Source of the DNA: Sclerodactyla briareus
Lineage: Eukaryota > Echinodermata > Holothuroidea > Dendrochirotida > Sclerodactylidae
Assembly (NCBI GenBank): GCA_026419785.1
Contig: JAODTK010005560.1
Span: 1 to 64,000, forward strand
Direction: 5' to 3'
DNA length: 64,000 nucleotides
Under the pieces are notes generated by a model. That model was not told the DNA's origin, did not search any database, and saw only the letters and a list, made by a program, of their open reading frames with translations. Below, in pieces: positions 1-64,000 of the stretch (within the stretch, counting starts at the first letter, position 1; each line of letters opens with the position of its first letter). The position numbers and the translations under genes were made by a program.

Positions 1-60
1 TTGCTGAATATAAGAAAATATATTGTCTTAGATATCCAAATCTTTCCTTTTCCTCTGCAG

Positions 61-514
61 ATTCCTCACGGATTCTCAGCCAGTGGCAGCTGTGGGCTCC
101 CCCCCACACCATCATCAATCATCATCCACCATCTACCCTTGTCCATCATCCAATACAGGAGTTCCGCAACTGGTTTACTTGCTGCTGTGAGCTCCCCACA
201 ACACCGCCATCAAATCATCTCAGCATCCTCCACCATCAGCGTCGTCCATCATCCAATACAGGAAGTTCCCCGCAGCTGTTCACCGTCGCTGCTCACAGGA
301 AGAGGTGAACCAGTTTGCAGTCTGGCAGAGATCATCATACCCTCGAGCACAGAGCTGAGCCGCTTAAATTTCAGGAGGAGCTACTCAACTTGAGAGCCGC
401 AAGTTGATTTAAAAAAGTCTCAGTCACTGACTTTAAAAAAAGCACCTTGAGGTGCAGAAGAAGCAGCTTGAAGTTCAGAAGAAGCTGCTTGCTGCCTTGG
501 AAGCACTGGAGTAA
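61..514 (+). CDS. Terminal exon of a probable Myb/SANT-like (Harbinger accessory) protein, frames broken
   Basis: A pyrimidine tract ending in CAG at 52-60 makes a good 3' splice site. The sequence after it is open from 61 to 393 (Ser/Pro/His/Ile-rich). Further on, coding character continues in two other frames: a glutamate/leucine-rich stretch from 345 (EHRAEPLKFQEELLNL) and a heptad-like C-terminus from 440 (KHLEVQKKQLEVQKKLL) that stops at TAA 512-514. A low-complexity linker followed by a short K/E/L/Q coiled coil at the very C-terminus is the usual tail of Myb/SANT-like DNA-binding proteins, including those carried by Harbinger transposons. The DNA-binding domain itself is not in the window. 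Three frames in 450 bp imply indels, either real decay or sequencing error. An AATAAA lies at 931-936. The family assignment is inference from the tail only. Confidence 0.4.
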
Positions 515-3500
515 AGTCGCTGCTACAGTTCTGGTGGACTGAGCAGTAGTTTCTGTTCAACTTTGTGCTTCTTAAGATTGGAAGCTTCTTTTTAAGGGGA
601 ATTACAATCATATTGTTAAACAACCAAACCATCGCGCCATATTGCCGCCTTTAATGACCTTTACCTTCACTAGTCAAAGATGTGCAACAGGTGATGAACA
701 AATCGGGTACAAGTTTGGTCACATCATCAAATAATGACTGTTTTGCTTCTTTTTTTCATATCCGATGTTACTTTTTTGATTCTGACGGCACCATGTGCTG
801 TTTGTCATTCCAAGTCTGTCAACAGCCTGAAACAGTGCACCTCCCATGGAACATGGCGATAGCTCTGGTTTTGAGCAGCAAATGATCAGTAGGCCCAAGT
901 GAAACTTACATTATCACCAATGTCTTACGTAATAAAATTGGCCCAAATTTCCTGAACAACCCCCCCCCAATTGCCTTTTTACAAGGACAATACATGTAAC
1001 GTTGACGAAAATCAGCTTGTGGGAGGAGATGCATTCCAGTCTATGTGTGAAATCTCATGGTAACTTTGGATCAAAAATCCTGAACAACCCGAAGATACTG
1101 TCTGGTTCAATTCCCCTTTGTCATTTAAACCTCCTTATACTTTTTTCATTGCTATAACTTTGGATTGAATATTATGGGACATGTCTTTTACCATTCTGAT
1201 AACTTCTATTTAGTGCATCAAACTCAGTAATGTGTGGCAATACTGGCAATATGACTGCGAAACAGTAGGACTATAATTTACTCATGTACACATGACACAT
1301 AGGAAGTCAATGATTATTATTCCACAAAAGAGTTTTGTGAAATGCTAACGGAGGAAACTCATCCAACAGCATGCCAACTAGTACGATTTCGCCATATTTC
1401 GTACGATCAATCATTAAGAATCGGACGTCCGATTTCTTACCATTGTTATATTTCGTGTAATCGTATTTATATGTACTAAACGTGCAATACCAAACCTGCA
1501 AATTGCAGTAATCATAAATTATACGATTTTGCCATATTTCGTACGATAATCATTAAGAATAGGGACGTACGTTTCTTCAACCATCGTTATGATTTGTGTG
1601 TATCTAATTATATGTACAGTAAACGGTGCATACAAAAACTGCTGTACAAATCGTTTTGGACAAGATTGGTTGCCCTTTGAAAGGGCTGAAGAGCTGTCCG
1701 CCGTCTGGGCTTTGCTGGTTCTTACATTTTGTAGAAAAATAAAACTCCATAGCATATTGCTTTGGCACTGTGTTTGCACGTCTGGATTAGACTAATGCAG
1801 CACTAGTAATTGTTATCATCATGTACAATATACTGTTATTAACCAATCTCCTTACCACCTACATGTTATTTTTAGAACCACTCTCTGCTGGAGCGTTATC
1901 GATGGTAGTCATGCAAGAACTCATAGTGCAAATTGCAGTACATAAATTTACTAACATTTTTCATAAATATGACATAAAAAACCCATATCTTGGCACATTT
2001 CACTTTTTTCCCATTCGACTCCAGAATAGTTATGTTCCTCATATTCCAGTTTACCCCTGCAATATTTCTCTAAATTCTCTGGTATGTATGGACTTGAAAC
2101 GGCAATGAATAGTTTATCTTACTCGACTACAGGAAAAGTGTTTATTTCATTCATCCTAAAAATACTTATTTGTAAAATAATAATTGCTTGCCAGATTTTG
2201 TTTGATGTGTGACCAGGCGAGGGCAATAGTTTACCTTACATTTAGGGCTCAGAAACACATTCACCAATACAATCTGTGTATTGATGCAACGATATATACA
2301 TGTGTGGTGGGGGGGGGGGGGTGGTAACCACTTCCTGCCTTATTGAGCAAAGAAGGTATGGCACCAATCTCATTCTAACTGCAGCCCCAATATACGTTGT
2401 TCTGCTGCTGGTGGAAATTCATCCGTCATCAGGAATTGGGCACATGTTCATAGGCCTCTTGGATGTGGTCGTCCTTACTCAAATTTAATAACACGCAGCA
2501 GCAGTTTATGGTTTTACATGCTCCTACGTGGTGTCCTTGACTCGGGGACCAGTACCGCTGAGGCACTGGAATTTATTCTTCACTCTGCCCATTAGCTGCT
2601 CTATGCTAGCTCTGTGGCCTCTGTGGATCTATTGGAAGAGACATTAAAAAATGGAGTGATGCTCCCATCTCCCCCATTAAATTCCTTCAAAGAATGGATA
2701 CTTTGGATTTTTTTGTTTCAAGTAGAAAACTTTTGTGAAATTAGTGTGTGTATCAAAAAGGTGTTTGTATGTACCCTCAGTGGAGATGTTTAAATTATTT
2801 ATGAATATCTGATTGTTGTGGTGCTAAGTGACCTATCAATAATTATTTTTTATTCTAAATCTATTAGTGTTTTTTGGCTTGAGGTAAAATAGGCTTCATG
2901 ACCAATTAGTAACGGTACGACCAGGTGTGCAACTGCCACTTTGAGTTTTAAATCACAAAGCCAACAAACGGAGTTGTTTTCTTGTTGCATGTATGTTGAT
3001 AGAAATAATTACCGGTTGTAAGCTTCTTCTGCAGTTGGCCCTGGATTCAGGATAGTCGTCATTAGCCAAGGCTGTAAGCATAGCCGGAATCTCCTAGTAA
3101 AAAGGCCTTGTAACTCCCATGCTGGTAGGCATGCCCCAGTCGCTTTCGTTTAGGAATGCGCTGTCTGATACTACCCGGGGCCACCGTGCAACAACATCAT
3201 TAGATCTTTTAATTTTGGCATCGCAACAAGTTTGCACGTTGATGCTGTAGACTCCTGTAGTAACAGATAAATATAGAAATTATTCTGTCATGCCTAAACA
3301 GTGAATACTCCAATAGATCCAATCTTACCTTACCCTAATGCCTTACACAAAGACATTGACTGGCAATTGCAATGTTGTAATTTTGACTCGCCAGAGTTTT
3401 TAAATCGAAATATTATTTGGTTTATGGCAATAAGCAGGTTATTTATATTTGTAATGATTGAACATAATCTTTTCCTGTTCTAAACTGAATTAATACTTCA

Positions 3501-5000
3501 TTTGGTATTAATGCAATAAGGCAGGTCCTTATTTTTAATGTATTGAACATAATCTTTTTTTTTTCCCCTGTTCTAAACTACTAATAATTTTGTCAGGATT
3601 CACCTAGTAAATATTTGAGGTCATGGATGTTTGTCTCGCTCAACAAAGTTCAGGAAGTACTTAGCATCACTTTGTTCATGTTTGTGTGTATGTGTATGTG
3701 TCCCACTTTCTTGTTAGCAGAGATTTATCTGAAAGCTAAGACGCTATTTTGATGAATTGTGTATGTAAGTACTCCAAAGGTGGGGGTTTGTGTGAACCGG
3801 ATTAGATTGTTAGGCACAACATTTTCATATCATGGTCAGGGTCACTGAAAGGTCATTCAATGTAGTCCTAATTTGCATACTTAGCCAATGTTGGGTTTGT
3901 CACGTTCCGCTATGGATCTTGGGTATGACTGAAGTCACTGGCTTTCATTCAGGTGGCCTGTTTGGTCAATTTCATGCCCAATTGCGTTTGAATTTTTAAT
4001 GATTTTGTATGTCTTGATGGGTATGGTCTACATTTTTTAATTACCCCGCAGTTTTTAACATTGCTCAAGTCATTGGAGGTTTCTCAAGTGTGTATATTTG
4101 CTTCATTCATGCAAATGTTCAAAGTTTCCAGAAACGTATTAGTGTCGGTCCCACTATTGTCTCCTGAGATATTTAGATGACGGAAGTGGAAGTATTGGTG
4201 CTAATTTTGTTGCATAATTTAGGCAATTTTTTTTTGTGTCACATTCCCACGAAACTTGTACTCCTTTAGTGAAATATGTTATCACATCAATAATATCCCA
4301 GAGTGTTCTTCATACTCCAATTCCATTCCAAAGGTACGGAATCACTAATCCTCCTCTTATTCTCAATTTACAAATTACTACAAAAACTATGCAAGGCAAA
4401 ACACCTCTCATCCTCTCCTGGTAAAAGTGTGACCCTCAAAAATTTGTTCAGTGTGTTAACAAGTCATGCTCGAGTCAATCCTTTTCAAAAAGGTAATGAC
4501 TCTAGCGAATGTTGAACATTTACCCCCCCTTGGAACGTACAGTGACTCGAGTCCAGTGACTCGACTCGATTCACAGAAAGCTCTCATATTCAGGACTCAG
4601 TCATATTTCATGCGACTCATTACAACTCTTTCCCTTAGGACACTTTGGTAAGGGTATCATAGTTCCATTCAAGCTTTGGAATATTCAAAAAAATAAGCAT
4701 AAATTATATTGAAAATGACTGCCATCATTTGATACAACACCACAAAAGAACTTCTGGCAAGATAACAGCACTGAAACTATCTCTAGTCTTTCTAGTCCTA
4801 AAATAATTGATCCGTCCGTGAATTTTCGCAAAAAATTATATGTTTTCTCGCCACAGAGATCAATACCACAAATCGACAATTTTGATCTAAGGGCAATTTT
4901 AGTCTCAAAAACCAAGCTATGCTGGTTGAGATATAGGAATCTGCATGTCACTCTGCTGTCCTAACTATCTCATCTATCTCTCCCTTCCGTGTGTCAACAA
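515..5000. other. No gene recognised; AT-rich non-coding stretch
   Basis: Apart from the 141-bp duplication and poly(C)/poly(G) runs near 961 and 2308, I see only short ORFs with no domain, no convincing splice-site pairs and no RNA gene. A direct-repeat-rich GACTCGAGTC string near 4540-4580 may mark the edge of an unidentified element. Confidence 0.4.
1382..1640. repeat. Two-unit tandem repeat, ~141 bp
   Basis: The string CCATATTTCGTACGAT recurs at about 1391 and 1532, embedded in matching context (ACGATTT.GCCATATTTCG, then CATTAAGAAT, GGACGT.CG, TTTCTT and a later TATATGTAC). The two units are about 141 bp apart and diverged. The short ORFs here on the minus strand are by-products. Confidence 0.6.
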
Positions 5001-5019
5001 TTTGGGCCTTTTGGACCCC

Positions 5020-5485
5020 CAACGTAATTCCTGTGATGGATGTCGACTAAACTTAGACACATTGATGTTTTATTGACCCATGGAAACATGTTTGAACCTT
5101 GTGAGATCAAGTCAAGGTCATTGAATGGGCATATAGGCCATTATGCGTAGATTTCAAAATGTTTCCTAACAAAGTTTGGTGCACAGCTGCTGTTGTCTAG
5201 TCATAATGATGATCTAACAGCTATACCTTCAGGTTTTTCAGGTATTTTTGTCCGATTCCCAACTTGGGCCGAGGCCCATTTTTTTTGAAAATTCCACAAA
5301 AGGTACTTCAAATGCATCTCCTCCACAAGCTTCTATTGATTTTCTTCAATGTTACAATGATGGTCCCTTGATTAGAGGGCCATTGGGGTGTTCATGAATA
5401 TTGGGCCCAGGGCCAAATTTGGGCCATAGCTCCATTATAATGAATACTACTGCAAAATCATGTAGAGTTTGTTGCAACATGAGGG
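5020..5485 (+). repeat. Dispersed 'paragraph' repeat, copy 1
   Basis: This stretch carries the ordered phrases GGTCATTGAA, ATAGGCCATTATG, TTTGGTGCACAGC, GGGCCGAGGCCCA, GTACTTCAAATGCAT, AGAGGGCCATTGGGG, TTGGGCCCAGGGCC and TACTGCAAAATC. The same phrases in the same order occur again at 43980-44830, and the first part also between about 41880 and 43010. It is an old interspersed repeat without coding capacity. Confidence 0.65.
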
Positions 5486-5735
5486 GGTACCTCCATTGCC
5501 GATTTTTTTTTTTCCAAGCCATGCGACAAACATGATTTTTATTCGCATGGTTATTCTGTTGGGATTCATTTCACCACTTTGACTTTTTACATTTGAGCGT
5601 TCGAGCTACAGCACCATTGGTGCTCTAGTTTTCCATTTTAACGAAGGCACTACCGCAATAGATTACTGCCAGTAATGGTAGCTCAGTGGAATAGTCTGTT
5701 TAAAAAACATGCGTTTGCTTTGTTCAACCTCTTAA

Positions 5736-6442
5736 TCAGCCCTCATTAACTCTATGTGCAGATGACCCTTTAAGCAATCGGGATTTGCCTAAACAAACTA
5801 TGTTGGTGATAGTCGAACCGGGTATCTGTTCTAGTATAAAGGAGCGATAGCCCCCCTCTATTTTAGGAACGGCTCCTCCATATCGTCTCGCTCCATCAGC
5901 TACTCCGTGACGGCAAGCGGATATGAAATAAAGGCTGCCTATGAACTCACCTTTCCGATTAACATACACATACTCCGCTGGCCCCAATGTCACACCATGA
6001 AGACTAATGTGTGTTCCGTCCTATGGCACCACACCTCCTCGGAAATCCCCGGATGGCAAGTAACTCTCCGCTTGCTTCTGTTGAACTTGGATTAGGTTGG
6101 ACGGGACTACGAAATGAATGGGCTTGCTAGCCTACACAGTTTCTCGGGTCCCACGTTTTAAACGACCCGGGATGCTGTCGCAATGCTGACACCATGAGGC
6201 TCAGGCGCCGAATGGGCGTCAGGGACGGACCCATGTCCCAAAAGCGAGCGCAATAAAAACTTGCAAGTGACGTAGCAGGGCATAATGTCGGCCTCGGTGG
6301 ATTGCCTCAATCGTGCTGCAGGGCTCGATGATCCTAATGACCATCCAAGGCGACTGAATCTATACTTTCTAAACATCTCTTCGTCCGTCCATAAATCCAA
6401 GGATAGTTCTGTCTCTGAATATCCTCTCTCTGCGCAGAGCAC
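5736..6442 (-). pseudogene. Harbinger (PIF/HARBI1-like) DDE transposase, broken copy
   Basis: Read on the minus strand, 6442-6158 encodes a segment with LWTDEEMFRKYRFSR, followed by a stretch ending in HGVSIATASRVV. These match the N-terminal region of Harbinger transposases, where a DDE.F..RYRFSR box is followed by a helix-turn-helix ending in STVSRVV. Further along the same strand, 5993-5736 encodes YVYVNRKGEF and, later, IPGSTITNIVCLGKSRLLK. These correspond to the YVNRKG..S box next to the first catalytic Asp and to the WPGSTHDSRIF..S.L box. The joining part, including the expected IDGTH motif, is spread over other frames and interrupted by stops, so no intact reading frame remains. It is probably a dead element, although indel errors in the assembly could exaggerate the damage. 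Confidence 0.7.
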
Positions 6443-6566
6443 GTTGGTTTATTCATCACACATTCCAACTGCCACGAACATTGCCATGATGAATTAGAAT
6501 GATGCTAAAATGAATAATGCTGGTGTATGTGAGGAATGTCAGTGTTGTTTGAATGAAAATTCCCGC

Positions 6567-6790
6567 CAAGGAGGACAGTGACACTTAGGAACATTCGTAG
6601 ACTAATTCAAGATCAACTAAAGTTAGGAACGAGTGGAGCACCATAGTTAGGAATGGCTTCTTCACTAAAAGCTTTATGAAATAGAAGTTAGGAATTTCCT
6701 AAAGTTAGGGACAGTTCTGGACTAGGAACAATTATCGTTCCTAAGTCCGGTTGGAATACATATTCCTAACTTTTATGAAATAGAGCCATG
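6567..6790. repeat. GTTAGGAA-rich block, possible Harbinger element end
   Basis: The word GTTAGGAA or its variant TTAGGGA appears repeatedly, and TTATGAAATAGA occurs twice (about 6675 and 6775). The outer edge reads TTTTATGAAATAGAGCC, so its complement starts GGCTCTATTTCATAAAA, a plausible terminal inverted repeat. It lies just outside the transposase's N-terminal end. No matching left end was identified. Confidence 0.35.
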
Positions 6791-7946
6791 GTTTTTGTTT
6801 CACCCGGTACTCAGAATTTTCTGGGCACAGCCCTGTTAAAATGAAGTAGAAGTAAAAATTAGTGCATTGATGTTGGAATGAATAATAGGCTCTAAAACTT
6901 ATGACACCAAAGACCTAAGGTCTGGCCTCTCTTATTAATGGGGAGATATTAGCTTGAAGCCAGGTCTCAGGAGGGACACCAGTCCAATGAATCGAGCTGG
7001 AATATCAGATTCAGCGCCAGAGCAAGTGTCAGCAGCTGCTGTAAGATATGCTAGGGATGATACCATCAGATCAGTTGACTAGTTAGGGTTCCAAGACTTT
7101 GCCAACTCCATTCAGGTCATTTCGGGAAAATGAAAATTTCTGCAGGGGTGGGGAAGGGGGTAATCGGGTATCCTGAGAAGGGTGTCATTTATGAGGAGTG
7201 AAAATTTCATTTTCGAACTGGTTATAATATTGAGAATTCAGTCTTTCCGTATTATCCGCACATCAGCCACACCATTTCCAGAGTTGTGACTATCACTAAA
7301 GGACAAAGGCAGGATTGGTTACAAATAGGTTATGATTGTGGGAGAATGGAAAGCTGTATCTGTAGGTCAAAAACCATTTCAGTTCGAGTGTGCCTTTGTG
7401 GAGTTATTGGCCTCAAAGTTGGGGCATTAAGCAGAGAAATGGGGGAGAATTCCACTTGCGCAGAATCCCAATTGTGCAATAACGCATGACGTCGCACATG
7501 GACAACACAGGAAATTTTGTGATGTATTTGATTGTGTCCATTGTTGGATAAGTCAAACATTAGCAGAAGTTATGTTGTCTTTCCCTCAACTAAAGTAACC
7601 ATCAACACCTACCAACCCACTATAGCAATCCTCTCCCAGATACTTAAATGCTTTTCGAGTGAAATAATGTTCGAATTCCAATAGAAAACGAGGAATGTTT
7701 GAAGGGTGTGCAAGGTATTACATCATTTATTATTGAATGAGGGGATCCATTCGATCTGTCTTGTGTAATACACAGGCTTCCCACAATACACAAAATGCAA
7801 ATGACTATAAATCCGTAACGGAAACTCCTATGAACTTCTCGGTTGAACTGATGCATTCAGTTTTCATCCAGCCATTGAATTTGCCCCTGTATAAATCATC
7901 CTGCAGCTGTCCTTAAGAATATGACTAGAGACACTGAATACGAGAG

Positions 7947-8162
7947 TCATTGCCCTTTCCAGAAGTAGTGACTTGGGTCATGACTCATTACAGCACGACC
8001 ATTTCTGAGATGGGGTATCCCAATAGAATCCACCTTGAGACTTTTGATGAAAGACCAGAACCTTATAGGGGCGTCACTACAAACAGTGGAGCTGTAACTC
8101 CTGTAGGCACGCACTTGGTTGCTTGAGTGAGTTAATTTTAGGCATATTTTTGGAGCGATCAT
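7947..8162 (-). pseudogene. Non-LTR retrotransposon (LINE) ORF2 fragment, pre-RT linker
   Basis: The minus-strand ORF contains RFWSFIKSLKVDSIGIPHL, which matches the conserved linker that precedes the reverse transcriptase domain in CR1/L2/jockey-like LINEs (pattern: FW.FIKS.R.DS.GI..L). Flanking coding sequence is decayed. In this strand's direction the fragment lies after the RT fragment at 8378-8655, the reverse of the order in an intact LINE. Confidence 0.6.
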
Positions 8163-8377
8163 AGCTGTTATAAAATCCCTTTCAAATTTGTGGCATTGAA
8201 GGCCATTGTATTAGAGAGTCAACTCCTGTATAGGTTTCCTCAATAACAAAAGAACAACAGTTGAATTACAAATCTTGCAATGCAGGCATTAGTTAATGAC
8301 AAAAAAAACTGATTAAAGTGGAGTTGCCGTAGTGTGTGGCCTGCCAAGTTGGTTGTTAATTTGATAGTAGACAAAAA

Positions 8378-8655
8378 ATTATCAGCAAAAAGCCTTAACT
8401 CACGATGGAGGTTCTGGAGCGATTATTGATATAATTGAGGAACAACAATGGTCCCAGCACAGTACCCTGAGGAGGAAAACACAGCTTTTCAAAACAGTTA
8501 GGGAAAAGTGCGACACTATGTTGCTAAGAAGGTTTGGAAATACAAGACAGGACATACTCCCACACCAAAGTGCTCAAGTTTCGGAGGAGGAGGAGACGAT
8601 TTATGGGGCACTGAATTGAAGGCCTCAGAGAAGTCAAAAGTGCCCTCAATTAAGA
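8378..8655 (-). pseudogene. LINE reverse transcriptase fragment
   Basis: Read on the minus strand, the stretch gives DFSEAFNSVPH, then KLEHFGV, then a decayed form of the GVPQGTVLGPLLF box (GYCAGTIVVPQLY), and finally RLFADN in place of the catalytic FADD. These are RT motifs in the usual order, with several frame changes. The second catalytic Asp is replaced by Asn as read. The fragment is inactive. Confidence 0.65.
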
Positions 8656-8861
8656 AATACGGGATCAGGATAATACAGCTGGGACGACCCCAAGTACTGT
8701 ATGGCTTGTGAGGTGTGAATGATAACTACCCCAATGAATGGATCAAGCCTATAAGTGTATTATGGTTCCAATAATGATACATAAATAATCTGCATGGCTT
8801 ATATAGCCACTTCAACGTTGTAGACGTTCTCAAATCTTACAGATAATGAATACATTGAACT

Positions 8862-8985
8862 GTTTTGAGGGTCAGGTCAAAGGTCAGGACTGGGGTCAAC
8901 AGAGGACAAAGTTTGAAAACCATGTGAACATGATAAGCCCCAAATTCTTAGTCACCAATCGGCAGAGGGAAAATTATAATTAGGC
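8862..8985 (+). repeat. Solitary diverged copy of the ~311-bp satellite family
   Basis: GGGTCAGGTCAAAGGTCAGG, GACAAAGTTTGAAAACC and GTGAACATGATAAG occur in the same order as in the array at 28120-30430. Similar shorter traces lie near 17085-17170. Confidence 0.5.
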
Positions 8986-8989
8986 ATGT

Positions 8990-11580
8990 GTTATAAATTT
9001 TTCAAACGATATTCAATTAAGGTTCATCTCGCTGTACGATAACAGACCAAGATTATTTTATTCTCGCCCTGTGCTCCCATTCAAATTCTCCAGTTTCAGA
9101 CACTGTCCATTTTAGGTAGTTCACTCTTTGCTTGTCATAGTATAAAAAGATCTCACGGCACGGGCAAGCCAAACCTTACTTGGCTGAATTGATTGGACAA
9201 GGTTTTCAAGGTAAACAAGATTGACATTCTGGCTATAGCACTGTAATTTAAAAATCTGGTAACAAGTATATGCCTGTGTACAGCAAAGCAGAGGCCTATT
9301 AGCAATTAGACAATACCGACTAATACCTACTACCTACGAATAGGGGTTTGTTTAAAATTATAGTGCTGTGAGTGAATTCCAAATCCCGTCAGTAGCATAT
9401 TAAGTGCTTTTATAGACATGCGATGCGTGAATAGGCGAACGCCAGGGCAAATTCCCCCCAGAAAAAGGCGAATCGCTTGTCACCGTCGCATAGGTATTTA
9501 TTAGGCACACGACTAGCGAACTAAAAAGGGTGAGGCAAGTCAGGCAACACTGATGAGCGGCTAGTTAGCATGAAGCGGAATGAATATGGCGCTGTAATGT
9601 CACGCAGCTAGTAAAGGACATGTTAAAAATTAGGCAAGATGTCATTATTTCCACAGGTATATGGATGGTACACTCCTTTGGGAAGAAACAGGTGATGAGA
9701 ATTGCAGACGTTGACGGGCATTCCACCCAATCAACGGCAAGGGCTAAGGGCTATGCGGCCTTAGGGCTAGGGGCCTATTTTTGAACCATGTAGTCCTAGA
9801 GAATTTCAGAGTGACACACTTCTAAAAATAAAGAGTGAATGTCACTCCATGATCCGTGTGGTGGTCCCCCCCCCCCCCACAACCCAACCCCTGCGTCTAC
9901 GCCCTTGAGTTTCGTTGGATTCTCATGCGCTTAGGGGTATGGATAACATTTGTCCAATATGGTCCTGCAATATTTAAAAATGATAGAAAAAACGGTCACT
10001 GGAATTCAAGTAATTGCGCCTATTTGAATAACCTTGGGCAATTTTATCCAACATTTCCAGAAACATAATGTAGTACTCCTTCGGTATAGACATAGTCAAA
10101 GATCAGTTCTAATGAATTGAAAGGCAATATTTAGTGCCATTAATAGACGGCACACCTAGAGCGGGCAACTATATACACCTCGATAATGTCACAGATTTTG
10201 CTGGTATTATCTGCTAACTGGCAATTCATGTCTGTCAACTTCTAAAGTAAGGTTGGTTTAACATCACTGAGGCCAACATATTAAAAAAAACATGAAAAGT
10301 AAAAAAAAGGTTGAAGACTGTGGGGAGGTGAAACCATTGTTTATTCCTGGCCCCAGACAGAAGGATTTCTGCCGTCATGCATGTTCCGTGTCGAAAATTT
10401 TTTTTACTTGCCGTGAAAGGCACCAAGCCATTTTCTCAGCCAATTGTACATCCTTAGATGAATTCTAAGATATAACTTATGCAGCCAATTGCAAGTATTC
10501 TGAATGAGGGATTTTTTTGATAGTGGGACAGAACTTTGACAGCCATTGGGGGTTGTCAGTCACCCACGACCCTCTTGTGATGAGGGGGTGGTCAACCACT
10601 GGAACGGAGAAGTGATCCCCCATATAGGTCTTTTTCCCACATAACACATTGTCTTAGTTCACTGTTTCCGGAGCAAGTAATCACAAATTCCTTGGCGTCC
10701 TTGCTTAAGTGTAGAAATTTATATATATATATATATACCTAATGGGGGACAAAAAACAGCCCTACCCTGGTTCTGGATAAGAGCTGTCATTAGTGTGATG
10801 AGTAAGCGCATACCTTTCTGAGTAGATGTGCAAAGAGGCGATGTCGACACATCACCTCTGCAATTGAAACCGTGATTCAAAAAGTGGCATTGATTGATTG
10901 GCAAAGACTAACTGTTGAAAAGGTGTGGTGCTTTGAGGCGATATCACATAGTATCAGCTGGCAAATCTATAAAGGTCATATTGCAAGGGGAATTTCCAAA
11001 TGGAGTATTAACCAACAAGCGCGTGACCATCGAAAGAGGGCGCCCAAGGGGTACCCCAGATCTTTAGAAATGACACTTCGGACATGATATGACCGATATA
11101 CACTTGTTCTCCAGTTCTAATTCTGGTTTGTCCCCGAGCACGGGGTGGGAGGCGGGGGGGAAGGGGGGAATTCAACTCACTCTTTCAGGCAATCGTCCTA
11201 CACCATCCGCCATATTGCTTGCTTTTGCGGGGTCCTCCACGTGAGCCCAACTTTCTTGATTCTCCACTTCCACCATGCGATTTTCAGTCTCCCTCACTTC
11301 TTGTTCCATTCCACTTACATGGTAAATCACACTTTCACATGCTCATTATCCTTGCTTTTGATCCACTTCCACCAATTCATGAATTCTCGTATCCATCACT
11401 CTTAAATTCCCACGGTGCTCCATTGCCATCCCCTTTCATTTGTAGATCGGGCGGCTAACGCGACTCAGTTTCATCCTCTGGCATTCCTCTTCCATCCAGC
11501 ACTCCCTGACAGCTAGAGCCCATTATCACAAGAATCCAAACCCCACCCCCCCCCCCCCCCCCCTCCCCCCCCCCCAACTT
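8990..11580. other. No gene recognised
   Basis: Only short uninterpretable ORFs are present. Visible structure is limited to a poly(C) run at about 9869, an alternating TA run at 10721-10737 and a purine/pyrimidine-biased stretch beginning near 11140 with a long poly(C) run around 11546-11575. The missing first galactokinase exon could lie here or left of the window, but I found no GEHTDY-coding sequence. Confidence 0.35.
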
Positions 11581-11639
11581 ACCATCTCTACTTGCTATTC
11601 GGAGGGGGACAGCTAGCCTTCCGTTTTCTTTCTCTCTTT

Positions 11640-11940
11640 GCCCTCACAACTTCATCCCTGATATTAACGCTCTCAGTTAGACCATACAGCATACTGTAGC
11701 TGCTTCCGTCCTCTGATCCATCGTTCTATTTCATTCATAATCCTCTCATAGTGTTCCTTCCAGTCTCTTCTCTGACCATCACTCGCAGCTTTGCCGTCAC
11801 TCGCTACTAATAAATCGACCTCCTTCAACACCTCTCTCTTCCTTTTTCATTGACTTAACAACCCAAACACCTTGTTGGATTCTCACGCAAACTTTGCACA
11901 ACTCATCCTCGGCCCTCCTTTCTCTATAGCATTTGACAAC
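11640..11940 (-). pseudogene. LINE ORF2 fragment (between endonuclease and RT)
   Basis: On the minus strand an open stretch reads VASDGKAASDGQRRDW, then KEHYERIMNEIE. This matches the conserved (D/N)..G........W..HYE.L.N.E segment that precedes the RT domain in many non-LTR retrotransposons. The surrounding sequence on this strand is purine-rich and coding-like but carries stops. The plus strand therefore looks pyrimidine-rich. Confidence 0.55.
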
Positions 11941-12680
11941 ACCTTCTGTGCCCGATTCTTCGGGTTTTGCTAACTTGCTCTATTCTCTCGTTCTGTTTTG
12001 CATCTTGTTTATACACCACCTCCTCCTTCTGCCATATTCACTCCCTTCCACCTCCTCTTCCACTACCATGGGCTACCTTGATCTCTCATGCTTTTGTCTT
12101 CCAGATCAGGGTTGTGTCAGCACTTGTGACCTCTCCAACTCCAAAATTTTGCTCTTAATTCTCCCTCCTCCAGATTCCGCACATTCTCCTTCTACTGCCC
12201 AAGATATATAAAGTGTGTTTATAGAACAATGAAGAAATCTTCAGGGGCATAGATGGTCTGAGTTCTAGGGACAATATTCTTGAAGATTATAGCAACCATG
12301 TTTACCCACAAGGGTGGTGTGAGAGTATCGAGCAGAGTGCCACTATAGGTATGGTGGGGGGGAGCAACCAAGAACATATTGGTGTTAAGTATCTCTAATT
12401 CTTTGGCAAAGAGCATGTGAATCACCAATGAAGCGGGGCTAGGCTACCCCCAGATGAAGGTGCCGTTTCGAAATTATACAAAAAATTATATATCACGGTT
12501 TTTCAGGAGCTTCCTGCCGTGCATCCATTATTGTAACATTCTTGTGCGCTGCTCCGAGCGCATTTGTTTTTTCAATATTTTCCATTATTTTCACTTTTCA
12601 GGAACAGACTACCAGTCAAAGCAGTAGTTTAGTATGATGCCTCCTTTCACAATTCAGACAACGTTGTTGGTTTTCTCCAG

Positions 12681-12870
12681 GCCCTGCAAACGTTAATGTC
12701 GGTCGTTGGGCAAAAGTGCTTCCACCGACGAGTCGACGGTGCTCAATACAGCTGAGGGGGTGGATGGCCACAAGGAGGTCGGCTTCCTGTTACCAACTAA
12801 AGACGTCCACTCCACCCAGGGGAACCAAAATGGGCCAACTATGTCAAGGGGGTTGTACAAAACTACAAAG
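12681..12870 (+). CDS. galk1: Galactokinase, exon 2 (by homology to GALK1)
   Basis: Galactokinase phosphorylates alpha-D-galactose at C1 using ATP, the first committed step of the Leloir pathway in the cytosol. The exon follows TTTTCTCCAG and opens with A-L-Q-T, where GALK1 exon 2 begins just after the LP(M) of exon 1. It continues with [13 protein letters not shown] and [15 protein letters not shown]. After a one-base frame change comes [15 protein letters not shown], matching the strongly conserved [14 protein letters not shown] of animal GALK1. It ends AAAG/GTACAG, phase 1, which joins correctly to the next exon. A second small indel lies near 12700. The N-terminal GEHTDY motif must be on an upstream exon not found here. 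Confidence 0.88.
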
Positions 12871-14120
12871 GTACAGTATATGCTCAGTTGGTATGAAGTT
12901 TATATTTGTGCAAATGTGGTGGATCTTGTAGTTTGGATCACCTAATTGAATACTACTCATGATATAGGCTTATTTTGGAAGAAATGTGAACGTTTCGGGA
13001 TTGACTTTCCCATTACGATAACTCTCTCACTTATGAAACAGTGACCAAGACTTATTACGGTGACATGTGTGCATCATGTGTACAAGTTTCTGCTCGATAC
13101 ATTTGTATTATTATTTCAGATTTACAAAGAAAATGAGATAGAGGATAAGGACAACTTAATCCTGTGACCCAAAGGTCTGCTGACCCTGAAACAATACTTA
13201 GGGAATAATAAACAGATACTCGGGCCTTGTGCAGAATTGAAACTGCGATGACATCATAATAGAGGTTAGAAAAGCCTGAGGCGCAGCTGGGGGGTTTTCC
13301 CAACCATTATGACATCAAATCGGTCTTAATTCGAAAACAGAGGCCCGCTGTGTCTGTTAATTATTCCTATTCTTAAAACACCCAATCACTTTACATAATG
13401 ATTCACTTACAAAATGTGTGATTATAATGACTGAAATTGGTTTTAGCGAAAGTTTCAAGGACTGTGTTCGAGATCAAAATACCCACACTCACGCGCGCGA
13501 GTAAATTGTACATCGCGATCATGCCGCGCACCTATCCTCATTTCGTCAGCCGGTGTCAGTATCAGAATTATCACTGGTCATAATTCACTTTTACACGCTA
13601 ATTCTACATACGTCAACGTGGTATTCATGAATGTAATAAATATCAAGGAACTGGATCCAATTGATTTATATTATCACTCACTCAACTCACCCCATATTGG
13701 TTCAATGCACATATACCACCCCTTATTGCCTGCCACCAACAATTGCAGTCCGAGAGAAATGTTGTAAAGTTGGCACAGTGGAGGAGCCCTGAAAGGAAAT
13801 CGCAAGGAAGCTCATCTCCACAATCACCAAGATGGCTGACCAAACCCTGGGGAGAGTATTAAGTAGGTGGGGGAGCTGGATAATTTGATGTGAGCAGAGA
13901 TGTATTGACAAGAGAGTGTCATTGTGTCTGGAATGGCATTGTTAAATATGACCTCATGACTCTTAGGACTTCCATTCACTCTATTGTTACAATATGGCAG
14001 CCAAACCCACAGACCCAAATCAGCTCTTCTGAGTGCACAACTGTGGAATCCTCTGCCGTACAAATTACAAAGTCAATAATTATATCCCCACTTCAGCGGG
14101 ATATATGGTTCTGGCTTCGC

Positions 14121-14185
14121 AGTCTCCGCCGTCGCCGCCGGCATCCGCGGTCTGCGTCCGCATCCGCGTCTGCGTCCGCCGACCG
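14121..14185. repeat. GC-rich CCGCRTC minisatellite
   Basis: Short units of the type CCGCATC/CCGCGTC/CTGCGTC repeat about eight times. In translation they give poly-Ser-Ala or poly-Asp-Ala strings, which explains the artificial ORFs on both strands. Confidence 0.75.
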
Positions 14186-14193
14186 CCGTTCCT

Positions 14194-14800
14194 TGTTAGC
14201 GCCATAACTCTCCAACACTTGGTCAGTTTGAGCCGAAACTTGGGCAAACATGTCCGCCTTAGTGGATCCGGATGAGTTTGAAAGTGGGCGCGCCAAATGA
14301 AAGGGGTCTGCTAATTTGCATAATTTCCACCCAATTGGAAGATCTCCAGTTAGCGCAATAACTCTTACGCTTTTTCCGTTGATCTGAAACTTGGTACAAT
14401 TGTCCGCCTGTAACTATCGCATGGTTCGGAAATGGGCATCACTGCATTGCTGTGGGCCGCTAATTTGCATAATTCTCGCCGAAATTTTCAGTTAGTCTGA
14501 TTTGAACGAAAACTTGGGGGTAGGGATATATTGGTCCCGAAAAATGTGGGAGTCATTTCAAGGTCATCAAAGGTAAAATTGTGTTATAATTTATGCGATT
14601 CTCCTACTTCTGGAGATTTGAACGAAACTTGGTGGGAAGAAAATATAGGTGTTATCTGGAAAAATTGGAGGTCATTTGCAAGGTCATTGGAGGTCAAACT
14701 GCAAATTTATCGATTTTCCAAACTTTGTAGATTTGAACGAAACTTGGTAGATGGGGGCTACATTTGTTCCTCCCTAAGTTAGAAGTCATTTCAAAGCATC
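14194..14800. repeat. Tandem repeats, ~150 bp then exactly 115 bp apart
   Basis: GTTAGCGC.ATAACTCT begins units at 14194 and 14349, and a weaker form at 14491. GATTTGAACGAAA.CTTGG recurs at 14499, 14614 and 14729, an even 115-bp spacing. The units contain GGTCATTTCAAGGTCA and GGTCATTTGCAAGGTCA. No coding capacity is present. It lies in the intron between galactokinase exons 2 and 3. Confidence 0.7.
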
Positions 14801-15154
14801 ATGTGCAAAACTTCGCATAATTCAGTGCCTATAGCCAACACCCTGGATATACATAAAATTTGGTGGATGAAGTTTGTCTGGTTTCTGACCAAAATGGGGT
14901 CTTTATGGGGGTTAGATACGTCTTCCCAAGAGTTGCTCAAAAGTGGGGATATACACGTGGGCGGGGTACCCGCCTAACATGTCTAGTAAAAATGTAATTT
15001 GAATACTATGCTGTAACAAACTTAGATTGGAACCCAACAAGAACTCCAATATTATTACAAGGGTTGAAAATTAGTCAGAATAATTTATAAGTAAATACAC
15101 CTATTTTTGGTATAGCTCATGTCGTCAGTGTGCAAGAATGCAGCATTACTGTGC

Positions 15155-15490
15155 TTAGGGAAGAGTAGCAGAATAGTATCAGTGATGTTTTGCAAGCAAG
15201 CATTCCAGGTTAGAATTCCGCCGTCAAAACAGATTTTTTTCCTTAGGTGGCGGTACTTGCACTTGCAAAGGGCGAATTCCCTCCACTTCATGGTTTCCGT
15301 GGGGATGCTCAGAATTCCGGAGGGGTGTTCAGGATGTTTGTTATAAGTCCTGTCAGTCGGCTGCGAGCAGTCACAGTTGAACTTTCGCTCCTCCGGATTC
15401 CAAGAAAGTGGTCGGGTCCTGGAATTAACTGATAGTCCTTTCGGAGGGGCTCCAACATGGCGGTCCCGGGGATTGGTTACACTGTTAACC
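15155..15490 (+). repeat. Dispersed repeat pair, copy 1
   Basis: It shares ordered blocks with 51405-51725: GCAAGCATTCC, a T-rich run, CGGTACTTGCA, CATTCCAG/CTCCTCC, CGGATTCC/GGTTCCGAG, AGTCCTTTCGG and ATGGCGG followed by CCC. The two copies are strongly diverged. Both end near a YY1-like ATGGCGG word, as often seen near retroelement promoters. Confidence 0.5.
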
Positions 15491-16377
15491 ATGAGAAATT
15501 TTAGTTGACTTTAGCCTGACTCCCTATGTGGAACAAAAGGGAGCTTCATAGTAATGCTTGGAGATTTCAGTCCAACATTCAGTACTTGTTGTTTTTTATC
15601 CACCTAGTGGCTACTGTTGTGGCAGACATTGTCTCCCAGATCTCATTTTTAATGTTATGCTGTCTATGTCTATTGATAATTGAACCAGTATACGTCAACT
15701 GGATATGTTAAATAACTACCCTCTCTGCAGTTCTGCTGAAGCAGCGTAGCTTAGTATCATAAGATAGTTCATACAAAAATGAGCATACTCTATGCCATCG
15801 ACTATTTTAGGAAAGAAAAACCCTAATTGACACCAAATTGGTGTCTCATATTTGGAGGGCACGCAACCCGGGATTGATAAAGCGCCATCATTTGGTTGAT
15901 TTGACAGAGTCGTATGTAGTCATTTTGCTTAGTAGCAGGCATATTCCGCAATGACAGGACTACAAAAGACTGCGGAGGAGCCTATAATGTTTACCAGATT
16001 CTGCTGATAACTGCGCTTCTTGTACATGTCACAAGACCAGTCACTCCCTCTCGCCTACTTTAAACACAGCCTCAACCTATCCTCATGCTTTACCTACCAC
16101 CTCCCCCCCCCCCCCCCCCCCATCAAAATATTCTGGAGTAAGAGAGGACAATGGTGGTTGCCAGTTGAGTAGGTTGATTTTGCAAGAATGAGACTGTTTG
16201 GCTAAAAAGGAGGGGGGGGGGGGGTACGTCATTCGTAGACCCAAAACCGTGTTTTCGGGGATACCAGTACTGTTTAAAAAAAAGCAGTACTGTTTAAAAA
16301 AAAAAGCAGCTGAAGTTAAGAAATAGGGTGTTGATCAATTAAATGGAAATATTTGAATATTCTTTCATTATTGACAG

Positions 16378-16634
16378 GTTCCTTGGTCCCCTTTAATGCT
16401 GTTATTGCCAGTACAGTCCCCCTTGGGGGAGGGGTCTCTAGCTCGGCCTCGTTGGAGGTAGCTACGTACACCTTCCTGGAGCAGCTGGACCCGTCCAAGC
16501 CACAGCCGGATCCCAGGGCCAGGGCCCTGGCATGTCAGAAGGGCCGAGCATGACTTCCCCAAATGATGACTGTGGTATCAGGACCAGTTAATCAGCGATG
16601 GGGGGATGGGGCCGAGCACTGCTCATGACTGCAG
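16378..16634 (+). CDS. galk1: Galactokinase, exon 3 with the ATP-binding GHMP motif
   Basis: The exon follows TTATTGACAG and starts in the phase left by exon 2, giving G-S-L-V-P-F-N-A-V. It then contains [19 protein letters not shown], the GHMP-kinase phosphate-binding loop (PxGGGLSSSAS), almost identical to GALK1. From about 16540 the frame shifts, but the encoded residues remain traceable: AEHDFP, then a degraded PCGIMDQFIS block holding the catalytic Asp region, then ALL..DC before GACTGCAG/GTATGG. The frameshifts (at least two in 90 bp) interrupt the reading as given. Because both splice sites are intact and the homology continues through the breaks, sequencing error is more likely than a pseudogene. 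The adjoining 7.66-kb intron contains the GC-rich block. Confidence 0.93.
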
Positions 16635-18190
16635 GTATGGTCTGCAGGTTTAGGATATTTTGGTCTCCTCCATCATCTGGTTTGGGTCATCTCATTGATG
16701 TATGTGGGACAAGACAATTGTTTTGTTTTTATCTCTCCGCAAACCTTCCTGTACTGGAGCTTGGTGTGACCTAGCTACGGTACTTGCTGTGGTGTTTCAC
16801 GTATTGCGTACACTTCCACGATACTGGCTAGCGCTGTTACCTTGTGGTTCTTCGTCTGTTGTACGGGTTTTCCGAGCCCTCGGCCTCTACCCTCCTCCCC
16901 CTCCCGCCATCCCTACCCTTCGGTTTCCTTCCCCCCTGCCCTTCTTCCCAGGGGTTTGGAGGATTGTCAGGGTCTCCTTTAGCATCTTGGCCACACAGCG
17001 GGCGGCAGAAAAGCCACCGTGGGAGAGAAATTCATCTATGTGGGGTAGATTCATGAATCACAGATTCCTATCCCTTTGTTTTTGAGATTTGGGGGTCAGG
17101 TGAGAGGTCAAAGTGAAAAATCCTTATACAAGTAAATAGGATGAAGTTCAGAATGTATAATGAGGAAGGTATAGAAACCCTAATGCTTGATCAAGATAGC
17201 AAAATTTACTGTGGAAAATGGGAAATTTGCACACTAGATATGTTTACTGATAAAGCGTGGTACATATCCCATGATATTTGTCATTTTGTATCATGCAGCC
17301 AATTCCTTTAGCTCCATATATCAAAAGATTAACAGGACACAGCTCGGGGAAGGAGGTTGGCAGGCCCGCTGCAGTTTATGGCTTTTGTGGTTGCACACTC
17401 CAGACCTTACACACTTGAGCCAGCGCTGCTTCCATGATAACTGGAGGGAGGCAGCCATTAAACGTCAGTATCTGGTGTCCCTAAACAGGTTCTAACAGCT
17501 ATTAGTCCCATCTGGCGCAAGGGCCTAGTGATTATGATTTTCCAGCCTGAGGGGTGGTTTGTGCCTGCAGGCTAGGGAGAGTGGGGCCAACAGTTTCTGT
17601 TCAGGAGCTCACCAGGAGACAAGGGTTATATGGTAGCTACAGTCTTGTGTTGAGCTAAAGGCTACTGGCTTCATGTGCTGGCAGTAGGCGTCCAAAAAAC
17701 GAGCGGAGAATCACTAAGCTTTTCGTTTTTTTTATTCATGAGACATCACCGGGAAGACACCCGCGCTAATTGTTGCACCACTCGCTACCAGACGACAAGC
17801 CCGATGACATGTCCCTCTCCGATCGGTAGCTTGGACATGTTCAGGACAGTAGTTTGGGTATAGCAATGAGATACAAACAATGTTACAACTGCCGCCTTAT
17901 TTTTCCTATAAGTCTCCGCCATTTGGAATACACCTCATCCACAAACTGCAATTATTTTATTCATCCATCTCTCTTCCATTCATATGGTCCCGCCTCGACT
18001 GAGTGAGGCAGAAGAGGGTCTGCTGTCTTTTGCCCCCCCCCCCCCCTCATCCTCCCTTCCCAGCTGGGCTGCCCCTTCAGCATGATTTATGACTAGTAAC
18101 AGGACTATATAAGGCCACTGATTGGCAAGGCCTGGGTTCTGCTATGTGGGGTGTACATTGCACAAGTGATTGTGAACTGTTTATTGTTAA
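16635..18190. other. Galactokinase intron, left part, nothing recognised
   Basis: No domain, splice pair or RNA gene was found. A 127-codon ORF at 16702-17085 is Leu/Pro/Arg-rich and has no recognisable domain. A weak trace of the AGGTCA satellite family lies at about 17085-17170. Confidence 0.4.
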
Positions 18191-18235
18191 ACGTCTATCT
18201 CAGATGAGGTGGGACCTTGATGGGTGAAGCCATAT

Positions 18236-18388
18236 CATTCCTTCATGGGCGTAATCAGTTAATCTATTCAGATATTCAATTACCCATATTGGACCCTGCA
18301 CCCCACCCCCACGCCATTGAACATTTGGCATTAACACAAAAGTCCGGGTGGCCACCCCATCGCCCTTCTCTGTTGCCAGACGTTTCAT
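18236..18388 (+). repeat. Left arm of a large inverted repeat bracketing the GC-rich block
   Basis: The stretch from CCCATATTGGACCCTGCACC through CACGCCATTGAA, TAACACAAAAGTC and CATCGCCCTTCTC matches the reverse complement of 23603-23715, where CCCTGCACCCCACTC, GCGCCATTGAAA, TAACACAAAAGTC and CCATTGCCCTTCTC appear in the same order. The match is about 100 bp at roughly 80% by eye. Confidence 0.8.
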
Positions 18389-19099
18389 CTACATTGAGCA
18401 TCGTGGCTTAGGGAAATTTGTCAGAAATTCACCCTTTAGATTTAGTCTTACGACTCCAATCCTCGTTTTATCATTTGGATAAAACCTGTCTAAAGTTGAT
18501 TTTCACCTATTCCAAACGACTTTTTCTTGGGGATTAGGTCGTTTTTGAAGGAACCTATTACTTCTTCTCGATCTCGGATTTGCCGTAAGTCTTTGTTTAG
18601 CTAAGCTGCACCTACCACTGCAGTATTGTGAACAACGTTCCCTACTGCATAAATCCAGTGCGTGTGACATTCGGCCCGTATCTGTTCGTGCAGCAGGGCT
18701 GGGACTTGTTGTAGGGGATCCCTGCCTGGCGCCGCCCGCCCCTCTTCCCTTTTTCCCCCCCCTCCCTCTTCCCCCGGGTTCCCCTCCCTACCTTCCCTTC
18801 CCCTCCCCACATTCCCTTCCCCGTTACCTGGGTTGGGGGTTGCCGCGCGCAGCGCTAGGGATTTTAGTTACGTAAATCGGTGCGAGGAGGGGGAAGGGAA
18901 TGTGAGTAAGTACAGTTTGTGGGAGTCCTGTAGGATATGGTTTTCATGCATGAAATGTCGGCTCGTGCAATTGCATGCGAGCCGTATCCTGTGATGTTCA
19001 ATGCCCATAGTTTCCATGTTCGTGGAGATGGGTTCCAGCATGATTATAGGCTCGTTGCCTTCGGGTTTGAGCTGTAGTGCGCAATGTTTGAGTGGTTAC

Positions 19100-19570
19100 G
19101 CAGTTTCCACGTGCTATATATCGACTTTATGCCAGTGGAGGGGTCGTGGTCATAGAGAACCTCTCTCAGCGGCCCCTTCCCAGGTAGGGAAGTGGGCCGT
19201 TTCCATCTCCGATCGTCAATGTTGATGTGACTATGCTTACCATTACATTGCATTCACACAGTTACCACTTCTCCCAGTTATGGAGAAATGGGAGCTCACA
19301 CCTTTGATAGCCGATCTTTAATGTGTCACTTATGTATTGCCACTTTAACATGTATTGACTCTATGTCCGTGAGCGGGGGTTCATGGACGTAGAGTGGGGA
19401 ACTTCCTCAGCGGCCTTCTCCTAGTTGGAGAAAGGGGACGCTTGTACCTGGGTTCGCCGTTGTGTCTGGTATTTCTTATGATGCTACGTGACTTTTATGT
19501 CCGTGAACAAGGGTTCATGGACGTAACAGATTCCTCAGCGCCTTTCTAGCAGGTATGAGAAAGCGTGCTG
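19100..19570 (+). repeat. Three units each with a double hairpin
   Basis: Each unit has stem-loop A, best seen in the third as TATGTCCGTGAAC...GTTCATGGACGTA, a 13-bp stem with one or two G:T or mismatched positions. Stem-loop B follows CTCAGCG, as CCTTCTCC..GGAGAAAGG in the second unit and CTTCCC..GGGAAG in the first. Units start near 19128, 19348 and 19492. The loops vary but the stems are partly preserved, so the structure may be under selection at the RNA or cruciform level. Confidence 0.65.
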
Positions 19571-19979
19571 TTTTTGTTTTTTGTACGCTCATCAAGTTGT
19601 CCCCACTGCTGGCAAGACTCGAGAGGTAGCGGGTATGTTCTTGCGCCGAGGCCCGTAAGGCCCGGTGCGGACATCACGCGTCGGAAGTGAAGTAGGCAGG
19701 GGATCGTCGCCAGAGTGGGAAGTCAGCATCGTCAGTGTCCTCGAGAAAGACCCCGGGAAGGAAGAAGGGAGAGGTCGGACAGAAGACTTCGAGCTCGGGG
19801 CCCCTTAGGGGACAGGGGGGTGTATTAAGTCAGGTTAGAGCCGCTTCCCCGGGCTGGCGCTTTGGATCATCCCGGTCATAGACATGGGCCGGGTGATCCT
19901 AAAAGCCCGCAATTCGGCTTCGTGTCTCGCACACCGACTTTGTCGGGGCCGGTTCCGGCTCGGTAGCCGTACACCCCCG

Positions 19980-20360
19980 TCCGAGCCGGAGGCCCTCCCG
20001 GCGCGGAGAGAGCCAACCAACCGGGTCGGACGGGTAAGCCTCGGTTGGACTGCGGTTACCCGCCCGTCACGGCCGGGGGCCCCTCCCAGCACGGGAGGGA
20101 AGCCGTACCCAAACGGGTCCGGCGGGGGTGATCCTCGGTGGGACTGTGGTTCCGCCCGTCACGGGCCGGGGGACCCCTTGCCGGTGGAGGAGACGACCAA
20201 ACCAGGTCGGCCGGGTGAGCCTCGTTGGATCGGTTACCCGCCCCGTCACGGGCCGGGGGCCCCTCCCGGCGTTGAGGAGCTGACCCAACCGGGCCGGCCG
20301 TGGTGATCCTCGGTTGGACTGAGGGAACCCGCCCGTCATGGTCGGTGCGGGTGCCGTGCA
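19980..20360. repeat. ~90-bp GC-rich tandem array, four units
   Basis: The anchor CCCGTCA(C/T)GG appears at 20063, 20155, 20242 and 20332 (spacing 92, 87, 90). Each is followed by GGCCGGGGG.CCCC and preceded by CCTCG(G)TTGGA. Long opposed ORFs here arise from the lack of A/T-rich stop codons. Confidence 0.85.
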
Positions 20361-21779
20361 CCAATCCCGGCCGGCCGGCCCTGGACCGGACGGGGACGGG
20401 CCGGGGGTCGGGCCACTGGACGACGGACCACAGCCGGCCGCGCGGGGGCGTTTCAGACCAAATTGCGGGTCCGGCAGACACGGTCCATGGGGTTGCTGCC
20501 AGACCACGCGACCCAGAAGTATCACGGTCCATACGGGATCGCCAGCAGCCTCTTCTCACGTCAACCATGCGAGTTGAAGCGGACCAAGACCTCCTAGAGT
20601 CCCCTACCCCGGAGGTACAGGACCTTTCTCCCTTGCCTTCCTCGGACGTTCACGTTTCCCTCGGACAGCGAAGGAGCCGCAGGGCTCACCAGGGCAAACA
20701 CAGTGATCTTGGAAAGGGGTCATAATGGGGGGGGGGGTCGTCGTAGCTCCTCCCATCCTACACTAGAGATAGCTATATCTCCGCCGCGGAAAAAGTCGAG
20801 CACGCTGGATATGGACCAAAAGACCGGCCGACGAATCAGCCGGCCCGGCGCGGGTGCTGACACTCAGTCCGGGCGGAGGGACCTGTCCCGGCGAGGAGGG
20901 TGCCGATCGGGCAAGTGCCGGCGCTTTTGCCGTATCTCTCGTCCGAACCGGAGGCCCACTCTCAGCGAGGAGGGAGCCGAAAGACCCGGTTCCTGTGAGA
21001 TGCGGAACACCCAGAGGCCTCTCCCGACGCGGTGGGACCCGACCCGTATTTGCCGTCACGGGGGTCCACCCGTCACGGCGGGGCGGCAGGATTCGATTTA
21101 GCATCCCGACGCGGTTGGGGGATCCAGGGCCCGTCCAAAGTCACCGTCACATGGGGCGTAAGCTGGAACGCATGGGAGCTTCCCACACCAGAGGATTAGG
21201 GCCACTCCTTGGAACACGCGCATCCTTCGTTAGCTTGTAGCCAGGGGAGATATAGATGCAGCAGGGCCACTGCCGTCGCTGGTCATTCTTACTTAGTTTC
21301 TCCCGCGGTTGGTGGGCGGCCCCCGGGAGACCCGGTATGGAGAAACACTCCCAAGGGGGAGCGTTAAACGCCATCCGGCGGATTATCGCTTTCAGGAGCC
21401 GCTGGAGAAGCCCCTGCTCCGGCCCTTTAGGTCGGACGACAGCCCACCCCGCGGTCACCGGGGAGCCTCTGTGCGGACTCTGGGGGACAAAACGACAGTC
21501 ATCCAGGCTCAGGCGGCGGGATGGACTGAGCAACGAGAAGAAAGCTCGAACACGTAGTCTACGCGGACGCGTTCCTCCTGGACCAGGTCTCAGCACAGCC
21601 CAAGTGGCGAGAGCATCCTCTCTACCAGGCCCGTGACGGCTCGCTCGAACGACCAACTGCTCACTACCTATGGACAGAACCGTTAGCCGCCGTGCTCTCT
21701 CCCCGCCGGGCCCACAACCGAATTAGCCGTGCAGGCCCCCCTGTAGCAACCCGGCATGGTTGGGGCTCCCAGCCTTGGC

Positions 21780-23200
21780 CTGGCCCATGGAGCCACTAGA
21801 GCCGAAGGCGGCTCTTCAGAGCCGTGAATCGTTCTTTCCCGGGCCCTTCCGAACCCAGGGGTAGACTCCCCCGAGCCAGGAGTTCGCTGATCTTCCAGTC
21901 ACCAGAGCCGTGGACCGACTCGCCCGGAGCCGTGGATGGGCTATCCCGGCTCTCCAGAGCGGCGGGCCGACTCTTTCCGCCTGAACGAGACGAGATGGTG
22001 CTTCCAGGCGCCTTGACCGACTGTCCGATCCTCGGAAGCCAGATCGGCTCTTCTGAGCCCTGGGGGCGGCCCCGCCGGCCTCCTGATGCTAGGGCCCAAC
22101 TCGTTTTGCTCCGCGGCCAAGATCGGTCTTCCGCTCAGAGGCTGGCTCGTCCGTCTCTCTCCGAGCATGGGTCGCCCAACGGCTCTCCAGAGCTGCGGTC
22201 CGACTCCTCTGCCCTCGGGACATCGCGAGCGGCTATCCCGACTCTCCAGAACCGTGGGCTGACTCTTCCGACCCTCCTCAATCGGCTCTTGCCATGGGCC
22301 GGGGTTTCCCGGCTCTCGGCGCCGTGGGCCACTCTTCGGACCTCCTAATGGCATCTCCCGGGCCAAGGAGTCGGCTTCCCGGCTCTCCGGCCGTGGGCCG
22401 ACTCTTTTGGCCCTCCGGATCGGCTCTTCCGCCGTAGGTTGGCTTCCCGGCTCTCCGGAGCCCTTGGCGGCTCTTCCGGACCTCCTTAATTTAATGGCTC
22501 TTCGTCCGGCCGGCGGGAGCCGACCCAAACAGGGCCGGCCGGGGTGGGGCGATCTTCGGACCCCCCGTAATCAGCTCTTCTGGCGTGGGTAGGCTATCCG
22601 TCTACGAGAGGGGCCGACTCCTCCGGCCCTCCGGATCGGCTCTTCCGCCGTAGGGCCCAACTCTCCCAGACCTCCTGATCGTCCTCTTTCCGGAGTGGGG
22701 CCGACTCGTCAGAGCTCGATCGGCTCTCACAAGCAGTGGGCCGAATCCTCCCGACCTGATCAGATCTCCCACCGTGGATCGGCTTCCAGCCTTCGGCTAC
22801 CTTTCGGAGTACGATGGGCTCTCCGAGCCCTGGCCGACTCTGCGGCTCGAGCCACGGCCGCGTACTTGGTCGCGGGCGGTTTCCAGCTTCCCTAGCCGCG
22901 GACTGACTCTTCCGGCATAAATTTCGCCGGCTCGTGGGGGTGCCGTAACACCAGAGGACGCGTCGTAAACCAGATCAGCTCTCCCCAGCCGTTAAACGGC
23001 TCGGGGCTCGGGGTGGATCGGCTCTCCGGAGCCTCGGACTGGCCCCCCACAAAAGCCGTTGACCGACTCTCCCGTTCGGGTCTCCGAGCCTCGGTGCATT
23101 TTTTCCGGCCATCCGGAGCTGATCACTCTCCGAGGCTGAGGGTCCGCTCTCCCGTTTCTCCAGAACTGTCCATCGCTCTCCGGAACCGGTATGGCTCTTT
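21780..23200. repeat. ~70-bp GC-rich degenerate array
   Basis: A unit like GGCTCTCCGGAGC..TGGGC-CGACTCTTCCGG-CCTCC-GATC recurs many times. Clear examples of the GGGCC.ACTCTT anchor sit near 22258, 22327, 22386 and 22609. The palindrome CTCCGGAG recurs. The two strands carry complementary long ORFs that I regard as artefacts. Confidence 0.8.
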
Positions 23201-23415
23201 GGAACAAGGGCACCTATCCGGGCGTGTGCTGCCCGCGGCGCGTCAGCACGTTGCCGGGGCGGTCCGCACGCTAGCACGAGGCGGGTATGGGCCTACCCTC
23301 CATGGCACGGATGGCACTCGCTGAAGTAGACTCTTCCCGAGAAATGTCCGCCTCGTCTACCCCATGTATCTGCCACGTGATGGCACCGACCACCGCCACA
23401 GTGCCCGTGCTAGTC

Positions 23416-23519
23416 TGGTGCAGGGCCAATATGGGGTAAGTTGAATATCTGACAATAGATTCAACAAATGCACTGGTTTGTGAATCTGTGAAGTATGAAT
23501 ACTTACCCATATTGGACAC
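23416..23519. repeat. ~100-bp palindrome at the right edge of the GC block
   Basis: GGCCAATATGGGGTAAGT at the left pairs with ACTTACCCATATTGG at the right. Inner AGATTCAACAAA pairs with TTTGTGAATCT, leaving a short loop. The outer arm is the same sequence as the edge of the 18236 repeat, so the palindrome appears to be two copies of that edge in head-to-head orientation. Confidence 0.8.
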
Positions 23520-23602
23520 TCCCGCCCAACCGTCCCCACTCTCCGGGCCATCAGGGGCGTCCTCCTCTGTGGATTTGCGGGCCTTGCCCCAATTCTAGCG
23601 AC

Positions 23603-23775
23603 GCATCGCTGTGAACAAGAGAAGGGCAATGGGTGGCAACCCTGACTTTTGTGTTATTGCCCGGGTTTCAATGGCGCGTGAGTGGGGTGCAGGGCCAATA
23701 GGAGTTGAGTATTCTACTTCACAGATCACAAACAGTGAAGTTGAAAGGGGGGAGGGGGGTTTTGTTGACTTTATG
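23603..23775 (-). repeat. Right arm of the large inverted repeat
   Basis: Reverse complement of the 18236-18388 sequence. Key shared words are GCCATTGAA, TAACACAAAAGTC, GGGTTGCCACCC and TTGCCCTTCTC. Beyond it the sequence returns to ordinary AT-rich intron. Confidence 0.8.
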
Positions 23776-24297
23776 ACGGGGAATTCCCTCTTGTCTCTAA
23801 TCCTGCACTGCAGAACGCAAATATGACATGTTGTGGTGAAAGTGAATGGGGTGTACCTCCACCCATGAGCCCCCCCCCCTCTCATTCCACGGCTGGGCCT
23901 GCTGACGACGGGGAAAACATAACAGAAAATTTCTGTGAGAAAGAGTGGTTCTCAAAAAATCTAAGTGGTCCGAACAGTTCAGATCTCCATGAACTTTGTG
24001 TTATATATACCCCTGACCACTTCAGATTGGACATCAATCTCTTGCAAATAGTCACCAACAAGTGGAATAGCCTTTCAAGCTTCTAGAAGATGTGTCTCCT
24101 ATGGAATTGTAATATGCCTTCATAAAACTGTCCTGACTTTTCATTTGTGGGGATATTCGTCAGAGTTCTTGATTCTCTGTACCTTTCGAGAATGCAGTGT
24201 CTCGGGGTCCATCAGAGGATTTGTCAATCTTCTGACGTTCTGGTCTCAGTCCATTAGGTTGGTAGAATTTACTTTTCACTTCTGTTCTCCGCCATAG

Positions 24298-24483
24298 ATC
24301 ACTTGAGGCCCAGCTGATCCCTATTTTGAATCCCTACATCATGAGTTCCTGGTCGCAAACATCCAATGTCAGCACGAGCTGAAACGGGAGCGAGTACGCC
24401 AGCAGAAAGAGGAGCAAGTGCTATGATGCTGCAGGCTCCTCGGCATAAGAGTCTACGAGATGCTACAATCGAGGAACTCGAAG
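24298..24483 (+). CDS. galk1: Galactokinase, exon 4
   Basis: Exon 3 ends GACTGCAG, and this exon opens ATCACTTGAG after CGCCATAG, so the junction reads D-C-R-S-L-E, exactly as in GALK1. Conserved pieces follow in three frames: SLEAQLIP, SNV, GSEYASRK, CYDAAG and KSLRDATIEELE. These correspond to the GALK1 stretch from SLETSLVP through NSNVRH..GSEYP.R..QC to SLRE...EELE. At least three single-base indels are needed to read through. The donor is GAAG/GTGAGT. The following intron to 30972 is 6.5 kb and must contain, or have lost, one more exon (the region RARHVV..E to SHRSLR), which I could not locate. Confidence 0.9.
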
Positions 24484-24898
24484 GTGAGTCCAGATTTGTT
24501 CGTAAGTATATGATCAGCCAGTTAATCCAGGAGGAGTTGTCTGAGGCAGTAGGGGGTCAGTAAATTTGTTGTAATTATCACTTTACCTCTACAGAAGTTT
24601 GATAGAAATTAAGAACACCAAGATGTGTAGTGATTCTTTGCTATTTTGAAACAGTGGGCTGTACTATAGTTCCACAAAGCCTGAATGACCCTGGAAACCA
24701 GAACACAGACACACTTTATGCCACATTTTATTCTTGTTACAACCCCGCTTCTTCAGATGATACGTACCTATTTCAAACAAACATTCCATTTGAATGGAAT
24801 GTTATCGGGGCTTTGATGAATGTTGAAGCTCCTTAGAAGCATCTGGTGCTATTCATAGTCACATTTCTCCTATATTTTATCCTCGCGCCCACCCCTAC

Positions 24899-26025
24899 TA
24901 GGGTTGCGCGGTATCTGGTATGTCACGTAGTACCGAGGTACTAGCTCCGCGGCACCAGTACTCGTAGTACCGACGGCTTTGTATACGACGGTACTATTAC
25001 CAGTACTGTCTAACATTGCCGGTAATGCCGTAAAACCCACTGGTGCTGGTAGTGAGTGTCATTTTCGAGCGGCCGCACACATCGTGTTTCAGCATTAAAT
25101 TTACCCCATAACAAATGCCTTTTTCCTAAAAATAAATTTCTAGTACTGAAATACCCATTCGTTTCATTGTGAGTAATGAATGTTGACCATTCAAAGAACT
25201 GCATGATCATTCCCATTAATTTAGGTATTGTGGGACCAACTGACCACGTTAGTTATGTGGTTTTTTTGTCATACAGAAGTTTTCCATCAAAAAAAAATAA
25301 ATTCCTCTCACATTAACCGGGAAAATTGAATAAGGACCAAAAAAAACTTGGTGGCATTCCTTCATCAGCCCTGAGAATATCGCTATATCAATTCAAATTG
25401 CCGTGAATATTTCGAAATTTTAGGCAAATGAACAACTGTATTTTCTATCAATCACATGGGAATTTTCTGCAATATACATCAACGTTCAGCGACGCGACGC
25501 GGATCAATGTTCGCAGTGCAGTAGTTGTGGCAGTGGTTAGTTTAAACATGTGATAAAATTACAGTGCTCTGAGTTTCAGTTGGCGGCAGATTCCGGCGGT
25601 CACTAGTTGGTTACTGACAACCATACCAGTTCCGCGAAATATAGGCTTTTCTAAGACCTGCAGGCATTAGGCACATGGTAATGCATGCGTATATGAGATG
25701 TGGTCGCGGATGTAGGAACAGAGATATTATTATCCATGCTCTGTGAACGACTGTAAATGAAGACAATTTGAAAACTTGAAAATAAGGATTTAGCCAGAAT
25801 ATTTTTATTATAACGCGGAAAGGGCAAGGAGGAGGTATACAAGGAAAGCTTGAAGTTGAATTGACCTGTGTGATACACAGCTGTGTGTTGTTTAAGTATA
25901 AACAAGTATCAATAACGATCCCTGATGTTTTTTAGACACTATGGGACTACAGGTACCAGCACTGATACCGGTGCCAAGGCATGGGTACTACCGGTTTCAG
26001 CAAATAACTCAGACGCCCAACCCTA
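24899..26025. mobile_element. Non-autonomous hAT-like element with TIRs
   Basis: The left end reads TAGGGTTGCGCGGTATC and the right end, complemented, TAGGGTTGGGCGTCTGAG. Both ends are followed inward by GGTACC/AGTACC-rich sequence (AGTACCGAGGTACTAG on the left, GTACCAGCACTGATACCGG on the right). The flanks ACCCCTAC and CCCCCTCC agree at 6 of 8 positions, compatible with an 8-bp hAT target-site duplication. No transposase is visible in the 1.1 kb. Confidence 0.6.
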
Positions 26026-26256
26026 CCCCCTCCAAAAAAATATGCTCAAATGATTTTCACAAGAGAACTAGTTCGGGTCAAAATATTATTGCAGGGCACA
26101 TCTTCCTCTCCCCACTGCCATGGCGTGCCTGGGCGTCACTTAAGCCGTGGTCAGGTCCATTAGCTAGTTGCTGCACAGGATATGACTGATTAAGTGAATT
26201 ATGATCAATGTTGAGAACACATATCACATGCTTGTTCCCTTACAAACAAATTCTGA

Positions 26257-26747
26257 GAAAAAACATGGTGTCGCCAGGGGTCACAGTAAAGACAGGGTTG
26301 TTCACCTTGATCAGGGTTGAACAAGGGTGAGAACCATGAAACCCATGTCATGACCCCCCTGACTGGTTGTCAACCAAGAGTGTCAACGGTTTGGTGTCCC
26401 ATGTCCAGACATGTTCATGGCAGTGTTACGCAGGGCCAGAATTGGGCACTCCGCTCAAGTAGTTGTCACCCACGTCATTTCATGTCATAGACCCTGCCAC
26501 AGTACATGCCACATTTAATAGATTTCAATGAATAACGGTTGGCATGTTTGACAGTGACATGGTTTGACCCCGCGGTACTAATAAGTGATGGGTGTCACGG
26601 CGGCCCTGACCATGTCACAGGCCCATGTCTGCCCTGGTCTCAACCACCAAACACCCAAGCCTTGACTGGAGGCAAGGGTGTCTGACACCACTATTAAGCC
26701 ACACCCCCGAACAACCCATGTCGACACCCATGAACACCCATGTTTTT
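26257..26747. mobile_element. Candidate MITE with loose inverted ends
   Basis: The left edge has AAAAAACATGGTGTCG and, 25 bp on, GGGTTGTTC. The complement of the right edge has AAAAACATGGGTGTTCATGG, GTGTCGAC and GGGTTGTTCGGG. Ends match imperfectly and no clear target duplication was seen. Confidence 0.35.
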
Positions 26748-28119
26748 ACGGCAAGTTTTTGGAAGGGTTATGCAAATGTTGTCTTTGATCTGGAAGTTAC
26801 TTAATCTCCCTTTACTGGCGGTTCAGGTTTTAAAGCCATGCCCTCGACATACCAGTTGTAATTGGTAATTCTTTTCTCCAGCGAACAAGGGCAAGATGGA
26901 TGAGGGGACATAACTCAGGGGCCGGTAAAGTGAGCGGCGAGCATGCAAGGAACAGCAAGTGGGGACGACATGCCAAGGAACAGTATGAGACATGGTAGGT
27001 CATGTGGAGAGCCAAAATTAGCTGAGGTGAGAACGAAGATGTATCTGGTAGCAAGTCCACATATGAGGGCAGACATTCATGATTCCTCAGAACCCATCTT
27101 TTAGAATTGGAAAGTGGTACTGGAATCTGGTATAGACTCACTTCCCACTTGCCTGCATTGTGGTCCGCATTCAGTTTGGGCATTCGGTCCTACAGTGCAG
27201 TTCGGCCCATGTGGGAATGTTGTAGCAGCGTGCTGGGAATTCAGGCCCATGTGTGAGTGCATAATTTTTTGCAGGTAGGTAATGTCGTGTCGTCAAGCGT
27301 GTGAAGAGTTTGCTGAATATGGTGTAACATTCGTGACGTGCGTGTCCGTTTGTTACGCATACTGTACCACTGTCAGGCTACAGTGCTGAGAACTAAGTGA
27401 CCCCAATTCATGAAGCAGAAAGGAGGATTCTTCCCCGAGGAGCGAGTCTGTGTTCTAGGCCCACTCTGAGCTCCTATCCCTCATAGCATATAAGAGCACT
27501 AGGACTCATGGCTGAGACACAAACAAGAGATTGGGTTTCCCGAGCAGTTGTTAACAATATATGATTGGTAACTCGCAATGACCGTAGAGAGTCACATGAA
27601 GCTAAGTTCCCCATGAAGACTTGGCATGTTAGCGCCCCTTAGCCATGTGGACAGGGTGACCCCGCATGCCTTTCTACATTGATTTAATCTCATTATCGTC
27701 TGTCAAGTATAAAGGGGGGTCAATTCTGACCATCTCTAACAGATTGAATTCTATGGTCACATATTGGAAAGTATACCATTATCATGTGGAGTAATAAAAC
27801 CAATACGTTTGGGGATGAGATTGAAGGGCATCTAGAGATCATTGGTCCATTCTTGGAAGAAAGACAAATTGCAAAATGCTTCTACAGTTCGATTTCGACG
27901 ACCAAGAAGATCAAATTCAAACCAATTAGGGTGAACAACATGGCCAGTTTAAAGACAACGCTTCATCAGAGATGAGCTAGTGATTATTACAATTAATGGT
28001 TTGAATCTGCAGATCCAGTCTCAGTCAGCATAACTTTTTGATTCCTTGACGAGTCGAGGAATAGATGCAGTCATTGCCAGGTGTGAGTGTGTGTAGGTAT
28101 GTATGTGGGTGTGTGGTGT

Positions 28120-30430
28120 ATGTGTGTGACGCCGGCTTGTGAACAAATAACTTGACCCCACCGGATTGATGGAGATCCCACTTGGTCTGTGTGTTCCCCA
28201 TGAAGGTACATGACGCTATTGTTTTGGGGTCAGGTCAGAGTTCATGCTGAGGTCACCAGAGGTCAAAGTCAGAGAAAAACCTTGTTGAACACGATAGAGT
28301 CCAGAAGGTTGGGTCTGGATCGGGTTCAAATTTTGATGTGTAGTTTTTTGGGGGGAGTACAGAAACCCTTATGTTATTGGATGTAGGTCGGGGGTGAATT
28401 TTGAGTCAAACATAGAAATTTGTGAAAAGTCAATAATGTTGCCAATTTTGGCTTGTGAACACGATAACTCGCACCCACACTGTATCGGATGGAGCTATAC
28501 TTGGTATGTGGTTCCCCATGATGATTTCATAAACCCTATGGTTTTTGGGGTAGGTCGGAGGTCCTTTGAGGTCACCAGAGCGTCAAAGTCTCTGTATGAA
28601 AACCTTGTGAACACGATAAGTCAGATGGTTGGTCTGACCCGGTTCAAATTGGTGGGTAGCTGTCTTATGGGGAGTACCGGAAACCTTTTGTTTTTTATAG
28701 GTCGGGAGTGACTGTTGGTCAAAAGAGAAATTTGTAAAAAGCCAATAATTTGGCCAATTTTTGGCTTATGAACATGATTAACTCGCCCCACTGGCTGGAT
28801 GAAGCTCATGACTGGTATGTTTGTGTCCCATGATGAGTACATGAACCCTATTGTTTTGGGGGCAGCGTCAGAGGTCAGCTGAGGTCACCAGAGGTCAAAG
28901 TCTGAACCTTGTGAACACGGATAAGTCCAGAGTGGTTGGTACGACCCGGTTCAAAACTCTGGTGTGTAGCTTTCTTTGGGGAGTAGTACCGGAACCCTCC
29001 TATTGTTTTTAGTTATAGGTCGGAGTGAATTTGGTCAAAATAGAAAATTGGTAAAAAGCCATTAATTTGGCCAATTTTGGCTTGCGAACATGATACCTCC
29101 ACCCCACTGGATGGATGAAGCTCAGACTTGGTATCTGTGTGGTCCCCAGATGATACATGAACCATATTGTTTTGGGCGTCAGGTCAGAGGTTCATTTGAG
29201 GTCACCAGCAGTCAAAGCAGAACACTTGAACACGATAAGGCCAGAATGTTGGGCTGATCGGGTTCAAATTTGGTGTGTAGCTTATTATGGGAGTTACAGA
29301 AACCTATTGTCTTGGTGTAGGTCGGGGGTGGGAATTTTGGTCCAAAAAATAGAAAATTTGTGAAAAGTCAATATTTGGCAATGTGGCTTGTGAACACGAT
29401 AACTCGACCCCACTTGGAATGGATGGAGCTCATACTTGGTAGGTGTGTTCCATGAGGACGTTCATGACCCTATGGTTTGGGTCAGGTCATAGGTCCTTTG
29501 AGGTCACCAGAGGTCAAAGTCTGACAACCTTGTGACCACGATAGTCCAGAATGGTGGTTGACCCGGTTCAAATTGGTGTGTACTTTCTTATGGGGAAGTA
29601 CGGAACCCTATTTTTTTCGTATAGGTCGGGATGAATTTTTGGTCAAAATAGAAAATTGTAAAAAGACAATAATTTGGCCAATTTTGGCTTGTGAACATGA
29701 TCAACTCGACCCACTTGGATTGGATGAGCTCATACTTGGTATGTCCTATTGTGTGTCCCCGTGATGAGACATGAAACCCTATGTTTGGGGGGTCAGGTCA
29801 GAGGTATCTGAGGTCACCAGAGGTCAAAGTCAGAAAACATGGAACACGATAAGTCCAGAATGGTTGGTCTGATCGGGTCAATATTTTGGTGTGTAGCTTC
29901 TTATGGGGAGTACAGCGACCCCTATTGTTTCTTGTGTAGGTCGGGGGTGCATTTTGTTAAAAATTGAAAATTGTGAAAAGTCAATAATTTGGCCATTTTG
30001 GGCTTGTGAACACGATAACGATCGACCCACACTTGGAGGATGGAGATCTCATCCTTGGTATGTGTGTTCCCCATGATGAGAAAAGGAACTCTAATTTTTT
30101 GGGGTCAGGTCTGAGGTTCACCAGAGATAAAGTCTGAAACCTTTGTGAACACTATACATAAGTCCAATAGGTTGGTCTGATCAGGTTCAAATTTGGGGTG
30201 TAGCTTTCTTCAGGGGGATTCAGAACCCTATGTTTTTGGTATAGATCGGGGTAATTTTGGACAACAAAATGGAAAATTTGTGCAAAGTCAATAATTCGAC
30301 CAAATTTTGGCTTGTGAACACGATAACTCGACCCCACCTGGACAGGGATTGAGCTCATCCCTTGGTATGGGTGTATCCCCATGATGATACGTAACCCTAG
30401 TTTTTGGGGGTCAGGTCAGAGTATCATACA
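28120..30430 (+). repeat. ~311-bp tandem array, about 7.5 units, with AGGTCA direct repeats
   Basis: The anchor CTTGTGAACACGATAACTCG or a variant starts at 28136, 28452, 28765, 29081, 29397, 29698, 30003 and 30311, so spacing is 301-316 bp. Each unit has the order GAACACGATAA..TCGACCCCA, TGGA..GAGCTCATACTTGGTATGTG, GTTTTGGGGTCAGGTCAGAGGT, GAGGTCACCAGAGGTCAAAG, GGTTCAAATTTGGTGTGTAGC, CCTATTGTTTT..TAGGTCGG and GCCAATTTTGG. Units differ by many small indels. It lies in the galactokinase intron and has no coding capacity. Confidence 0.92.
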
Positions 30431-30972
30431 GAGGTCATACAGTGGTACACTCTCCACTTGTCCTTGTGTCTGCTTTATGGTTTGTCCGAAGAGTCAAGGA
30501 ATCACTACGCCTTTGGCTTTCTGGTTATTAAAGGTGACAATCAGCCCGCAATTTGATGTTGAAAGTGACTCTTGTGAACGTCAGAATTTATTCAGCACTG
30601 ATGACAGTTGGGATATGGGCAGCTGTTAGCACTGTTCAGTTGGACTTGACCTTCAGATAAGTAGAGCATTTAATAACAACAAAATTTACCACATGGACTG
30701 TGCAACCCCCCATACTAAGTCGAGAGGCTTCTGGCAATTACACAAATGTGGGGAAGTGGTCCACCGCCATCGCCATTCTTTACTGCACGCTAGTCGTTAA
30801 TTCGTCAAGTTTTTGGCTCTGATATGATAGCCCAATAATTGTCCTAGTAGCGTTTTCCTGGTGTCTACCAACTTACTGGAGTTCACTGAAATTTATCAGC
30901 AGTATCACCACCTTTCCATAAATTCATAGATTCACAGATTCCAAACCCGTTCTGTTTGGTGATTACTTGCAG

Positions 30973-31143
30973 AGATGAGTCGAGGTTAGCTGCCCTGAGC
31001 TGGATCCGCTTGTAAGTGCAGCAATGGAGGTTGAGGGTGTCCTAGGATCCAGGCTGACCGGCGCAAGGGTTCAGGTGTGAGTGGTGCATGTGACCATGAT
31101 CAAGAGGAGTTCAGTCGCTAAGCAGTGGAGAAAATGAGTGAGG
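30973..31143 (+). CDS. galk1: Galactokinase, exon with the C-terminal GHMP glycine-rich motif
   Basis: After ATTACTTGCAG the exon encodes [19 protein letters not shown], then VLGSRLTG, in one frame. This equals the GALK1 stretch [24 protein letters not shown]. The glycine motif that should follow (GGGFGGCTVT, the third GHMP motif) is present at the nucleotide level but broken by indels around 31060-31085. It resumes as [11 protein letters not shown] and a degraded VEKMSE. The donor at GAG-G/GTACCT leaves phase 1, which fits the last exon. A 417-bp MITE starts 16 bp after this donor. Confidence 0.92.
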
Positions 31144-31159
31144 GTACCTCTTCTTTAAA

Positions 31160-31576
31160 GGGAAATTCCAGCCAAAAATATTGCAAATGCAGATGATTGT
31201 GCATTAAAAATCTATACAATCAAAACTTTGTTTCATGTTCATAGAATGTTCTGTAGAAGTTATGAATTTTCAAAAGATTAACAAATAATAAATGCTAATT
31301 TGGCAATTTTGCAAATTGGCCACATTTGATGACGTCATACTACCAAGTGAGAGGAAATGTTGGAAATGTTAGAAATATGCTTTCCCCCTAGGATTGGTTA
31401 GATATGACGTCACATGGAAGGTTGCCATTTTGCTGAAAATCAGCCAAATTATATGAAATTTGAGAAGCCATAACTTTTCAACCGAACATGATATGAAACC
31501 TGGAAACACAGTGTATTTGAATGATTTTTTATTCTCTACAAAAAAGGAAGAGTAATGATTCGGCCTGGAATTTCCC
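31160..31576. mobile_element. 417-bp MITE with GGGAAATTCCAG terminal inverted repeats
   Basis: The left end GGGAAATTCCAGCC pairs with the right end GGCCTGGAATTTCCC. Outside are TTTAAA on the left and TCGA on the right, compatible with a diverged TTAA-like target. Inside are two CRE-like words, TGACGTCA at about 31330 and about 31405. It starts 16 bp downstream of a galactokinase splice donor. Confidence 0.7.
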
Positions 31577-31579
31577 TCG

Positions 31580-34500
31580 AAGGACTAAAAGGCATGGTTA
31601 CATGAAGAGCGGAATTTTCCGTACAATCCAGCATTTCCTTCCGGGCCTGTACGACATTCTTGACGCAGTGCTCACTATTCGACGCACTAACCTTCAGAGC
31701 AAAGAACTGAAAAAAGAGGGCTAGGTCCTGACAAATAAGGTGCACCACTACGGAACCTGACTCACAATTTTCAAAATGGAGGAGAAATGCAATTCTGCTC
31801 TCTGCTCAAAGTTTTAGAGGAGGAAAACACTGAGCAGGACTGACATTGTACACGAGAAGCAAATTTCTTGTACAATCCTTTTAATTGAGGCCAAGGAAGA
31901 AATACTCTCTCTTTAATCTCTCAATATGAGGCGCAGGAACTAACCCTTCTCAATCTTCAATCCCTCAATGGGAATTACAAGTAGTCTAGGCATATTAAAC
32001 GTCCTTATCTTAAAAGCTGTTATATTGAGAAAATGAAACTGCTGTCCCCATTTTCATTCGGTTAATTTCCGTTTACAAAAAAAAAAAAAGGCACATCTTG
32101 CAATCCCCTCAAAGTCAGAAATAAATGCTCTCCTACCGTACGCCCTATTTAGTCCAGAAATAAACTGCTCTTCACACTACACCCCTTGATGTAGTAGCAG
32201 CTGAGAGAGCCGAACTCAATGAGTGTAAGCCGTGTATTAGTCTCACATATATACTTAGTGTCTTAAGTCTTACAGTGGAAGGGGGGGGGGGGGTAGATTT
32301 TATCAATTTTCATAGTAAACCTGATTTGAACAAGCTTGCGCTGTGCCATCTTTATATTGTTTGTCTGTGTTGTTATTACTTAAAATTTATGTTTGATATT
32401 TCGACTGGGAAGCAAAATAAATGAATAGATGAATGATAAAATGTCTTTTAGCACAAAATAGGAAATTAGAAATGACAGAAAACACCACAGATTTCAAAGT
32501 CAACATATATTCGACGCAAACGTTATACACAATATACCAATGGCAAACATGGTTCGAAAGGACATCTTGTGCATCGGCAGGTACTATAGTAAAAAATGAT
32601 AACAACAAAAAACTGCTGCCTAGGCGAGGGTTACTGAACAACAACAACAATAGTTATGGTGGGATGAGTGAATAATAATGTTATGAGCAGTACCCATTGA
32701 GCTGTTTGTTGAGTCGGACGTATTCCAGTTAATAGAAGACTTTCCTTGAGTTTAGCTGGAGTTTGGTGGAGCCTGATCAAATTGAATGAGCCAGCGCCAC
32801 ACTGAGCTCTGCCAATTATGAAATTTGTCTAGATGTCAAGGATGTTGCAAGTTTTTTGTCAGTGTTGAGGTGCTCATGGATTCGTGGCTAGCTCTGTGCC
32901 TATGGGTTTCCCCAAATGAACAGCATGAAAGCTTGAACAATTAAATTCATGGACTACATGGGATTTGAGGCTTGGAGGAACCTTGTCTGTATTAGAAAAC
33001 TGGTTACGGACTTTGTAAGAAGTGAAAACCAACTGACATCAATATCAAAGTACATACATTTCAATAAGCTGTCTAACTTTGCTCTGCGTGTGACCAGAAA
33101 AGTTTTACCAATGAAAGGGACGAGTTGTAAAGCTCGATCTGGAGTAATGAAAATTGTAGAGTTGCCAGATGGTCACCTTCTGTTCCAAATACAAATGTGC
33201 GTTCTGTCCAATGGAATGTGAAAGAAATGGTTCTTCCTAAGAATAGAGTGAGCATTTCAAACCTTTGTCAAAACCCCTCCGGAGTAGTGTTAGTAATTTT
33301 ATAAATTCTGTTCACTAACGTTTTTACAAGTCAAACTTTGTAACCAAATGGAATGAACTGGAAAAAAAATTAATAAGCAACCAAAACCTTTTATGTTGAT
33401 AATTTAAGTTTGAAGTGATTTCAGTCCCACCATACACTGACGCCGTCTCCTTACAATATTTAGTCTGAATTATAAAAGTTTTCCCACCTATAATCATCAA
33501 GGCAACTCTCCCATCTCACACTTTCCCTCTAAAGTCTTAGAAAGAAGATGGCTCTCCCCACTTACATCTATAGTCAAGTCCGAATCTTAAATGCACTTCC
33601 AAATGGCAATTCTTCATTGTGTTTCACAGGAACAGTGTTCTTGCCCTTGCATATATAGGTTTCAAATATATCCCTTTATTCGAGAAAACTAGTAATGAAT
33701 GCTCTGGAACATTGCAATCCCACAACCATCAGTTTAAACAGATTGTGTTATGTGATAAAAACTTCATTTGGGGTGACCATCACCTTTGAGCCGTCTGTTG
33801 CTCGATTGCCAGTAGCGGCCTCTTGGGTCATATGGCGTGAGCTCAATTAACAGGTGGTCTTGTGTACTGAAATTATTTGTCTCAGAATCTCAGTATTGTG
33901 GTTAGTAATAGGGGAGAATTTGGGTATCGGTCATTGCAGGCCAAGTATGCTTGCATGGACGTGTTGACTGCATGGTCTTGAACACTCCCATCGTGGGTTG
34001 GCGAACCGACATCCGGCCTGGTCAGTTCCATTTGCCTAGAATGGCAGTCTCCGACATTGTTTAACATACTATTATGTTTATCTTCACTCTTCCATTTCCA
34101 ACTCAGTGTTTATGATTTCTTTGGTTTTTTATATTTGATGCCAATTTAAACTGTCTGAGTCCAGATATATTGCCCCTGAGGGGAGACTCAAGTATTAAAT
34201 TGACCATTTGTGTTTGTATTCGCATTAACGGGTTACACGATGTGTTATTGAATACTTCGCAAATTCACTCCAAAATCACTGTATAGTGAGCAGAGTCTTT
34301 AGCTTGGATTATATCTGTGCAAGGTTTGCTCACTGTCTTGTGTCTATAGTAACAGCCATTAAGGGGAAAATCCAAGACAAAGATGGGTCCAGATAGAATG
34401 ACGATCCAATTTAGAAGACAATACAATAGCTCATATTTCTACGAATTTTCAGGACCAAAAGCACAGCTTTTGTTGTGTTTGTGATTACACTTACAGGAGG

Positions 34501-35095
34501 TATTCAATTGGCAGCCCAGTAAGATAGAATAGAATAATAGGGACGTTTTGTGAATTCAAGTCTGCAGGTAATGAGGTGGACTATTTATTTTGTTCTGACG
34601 GACTATCACCAGTACAGTAATGCTGTCTTTACAGTGTTCACCTAGCTGTAGTGTATGTCATCTTTTTGAAAAAAAAAGCAAAGTGTCGTGATTGCTGTTG
34701 TAGGGGAACAAGTTTGTGGGGACACCAACCTGAATAATTCATGCAGGGTGAGTGAACAACGGTTTGTATCTGTGGGGGTCAAAGGTAGAATCCATTGTGA
34801 CCATTGTAATGTTCTGGTGCTATAGATGATAAAGTATTGGCTCACAGCGATTCTTGACATGAATTTTGTGGAGAAAAAGGGTGACAAAATATGAAAATAG
34901 GTACTCTTTCATCTTCCCTCCCACATTGGTGACTGGGTGCTAACCTTGTATTCTACCGGATATTAGTGACAAGTGACCTTCGCGGCCAATGAAATTACCT
35001 CAGGATTCTTGCATGGTTGCCGTAATTCAAGCTCTAAACTCTTAGATAAAGCCTTGAATTCACATTTATCCCACAAAATAATCACATATTATTTT
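31580..35095. other. Last galactokinase intron, no further gene recognised
   Basis: Short ORFs only. AT-rich sequence at 32370-32440 ending with AAATAAATGAATAGATGAATGA resembles the 3' tail of a non-LTR element. A poly(G) run lies at about 32281-32293. Confidence 0.4.
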
Positions 35096-35101
35096 CTGAA
35101 G

Positions 35102-35221
35102 ACAAAATACAGCGGGAAGGCTACCTTTTATGTTGTTGTGGCCTCCCAAGGAGCCCGAGCACTACTATATGATGCCGCCCGGTGGTGGAGAAAAACATTC
35201 CCAGGGAAGGGTGTAAGGTGA
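35102..35221 (+). CDS. galk1: Galactokinase, last exon
   Basis: Acceptor TTTTCTGAAG is followed by ACAAAATACAGC, so the junction codon G/AC gives D-K-Y-S. The frame reads YSGKATFYVVVASQGARALLYD, like the GALK1 C-terminus (HY.G.ATFY.....GA.VL.L). As read, about 15 further residues (AARWWRKTFPGKGVR) precede the TGA at 35219-35221. GALK1 proteins normally end soon after the GA(R/K)VL motif, so this tail could reflect a frameshift. No canonical AATAAA was found within about 150 bp of the stop. Confidence 0.82.
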   Translation, partial: TKYSGKATFYVVVASQGARALLYDAARWWRKTFPGKGVR

Positions 35222-35483
35222 ATCGTTCATAAATCTATTGCGTCCATTGGTTAAGTGGAGACTTTGCCAGTTATAGCAAATGAATAATTACTGCCCATTT
35301 AATATGATGTTTTCGTACTTGATGGCGGTGAATTCAGGACAGTCTAAATCCCTGAAATACACGATTAGATAGTGACTTCAAAAAAAATTTAAAAATGGGG
35401 AGAATCAGTCATCGATCCATATAGGTGGTTGATACAGTGCACATACTTATGAGAGTGGATTCTTATTGAATAATATTAATATC

Positions 35484-35781
35484 TAGGTACTTATATAGCA
35501 CTTTCCCACCGTAGTTGCTCAAAAAGCGCTTCGGGGGATATCGCCCCGTTCATAGGAATTGGAACAAGCGCGACATTCCAGCGAGTATGTGGCAGAGCTC
35601 ATACAGTGCCAGCAGTACTCAAGTTCCTCACAGGTCCCCATTTTAGCAAGCGCGGGGAGAGGGGCATGGAGAGGAGTGTCGTGCTCAAGGACATCGCAGG
35701 AATCTGATCAGGTTGTAAGATTCAAACTCACAATCTTACGATCAACAGTCTGAAGCGCCACCGACTGGGCTTAACCCACCA
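35484..35781 (-). mobile_element. tRNA-derived SINE with AGCGCTTTTTGAGCAACTACGG-type tail
   Basis: Read on the minus strand it begins TGGTGGGTTAAGCCCAGTCG, has a tRNA-like head (GGTGGCGCTTCAGAC, then box B-like GAGTTTGAATC), and then a body with CCTTGAGCACGACACTCC. It ends in AGCGCTTTTTGAGCAACTAC, GGTGGGAAAGTGCTATATAA. This 3' tail type is frequent in marine invertebrate SINEs. No target duplication is obvious. Confidence 0.7.
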
Positions 35782-35799
35782 GGGTGTTTGGTTTGACTC

Positions 35800-38650
35800 A
35801 GCCCGATGAAAATCATGATTTAAAATCCAGTGTTATTGAAAAATCATGATTCAAATAAGAGTTTATTTGATTCAGAGTGATTAATGTGATTCGGGAATCA
35901 AGATTTAAATCATGACTTTTCAAACAACAACAAATCACCAACCCTGAACCAACATAAATATAAGTATATTAACTGGAAACCCAAATCTAGGGTCTTCTAC
36001 TATATCATACTCACTCAGTATTCCAATTGTTACTCTCTTCTACTGTGCCCCAAAGGGGCCACCCACATTGTTACTAACTATCACCTGACTGCTTTTTTCA
36101 TATTTCTGGCAAAGATGAAGTCTTCAGAGAGAGAGAGTGACGGGGTGACTATCTGGGACATGTAGAAATTGCCAGAATTGGCTGACAGGGTAAACAAGAG
36201 AGGGGCTTTGTAAGTAGAGATAGGTAGTTGCTTATTGTGCGGAAACCAGGTTAAGATTTTGGGTAATTAGCTTCTCAGTAGCATTTATGAGCCCCAGGCT
36301 TAATTAATGTTATGCATGTAAATGTGGATCATCTGAAGACAAGAAGAATGGAAAGAAATGGATAGATTCAGTGTGTGGGTGCTGATCATGCCCACACAAC
36401 CAGACATCCCCCCCCCCCCCCCCCCCCCCCCTCCCCTCCCAGTTCATACAATATGGTCCAAGTAACTTGCCCGGGTTATGGACAACCAGCCTTCCATGCA
36501 ACCGCTCAACAGTGTCAGTAGTTTCCTCATTGAAAACCATGGGCAGTTCATCCATTTGCTACTCCTAGGCGAGAACACAAATTTGGACCAGCGTGACTTG
36601 CTATGCTGAAGAAGTACTTCACTGGCAACACAAGGCTAGGCTGAGAGGACCTTATATTTGCAATGGACCACTAATCATGTGAAAATAGGACAATCCTTAT
36701 GACAATGAGATTGGAATAAGAGTACTCTGATGTGTGATAACACGATTGTATGAAGTTACCCTTGAAAGTTCTGCATGATTTTAAAGTAAAGTTGGCCTTG
36801 AACCTTCCGGAGTGGCTCTCTAGGGTACAGTCTGATATTGTATGTCCACTTATAAAGGGAAGTGGAGACGTTCACATGGTATCTGTGTATGTTTTTTTTT
36901 GCCCATCCCAGGTGTATGAGGGTCCGATTCCCCGTCCAGTCAAACATTCAAATTTGCCAGAGCCACATTATTTTAGTGTTTATCACCCCAAACTTATTGC
37001 GTGTGTGTTTTTTATTCTCCCCCTATGATTCTTCTGTGAGGCTCATCAAAGGAACCTGGTCACATCGATCGTGGATGAGCACCAGCAATGGACTTCTGTT
37101 CTTCCTCGGGACTAGTGCTCGGATTTAAAAGTGAGGCAGGGGTTTGTAACCAATCCCAAACTCCCCCCTCAAAAAGGACAATCGGTGAGTTGACCCGCCC
37201 ACTTTCTTGGAGCCTTGAGGAGCAGAAACCAAGTGCGATGTGACTTCTCATAGCCAACTGACAGACAGAACTTATTGTAAATATCCCATGCCAAACCGCA
37301 GTAACCCCAGGAAGTCAAACGCGTCATCACAGCAGAGACCATGAAGTGAGATACAGACCTGTCCATGCAACGAAGGCAGCACCTAGAGAAAAACGGTTGG
37401 GGTGCTGATTTGAACCCATAATTTTGGTTTGCGAAGTGCCACTCGCCATTTTTCTGCCCAGCATTGGAGGTGTGGGGATAGGTATGAAGCCAAATTGCTT
37501 CCTTAGGTATTTATCCAATACCTACACCTTCATATCTCAGTTAAAGTAGTCAAGGGCCAGACTAAAAAAGTATTTCTTACTTATTTCTGGTCCTTCCACC
37601 TTTATATAACCACAACCACAATGTCTGAATGGTAAATTCGTTTATCAATTACCTAATATGTAAAAAGAACAAAATGTAAATATGATGCCACTGGTGGGGG
37701 TAAATGAATGAATAAATGAATTTTACTGCCAAACAGGTATTGTATATGTTTGATTCCTAATAATGGTTTATTTGTTCTGTGCTCCAATGAGAAAGGTGCA
37801 ATCACCGAACAGCAAGTGTGAGGATGTGTTTCTTCGGCAATTCTCTTGATGTGGAATTTTGATAGATTCAATTGCATATGGAATGAGAATGTTCAGGGGC
37901 AAATGGTCATGAATATGGGGGGTTGTGTGTGTTTGTGACAGGCAAAGGTATGGTTATGTACATCACACCGTTTTGTATATTGAGCCAGTGGTACATACAG
38001 TACTGGGAAACTATTCTTTCCTATTGTTTATTAGTCTATGATTAAAATTACTGACAGATGATGTATCATGTGAAAAGTGACTTGGGTGTCATGTGAGGTC
38101 ACTAGGTGCCCCAGGCTGGCAGTCCTGGGGTCACTTGCATGGCGTATAGTTTCTGGGCATGAACCAAGCTCCATGTGTGCTCCTCTAATGTTGTGGTGCC
38201 TCGAGGTGGGGGGGGGGGGTGAGAGTCAGTCACCCTTAGTCATGACAGTTAACTGGCTTCTGACATATGAATGCCTTCCAGCAGAAATCTGTCTGTTCTG
38301 TCCCATCGACCTGGGGACCTGGTGGGTGTTGGTTGGGGGCTGCTGTAGGACGGCATTGTAGTTCAAATGTTTCACAGCGTTGTAGGCTGCATAGCTTGCA
38401 GCTTTGTAGATACTTCATGGAGTTAGGAGAGAGGGGTGAGGCTAAGGTCTGGTTGCTTGCCCTTTGGAAGCTGCAGGTGGATGCTTCTAGGTGCCTTCCA
38501 GGCATGTGCTCCAACTAGCGAGTAAATATGTGAAGTACTGTTTATATGGCAAATGTCATATAGATCCAGTGGGTAATATTTGACTACATGTTTCCATATA
38601 TACATCATCATTTATAAGTACCAATAGTTCCCCCGGGTAGTAAGGCGAAA
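35800..38650. other. No gene recognised; simple-sequence tracts
   Basis: The stretch holds repeated AATCATGATT.AAAT phrases (35810-35930), an (AG)n run at about 36125, a long poly(C) tract at about 36409-36432, AATG repeats at 37704-37722 and a poly(G) run at about 38208. ORFs are short and domain-free. Confidence 0.4.
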
Positions 38651-38667
38651 GGAGAGTATACTCTGGG

Positions 38668-39075
38668 TATGACCGAGTGGTTGGCATTGACCGAGTGGTT
38701 GGCACAATTTATAGAAGCGTCAGCCTTCCACCGGGAGACTGGGGTCGATTCCCTGGTCGGGTCATACCAAAGACTTGGTACCCAATACTACCTATTACCA
38801 TCTCGCTGGGCGCCTCAGCCCAGGGATTGGAAGCAGGGACAAATGAGGGGTAGGCAGTTGCAAGTTGCCGTCTGTGTGTGATGACCCCACCCCCACATTA
38901 AGGTATGGCCAAGAGGCATTGCCTTATTCCGTGTGACTGGTGAGGATTTGCAGCTGACAATATTGTGCAGTATCGAGGTCTGCCCACCCTGGCCGGCCTT
39001 GAATAGGTCGATTCTCTGCTCGGCAAGTATACCATAACAATTTTTTTTTAAATATTGTACGACCCCAGCCACAAG
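38668..39075 (+). mobile_element. tRNA-derived SINE family A, copy 1 (longest)
   Basis: Box A-like GACCGAGTGGTTGG is duplicated at the start. Box B-like GGGTCGATTCCC follows at about 38747, then GGTCGGGTCATACCAAAGAC, CTCGCTGGGCG, GCAGGGACAAA, GCAAGTTGCCGT, TGTGATGACCCCA, GGCCAAGAGGCATTGCCTTA and CGGCAAGTATACCATAACA. Copies at 41345 and 49750 share this order. Confidence 0.75.
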
Positions 39076-39898
39076 AAGCTATGTGGCGGGAGAGTATCTT
39101 TCGATTTATTCCAAATTAATTTGAAGTTTTCTCCAAATTGAGTAGTCTTACATTTGCATGAAAATACGAGAGATTATTTACGTACCACAGCATAGCTATG
39201 TTGATAGGTACACAGTGAACACCCAGTTAATCTCATCGCTGGGAGATGTGGATGTTCGCTAGTCATAGTGCTGGCCTGTCAGGAGGTATTGTTCTAATCC
39301 TCAGTACTTACATGCAATGGATCAGGATATTATTTTGTCTTTGATCAAAGATGCATTGTATTTGAGTGTCATAGTATTCATAATTTGTCCATGCAATAGA
39401 TGTTTTAGGGTTACGGAGTATCCAGAATTCAGGTGTCGAATGTTCAGAAACTGTTTAACAAGATGATATATATGATTTTAAGATATATAAGCAGAACCAA
39501 TATCCCAAAGGATGTCGCAATTGTCCGGCATACCCCCAGGGTGATAATTTGTTACTAATCAGACTGGTTCTATATAGTAGATACACCTTCTTTTTCCACA
39601 AGGGCCCACAGGGCGTCTCCACCTGACAACACAATGTCCCCACTGTGGGTGGCATGAGTCAATTCAGAAGTCTTGTGTTGTGGAAAAGGCCACCTAGGCA
39701 TACAGTGAGATTGAAAAGGCATTACAAAGCTGAACCGCCTGTGTGAAAGTGGTGCCCCTGTGTTGATAGATTCAATTTGTGGATGTGCTAGAATTTCAGT
39801 CTTGACCCCAAGACGAGATCCACTCGCACTCCTGATTTAATGAACTTATCAGACACATCAGCGTGTATTATCTTAGTTATATTCTTGCCGAGGACTGA

Positions 39899-40177
39899 AT
39901 ACCCATTAGACTATTGCAACATTTTCCAATAATGCTGATGATCTTGGATGACCCCCGCTGTTATATTGAATGCTCAGACGAGAGAGCAGTGTCCTCTCTT
40001 CGGTTCTTTAAAACGGCATGCAAAAAAGGATACCTCAACTCTCTGCCAACAGTAGCTTACATAACCATAAAGCAGAACTTGTTGTTGTACTGTATGGAAT
40101 TGTGGGAACATGCCATTGAACTAAAACTAGAGGCTTTACAGAGGTCCAAAAAGATCCCCAACATTGTGGAAGGGTAG
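39899..40177 (+). CDS. Unrecognised terminal exon-like ORF with polyadenylation signal
   Basis: An open frame from 39899 to TAG at 40175-40177 gives about 92 residues of balanced, helical, protein-like composition (for example DERAVSSLRFFKTACKKGY, then LYCMELWEHAIELKLEALQ). AATAAA lies at 40208-40213, 31 bp after the stop. A possible acceptor AG is at 39908-39909. I do not recognise the family. No signal peptide or zinc-binding cysteine pattern is seen. It could be the last exon of a host gene or of a transposon ORF. Confidence 0.35.
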   Translation: MPIRLLQHFPIMLMILDDPRCYIECSDERAVSSLRFFKTACKKGYLNSLPTVAYITIKQNLLLYCMELWEHAIELKLEALQRSKKIPNIVEG

Positions 40178-40250
40178 TAAATGTCGCTCATTTGTATATT
40201 ATTTCTGAATAAATTCTGTTTTTTACTACCCCCTAACCCTCTCCACTAGT

Positions 40251-41134
40251 TGAGCCCCTTCCACATAGGTACTCCAATATGACATCTTTTGAAGCGGATC
40301 TATTCTGCTTGTAGCTAGTGAGCGTTTGCAGAGCGCCAATGTATGAATCAAAATGGTTATATCAATGTATATGATTATGAAACATCTAATTATGATGCAT
40401 AATACAAGTAACACTATTTGAGCCCCTCCCACATAGGTACTCCAATATGACATATTTTGAAGCAGATCTACTCTACTAGTAGCTAGAGAGCATTGGCAGA
40501 GTGCCAATGTATGAATCAGGAATGGTTAAATGAATGTATATGAATATGTGACATCTAATTAGGATGCAGGCACAAACTATCAATTTGCAAACCGTGATTC
40601 CAATAATGTGTTCTCAAAAGTCAATGTATATTTGGTTGAGGCTGGTAGTTTTTTTTTTTCAGGGATAATCCAGAATTGTCTTAAGGACGGCTCTTAGGCA
40701 AAAGATATGCAATTTGTGGCGTTCAGCTGAATCTTGGATCGGGGAAGATCTCTATTTAGTATAACTGATAAGTGAATAATCTTCACATATTTTGAAGCAG
40801 ATCTACTCTACTAGTGGTGCTAGAGAGCGCATTGGCAGAGTGCCCAAGTAGAATCAGAGGAATGGTTAAATGAATGTATATGAATATGTGACATCTAATT
40901 AGGATTGGCATGCCAACTATCAATTTTGCAACCGTGATTACCAATAATGTCTCAAAAGTCAATTGTCCATATTTTTGGTTGATGCCTGTGTAGTTTTTTT
41001 TTTTTTTTCAGGGATAATCCAGAATTGTCTTAAGGCCGGCTCTTAGGCAAAAGATATGCAATTTGTGGCGTTCAGCTGAATCTTGGATCGGGGAAGATCT
41101 CTATTTAGTATAACTGATAAGTGAATAATCTTCA
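40251..41134 (+). repeat. Recent tandem duplication (335/349 bp) plus an older 168-bp repeat
   Basis: The unit beginning CATATTTTGAAGCAG starts at 40451 and again at 40786. A truncated third start is at 41135. The two full units are nearly identical, including CAGGGATAATCCAGAATTG and GTTCAGCTGAATCTTGG, and differ mainly by one-base indels and poly(T) length. An older, shorter version of the front part begins at 40251 and repeats at 40419 (TGAGCCCCT.CCACATAGGT). Confidence 0.9.
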
Positions 41135-41344
41135 CATATTTTGAAGCATTTGAATTATATGCTGATGACATGCCCTCCCATATGAAATACTAAAATTGAA
41201 CCAACATTTCTTTCTTTTCTAAACACTTCAGCCTTTAGTGCCTTGGAAATATTGATACCGGTATCCGATTATTAGAAATATATTTCAAAAATCAAACGTT
41301 GGTCCATCTGTTGTTCTTTTTTGTGAAATAAAATTCATACAGAG

Positions 41345-41700
41345 TGATATGACTCAGCTGTTTCAGCGTCAGTTTTCCAACTGGGAGATCGGGTTTGAAT
41401 CCCTGTTGGGTCGTACCAAAGACTTTGAAAATGACACTGCTGCCTTGCCGCTGGGCGTTCAGTACGATGGAGTGTGGATAGAGCAGGGACAAACGTGGGT
41501 CACTGCGAGTTGCCGTTGCGTGTGATACCATATCACCACATGAAGGATGCGGCCAAAGAGGCATTGCCTTATTCCGTTACTTGGTGGATTCAACATGTTG
41601 ACAAAAAGTTCCTTTCCATATCTGCAATCTTGCCAGCCTGCTTTAAGTAAGGTTTCGGACTCATGCTTGGCACGAATATCATAAATGTTTTGGTAATTCA
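41345..41700 (+). mobile_element. SINE family A, copy 2
   Basis: Box A-like region at the start (GACTCAGCTGTTTCAGCG) and box B-like GGTTTGAATCCC at about 41391. It then has GGGTCGTACCAAAGAC, CGCTGGGCG, GCAGGGACAAA, GCGAGTTGCCGT and GGCCAAAGAGGCATTGCCTTA, as in copy 1. Confidence 0.75.
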
Positions 41701-41869
41701 CTTGTCATAATAATGGAACTACAGTGGCGTACCAAGAGAGATTGTGTTGGGGAGGGGGGTCGAGGTCGGGACCCAAGGAAAGTGCAGCCCTATTTATAGC
41801 CTCGACCTCCCTATTTGCAAATAAATGCAATTTAGGGCCCACGCCATGCTGCTGCAAAATTTGAGAAAC

Positions 41870-43010
41870 AACAGCTGTACTTAAATGGTTTTTGCTATCT
41901 GTCTGTCATTCGAGGGGCACAATAGGCCATTGTGTGCAAATTTCAAAATGCATCTCCTTCAAAGTGCGTTATATTTTCCTGAAATCATGTCATAGTGTTC
42001 CTTGGGTGGTGTGCCTTTCAGCTGAACACTGATGTGTGATGCCAGTCATAATAGTGCCATTAGGGTTGAACCGGTAAACTGGTGGAAGATGTACTCATAG
42101 CCCAAACAATCAGTCATACTTTGATTGATACAATTTACCCTCTTTGGACAACATTAATTGACTCATGGGACATCGGTTGACTATGTGAAGGCGAGGTCAA
42201 GGTTATTAACGGGAACAATAGGCCATTGTGTGAAATTGCTTCATGGGCCCCAACTGGTCGTTCTCTGAAGATGTTGACCACAAACCCCTGGACAAAATTT
42301 TTTTAACCTCGAGAAGGTTGATGTCAAGTCATCAAAAGGCACAATAATCCTTTTAGGCAAAAAGAATAATTTAAAAATGTATCTTCTACAAAGTGCATTA
42401 GATTTTTCTGAAATCCTGTCATAATATTCATTGGCTGGTACTACTCTCGCTTGTACACATATTTTTGATGCAACATCATGTAGTGTCATTGGAGTTAAAA
42501 TAGTAAAATCTGGTGGATGTATCATAGATGTATTATAGGCCCCAAGAAAGTCACTCTCTGATGGATGTTGAGCAAACTTAAGCACAACGTCATTGACCGT
42601 GGGTCATTTTTACCATGTGAAGGACAAGGTTAAAGGTTACCAGAGGGATACAACATGCTGTTATGTGAAATTGCCTTATTGGCCCCCAGTTAGTAATTGT
42701 TCGATGGATGTTGACCACACTTAAAATGTTCATTGAATGAGGGGGCAGTTCATTGAATGCAGGGGGCATTTTCGCTCATGTGAAGGTCAGTGTCAAAGGT
42801 TCATTGAAGAGGCACAATAGGCAATTGCATGACATTGCCCTTTGCCACCAATTGGTCATTCTTTGATAGATGTTAACCGAATTTGGATACATTGTTTATC
42901 TACTATGGAACATCTTTGGCCATAGGCCAATGTCAAAGTGTCATTGGAAGGGCACGAAGGCCATTATGAGAAATTAAACTGGATCACTTGTCATACTACT
43001 GTGACAATCT
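41870..43010 (+). repeat. Tandem-like paragraph repeats (GGTCA..GGGCACAATAGGCCATT)
   Basis: The phrase GGCACAATAGGCCATTGTGTG and variants recur (about 41916, 42209, 42644, 42812, 42953), each followed by AAATTGC. Each recurrence alternates with GGATGTTGACCA.ACTT..ACA and ATGTGAAGG.CAAGGTCAAAGG. Spacing is irregular (roughly 140-440 bp). There are no real ORFs. Confidence 0.7.
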
Positions 43011-43910
43011 TTGGTCATGTAATAGTCAAGCTCAAGGGTTAGTAAAACGTAACTCAAGGTGGCCGATATGCGGGGACGGCCCTTTCCAACCCCCCCCCCC
43101 CCCCCCACCTCTCGAAAAATGTGTCCGTTGGCAGGGCAAAAAGACCCATGTTTTGCCTTGTCAAACTTCCATGACGCAGGGCAAAAGAACCTTCAAGCAA
43201 GAGCAATCACATCGAGTCACGCCTGTGTACCCTCCTAATTGGCAGGGTAGAAATACCTGCGCACCAGTAGGGACCGGGTAAAATACCTCCTCATAACTGC
43301 GCAACAGTAGAGAGTCATTTAAAATACATGCTATGGCGACCGCACATAATATCCTGACCGTTTCCAATTCCGATATCGTTTTCAATCCGGATATTCTGCG
43401 ATCACACAATCAGCTCTCCCAGCATGGTTTCAATTAGTGAAGACTCACTCAGCCAATCAAACACGGGCTCTCCCTCGTACGCTGTAGCTCAGCCGGCCAG
43501 CGTGGTCGGACTTTACGACAGTGAGTAATCTCTAGAGAGTGAGTCCGAAGATCAGGATTTTATGTGTCGTAGTCATGTTATGTACACATCCCCCCCCCCC
43601 CCCTCCCCTTTCTTGTCTCGGCGGCTGCTCTGGCAAGCCGAAGATTGCCAGCACTTGAACAATGTTGAAAAAGCATTTTTGCAGGACAAATCACACTGAA
43701 TAACGGTCGATTAAAGGGGTACAATAGGTTAATGTTTGCAATTGTCGTTTGGGCCGACAAATGATCATTCTTCGATAGATTTGTTACCAAACGGACCCGG
43801 ACTGTTTGAATATCATTCATTATGTTTATGGAGTGGTGCTTCCGCCACATGTTCACCTGTTTTAGCTCAAACCAGGTATACTGGTTGAGCTAATGTGATG
43901 CCCATGTCAT

Positions 43911-43978
<68 letters not shown>
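43911..43978. repeat. (TCTA)n microsatellite
   Basis: About 17 uninterrupted TCTA units. Confidence 0.98.
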
Positions 43979-43979
43979 A

Positions 43980-44830
43980 CCACCTTTAGGTCAAGGCCAA
44001 ATGGCATTAAAGGGGCCCAATAGGCCAATAATGAAAACTGCAAAACGCTACTTCTCCTACAAGTTTGGTGCACAGCGCTGATATTCGGTCATAATGATGG
44101 TCTATCAGCCAGCGTACCTTCGGGGTGTTCAGGAATTGTTGGTCCAATGTCCCACTTGGGTCCGAGGACCCACTTTATGAAATTTCACACAGTGGTACTT
44201 GAAATGCTTCTTCTCCTACAAGCTTCCATAATTTCTTCAAAGTTACATGTAATGTTCCTTGAATAGAGGGCCATTGGGGGTGTTCAGGAATTTTGGGCCC
44301 AGGGCCCAGTTGGGCCAAAGGCCATTCATGTGAAATACCACAAAATCTTGTAACTCCCACAAATTTAGTTGTACAGTGCTTGTATGGTCTAATAGACGTA
44401 CCTTTGGGGTGTTCAAGACTATTTGTTCCAAGGTTCGACTTGAGCCCGAAGGCCCATTATTTTATGATTTTATTTCACACAATGGTACTTGAAATGCATT
44501 TCCACCCCACAAGCTCCTTGGTAAAGGTCCTTCGGTGGAGGGCAATTGGGGTTGTTCAGGAATTCTGGGCCCAGTTTGGGCCCTAGGGCTCATCATATAA
44601 AATACTGCAAAATCTTGTATCCCCCACAAATCTAGTTGCACAATGCTGATGACCGGTCATATTATGGTCTAATGCCCAGGAATTTGAGACCTAAGGTCCC
44701 GTGTGGGTCCGAGGGCCCATCATGTGGAATTGCACAAAATGTTCTCCTCTGACAAGTTTTTGTGCAAAGTACTGACATTCGGTAGAATAATGATGTCTAA
44801 CAGTCGTACCTTCGTACCTGTTCTGCCTCC
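43980..44830 (+). repeat. Dispersed paragraph repeat, copy 2, internally duplicated
   Basis: Same phrase order as 5020-5485, but repeated roughly every 290 bp: GTACTTGAAATGC starts at about 44196 and 44486, and TTGGGCCCAGGGCCC or TCTGGGCCCAG follows each. Frames are not conserved. Confidence 0.7.
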
Positions 44831-44839
44831 GATTCTGAG

Positions 44840-46740
44840 TAAATAAAATGTGAGTCGAGAGTCACATTGTAGATAAAAACATACTTTATGCTAGTGTATT
44901 GAATTTCGATGAAACTTTGTGAATGTGGTCCACATTCGGGCCTGAGATATTTATAGTCAGAGAAGGAGCCACTGGAGGTCTGACCTAATGTCTAATTTGC
45001 ATTATTCATCACATTTTTTTTTCTTCTCAATTCAAAAATTCACATCTCAGAAGCAAGGCAATTGTCAATTGTCAATGGCTAATTAATTCGAAGGTGGGCT
45101 GGTCACGGTTGTGGCCCCTTTTTGTAGCACAATTAGGGGTTGGTAAACTATAGTCACCTCTATTATCCTTTACGAATCTGTAAATTGTTATCATTTGCTA
45201 ACTAGCAATTCGTTCTTTTCTACCTCTGCAATTGCAATATCAGACTTCTATATCTATTTATTATATTATATTCATATTATATATCTACTATACCTCTCAC
45301 AAATTGCACTGCTGCCAAAACTTATAGGCGAGCTATTTACTGTGCCAGCAATAAGTACCATGTTTAGCCTATTCTGTAGCCGACTGCAACAATTCATTTG
45401 CTGTTATAGGCCTATTGGGGGAATACTTTGCAGCCCATAATTTCGGAATAGAGTGCCCGATTTGCATTCGTTAGATTCTTTCGTCGCAAAAAAAAATTGT
45501 TGAGTCGCGACCAAATCACCCTTGGCGGACAAAGCGAGTTCAACTTTCGCGCAAAGCGAGTTCATAACAGCAACTCGCCAAATTATTACATATACGACGA
45601 ACATTCTCTTGTATCTACCTGAAAAAGTTGTCCGCTACAAGGACAGGTTAGAGAACAGTCGGGTATCGTTTGAAAATCATACCCTGACGGCTATGCTGTA
45701 CCATGGATCTGAAGTCGCTGTTATCATCATGGTTGTACTGTGTGTGAAATCCTGTCTCGGAGGCTGATCGTGTCACAGAATGTTAGACACACTGATCTAA
45801 TAGGACTCCTGAGAGTATTGTGCCTAACTCTGTGTTCTGAACTTATTGATTAGCATGTCCAACATCATGTGCATAACCATACTGCTTGAGATGAAGGGGA
45901 ATGCAATAATAAGAAAAGACAAAGTTATACAGACCAATGATAGCGACGGGTCTCTGAGTTTAATGATGGTATCAAAAATGTTCATGATTTGGGTGTCGGA
46001 GTTTGACCAGGATTGGGTGATTTTAACCCTAGTTATAGGTAAAAATATGGCCTAAAGTAGGGAAGCACTCAGATCATAATAATATTATTTGTCCTTTCTC
46101 AACTCCCACTCCGATGAATATTAATGAGGACAAACGATACAATACCGTTGGCACTGCTCGCTGATGTGGAAAAAGCCCTTGCATTTAAGACCGCCCATCT
46201 CGAATAAGAATTTGAGCGCCACGGAATAAGGTTACCATCTACTCTCATCTACCTCTGTGCTTCTCAAGGTACGTTTTCGCTCAACTTATGTGTATCCCAA
46301 TCACTCTCTGACATGTTTCCATCGAATGGGAGCATTCCTTGTTTACTAACATTTCCTTCCTTGTTCTCTCAACATCGTGGTATGTGCGTACCAATGGGTG
46401 TACCGGCCGGAATGGTACCTGTGAGAAATGCACGGAGTACCCCTAATCTCGATCATAACATGAATAGAGATCGCAGGAGGGCTGTAGATTTGAATAGTTT
46501 CATGCCCCTTGCCCGCCCGCCATCTGTTCCAAAATGAACTAAACGTCTCTGCCAATGACCTAATCAGAACAATAGCAAGTGTCTCGGAAATCAAATATTA
46601 TTCAATTAGCATTAGCTAGCTCGATCATAACCCCAGGATAAGTCCCCAGCGGTCTGTGATTTTGAAACAGTTCTGCCCCCTCCCAAAAAGTATTGCCAAC
46701 AATACTCCTTTTAGTCTCATCGTGTCTTAAGGAATTTTTT
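44840..46740. other. No gene recognised
   Basis: AT-rich sequence with short ORFs. TCGATCATAAC occurs at about 46449 and 46621 in similar context (followed by a TTTGAA.AGTTT.TGCCCC-like phrase), suggesting a small degenerate duplication. Confidence 0.35.
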
Positions 46741-46794
46741 GAGGGGTTTGCTTCGAAGGGCCCCCCCCCTTGGTTTTAAAAAAGAGGAACGTTA

Positions 46795-47175
46795 TGGGTA
46801 TCCACCACTCGAGGATGGGGCTATACCTCTTTACGTCTCCGCTTATCGTGTATACACAAGAAAATTTCAGGGAAGCTACTTTGAGCCCCGCTCCCTATCG
46901 AGGAAAATATGCGTCTCCACCCGCCCACTGATAAAAGGCTAACTGGATCAGCCACCGGCAACATACGGACAACCTGCTTCCTAAAGGGGCATCACCACCC
47001 AAGGTATGGTAGCAATAACGTCTCGTCGTCTACTATCGTATTCCACAATAATGTTGAGGGGTGCTCGAAGCCACGCCCACTCATGATTATTGATCGCCAA
47101 CCAGAACAAATGGGCACTTCACAAACGAGGCATTCACCACCCGTGTAAGTAGCAATACCTCTTTTCGTCTCCCAC
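46795..47175. repeat. Degenerate three-unit repeat
   Basis: CCACC(A/C)C(T/C).G.G.A, then TA.CAATA or a variant, then C.TCTT..CGTCTCC recur at about 46801, 46993 and 47129. The units are diverged and unevenly spaced. Confidence 0.45.
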
Positions 47176-47837
47176 AATTCTGAGGTTTGAACAATGACTA
47201 TATTGAAACCCAATAACGACCATCTCCCCCCTTCGGCATGGGTACAATAATATATACGGTATAATATAGATACCATGCAAACAATACATGTGCGAATACA
47301 TATAATATAGAATGCCTTCGACTCATCGTGTTCACTATAAATTTGAGGTTTTGCTTCTATGCATGCCAGCTAGTTTCAAGTTCCAAGTTTATTTCCTACC
47401 GGCTATCCCCAAAGCAATTTTACAACAAATACATGTGTAACAATATGACCACAAAAAATCCGAAATGTAGTCTCGTCCTAATAACGTACATTAAAGAAGT
47501 AGAGGAACCAGAAATAAGTGGAACTTTTCTAGTCTGGCCACCTTCGTAAATATAGCATATTAATACTCATAGTCAACAAACACACAACTCTATTGTTAAT
47601 TAGATTGGCGCAAAACAAATAAGGACCCCTGAATATTGATGTGTAGGCTACAACCGGAACCGTTGCTGAACGCCTGTTGTAACATGGGAATCCATCCGAG
47701 ATGGGAGTGTCATCTCCCCATCTACTGACCCTGAATCTTACGCGCTAAAAACCGACAATGTACAGATGGTGTCCTGTTAAAAATCAATTTGTGAGAGTGT
47801 TACAAACTTGAGCCTGCTAACCCTCTTTTGGGACCAC

Positions 47838-48369
47838 TTACTTGCCTACAGTGCGACAGCAGAATATCTTACCTACATCGTCAGAATATGTGAGGGCCTC
47901 GAATTGTTGGAAGATTGTATGTTCTCCTGATTCAATAACATCATCAGGCGCAATAGATGGTATTTTGCCCTTATGTTGCTTAATGTTTTTTCTTGAACTA
48001 TGAGCCAGATTTCCCAACAATGCCCAGGTGACGAATGCTTTTGTGGAGGGGCCCGCTGTCACGTTATTGCCCACGCGAGGAATACAATGACATTCCTGTA
48101 AATTCATGACAATGCATGAATTGAATGCCCTCTCCGCTGTCAGTAGGTCTGATTATGACCACCGAACTAAATTGAAGTTTTGACGCGTACATACCTCCAG
48201 TTACATCCCATTGATTCAGAGCAGGCGAAACGTCGAAGTAAAGTGATACAGTATGAAAGGGCCTAATATAATGACCTGCATGAGCGGAAAAAAGGATTCG
48301 GAGTAAAATGTCTCCACGGCGCATTCGGACCAAATTAACTACATTACCAATAGCACTGCCCGAAGACAC
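47838..48369 (-). CDS. Unrecognised coding-like region in two overlapping frames
   Basis: On the minus strand, 48369-48064 encodes about 100 residues including HYIRPFHTVSLYFDVSPAL and LQFSSVVIIRPTDSGEG. Just downstream, 48107-47838 encodes about 90 residues including FVTWALLGNLAH and FEALTYSDDVGKIFCCRTV. The two frames overlap by about 44 bp, so a single frameshift would join them into one ~180-residue product. The second part ends with a D.G..(F/Y)C arrangement, loosely like an Ig-domain F strand, but that is weak. Family unknown. Confidence 0.3.
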
Positions 48370-49749
48370 ATTCCTGATTTTCTTTCAGATTATTCTCCCA
48401 AACCTTATCAGAAATAACACATGGGTTTTGTTGATACGCTACAACCTGTCTATGCGGTCCGCCTTCCATTTTGGCTGAGTCCGCCATCATCCGATTTCAG
48501 CACTGTTATAATGATTTGTAGTAGTATTTGACTACTTTTGTTGGTCCAATATATAGTTGAAGTGTTTTACAATGTAAAGTAACAACGATAGAGGTCACCC
48601 ACTCAACAACCAACTCCCCCACCACATAGTATAATAACAAATATGCCGGCAATTCACTCTTTCCCCCTCCGCGTTTATAAGAAAACCTTCAAAAGCGCAC
48701 ATGTTCATCACATCGCAACGATCGACATCACCATCGCTCCGATTCTCGGGCGTCCGACAAATAAATGTTCATTGGTTTAAATAAGTAGGTGTACACTATA
48801 TGGCGTTTCCAGAGTCATCTCTGGGGAAAAGGATTTTTTCCCGACGAGAGCCGAATTTTCTCGATTCATGAAAGTGAAATGCAACGTTACAGGGTGGGTA
48901 TGACTCAATACTGGAACTTGATGAATTCGACTCACAATTAAACGACGTCTGCGACGCTGAGCCAGGAGCTCAGTTCGGTGTTGCATTCTTATACCAATAA
49001 TAAAACTGTCAATGGATATCCTTTATCACGAACATTTTACCGCAGAGTAGTATTACCAATTGGTACCAATTCCGGTCCTCACCCTTTTATTCTCGTTGGC
49101 AACATCGGTGAATGATCAGCAGTGCCGACTGCCATAACATCATCTTTTGTTTCCAATGTTACACCACTCACATTTCTGCTCCGCTTTCCCTTTCCATGTT
49201 TTCCTTCTTCATCCCTGTTCGCAACTATCAGCACCCCCCTCCCATCACCCGATTTTTCAGGCTGTTTTCTCCTGTCAGGATGCACTCTGCATCTCCACCC
49301 CTCCCATAGAGATACGTTAGTGGTATGGTGCATTTCCATTGTAGATTAAATATATTTCCGAACATTTGCTGATATCAAACTGATGTTCGTAGACGAATTT
49401 AACATTCAGTGTCAGGATGATGCAACACTCGATCACTACATTCAGCCAGCAACCATAGCTGTAATCAGTTACACAGTTCAGAGACGTATCACGTTCATCC
49501 TAACGCTAACTGGTCATCAGTAACTACACTGCATAGTTCATTATAACATGTTACGAAATTATATGGTAAGTTCACAGGGCTGTGAAACGGCAGTGAATAG
49601 AGAGAGAGAGAGGGGGGGGGGGAGGGGTTTTGAGGATACACGGTAATTTTTGTTATGGAGCTACAAAATTACACAGATCTCCGGCGATGATGGTCGCCCC
49701 ATATTTTACAATCTTCTGCAGATTCAATATGCCTCTATATGCGCATATA

Positions 49750-49925
49750 CCTTCCCGGGTGGTTGGCACAGTTGGTAGTGTGTCGGAGTTCGAATCCTGG
49801 TGGGTCATACCATGGTACCTGTTGCCTTCTCGCTGCACGCTTAGCACGGGTGCCAGCAGGTGGGCCGCGGCGGGGAGGTGTTGTGGACATTACAATTACC
49901 CCCATGCAACTGTTGACAGCGTATC
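49750..49925 (+). mobile_element. SINE family A, copy 3 (truncated)
   Basis: Box A-like CCGGGTGGTTGGCACAGTTGG at about 49755, box B-like AGTTCGAATCCTGG at about 49787, then GGGTCATACCATGGTACC and TTCTCGCTGCACGC as in copies 1 and 2. The 3' half is missing or diverged. Confidence 0.7.
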
Positions 49926-50149
49926 TCCGAACGTTTTTGTCATACCTTTCCATTGTTCTTGCATAATCACGATACCTAATATTTTGGAAATGCTATTCAA
50001 TGTGCTAAAGATTGGAGTGGTGATCCGATCGTGGTATAAGAGTATAGAACTCATAACCCGCATGGGGAAGACAAAAAAGAAAAATTATAGTGGAATTATA
50101 GGAGCATGCTGATAAATAAAACTATTTTTGTTGAAGTACTCAAATCTTC

Positions 50150-53100
50150 CCTCCATCGATATATGGCTATTGATATTTTGATACTCATTTTCGGTCTTCT
50201 TTTTCCGGACCCCCACAACATTGCCTAATTAGTAGGCTTCAGAACTCACGATAAATGTGTTCATTACGGTATTATAAGCAGACGACCCCAATTCCAAATG
50301 GAAATGTAGTCGGGCATGGGGTTAAACCAACTCGGGCAGCGTATTTTTGGTCATAGGTCTGTAGCAGAAATAATTTGTAAATCTTCTCCCCCCCCCCCCC
50401 CCCACCCATCCCGGCGTAGATATCACCAGTTTACGATGGTAACTCAAACAAAAATTCACAACACCCATATCATTCACTAGGCCTACGTTCAAGAGGAAAA
50501 CAGAACAAATCAATAATAACACGTTCTGTCCCTAATGTAAAGACAATTAATTGTACATGAATGTGACAGTCACATATAGAGCCTGTAGACACTGTAACAA
50601 GCAGTTCCAGTAGATTAAATATTCTCAAAGACAAACTAAGCGCATTCCGGTAGCCTTATCCGCTTTATCGTGTCCATCGTGAAAACATGCAGCACACTAG
50701 TTGATGTTGTGATGCAGAACTACAGATTTTGTTGGCCCCTCCCTTCAAGGAAGTATCAATTACTGCAGCGATAAACACGTTAACAATGATTTGTCGCAGT
50801 ATGGAGAATGCATGTGTCAACTTCGCACCATTTAATATGCAGCTGTATGGGACAATCACACTGCTAGGACACTTTCAATCCACCTTCGTCGAAACCGTCT
50901 CAAATGTGAAAATAGGAATCTCCTTCAATGTCAACGAAAAACTTCGGTACAATATAGTGTCACGTAATGGTACGGGAAGTGACGCGATGTCGGGTTAGGA
51001 GGGTTCTAGGGAGATAAGTTTAATTACATGGCAACGCATCGGTGTTTCATAGTGTCCTCCATATGGTGATATTCAATGCAATTAATTCTTTTAAGCTCTG
51101 CCTACTTGGGTGAGATAGACTATCTGACTATTGGACTTCTACAGTAATCGCTATGATTTAACATCGCTATAATAAACGCGTGGTAGCGTAGTAGTAAATT
51201 GACTAAAAAATTGCGCAACCTAATAACGAGCGCTATCCTGCCCTAAAATCTTTGTTAATTACGAGGTGGCAGATAGGCCAGGACAGGTAGAGTTAATGTA
51301 TATATGCTCATATAATATCATCATATCAGAGACAATTGGCATACAAGAGACAGTGGCATATGCAGACAACCTGATACCATCTTCAGCAGAAGAGTGATAG
51401 AGTGGTACCTGTGATGCTTGCGAGCAAGCATTCCGGGTTCGGGGCTTCAGCAAGCACTCGAACATTTTTTTCCCTGTTCGGCCGTACTTGCAATAGCGAT
51501 GGGCGAGGCTTCGTCTCACTGCACATTCCAGCTGTTACAACAGTGGAATCTTTCCGGGATATTGGCATTGACGTCGCGGCCGGTCGGACGGCTGTGAGCC
51601 AATCACGTTGGACCCGAATATTACGCTCCTCCAGGTTCCGAGTAGACCCTAGAGTTATCGTCCTTTCGGGTGGAGACGTAAAATGGCGGCCCCGAGAGCA
51701 GGTTTGGATTGTACACCCTGCTCCGATACCATATGAGAACTCGACTTCATCCGCGAACAATACGGTTCCTTAATGAGCCTCGATTTGCTTCCTGGGCCGG
51801 TATGATTAGATTGCATAGACAATGAGAGTAGTACAATGCATTTCTAGGTCTCGGGAAACCTGTTGAAATCGGGCAAACCCCATACACCGAAAAAACCTCG
51901 AGCAATAGAGACATCAGACTACATGCACTCGGGGTGGGGTCCGTTCACTCGTGGTAAACGGAACCCAATGACTTGCCTGTCCACAATGCACACTGGTTAT
52001 GCAAGTGCCAAGTACCAGTACATGACGTCGGGAATCGTTGAACATCTATCTACTATGTCAGACTCCACCAGTACCTCATCGAGGTCACTCAGGTTGAACG
52101 GAACCTAATCACAACCGTTGACAGCATACTTCAGTCCACTGCAAAGCTCGGCTAATCTGATGAAGTTACGGACGGGGCGCCGTCGTGAAAAAAAACCATA
52201 TCTTCTCGTGATGGAGAAGAGGGAGGGAAAAGTCATTGCGTTCGTTAGTCTAGAGAGTGTACGAGTTGGCAGATTGCAGAGTGACTAATAACAAGCTTTG
52301 AGTCTCTAACAAGGAGGAGTCGGATGCAAGATCTTCTAACGGAATGTGATATTTCCAGTGTTCTCGTGTGCTGGCTGGTAATTGACTGTGTGTGGAATAT
52401 CTTGGAAGAATGATAGTAAAGACACTAGTCTGGGTGATACTATTTCTTACAGTATTCGCGGATTATTATATTTATTTGAAGTAATATCTTTTGTTGTGTT
52501 TTTTGCTTACACTTTGCGAATTCATTGTGTGTGGAAACGTAACTCGAAGAGAACGACTGACTAAGTCAGTGAATAGAATGAACACTATTCACTGGGATTG
52601 TAAGAAATTGGAATTTAAAAGGCGATTTTACGCTTGGTAATTTTCAGGTCGATCAGTGTCATCTTAAGGAATATTCTAAAATCTCGTTGCAGTTCTTGCT
52701 GGAATAGTTCTATCCACAAATTTAACAACTACAAAATTTGGTATAATTTGACAATTATAGCTTGATCGATGAAGGCCGCCGTCACGTCGACCACATTCTC
52801 TACTGTGTACGCGGGACGTCAGTCCCGCTGCCCACCAGATGCCTAGAGCATTGAGGCAGGGGGAATATGATGCCTATCGACGCGTTCACAGGACGCAAAC
52901 TGATTGGAAGGAATACATGGAGAGTGTTGCGGATCAAGCCATCGATGTCTCTCCAGGAAATGGGATTTCCGCTCTACATGGTGCTTCGAGGGATATGAAA
53001 CGTGGTGACGGTTGGACTGCTCTTTGGACCAATGCCGGATTACGTTGGTCAGTGATAAGAAGAATGGGATGACAATAAAGGCAATCTGGTCCAGAGGAGA

Positions 53101-54185
53101 GCGGAGCCCGCATTCGGAAAAAAGCTATGTTCTCCCGGGCTACCAGGATACTTATTGAGATCGTTTTAGGGTTGTCGAGGTATTTTTCGATTTCTGGCGA
53201 ATTCTGACGTTAATCAGTTTCAGTGATTTAGGAGAACAGCGAACAGACGAAAATGAAGGTTTCATGTAAGTGGATTCATATTTCTAGCAAACTTATCATG
53301 GTGATAACTTGTTCATAATGGGGCTGAAGTGACATCACTACGAACCGACGACAGCATTCATGGATGGTCTCTAAACTGCCCTTCCGTTCTATAGCGAATG
53401 GTTGAATGCTGCCTGCAAAGGAAAAAGTAAGTCGGACTGATTTCGTTCAGAAATAGATTAACATGTCTGATTTCCATACTCTGCTGGAATGAGTTGGTAT
53501 ATCCGAATGTATCTCCTTCATCACAATATCCTATCATGATTCAACTTGACAGTCTCTTCATAATTGCAGTACTCGTTGGCGATGATTGACGTTTGTATAT
53601 ACATATATTGAAATTTCACCACGGAAGATGCATTGTGGTATTACCGCGGTTATCAGTTTAGCGTCTATTCAAAAAGTCCATCCCGATAAGATGATCATGT
53701 ACTGCAGTGATCGCGATTTACGTACATACAGGTGGGAAGATAAAAACCCTCCGATTTGTATTGATTTGGTATTCGTAAGCGTGTTTCATGTGCTCAAACG
53801 TTGATATCTAACACAGAGAATGTGGGGAAGTTGCCGAGGAACGTCTGTGGACCCTTGGAGAGTTATTGACATTTCCGGAAATGACCCTGCCATGATCACA
53901 GATCTTGTCATATAAATAAAACAATCTACCAGTCCAGTGCCATGGAATATTGTTGTGTCGTTAGACTAGGAAAAAGCTGATACTTATATGTTATTTGTGT
54001 TTTTACTGACAGAGAAAGGGGCTGCCGCTAGAATAGAAAAATAAAATAGTAAAATCTTCCCTGACATCCAACGTTGAGAAAAAAGGGTTGTTGCAGCTCA
54101 AATAGGGAAAGTTGTCGATAATAAGCACGCTATAATTAGACATTTGGTCGCGACTCTTCTCTGAGCCAGCTCAGGGGAGGTGTCA
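50150..54185. other. No gene recognised apart from a dispersed repeat
   Basis: Short ORFs (for example 52382-52564 with one hydrophobic stretch, and 52839-53072, hydrophilic) lack recognisable domains and splice context. A poly(C) run lies at about 50388-50403. Confidence 0.35.
51405..51725 (+). repeat. Dispersed repeat pair, copy 2
   Basis: Matches 15155-15490 in block order. It also contains CCAATCACGTTGG and ends AAAATGGCGGCCCCG, a strong YY1-type site. Opposed ORFs here are by-products. Confidence 0.5.
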
Positions 54186-54189
54186 CCAA

Positions 54190-54242
54190 CCAATCGCGAT
54201 TCCGATCCTACCACAGCGCATCGCGGTAATGGCTATATAAAA
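54190..54242 (+). promoter_or_regulatory. CCAAT and TATA boxes of the GPCR gene
   Basis: CCAAT at 54190-54194 and TATATAAAA at 54234-54242 sit 40 bp apart and about 135 bp before the first ATG of the receptor. This is a normal core-promoter layout. A start site about 30 bp past the TATA box, near 54268, is inferred. Confidence 0.55.
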
Positions 54243-54375
54243 TCCATAATCGAAATTCGTTTGCACATCTTCCAAGGAACAAAGGATATATAGAATATTA
54301 ATGGTATCTAAGTGTTGTGTACATTCCTGGAAGTATCACCTCAACTGAATACATATTCTTTCCGCCTACCCCAAG

Positions 54376-55457
54376 ATGAGCGCCGAATCTGGAGCAATAG
54401 CTTCTGGAGGACCAGTTAGACTCTGCGACCAGTAGTCGACTCAGGGAGCCACGGAACGTCTACGTAGCTATATTCTGCCTGAATCCTAGGACCGCCGCGT
54501 GGGCGCCAACGGGACAGTACTCTTCGTGATCTACGGCTAGACGTCTTTGGCGTGATGTGAGCGTGCTGATGATTGCTAACCTCCTATCAGCGACATCATG
54601 GTCTGCCTTGCGGTCCTCGTCCGGAGATATCGAGGTGGGGTCGGCCTTGGGAGGATTCCACCTATTCCTCGATCCATTTCTGCCGGATTCACGTCGTCGC
54701 TGAATCCCTCTTCCCGACCGTGACAATCTTCTCTCTCGTCGTCATGAGTTTCGAGCGCTGCCGCATCGCTCGCTCCAAAGTGGTGAGGACGCGCGACCGA
54801 ACCGCTCTCCGCTACTACATGACGCTTCTGAGTCGGGGTATCTGCCTGGTCCTCTCTGCCCGTGGTGAAGGTCTGCCGTGGCTCCGTGATATTTTCTCCT
54901 ACGTGGACGATACCGGGGATTTCATGACGATATTCCTACTCTGCCGATTCATTTTGATCTACATAGTTCCGCTGGCACTTGTCGCCTTATTCTATTCTCT
55001 CATGGCCGCGACCCTATACGCGAGCATCGCGGCCTCCAGGAGGAAGTCTTCCAACACGTCCAGGGAGTTGCGGACAAACCACGCCGAAGAACGCACACTT
55101 GCGCGACGTCGTCTGGGATTGGTTCTGCTCCTGGTGGCCGTGTTTGCGATAGGATGGCTGCCTTACTACCTTTTCCGCTTCCTTCCTTCTACAGCGTCGA
55201 TCCTGTGTTATCGGCCACACGCTAATCTGGGGACATCTCAAGAATTTCCGACTGATCTTCTTCGTCTACTATCGCTGCTCAACCCCTGCATCGTGTTCGT
55301 ACTCGGCGCCAACTTCAGGCATATTTTCATAACGTCCTCAGGTGTAGCGAGAGTCGGACTTCGATCGAATATACGACGAACGACAGACACGTGTAACATT
55401 GCTGTCTCGACGGAGCCCGCCCAATCCCGTCATGCAAGTGTGCTGAGGTATGAATGA
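54376..55457 (+). CDS. Class A (rhodopsin-like) G-protein-coupled receptor, intronless, frames broken in TM1-TM2
   Basis: The long open frame 54573-55457 encodes most of a seven-helix receptor. TM3 starts with the conserved Cys (FCRIHVVAESLF) and ends SFERCR in place of DRY. A weak TM4 follows, then TM5 (LIYIVPLALVALFYSL). TM6 has FAIGWLPYY (usual FxxCWxP). TM7 has LLNPCIVFVLG (usual NPxxY), then FRHIF as helix 8. The first two helices are recoverable upstream in other frames: VGANGTVLFVIYG at 54499 (TM1, G.N..V), RRLWRDVSVLMIANL from about 54540 (loop 1 and TM2 start), and ISDIMVCLAVLV at 54586 (TM2 with its Asp). The ATG at 54376 is in the TM1 frame, but several stops intervene. Three or four indels would restore a complete intronless receptor. 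The texture suggests a peptide- or amine-type receptor, perhaps of the expanded echinoderm lineages. The ligand cannot be assigned. It could be a genuine pseudogene. Confidence 0.88.
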
Positions 55458-55889
55458 AACAGTTCAGAGTAACAGTATGAAAAGACACGTTCGTATTATA
55501 AAAAAAAAACGTCTTATAACGAGCTTATAGCCGTATAATACTTCCCACGCATTGATCCATACGACCCCCAATATGCCATCCGATCTACTCTTGTAACTCT
55601 GTTAGAGGATGTCATGGATGAATTTAAAGTAACGCAGATACCGATAACGTGAACTTTAGTTGACCCCTGTAAGCCAGAGTCCCTATGTCGTATCGAATAT
55701 CACCATAGCCAACACACTTGGAATGCTATATTCACTTGAATACCAGAAGGTTAGATTTCGCTGCAAATACGAACGTTAGAATATTGCGCAATCGAACAGG
55801 CCAATCCTCACGCCTAACCAAAATGATTTTACTGATAGTTTCTAAGCTAATACTGACGTCTAGCCAAATATACCAAAAGTGAAATTAAG

Positions 55890-56700
55890 TATGTATCGTC
55901 AATTTCTAATTTTGGGCCATCGGATTTTTTCGAACGTGATCGTGGTGCTTGCTTGCTTTACTCAAGCTGCAGCCACGTTGCTAATTCTGTGCAGTTTAGC
56001 TCACCGTTCTTGAAAATTTTTAACCTTTTAGTATTTCATCGAGTGCCCTGAAAATGTCATCAAATAACTATAGGAAACTTTCAAGGATCTCTCCCAATAC
56101 TATTGGATCAATTCATCAAATACTCCATTAAATTTGGGGCCAGATTGGAATATCTTTTATTCAGTTGCCTCATTACACTAAATAACACTTACGCAGCCAC
56201 TATGAAAACCGAGATACCAAATTTCCGTGCAGATATTGATCCATGGCAGCCTTCAAAGAACGGGTGTGCCTCACGAATTTGCCTAATCTTACTTATGTCA
56301 GGGCACTATCTGACCATATTACACATAATGAACAACACGCCCGATACGTGTAATTAGAATTTGAAATCGTGGATCGCGCATAACGTCTTGGGAGCACTAA
56401 CGCGATGCGATTTGAATAATGCTCACTTATAATGTCCCAGTGCACTACTGACCATAGGCACATAATGAAAAACACGCAAAAGGTGTATCAGAATTTTGGA
56501 AGCGTCTGGTGAGGCCCTGTAAAACCCGATACGCTGACGTTCATAAGGAAGTCCTTCCTTTCCGCAGAGTAGCCGAGCATAGAACGTATTCCGAACAAGG
56601 AACTACGACCGAACCCAAAAACAATTCAGATCGATAGAATCGTTCGTAATTGGTTTGATCACGAGAGAAATCCGAAACAGTCCAAAAATCATTTAAGCCC
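55890..56700 (+). repeat. Dispersed repeat, copy 1 (interrupted)
   Basis: TTTTTTCGAACGT, TGGTGCTTGCT, GTTGCTAAT, GAGTGCCCTGAA, CCAGATTGGAATATCTTT, ATTCAGTTGC, CTTACGC.GCCA and GATACCAAATTTC occur in the same order as at 63655-64000. In the other copy the next words are CGAAACAATCCAAAAATTCATT. Here the equivalent CGAAACAGTCCAAAAATCATT comes about 440 bp later, at about 56672. Confidence 0.85.
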
Positions 56701-57383
56701 TATAAGTTTACTACTGTGATTTTCCGTATATTGTAGCCATGTCTAGTATATTCGGTCAAGAGAATCTTGATAATTTTTTGTGGTTCAGAATTTGAACGAT
56801 AGGCCGGCTATATCCACAAAAGTGGAGTACGGGGTATCGCCCTTGAACTTCAAGATATCCTTTGAATATTTGGGTTATAGAAACGTTCCAAGTTCGTGTG
56901 ATAGAGTGTATACTATAGCTGTAAGATCAATTGTATAAGTAATTTCCTCTTGCGAGAGTTCGCGGAGACTGATAAGATAATTGAAATAATGAATAAACAT
57001 GAATAAACCAATTCACGGTTGCATAACGAGACGATTGTATAGACGAAATATCTCCATAGTACTCATTCTGCAGCTTATATTTATAATGTACGGTGATCAT
57101 TTTTGCTAATATTACTTTAAGTCTTTAACCGATCTTATTGTTCGTCCGCGAGGTGGGAAATGTTTTAGCCATTGAACATTGTAATTTTCCTCCGGGCGAC
57201 GGGAGTTTCCGACGATTTTTCTGTACACCGCGGCCGTTTACATCATATCATTGTCAAAACATGAATTTATTTTTTTGAAAGTACAAACGATCTCAGGGTT
57301 GACTGACCTCGATTTTTTAAATGAATGGATTAAATTACAAGAATTGGATGAATAATAAATGGAAACATATCCCGAAGGAATGA

Positions 57384-57945
57384 TTAACGGGCGAAATAGA
57401 AACACAAGAAAGAAAGTTTTGTTATACAAATGAGCCCTTCATAGCCGACCTCGTGAAACGAGACTTTCAAGCCATTCCTGAAGCGATAGGAGTTTTTAAT
57501 GTGGGAACTTGAAGGTGTCCGCGTCCCGAGAGAACTGGGACCGAGACAGAGGCTCGAGGATCTTCGAAATAGGTTTTGATGCAAGCTGGGGGTTAAGTTA
57601 CTGTGAGCTCTCACATTCCCAGATGGAACAGAGTTTAAGAGGTTAAGTCCACGGAATGCAAGGGATGGAATGATACTTGACAGGAGCGTCGGCCCCAACA
57701 TACTCGTAGATTTGGGGAAAGCTGAAGACGCTCTTCTGGCTGAATCGGAGCTGGCCACGGGAAAACTTGGGCAATAACTGTATGAAGTCGCGTTTCTCTC
57801 TGCATTTTTCTCTGTCTGCTCGGAGCGAATTCTGTTTTGTTACCATATCGTTATGAGATATACGTTCCAGATTGCTCATTACAAATAAGCTTCCAAACTG
57901 GGGATTTTTAACTATCTTGCTCAAAGTGAGAGTGTATGGCACCAC
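57384..57945 (-). other. Coding-like minus-strand stretch after the LINE RT, unassigned
   Basis: Two overlapping minus-strand ORFs of 100 and 124 codons lie directly downstream (in LINE orientation) of the RT fragment. They may be the decayed C-terminal part of the same element, but I could not match the usual C-terminal LINE motifs. Confidence 0.25.
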
Positions 57946-58008
57946 GACATAGGCTCATCCAGTAAGATGCTGGAGATGGTGAGGTTCTGGTGGAAGATAA
58001 TGCCAAGA

Positions 58009-58378
58009 TCATGTATTGGCAGCGGTTCGTAGCAGAGCGACCCACGGTGATTGGAAAAAACAGGAGGGTCTTACGAACCGATATGTCGGGATAACTTCAG
58101 TTTTCACGTCGTTTAGAGTCAAGAGGTGTGTGGTCATCCAGGATGTGTACAGTCCCCAACTTTCTTCACTGATTTGATGCCAAATATAACGTGGGTGTCG
58201 GTCGCGTATATCTACTGACAGACCTGTCGCTTGATGACAACCGCCACAAACAGAGGTGCTGTGTATGTGATGGAACGAATATTGGGCCAAAAACAGAATC
58301 CTGGGGCATACCAAATCCAGATGAATAGGCTATGTAAAGTGTAATCCGACGGGTTAGGTTATATGCCTTGCACATCAC
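58009..58378 (-). pseudogene. LINE (CR1/L2-like) reverse transcriptase fragment
   Basis: On the minus strand one frame gives GFGMPQDSVFGPIF, matching the FGVPQGSVLGPLLF box. The overlapping next frame ends with TSWMTTHLLTLNDVKTEVI, matching the I..WM..N.LKLN.DKTE(V/F) box that follows the YADD motif in CR1/L2-like elements. The YADD itself is lost in the frame change between them. Confidence 0.75.
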
Positions 58379-58482
58379 TGTCAGCGACGTACAGCAACAC
58401 TCCTTCTCATTAGGTCGTGAGGTTGAAACAGTAGTCCAGTCCTAACCGTTGTGAACACCGGCTAGTCAGATTAACTAGTTTG

Positions 58483-58620
58483 TGACAAACAGGGCCACTT
58501 TTCGCTAGCCGGTGAATAAATGGGCACGATCGTCGTTTTTTTGACGCTTTGACTAGTTTGTGACGATTAATATTATTCGCTGGTCGGATAAATTGGAGTG
58601 GGCACCACTAAACTACACTC
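58483..58620 (+). repeat. Short two-unit repeat (ACTAGTTTGTGAC)
   Basis: ACTAGTTTGTGAC occurs at about 58483 and 58552. Each is followed some 25-30 bp later by a TTCGCT.G(C/T)CGG phrase and a GGGCAC word. Confidence 0.5.
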
Positions 58621-58629
58621 AGTTACTTA

Positions 58630-61600
58630 TATTCTAGTTGCATATTTATTTATCATTGAATATATATTTTGAGAATATATGTGTTGTAATTTCGTCGCAT
58701 GCTGCCTGCCACGAATGACTTATTGAATGACAATTAGTACCGATAGACATTTCTATTCAGTTACTTCGTTTGGCGAGCCGGAACTGTGAAGTAACGTCGA
58801 TTATTCCAAACTTCGCATTGCGCTTGGCTCTCGGTATATTCCGGTTCACTCTAAGACTTTCTTTTCTGTTTGGTACTCTTCGGGGGTTGGGGTGTGATGT
58901 TTAACATGTCAATCAATCGCATTTTCCCTCAATGTACGTTATTCTCACTATGTGTGGCCCATTGGGACTAATATCCACTGTATTTCCCACTGCATTAATG
59001 CAAGACACATCATGTTCATGTGGACCGTACGCTGTAGACTAAAGAGTTTATAGCCGAATGTTCTTGTTTGTGAGTTTCAGTATTAACCTATAGTGATTCG
59101 TAACCCCCCACGCACATACTTGAAATCTATCATTGAATAAGCTCTCATAAATGTTTCGGAGTTGTGGGTGTGGGGATTTCCAGTATATGTCATATAGAAA
59201 TGGGGGGGGGTAGCCCCCACGACTTTTGGCAATGTGTCACATTATGTTTCAGGTTGTGGGTGGGTGATTTCAGTAAATACCAGGTAGTGGATTTCTTTTT
59301 CTGGAAAAACCCCCCCATGTTTTCAACCTGGTCGTGAGTTTGGGTGTCCCCTGTGTGTGTGGGGCGGGGGTGGGGGGGGGGGGTAAAGGTAGCGAGGGGT
59401 TCATAACTTACCCATTTAGAATCCAATACCGCCATCGTAACCTTTCCAGCATACCCACAATGCTATCGAAACATTGAAGAAAAGAGTCAGTTACATTTTC
59501 TTAATCATCATAATTTTTGTTCCTTGTCTGCTAACAAATACCGATAACAATGTTTGAATAACTTATTTGTGACATTGCCTTGACTTTGAAGGAAAGAACC
59601 GATGATTGGGTTTTAGATCATTTGTATTCTTAGGTTTCGTATCCTTTTGTTACAGAGGTGGATCTTTGGCAAGAATCACTCTCAATAGTTGCGGCGTTCT
59701 GTTGTATTGTTAGGTTACGACGTAATATCCCATGCAACCTTTTTTTTTTGGTCATTAATAAGTTTGACTGATGCTCCTTGTTTGCTGCCCCCGTCAAGAG
59801 CTAGCATGAGTGAAACAGTGTACAATAGCTTCTATTTCCATGCGACTCCACCCCTACGCTGGAATCAAGTTCACCTGTTTTAACCTGCTGAGTGATAGGA
59901 CACCCTGTTTCTTTGGTATATCACCGAATATTACCATATTATAGGCGCACGTTTAAAAGAGTATGTCTGCTCACCATTTTACACGGTCACAGCCCACACT
60001 CTAAATCATATGTTTGAGACACAGTTAAGTTCGACCTTTGGAGTTGCAAATTATATACTTCATTACGTCCGAATTTTACGACGGTATGAGTGACTGTTCA
60101 GTAATGTAGGAGATAGTGTGTAGATGTTAAATCGAATAGACATCGGAAAAGTAAACCTTTTCAACAGGAACGCCCTGCGGCTGACGAGTTACAACCAGGA
60201 AATAAACGTCAAGGTTAAATGACCCTAAGAACCGAAAGGGAAATCAAGTAGTGAAGCAAATATATTATGCATTTAACGATTCTAGGTGACGTCATTGCAC
60301 GCACGCAGGAGAATCTTGAAGGTCTATGGCCGTTTCGACCTACATTGTTTGTTTAATATATTGCACTTTTCATCTACGCAAGATTCCAGTCAGCAGGTCT
60401 TTTCGATGTTGTATATTTCTGCAATGTATCTCTTCATAATACATCACCTCTCTGTTGCGCGTGTGCTTGCTGTGTGTTGTCACCTATATCGCAGTGATAA
60501 CACTAGTTGGTGTTTGCTAAATATCTGTTTTATGTCCGTGGTGGGCATATTAAATAATTGCGGACATGAGTTGCTTTGACGTACTGGTCGAACAGACATG
60601 TCTATGTCCGTTTGACTTATAATAAATTAATGTGGACAGGTATTCTATTTGTCACTATGCAAACATGTCGATTCCATCCATGACATAGGGGACAGATCCC
60701 TTTCCTAACATATTATGATCCAGACTTGTTGAACCATATCATGACCCTACTGAAAACAACAAAATCGCCACCGAGAGGCCGAACTATACTTGTCTTCTAA
60801 AATCAATCTAAATTGAGAGCTCTTCAAGTTATAAGTCTTCAGACTAATGTTGCAATTAAAACGGCACTGGAGTACTATGTTTGTAACATTTTATTGGTGC
60901 CTATACAACTTGCTAGAACCCCTGTCACGACAACAGTAGATAACCATGGTTCCTTAGGGAACTGAAACATACATTACTTGGATTTTTGTGATCACTAACT
61001 AAATAAACTTGTGGTCATCAGTACTCTGAAACCGATAGGACGTGTACTTATTGCGATATGCCAGGAACCCGAAACGTCTGGTTTTCTATCAGCGCATATG
61101 GAGTGGTTGTCGCACTTTTATTCTGCGGGAGAAAACGAGGTATTTGCGTCTGAGTTCCATCATCCCCTAATAACTGACCACTGTCCAGGAAATATAAATA
61201 AACACCATTGTGATGTCGCGCAGACCTGAGGCATTTGATACATTTTCATATCATACATTCATAATATCTGTGCAGGGTGAATATCTAAACCGACATCTAC
61301 GTGGCATGTTAGTCAATGAGTATAGAAGTATTTCCTGAACGAGTTATCGATGGACCTGCAAGCGTGGAACTTCTGCTGACTTCGAAAAAGGGTAAGGTTG
61401 AATAGGAGGAATACTATGACTAACCGGGCATCCACCATTCTAGCCGAAAGCTATCCAGGAAAGAAAACTGTCACAATGACCTTTGACCTCACTAATAAAA
61501 AGTTTTCAATGATCGTGATGCTAATCAGCGCAGTTCAATTTTGGACAAAAAGACGTTTTCAGACATCATCAGACCCACAAAACCATTATGCTCGTATGTA

Positions 61601-62500
61601 CATATACATACGGGCACACTCACAAGCACCTAATGCGTACGGAGGAAATGCTCGTTGATGGCAGCGCCGATTCTTTCCTCAGCCGACAATCGGGGGCCCG
61701 CGGCGATCCCTCATCAAAAGCCAGGATCAGCCTAGGACGCCGAGCGTGACCTCCTCTTCCTTTATATAAATTGAGGCTTCGACACCGCCAAGCTTCGAGC
61801 TCTGTGTGGGGAAAGGCGCACCGGGTCCGCCATCAGCCATGCTGGAATGAATCCTCTCACTCCCAAGGTATGAATGTACAAACAACGCACTCCAAACAGC
61901 ATGCGTCACACGCACATTCACATCAACTACGACCTTATATAACGTGTCCGTGAATCATTTAAGACAGCGTCGAATTCCTGGCTGTGCCCGCCCCCCCCCC
62001 CCCTGCCTCGGTCGCCCACTTGGGGCTCTTGGCCGCTCTACCATACCAGGACAGGACTTCCCTGCGGGCGGCGCTTGGCGTGCGTCCCTCTCGTTTTGAG
62101 TACTGCAGCTGGGCCTCGTGTTCAACCCTGGATTGCCTCCTTTTCAGTCGGGTACACCGTGCAGTGCCCCGCCGCCGGATAGTTGAGAGGCCCGAATCCA
62201 AAGGTAACGCTTGGGTAGGTCGCCTTCTCATCTGTGTATATAATTCTTGTACGCCCCTCCGGGACGTTCGCGACTAGGTGTACACTTAGGTCGTGTGTTC
62301 GAGGGGCACATCCGAGGTCCCTGCAATGCCCTGCCCAATTTGGCCATCCGCAGAAATGGTCCGACGGTCACTGATGTGAAATGGTATAACTGATGAACAT
62401 CAGTGTGCCGTAATTGTAGTGGCGTTACCATTCTATAGGCTTGATAGACTGGTGTTGAAAGCTGAATCTTTCGCTATTATAGCTGAGGGAAGCAGCTCTC
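58630..62500. other. No gene recognised
   Basis: The stretch holds poly(G)/poly(C) runs at about 59202, 59310 and 59371, and a GC-rich patch at 61980-62240 with a poly(C) run at about 61992. TTTATATAAAT at about 61760 could be a TATA box but no gene follows convincingly. The ORFs at 60286-60579 and 61398-61658 have no recognisable domain. Confidence 0.35.
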
Positions 62501-62597
62501 TACAAGTCATCATGTCTCACCTTCCGTTCGTTCGTCGTTTGCTCGTTCGTTCTCGTTGTCGTAGTCGTTAGTTCGTTTCTTCTGTTCGTCACGTTTT

Positions 62598-62880
62598 TTT
62601 GGAACTTCTGAACCGTACATGCGGATCAGGTTGAAAACTTTGGACATGGTGGGTGGAGAAGCATGCACTGGCTAGCTGAGTAACATTTTGTTTGCATATG
62701 TGATGTGAAATTTTGATTTTAAATCAATTAATTACCCCAAAGGTCTTCAGTTGTAACTTCTGAACCGTACATGCAATAGGTTGAAACTTGGTGGGTGGAT
62801 GTAGCATACCAGGCTAGGGTGAGTTACATTTTTTTGCATAGTTTGATTAAATTTAATCAAATCCAATAATTACCCCAATT
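62598..62880 (+). repeat. Two-unit tandem repeat, ~155 bp
   Basis: AACTTCTGAACCGTACATGC at about 62602 and 62757 is followed in both units by AGGTTGAAA.CTT, TGGTGGGTGGA, GGCTAG..GAGT.ACATTTT, TTTGCATA and AATTACCCCAA. Confidence 0.85.
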
Positions 62881-63308
62881 CGTCTGCCCACAGCCTTTTC
62901 CCATTGAAACTATTGTGAGAGTGGTTTGTTTTACTCACTCCTTGGAGGCTGAGGGCTTGCCTGCTTGTAGGCAGGGACTGCGTACTTTGTATGTCAGCCC
63001 TGAGGTGGCTGCAATACAGGAAAGGGGAGGGGGGACAGTCAGTTCTGTGGAAGATCTGTCTTCACCTCGGTGTTGCTAGACTTTCCATTTTGGATCCAAG
63101 GGGTTTCCACTGGGAATTCACTGCTAAGGGCCTAGGAGTTGTGCTGGATACACACAGTGTTGTTGGGTGACATATAGCTAATATACAGGCTAGGAATGAG
63201 TTAGTTGGTACTTGGTGATGGGCACTGATAGCAAATATTAGGCTAATGTGGGAGACCATGTCCAAGCCATTCCAAGGTTATGACAGATGTCAGTAAAGGT
63301 CAAGTAAT

Positions 63309-63533
63309 GTGAACAAAACAATAAATGTGGATTGGGAAGAACATGCAGTGTTTCGCACAGGAATTTTGCCGTCCGAGCTACAAGGACGTTTCGAACTTTC
63401 GCTTGTATACTACTATCAGCCTGGCTCAGCTGATCAATTCTCCCACCCGTATTCCCGACAGGGCCTCGACTCTGCTAATACGTGGATCTGTTTCTTACTA
63501 GACCGGGGCATCTTGGAAGGGGGTCCTGCCATT
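63309..63533 (+). CDS. Unrecognised exon-like ORF ending at a strong splice donor
   Basis: An open frame of 112 codons runs to 63647, but protein-like composition stops at CCATTG/GTAAGTG (63533/63534), a strong donor. Before it the frame reads RFELSLVYYYQPGSADQF, then GLDSANTWICFLLDRGILE. I do not recognise a family. No good acceptor was identified on the left side. Confidence 0.3.
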
Positions 63534-63654
63534 GGTAAGTGTTCTTATAATTGGTCTTCCCGATCACTGTCTTTTTCCATCTCTCACCAACCGATGCTCG
63601 TCAGTGCTCCTGTCAGAGGCCCACTTATCGAAATTATTCCAAAGTGACTGGTTA

Positions 63655-64000
63655 TGACCTCCGCGGAGATTTTCGAACGTTCCTGGTGCTTGCTGTTACT
63701 CGAGGCCTGCTGTCGCGTTGCTAATAGTGAGTTTAGCGCACCATCTTGAAAAATTCAACCTTTCGGTATATTATCGAGTGGTTAGGTGCCCTGAAGAGTT
63801 TATAAAATAATTATTAAGAACAATTGGGGATCTTTCCCAATATTAACTCAATCATAAAAATAAACCAGTCAAATTGGGGCCCAGATTGGAATATCTTTAT
63901 TCAGTTGCTCCAGACGACTAAAATAGACAACTTACGCGGCCAGGGATGGAAAGCCGGGATACCAAATTTCGAAACAATCCAAAAATTCATTGAAAGTCTG
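63655..64000 (+). repeat. Dispersed repeat, copy 2 (uninterrupted, cut by window end)
   Basis: Colinear with 55890-56230 and then with about 56672-56700, without the ~440-bp segment present in copy 1. It probably continues past the window. Confidence 0.85.

Follow-up and report, generated by a model that had tools for sequence, protein, structure and literature searches.

A GC-rich block in a Sclerodactyla briareus contig is very probably a non-autonomous DIRS-type retrotransposon

This analysis revealed that a GC-rich block in the window, a stretch of 64,000 nucleotides from the genome of the holothuroid Sclerodactyla briareus, is very probably a non-autonomous DIRS-type retrotransposon whose sense strand is the plus strand. 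The entire element measures approximately 5.5 kb and extends from 18261 to 23768 (plus strand, right edge approximate), as defined by the edges that it has in common with other copies; the limits of 18236 and 23715 proposed in a previous sequence-only reading were close and have been corrected on this basis. Among 15 complete copies, lengths range from 1.4 to 6.4 kb, and 13 of the copies fall between 5.4 and 6.4 kb. In our best reading, the element has kept its ends and a 2.5-kb leader, and 2.6 kb of GC-rich non-coding DNA replaces gag-pol-YR. It probably moves with the proteins of longer relatives in the same genome.

The window copy is bounded by a left inverted terminal repeat (ITR; arm A, 18261-18400, plus strand), which corresponds to the dispersed left end of the family, and a right one (arm D, 23603-23715, minus strand). 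Comparison of the window with itself showed an inverted match of 83.5% over 85 bp between 18287-18371 and 23618-23700 (E 2e-16), with weak similarity reaching to approximately 170 bp. The inverted repeats of ~100 bp previously described as bracketing the block are real and represent ITRs. Queries with the right end also recover many left ends, and queries with the left end many right ends. In addition to the bracketing arms, two arm copies absent from the earlier description are found at 23405-23540; in reverse complement, this segment reads as the right end of the element followed directly by its left end. The arm comparison divides it into a left internal complementary region (copy B, 23405-23463, minus strand), corresponding in reverse complement to the left end, and a right one (copy C, 23464-23540, plus strand), corresponding likewise to the right end, the limits of both being approximate. 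Of the 13 complete copies examined for this internal region, 12 have it (eight out of nine, plus L051-L054; L016 and L037 were outside the test), with scores of 72-166, compared to shuffled maxima of 27-37. The exception, L031, showed no internal complementary region even with its right end reset; its match breaks off within copy B, so the region was apparently lost. A terminal extension is present at one end only, measuring ~26 nt in nine aligned right ends; it was looked for in 27 aligned left ends and not seen. The alignment of the nine right ends places it at 23716-23768 (plus strand) in the window copy, where it is split by an extra tract of ~20 bp that is C/T-rich on the minus strand.

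With regard to target-site duplications, none of the 15 complete copies showed exact direct repeats of more than 5 bp abutting the element, and the number of duplications is zero or one in 15. L032 exhibits a weak flank repeat of ~120 nt, possibly the trace of a very old duplication. What looked like duplications at L016 and L034 were rejected, as both copies lie in tandem arrays whose repeats continue across the join once the element is omitted. The duplication count covers copies with both edges in view; it omits L004-L006, L010-L014, L018-L028, L039, L040, L042 and L044 and, on the same ground, L045, L047, L050, L065, L066, L069, L070, L071 and L074. Together, the internal region, the right extension and the duplication-free complete copies amount to the DIRS1 layout. 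A published description gives DIRS1-like elements ITRs of 66-316 bp, internal complementary regions summing to 85-130 bp, a right extension of 9-75 bp and no target-site duplication (PMC3266345). By the same description, the window family resembles these elements (Dictyostelium DIRS-1 and its animal relatives) in its ITRs, right extension and duplication-free insertion, and it has the same pairing of internal complementary regions, which in DIRS1-like elements meet at the circle junction (PMC3266345). PAT and Ngaro, as described there, have the tyrosine recombinase in common (PMC3266345), but their ends are split direct repeats, whereas those of the window family are inverted repeats. The earlier remark that no ordinary transposon matches the block is a fair one as regards its body; its ends, however, fit DIRS1-like retrotransposons.

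A large MITE or a DNA transposon of the foldback type, moved through its inverted repeats by a cut-and-paste transposase, would be compatible with the inverted ends of ~140 bp, the dispersed copies and the absence of detectable proteins. Foldback elements and MITEs are non-coding and carry inverted ends and internal repeats, as does the window family. Nevertheless, this family lacks the fixed short target-site duplication in its 15 complete copies, its internal copy of the joined ends has no role in such a model, and recombinase-like frames adjoin this same internal region, which makes a transposon of this type very improbable. A DNA transposon with terminal inverted repeats was our first idea and was discarded, the fixed duplication being missing.

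The DIRS-type assignment also draws on longer relatives in the same genome, which share both ends and some of the leader with the window copy and have, directly preceding the same internal region, a tyrosine-recombinase-like frame, a likeness to DIRS1-like elements. This frame gave at least 80 matches among 150 scored candidates, some of them at one place. The internal region lies 45-122 bp downstream of the frame in five of the six recombinase loci cut out, and at C1327, C2310 and C3135 the left arm, the recombinase frame and the right end all point the same way. The ends of the long copies were read separately and their middle was inferred from spacing, none being read end to end. The GC-rich leader of the window copy (18401-20800, plus strand) is partly common to the left end of C2310 (L007) and C1327 (L008): 18261-18614, 19598-20075 and 20246-20800 align with L007 at 74-79%, and 18261-18913 and 19666-19824 with L008 at 73-76%. 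L007 and L008 had been considered as truncated copies, which was rejected because both are left halves of long copies. The subsequent non-coding GC-rich stretch (20801-23372, plus strand), including a degenerate array of ~70 bp, occupies the presumed gag-pol-YR position of the long copies and had no counterpart in the long-copy pieces compared. It is followed by a remnant (23373-23404, plus strand) that aligns with L062, L063 and L064 at the end of the recombinase frame, the frame position being assigned by eye.

Domain searches on the long relatives gave limited matches. L058 matches Phage_integrase (PF00589) with an E-value of 0.0016 and 18.7 bits, below the curated cut-off of 27.1 bits; it was alone in this among the four recombinase pieces, as L055, L057 and L059 gave no match. 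A whole-genome search for PF00589 yielded one match, L049, which bears none of the family's ends, and a PDB profile search with the recombinase fragment returned unrelated weak hits and no recombinase. Frames of the long copies (L055) contain what we take, by eye and from characteristic motifs, to be reverse transcriptase and RNase H; Pfam detected neither of the two on long-copy pieces. L057 appears to be rearranged, since its pol-like and recombinase-like frames lie on opposite strands.

In the core of the window copy, a six-frame Pfam search detected no domain, whether gag, RT-RNase H(-MT) or tyrosine recombinase. A codon-phase signal that was significant by chi-square proved only weak by permutation: 4 of 34 windows reached p ≤0.03, the smallest value being 0.006, and none remained after correction for 34. 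Given that no proteins were detected, we have chosen to file the window copy as a non-coding derivative rather than as an autonomous DIRS. In contrast to DIRS1-like elements, the family shows no detectable gag, pol or recombinase and carries 2.6 kb of GC-rich arrays instead, along with a ~2.5-kb leader that contains hairpins and the 87-bp array. LARDs and TRIMs are non-coding derivatives of LTR retrotransposons, with large or small bodies between the parent's ends, and are thought to be mobilised in trans. The window family likewise has a non-coding body between its parent's ends, but these are DIRS-type inverted repeats accompanied by an internal complementary region rather than direct LTRs.

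The abrupt GC-richness noted earlier was confirmed: every 250-bp bin across 19.5-23.75 kb has a GC content of 55-74%, whereas the flanks shown are mostly at 34-52%, with a few bins up to 56%. Both tandem arrays of the sequence-only reading are present. The one given as 90 bp has a unit of 87 bp and 3.7 copies (20010-20338, plus strand, TRF), and the 70-bp one is degenerate, with a unit of ~70 bp at ~21.9-23.1 kb (families D1-D3), and falls below TRF reporting at score 50. The proposed hairpins hold for the leader portion at 18836-19640 (plus strand; folding z -6.55 versus 20 shuffles), where the 120-nt windows at 19081, 19141 and 19321 have z under -3. In the remainder of the block, 120-nt windows fold on average about as expected from composition, and two isolated ones, at 22321 and 23401, come near z -3.5. 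RNAalifold on 22 copies of the hairpin-rich portion gave a covariation term of about nil, and a tRNA scan returned nothing. Layered GC-rich arrays are a feature of rDNA spacers, and this resemblance had suggested a captured rDNA intergenic spacer, perhaps spread later. Such an origin is unsupported and extremely unlikely: neither the window nor the block has an Rfam structured-RNA match, the block is dispersed and has mobile-element ends, and its left half is common to long copies with a recombinase-like frame. If the private 20.8-23.4 kb matched rDNA, only the origin of the filler would be explained.

The private middle (20820-21440) has 104 candidate places genome-wide, and all 40 that were scored match, the window's own included; the left end is likewise dispersed (694 candidates, 40 scored). 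Both edges and the inner order recur in the copies read. Block, right end and middle were recovered at many places. Of the three earlier suggestions, the large inverted-repeat mobile unit is the right one, the block being one copy of a family that is dispersed through the genome and keeps constant edges. An assembly chimera could account for the abrupt change in composition, and frameshifts in a galactokinase exon suggest a noisy assembly; this recurrence, with identical edges and inner order wherever read, refutes a chimeric join, to which we attach a negligible probability. The exon in question, at ~16377-16500, is confirmed by matches to PDB galactokinases (E 3e-11). A second galactokinase exon, at ~24.34-24.48 kb, was discerned by eye and was not recovered by searches, so a single confirmed exon stands behind the reported location within a galactokinase intron.

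For the non-autonomous DIRS-type element, we propose that reverse transcriptase from the long relatives would copy its RNA. The missing tips would be templated by the internal complementary region, which would also join them into a circle; the relatives' recombinase would insert this circle where a short stretch of sequence matches, without creating a duplication. Signals for use in trans, such as those of the parent for packaging or translation, presumably lie in the 2.5-kb leader.

Fragments that keep only the left end behave differently from complete copies. Ten places were added to find such right-truncated copies, namely contigs or positions at which the private middle had found no match. 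Target-site duplications of 19-101 bp abut the left tip in 9 of 13 right-truncated copies, and in six of eight junctions examined the element match continues 1-5 bases beyond the junction. These features would suit a retroposed structured RNA, inserted by target-primed reverse transcription only, with its 3' end at the window's left end. That model leaves unexplained the duplication-free complete copies with a fixed right end, the internal complementary region and the ends shared with recombinase-frame copies, and is very unlikely. Pure target-primed retroposition, first drawn from L002 and L003, was rejected as the main account once the internal region and the recombinase-frame relatives emerged. 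Within the DIRS-type reading, the contrast between left-end fragments and complete copies suggests a second insertion route. We tentatively consider it possible that the family uses two: duplication-free recombinase insertion of circles, and target-primed copying of incomplete intermediates. In the latter, an antisense RNA, or a minus-strand cDNA whose 3' end is the left tip, might be joined to a target 3' end and then copied, producing right-truncated copies with 19-101-bp duplications. To our knowledge, such a side path has not been described in DIRS elements; a search of a limited literature collection, by title or abstract opening, found none.

On these findings, a block that had looked undescribed becomes a defined mobile element in the form of a large, non-coding derivative of DIRS. 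The DIRS insertion model has been described as not fully proven (PMC5633606). As complete and truncated copies differ in their duplications, this model is open to direct test, for which the family supplies natural empty sites. It also supplies a set of fragments starting exactly at the left tip, which would be unexpected if recombinase-mediated insertion of circles were the sole route.

This study revealed that the GC-rich block suspected in the window (18261 to about 23768) is real, as judged from the composition profile. The sequence-only reading had also described two tandem arrays, hairpins and two inverted arms. Both arrays are present, the unit of the first being 87 bp rather than 90 bp and that of the degenerate second about 70 bp. 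Hairpins were upheld for one hairpin-rich part (z -6.55), elsewhere folding was on average that expected from composition. The inverted arms were recovered in the window's self-comparison, but a sensitive comparison raised their number from two to four: copy A from 18261 on, copy B at about 23405-23463 (inverted), copy C at about 23464-23540 (direct) and copy D at 23603-23715 (inverted). All six arm pairs scored above all 200 shuffles, A-C barely so (46 versus 43). At their tips A resembles B and C resembles D, and in its inner part A matches D.

With regard to the surroundings, the CpG observed/expected ratio of the block is 0.74-0.95 over 19-24 kb and stands out within the CpG-depleted left part of the window. 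The ratio is mostly about 0.35-0.7 across 1-44000 and 1.0-1.27 at 52-59 kb, a contrast of the kind that mosaic methylation gives in invertebrates. A 294-aa open frame at 54573-55454 matches the rhodopsin-family seven-transmembrane receptors (7tm_1, E 3e-12). Other repeats comprise a tandem array at 28134-30437 (unit about 312 bp, 7.4 copies at 75%), short stretches of which match 8861-8953, and a repeat at 5172-5464, 44061-44352 and 44384-44619, the first two places being 77% alike. An exon-like stretch at about 24340-24480, the second after that of galactokinase, is visible by eye only.

The block belongs to a dispersed family. The searches covered the 3171 contigs (319 Mb) of the genome from which the window comes, and in all family counts, which include the window's own place, match status is established for the scored places only: arm A gave 694 candidate places (40 scored), the block 187 (31 scored; matches mostly 70-79% identical), the right end 611 and the private middle, the stretch peculiar to the non-coding family (query 20820-21440), 104, with 40/40 scored places matching for each of the last two. 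Eight fetched block copies show the window's order of pieces, and common edges were found in 27 aligned left and 9 aligned right ends as well as at loci L051-L054. As block, ends and middle thus recur with shared edges, the chimeric join in the assembly that had been proposed is excluded. In the left part, the median identity is 78.9% (best 85.9%) across the 153 pairs with more than 900 aligned bp. Some of the family's activity looks recent, because L003 and L004 share 98.7% identity over their 150-bp left ends. The galactokinase exon at 16377-16640 reads well at first and then, by eye, seems to change frame repeatedly over some 150 bp, as would an exon in an unpolished assembly. Such frameshifts suggest that assembly errors inflate the divergence between copies.

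The ends of this family are of the DIRS kind, a known kind. Of the first 9 copies tested, 8 contain an internal region, lying about 233-365 bp in from the right end, whose sequence is that of the copy's right end fused to the left end of the same copy, in reverse complement; four further complete copies also have it, giving 12/13. The exception, L031, yielded no such region in either of two tests and seems to have lost that part, because its match to the element stops inside copy B. The 9 aligned right ends carry an extension of about 26 nt, which the 27 aligned left ends lack. In none of 15 complete copies do exact direct repeats of more than 5 bp abut the element, and in local alignment of their flanks only L016, L034 and L032 exceeded every shuffle. 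The flanks of L016 and L034 are tandem arrays (144-bp and 40-bp units) that are continuous across the join once the element is removed, and these are therefore natural empty sites. Repeat lengths and layout agree with those described for DIRS1-like elements (PMC3266345, PMC8969392).

Thirteen right-truncated copies keep the left end and lack the right, with both edges in view. Direct repeats abut the left tip in nine of them: L002 (about 68 bp), L003 (41), L017 (28), L038 (32), L041 (101), L048 (26), L067 (19), L068 (51) and L072 (72), all lengths being approximate. That of L067 is marginal (score 28 versus a shuffled maximum of 26), and in L017 and L041 the right repeat copy begins 39 and 35 nt beyond the mapped end of the element. 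None was found in L043, L046, L073 or the rearranged L015 on contig C341, in which the left part leads into an inverted stretch from close to the right end, resembling a twin-priming or foldback rearrangement. Among complete copies the count is 0/15, or 1/15 with the ambiguous L032 (Fisher's test, p 0.0001 and 0.001, respectively; 0.004 against 1/15 without L067), p values to be read knowing that the classes were set after the first cases were seen. Truncation points vary, and in 6 of 8 copies examined the element match extends 1-5 bases beyond the junction, an overrun of 1 or 2 bases being possibly due to chance. These direct repeats do not fit the main DIRS account. Ordinary target-primed copying that starts from sense RNA cannot yield such copies, because in the sense strand their left tip lies on the 5' side; we infer a template of antisense RNA or minus-strand cDNA.

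The window family has no detectable proteins, whereas its relatives seem to have them. No Pfam match was found in six frames of the element core, and no codon phase survives correction. Most indels between the window copy and eight others are single-base, with multiples of three making up 8% of those shorter than 10. L055, fetched by its right end, has a different body, in whose frames we recognise what we take to be motifs of DIRS reverse transcriptase, RNase H and recombinase, which Pfam did not recognise. Its recombinase piece gave 80 listed matches from 150 scored candidates. Six loci were cut out, including L055's own place, and in five of them the matched piece is followed, 45-122 bp on, by the internal complementary region, which L061 lacks there. 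The L058 frame matches Phage_integrase at E 0.0016, its 18.7 bits falling short of the curated cut-off (27.1), and pieces of L055, L059 and the rearranged L057 gave no match to it. The only PF00589 match of the whole-genome search, L049 on contig C1216 (E 6e-6), has none of the family's ends and does not match the recombinase piece.

On contigs C1327, C2310 and C3135, a left arm lies 6-10 kb upstream of a recombinase-like frame in the same orientation, with the internal region and the right terminal repeat coming after the frame. L007, the left locus on C2310, shares its leader with the window copy up to window position 20800. Right after it an ATG from 2987 on the reverse strand begins a frame of 53 codons, open until the locus ends, probably the start of a putative gag of the long copies. 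Likeness to the long copies returns at 23373-23377 (in L058 only from 23399), by eye within the final codons of the recombinase frame. Given these two limits, the window copy appears to be a DIRS element in which 2.6 kb of GC-rich non-coding DNA has replaced gag-pol-YR (YR, tyrosine recombinase). Retrotransposons in general commonly have non-coding derivatives. The terms "non-autonomous DIRS" and "nonautonomous DIRS" were found in no paper of the literature searched, Repbase and subscription journals lying outside it.
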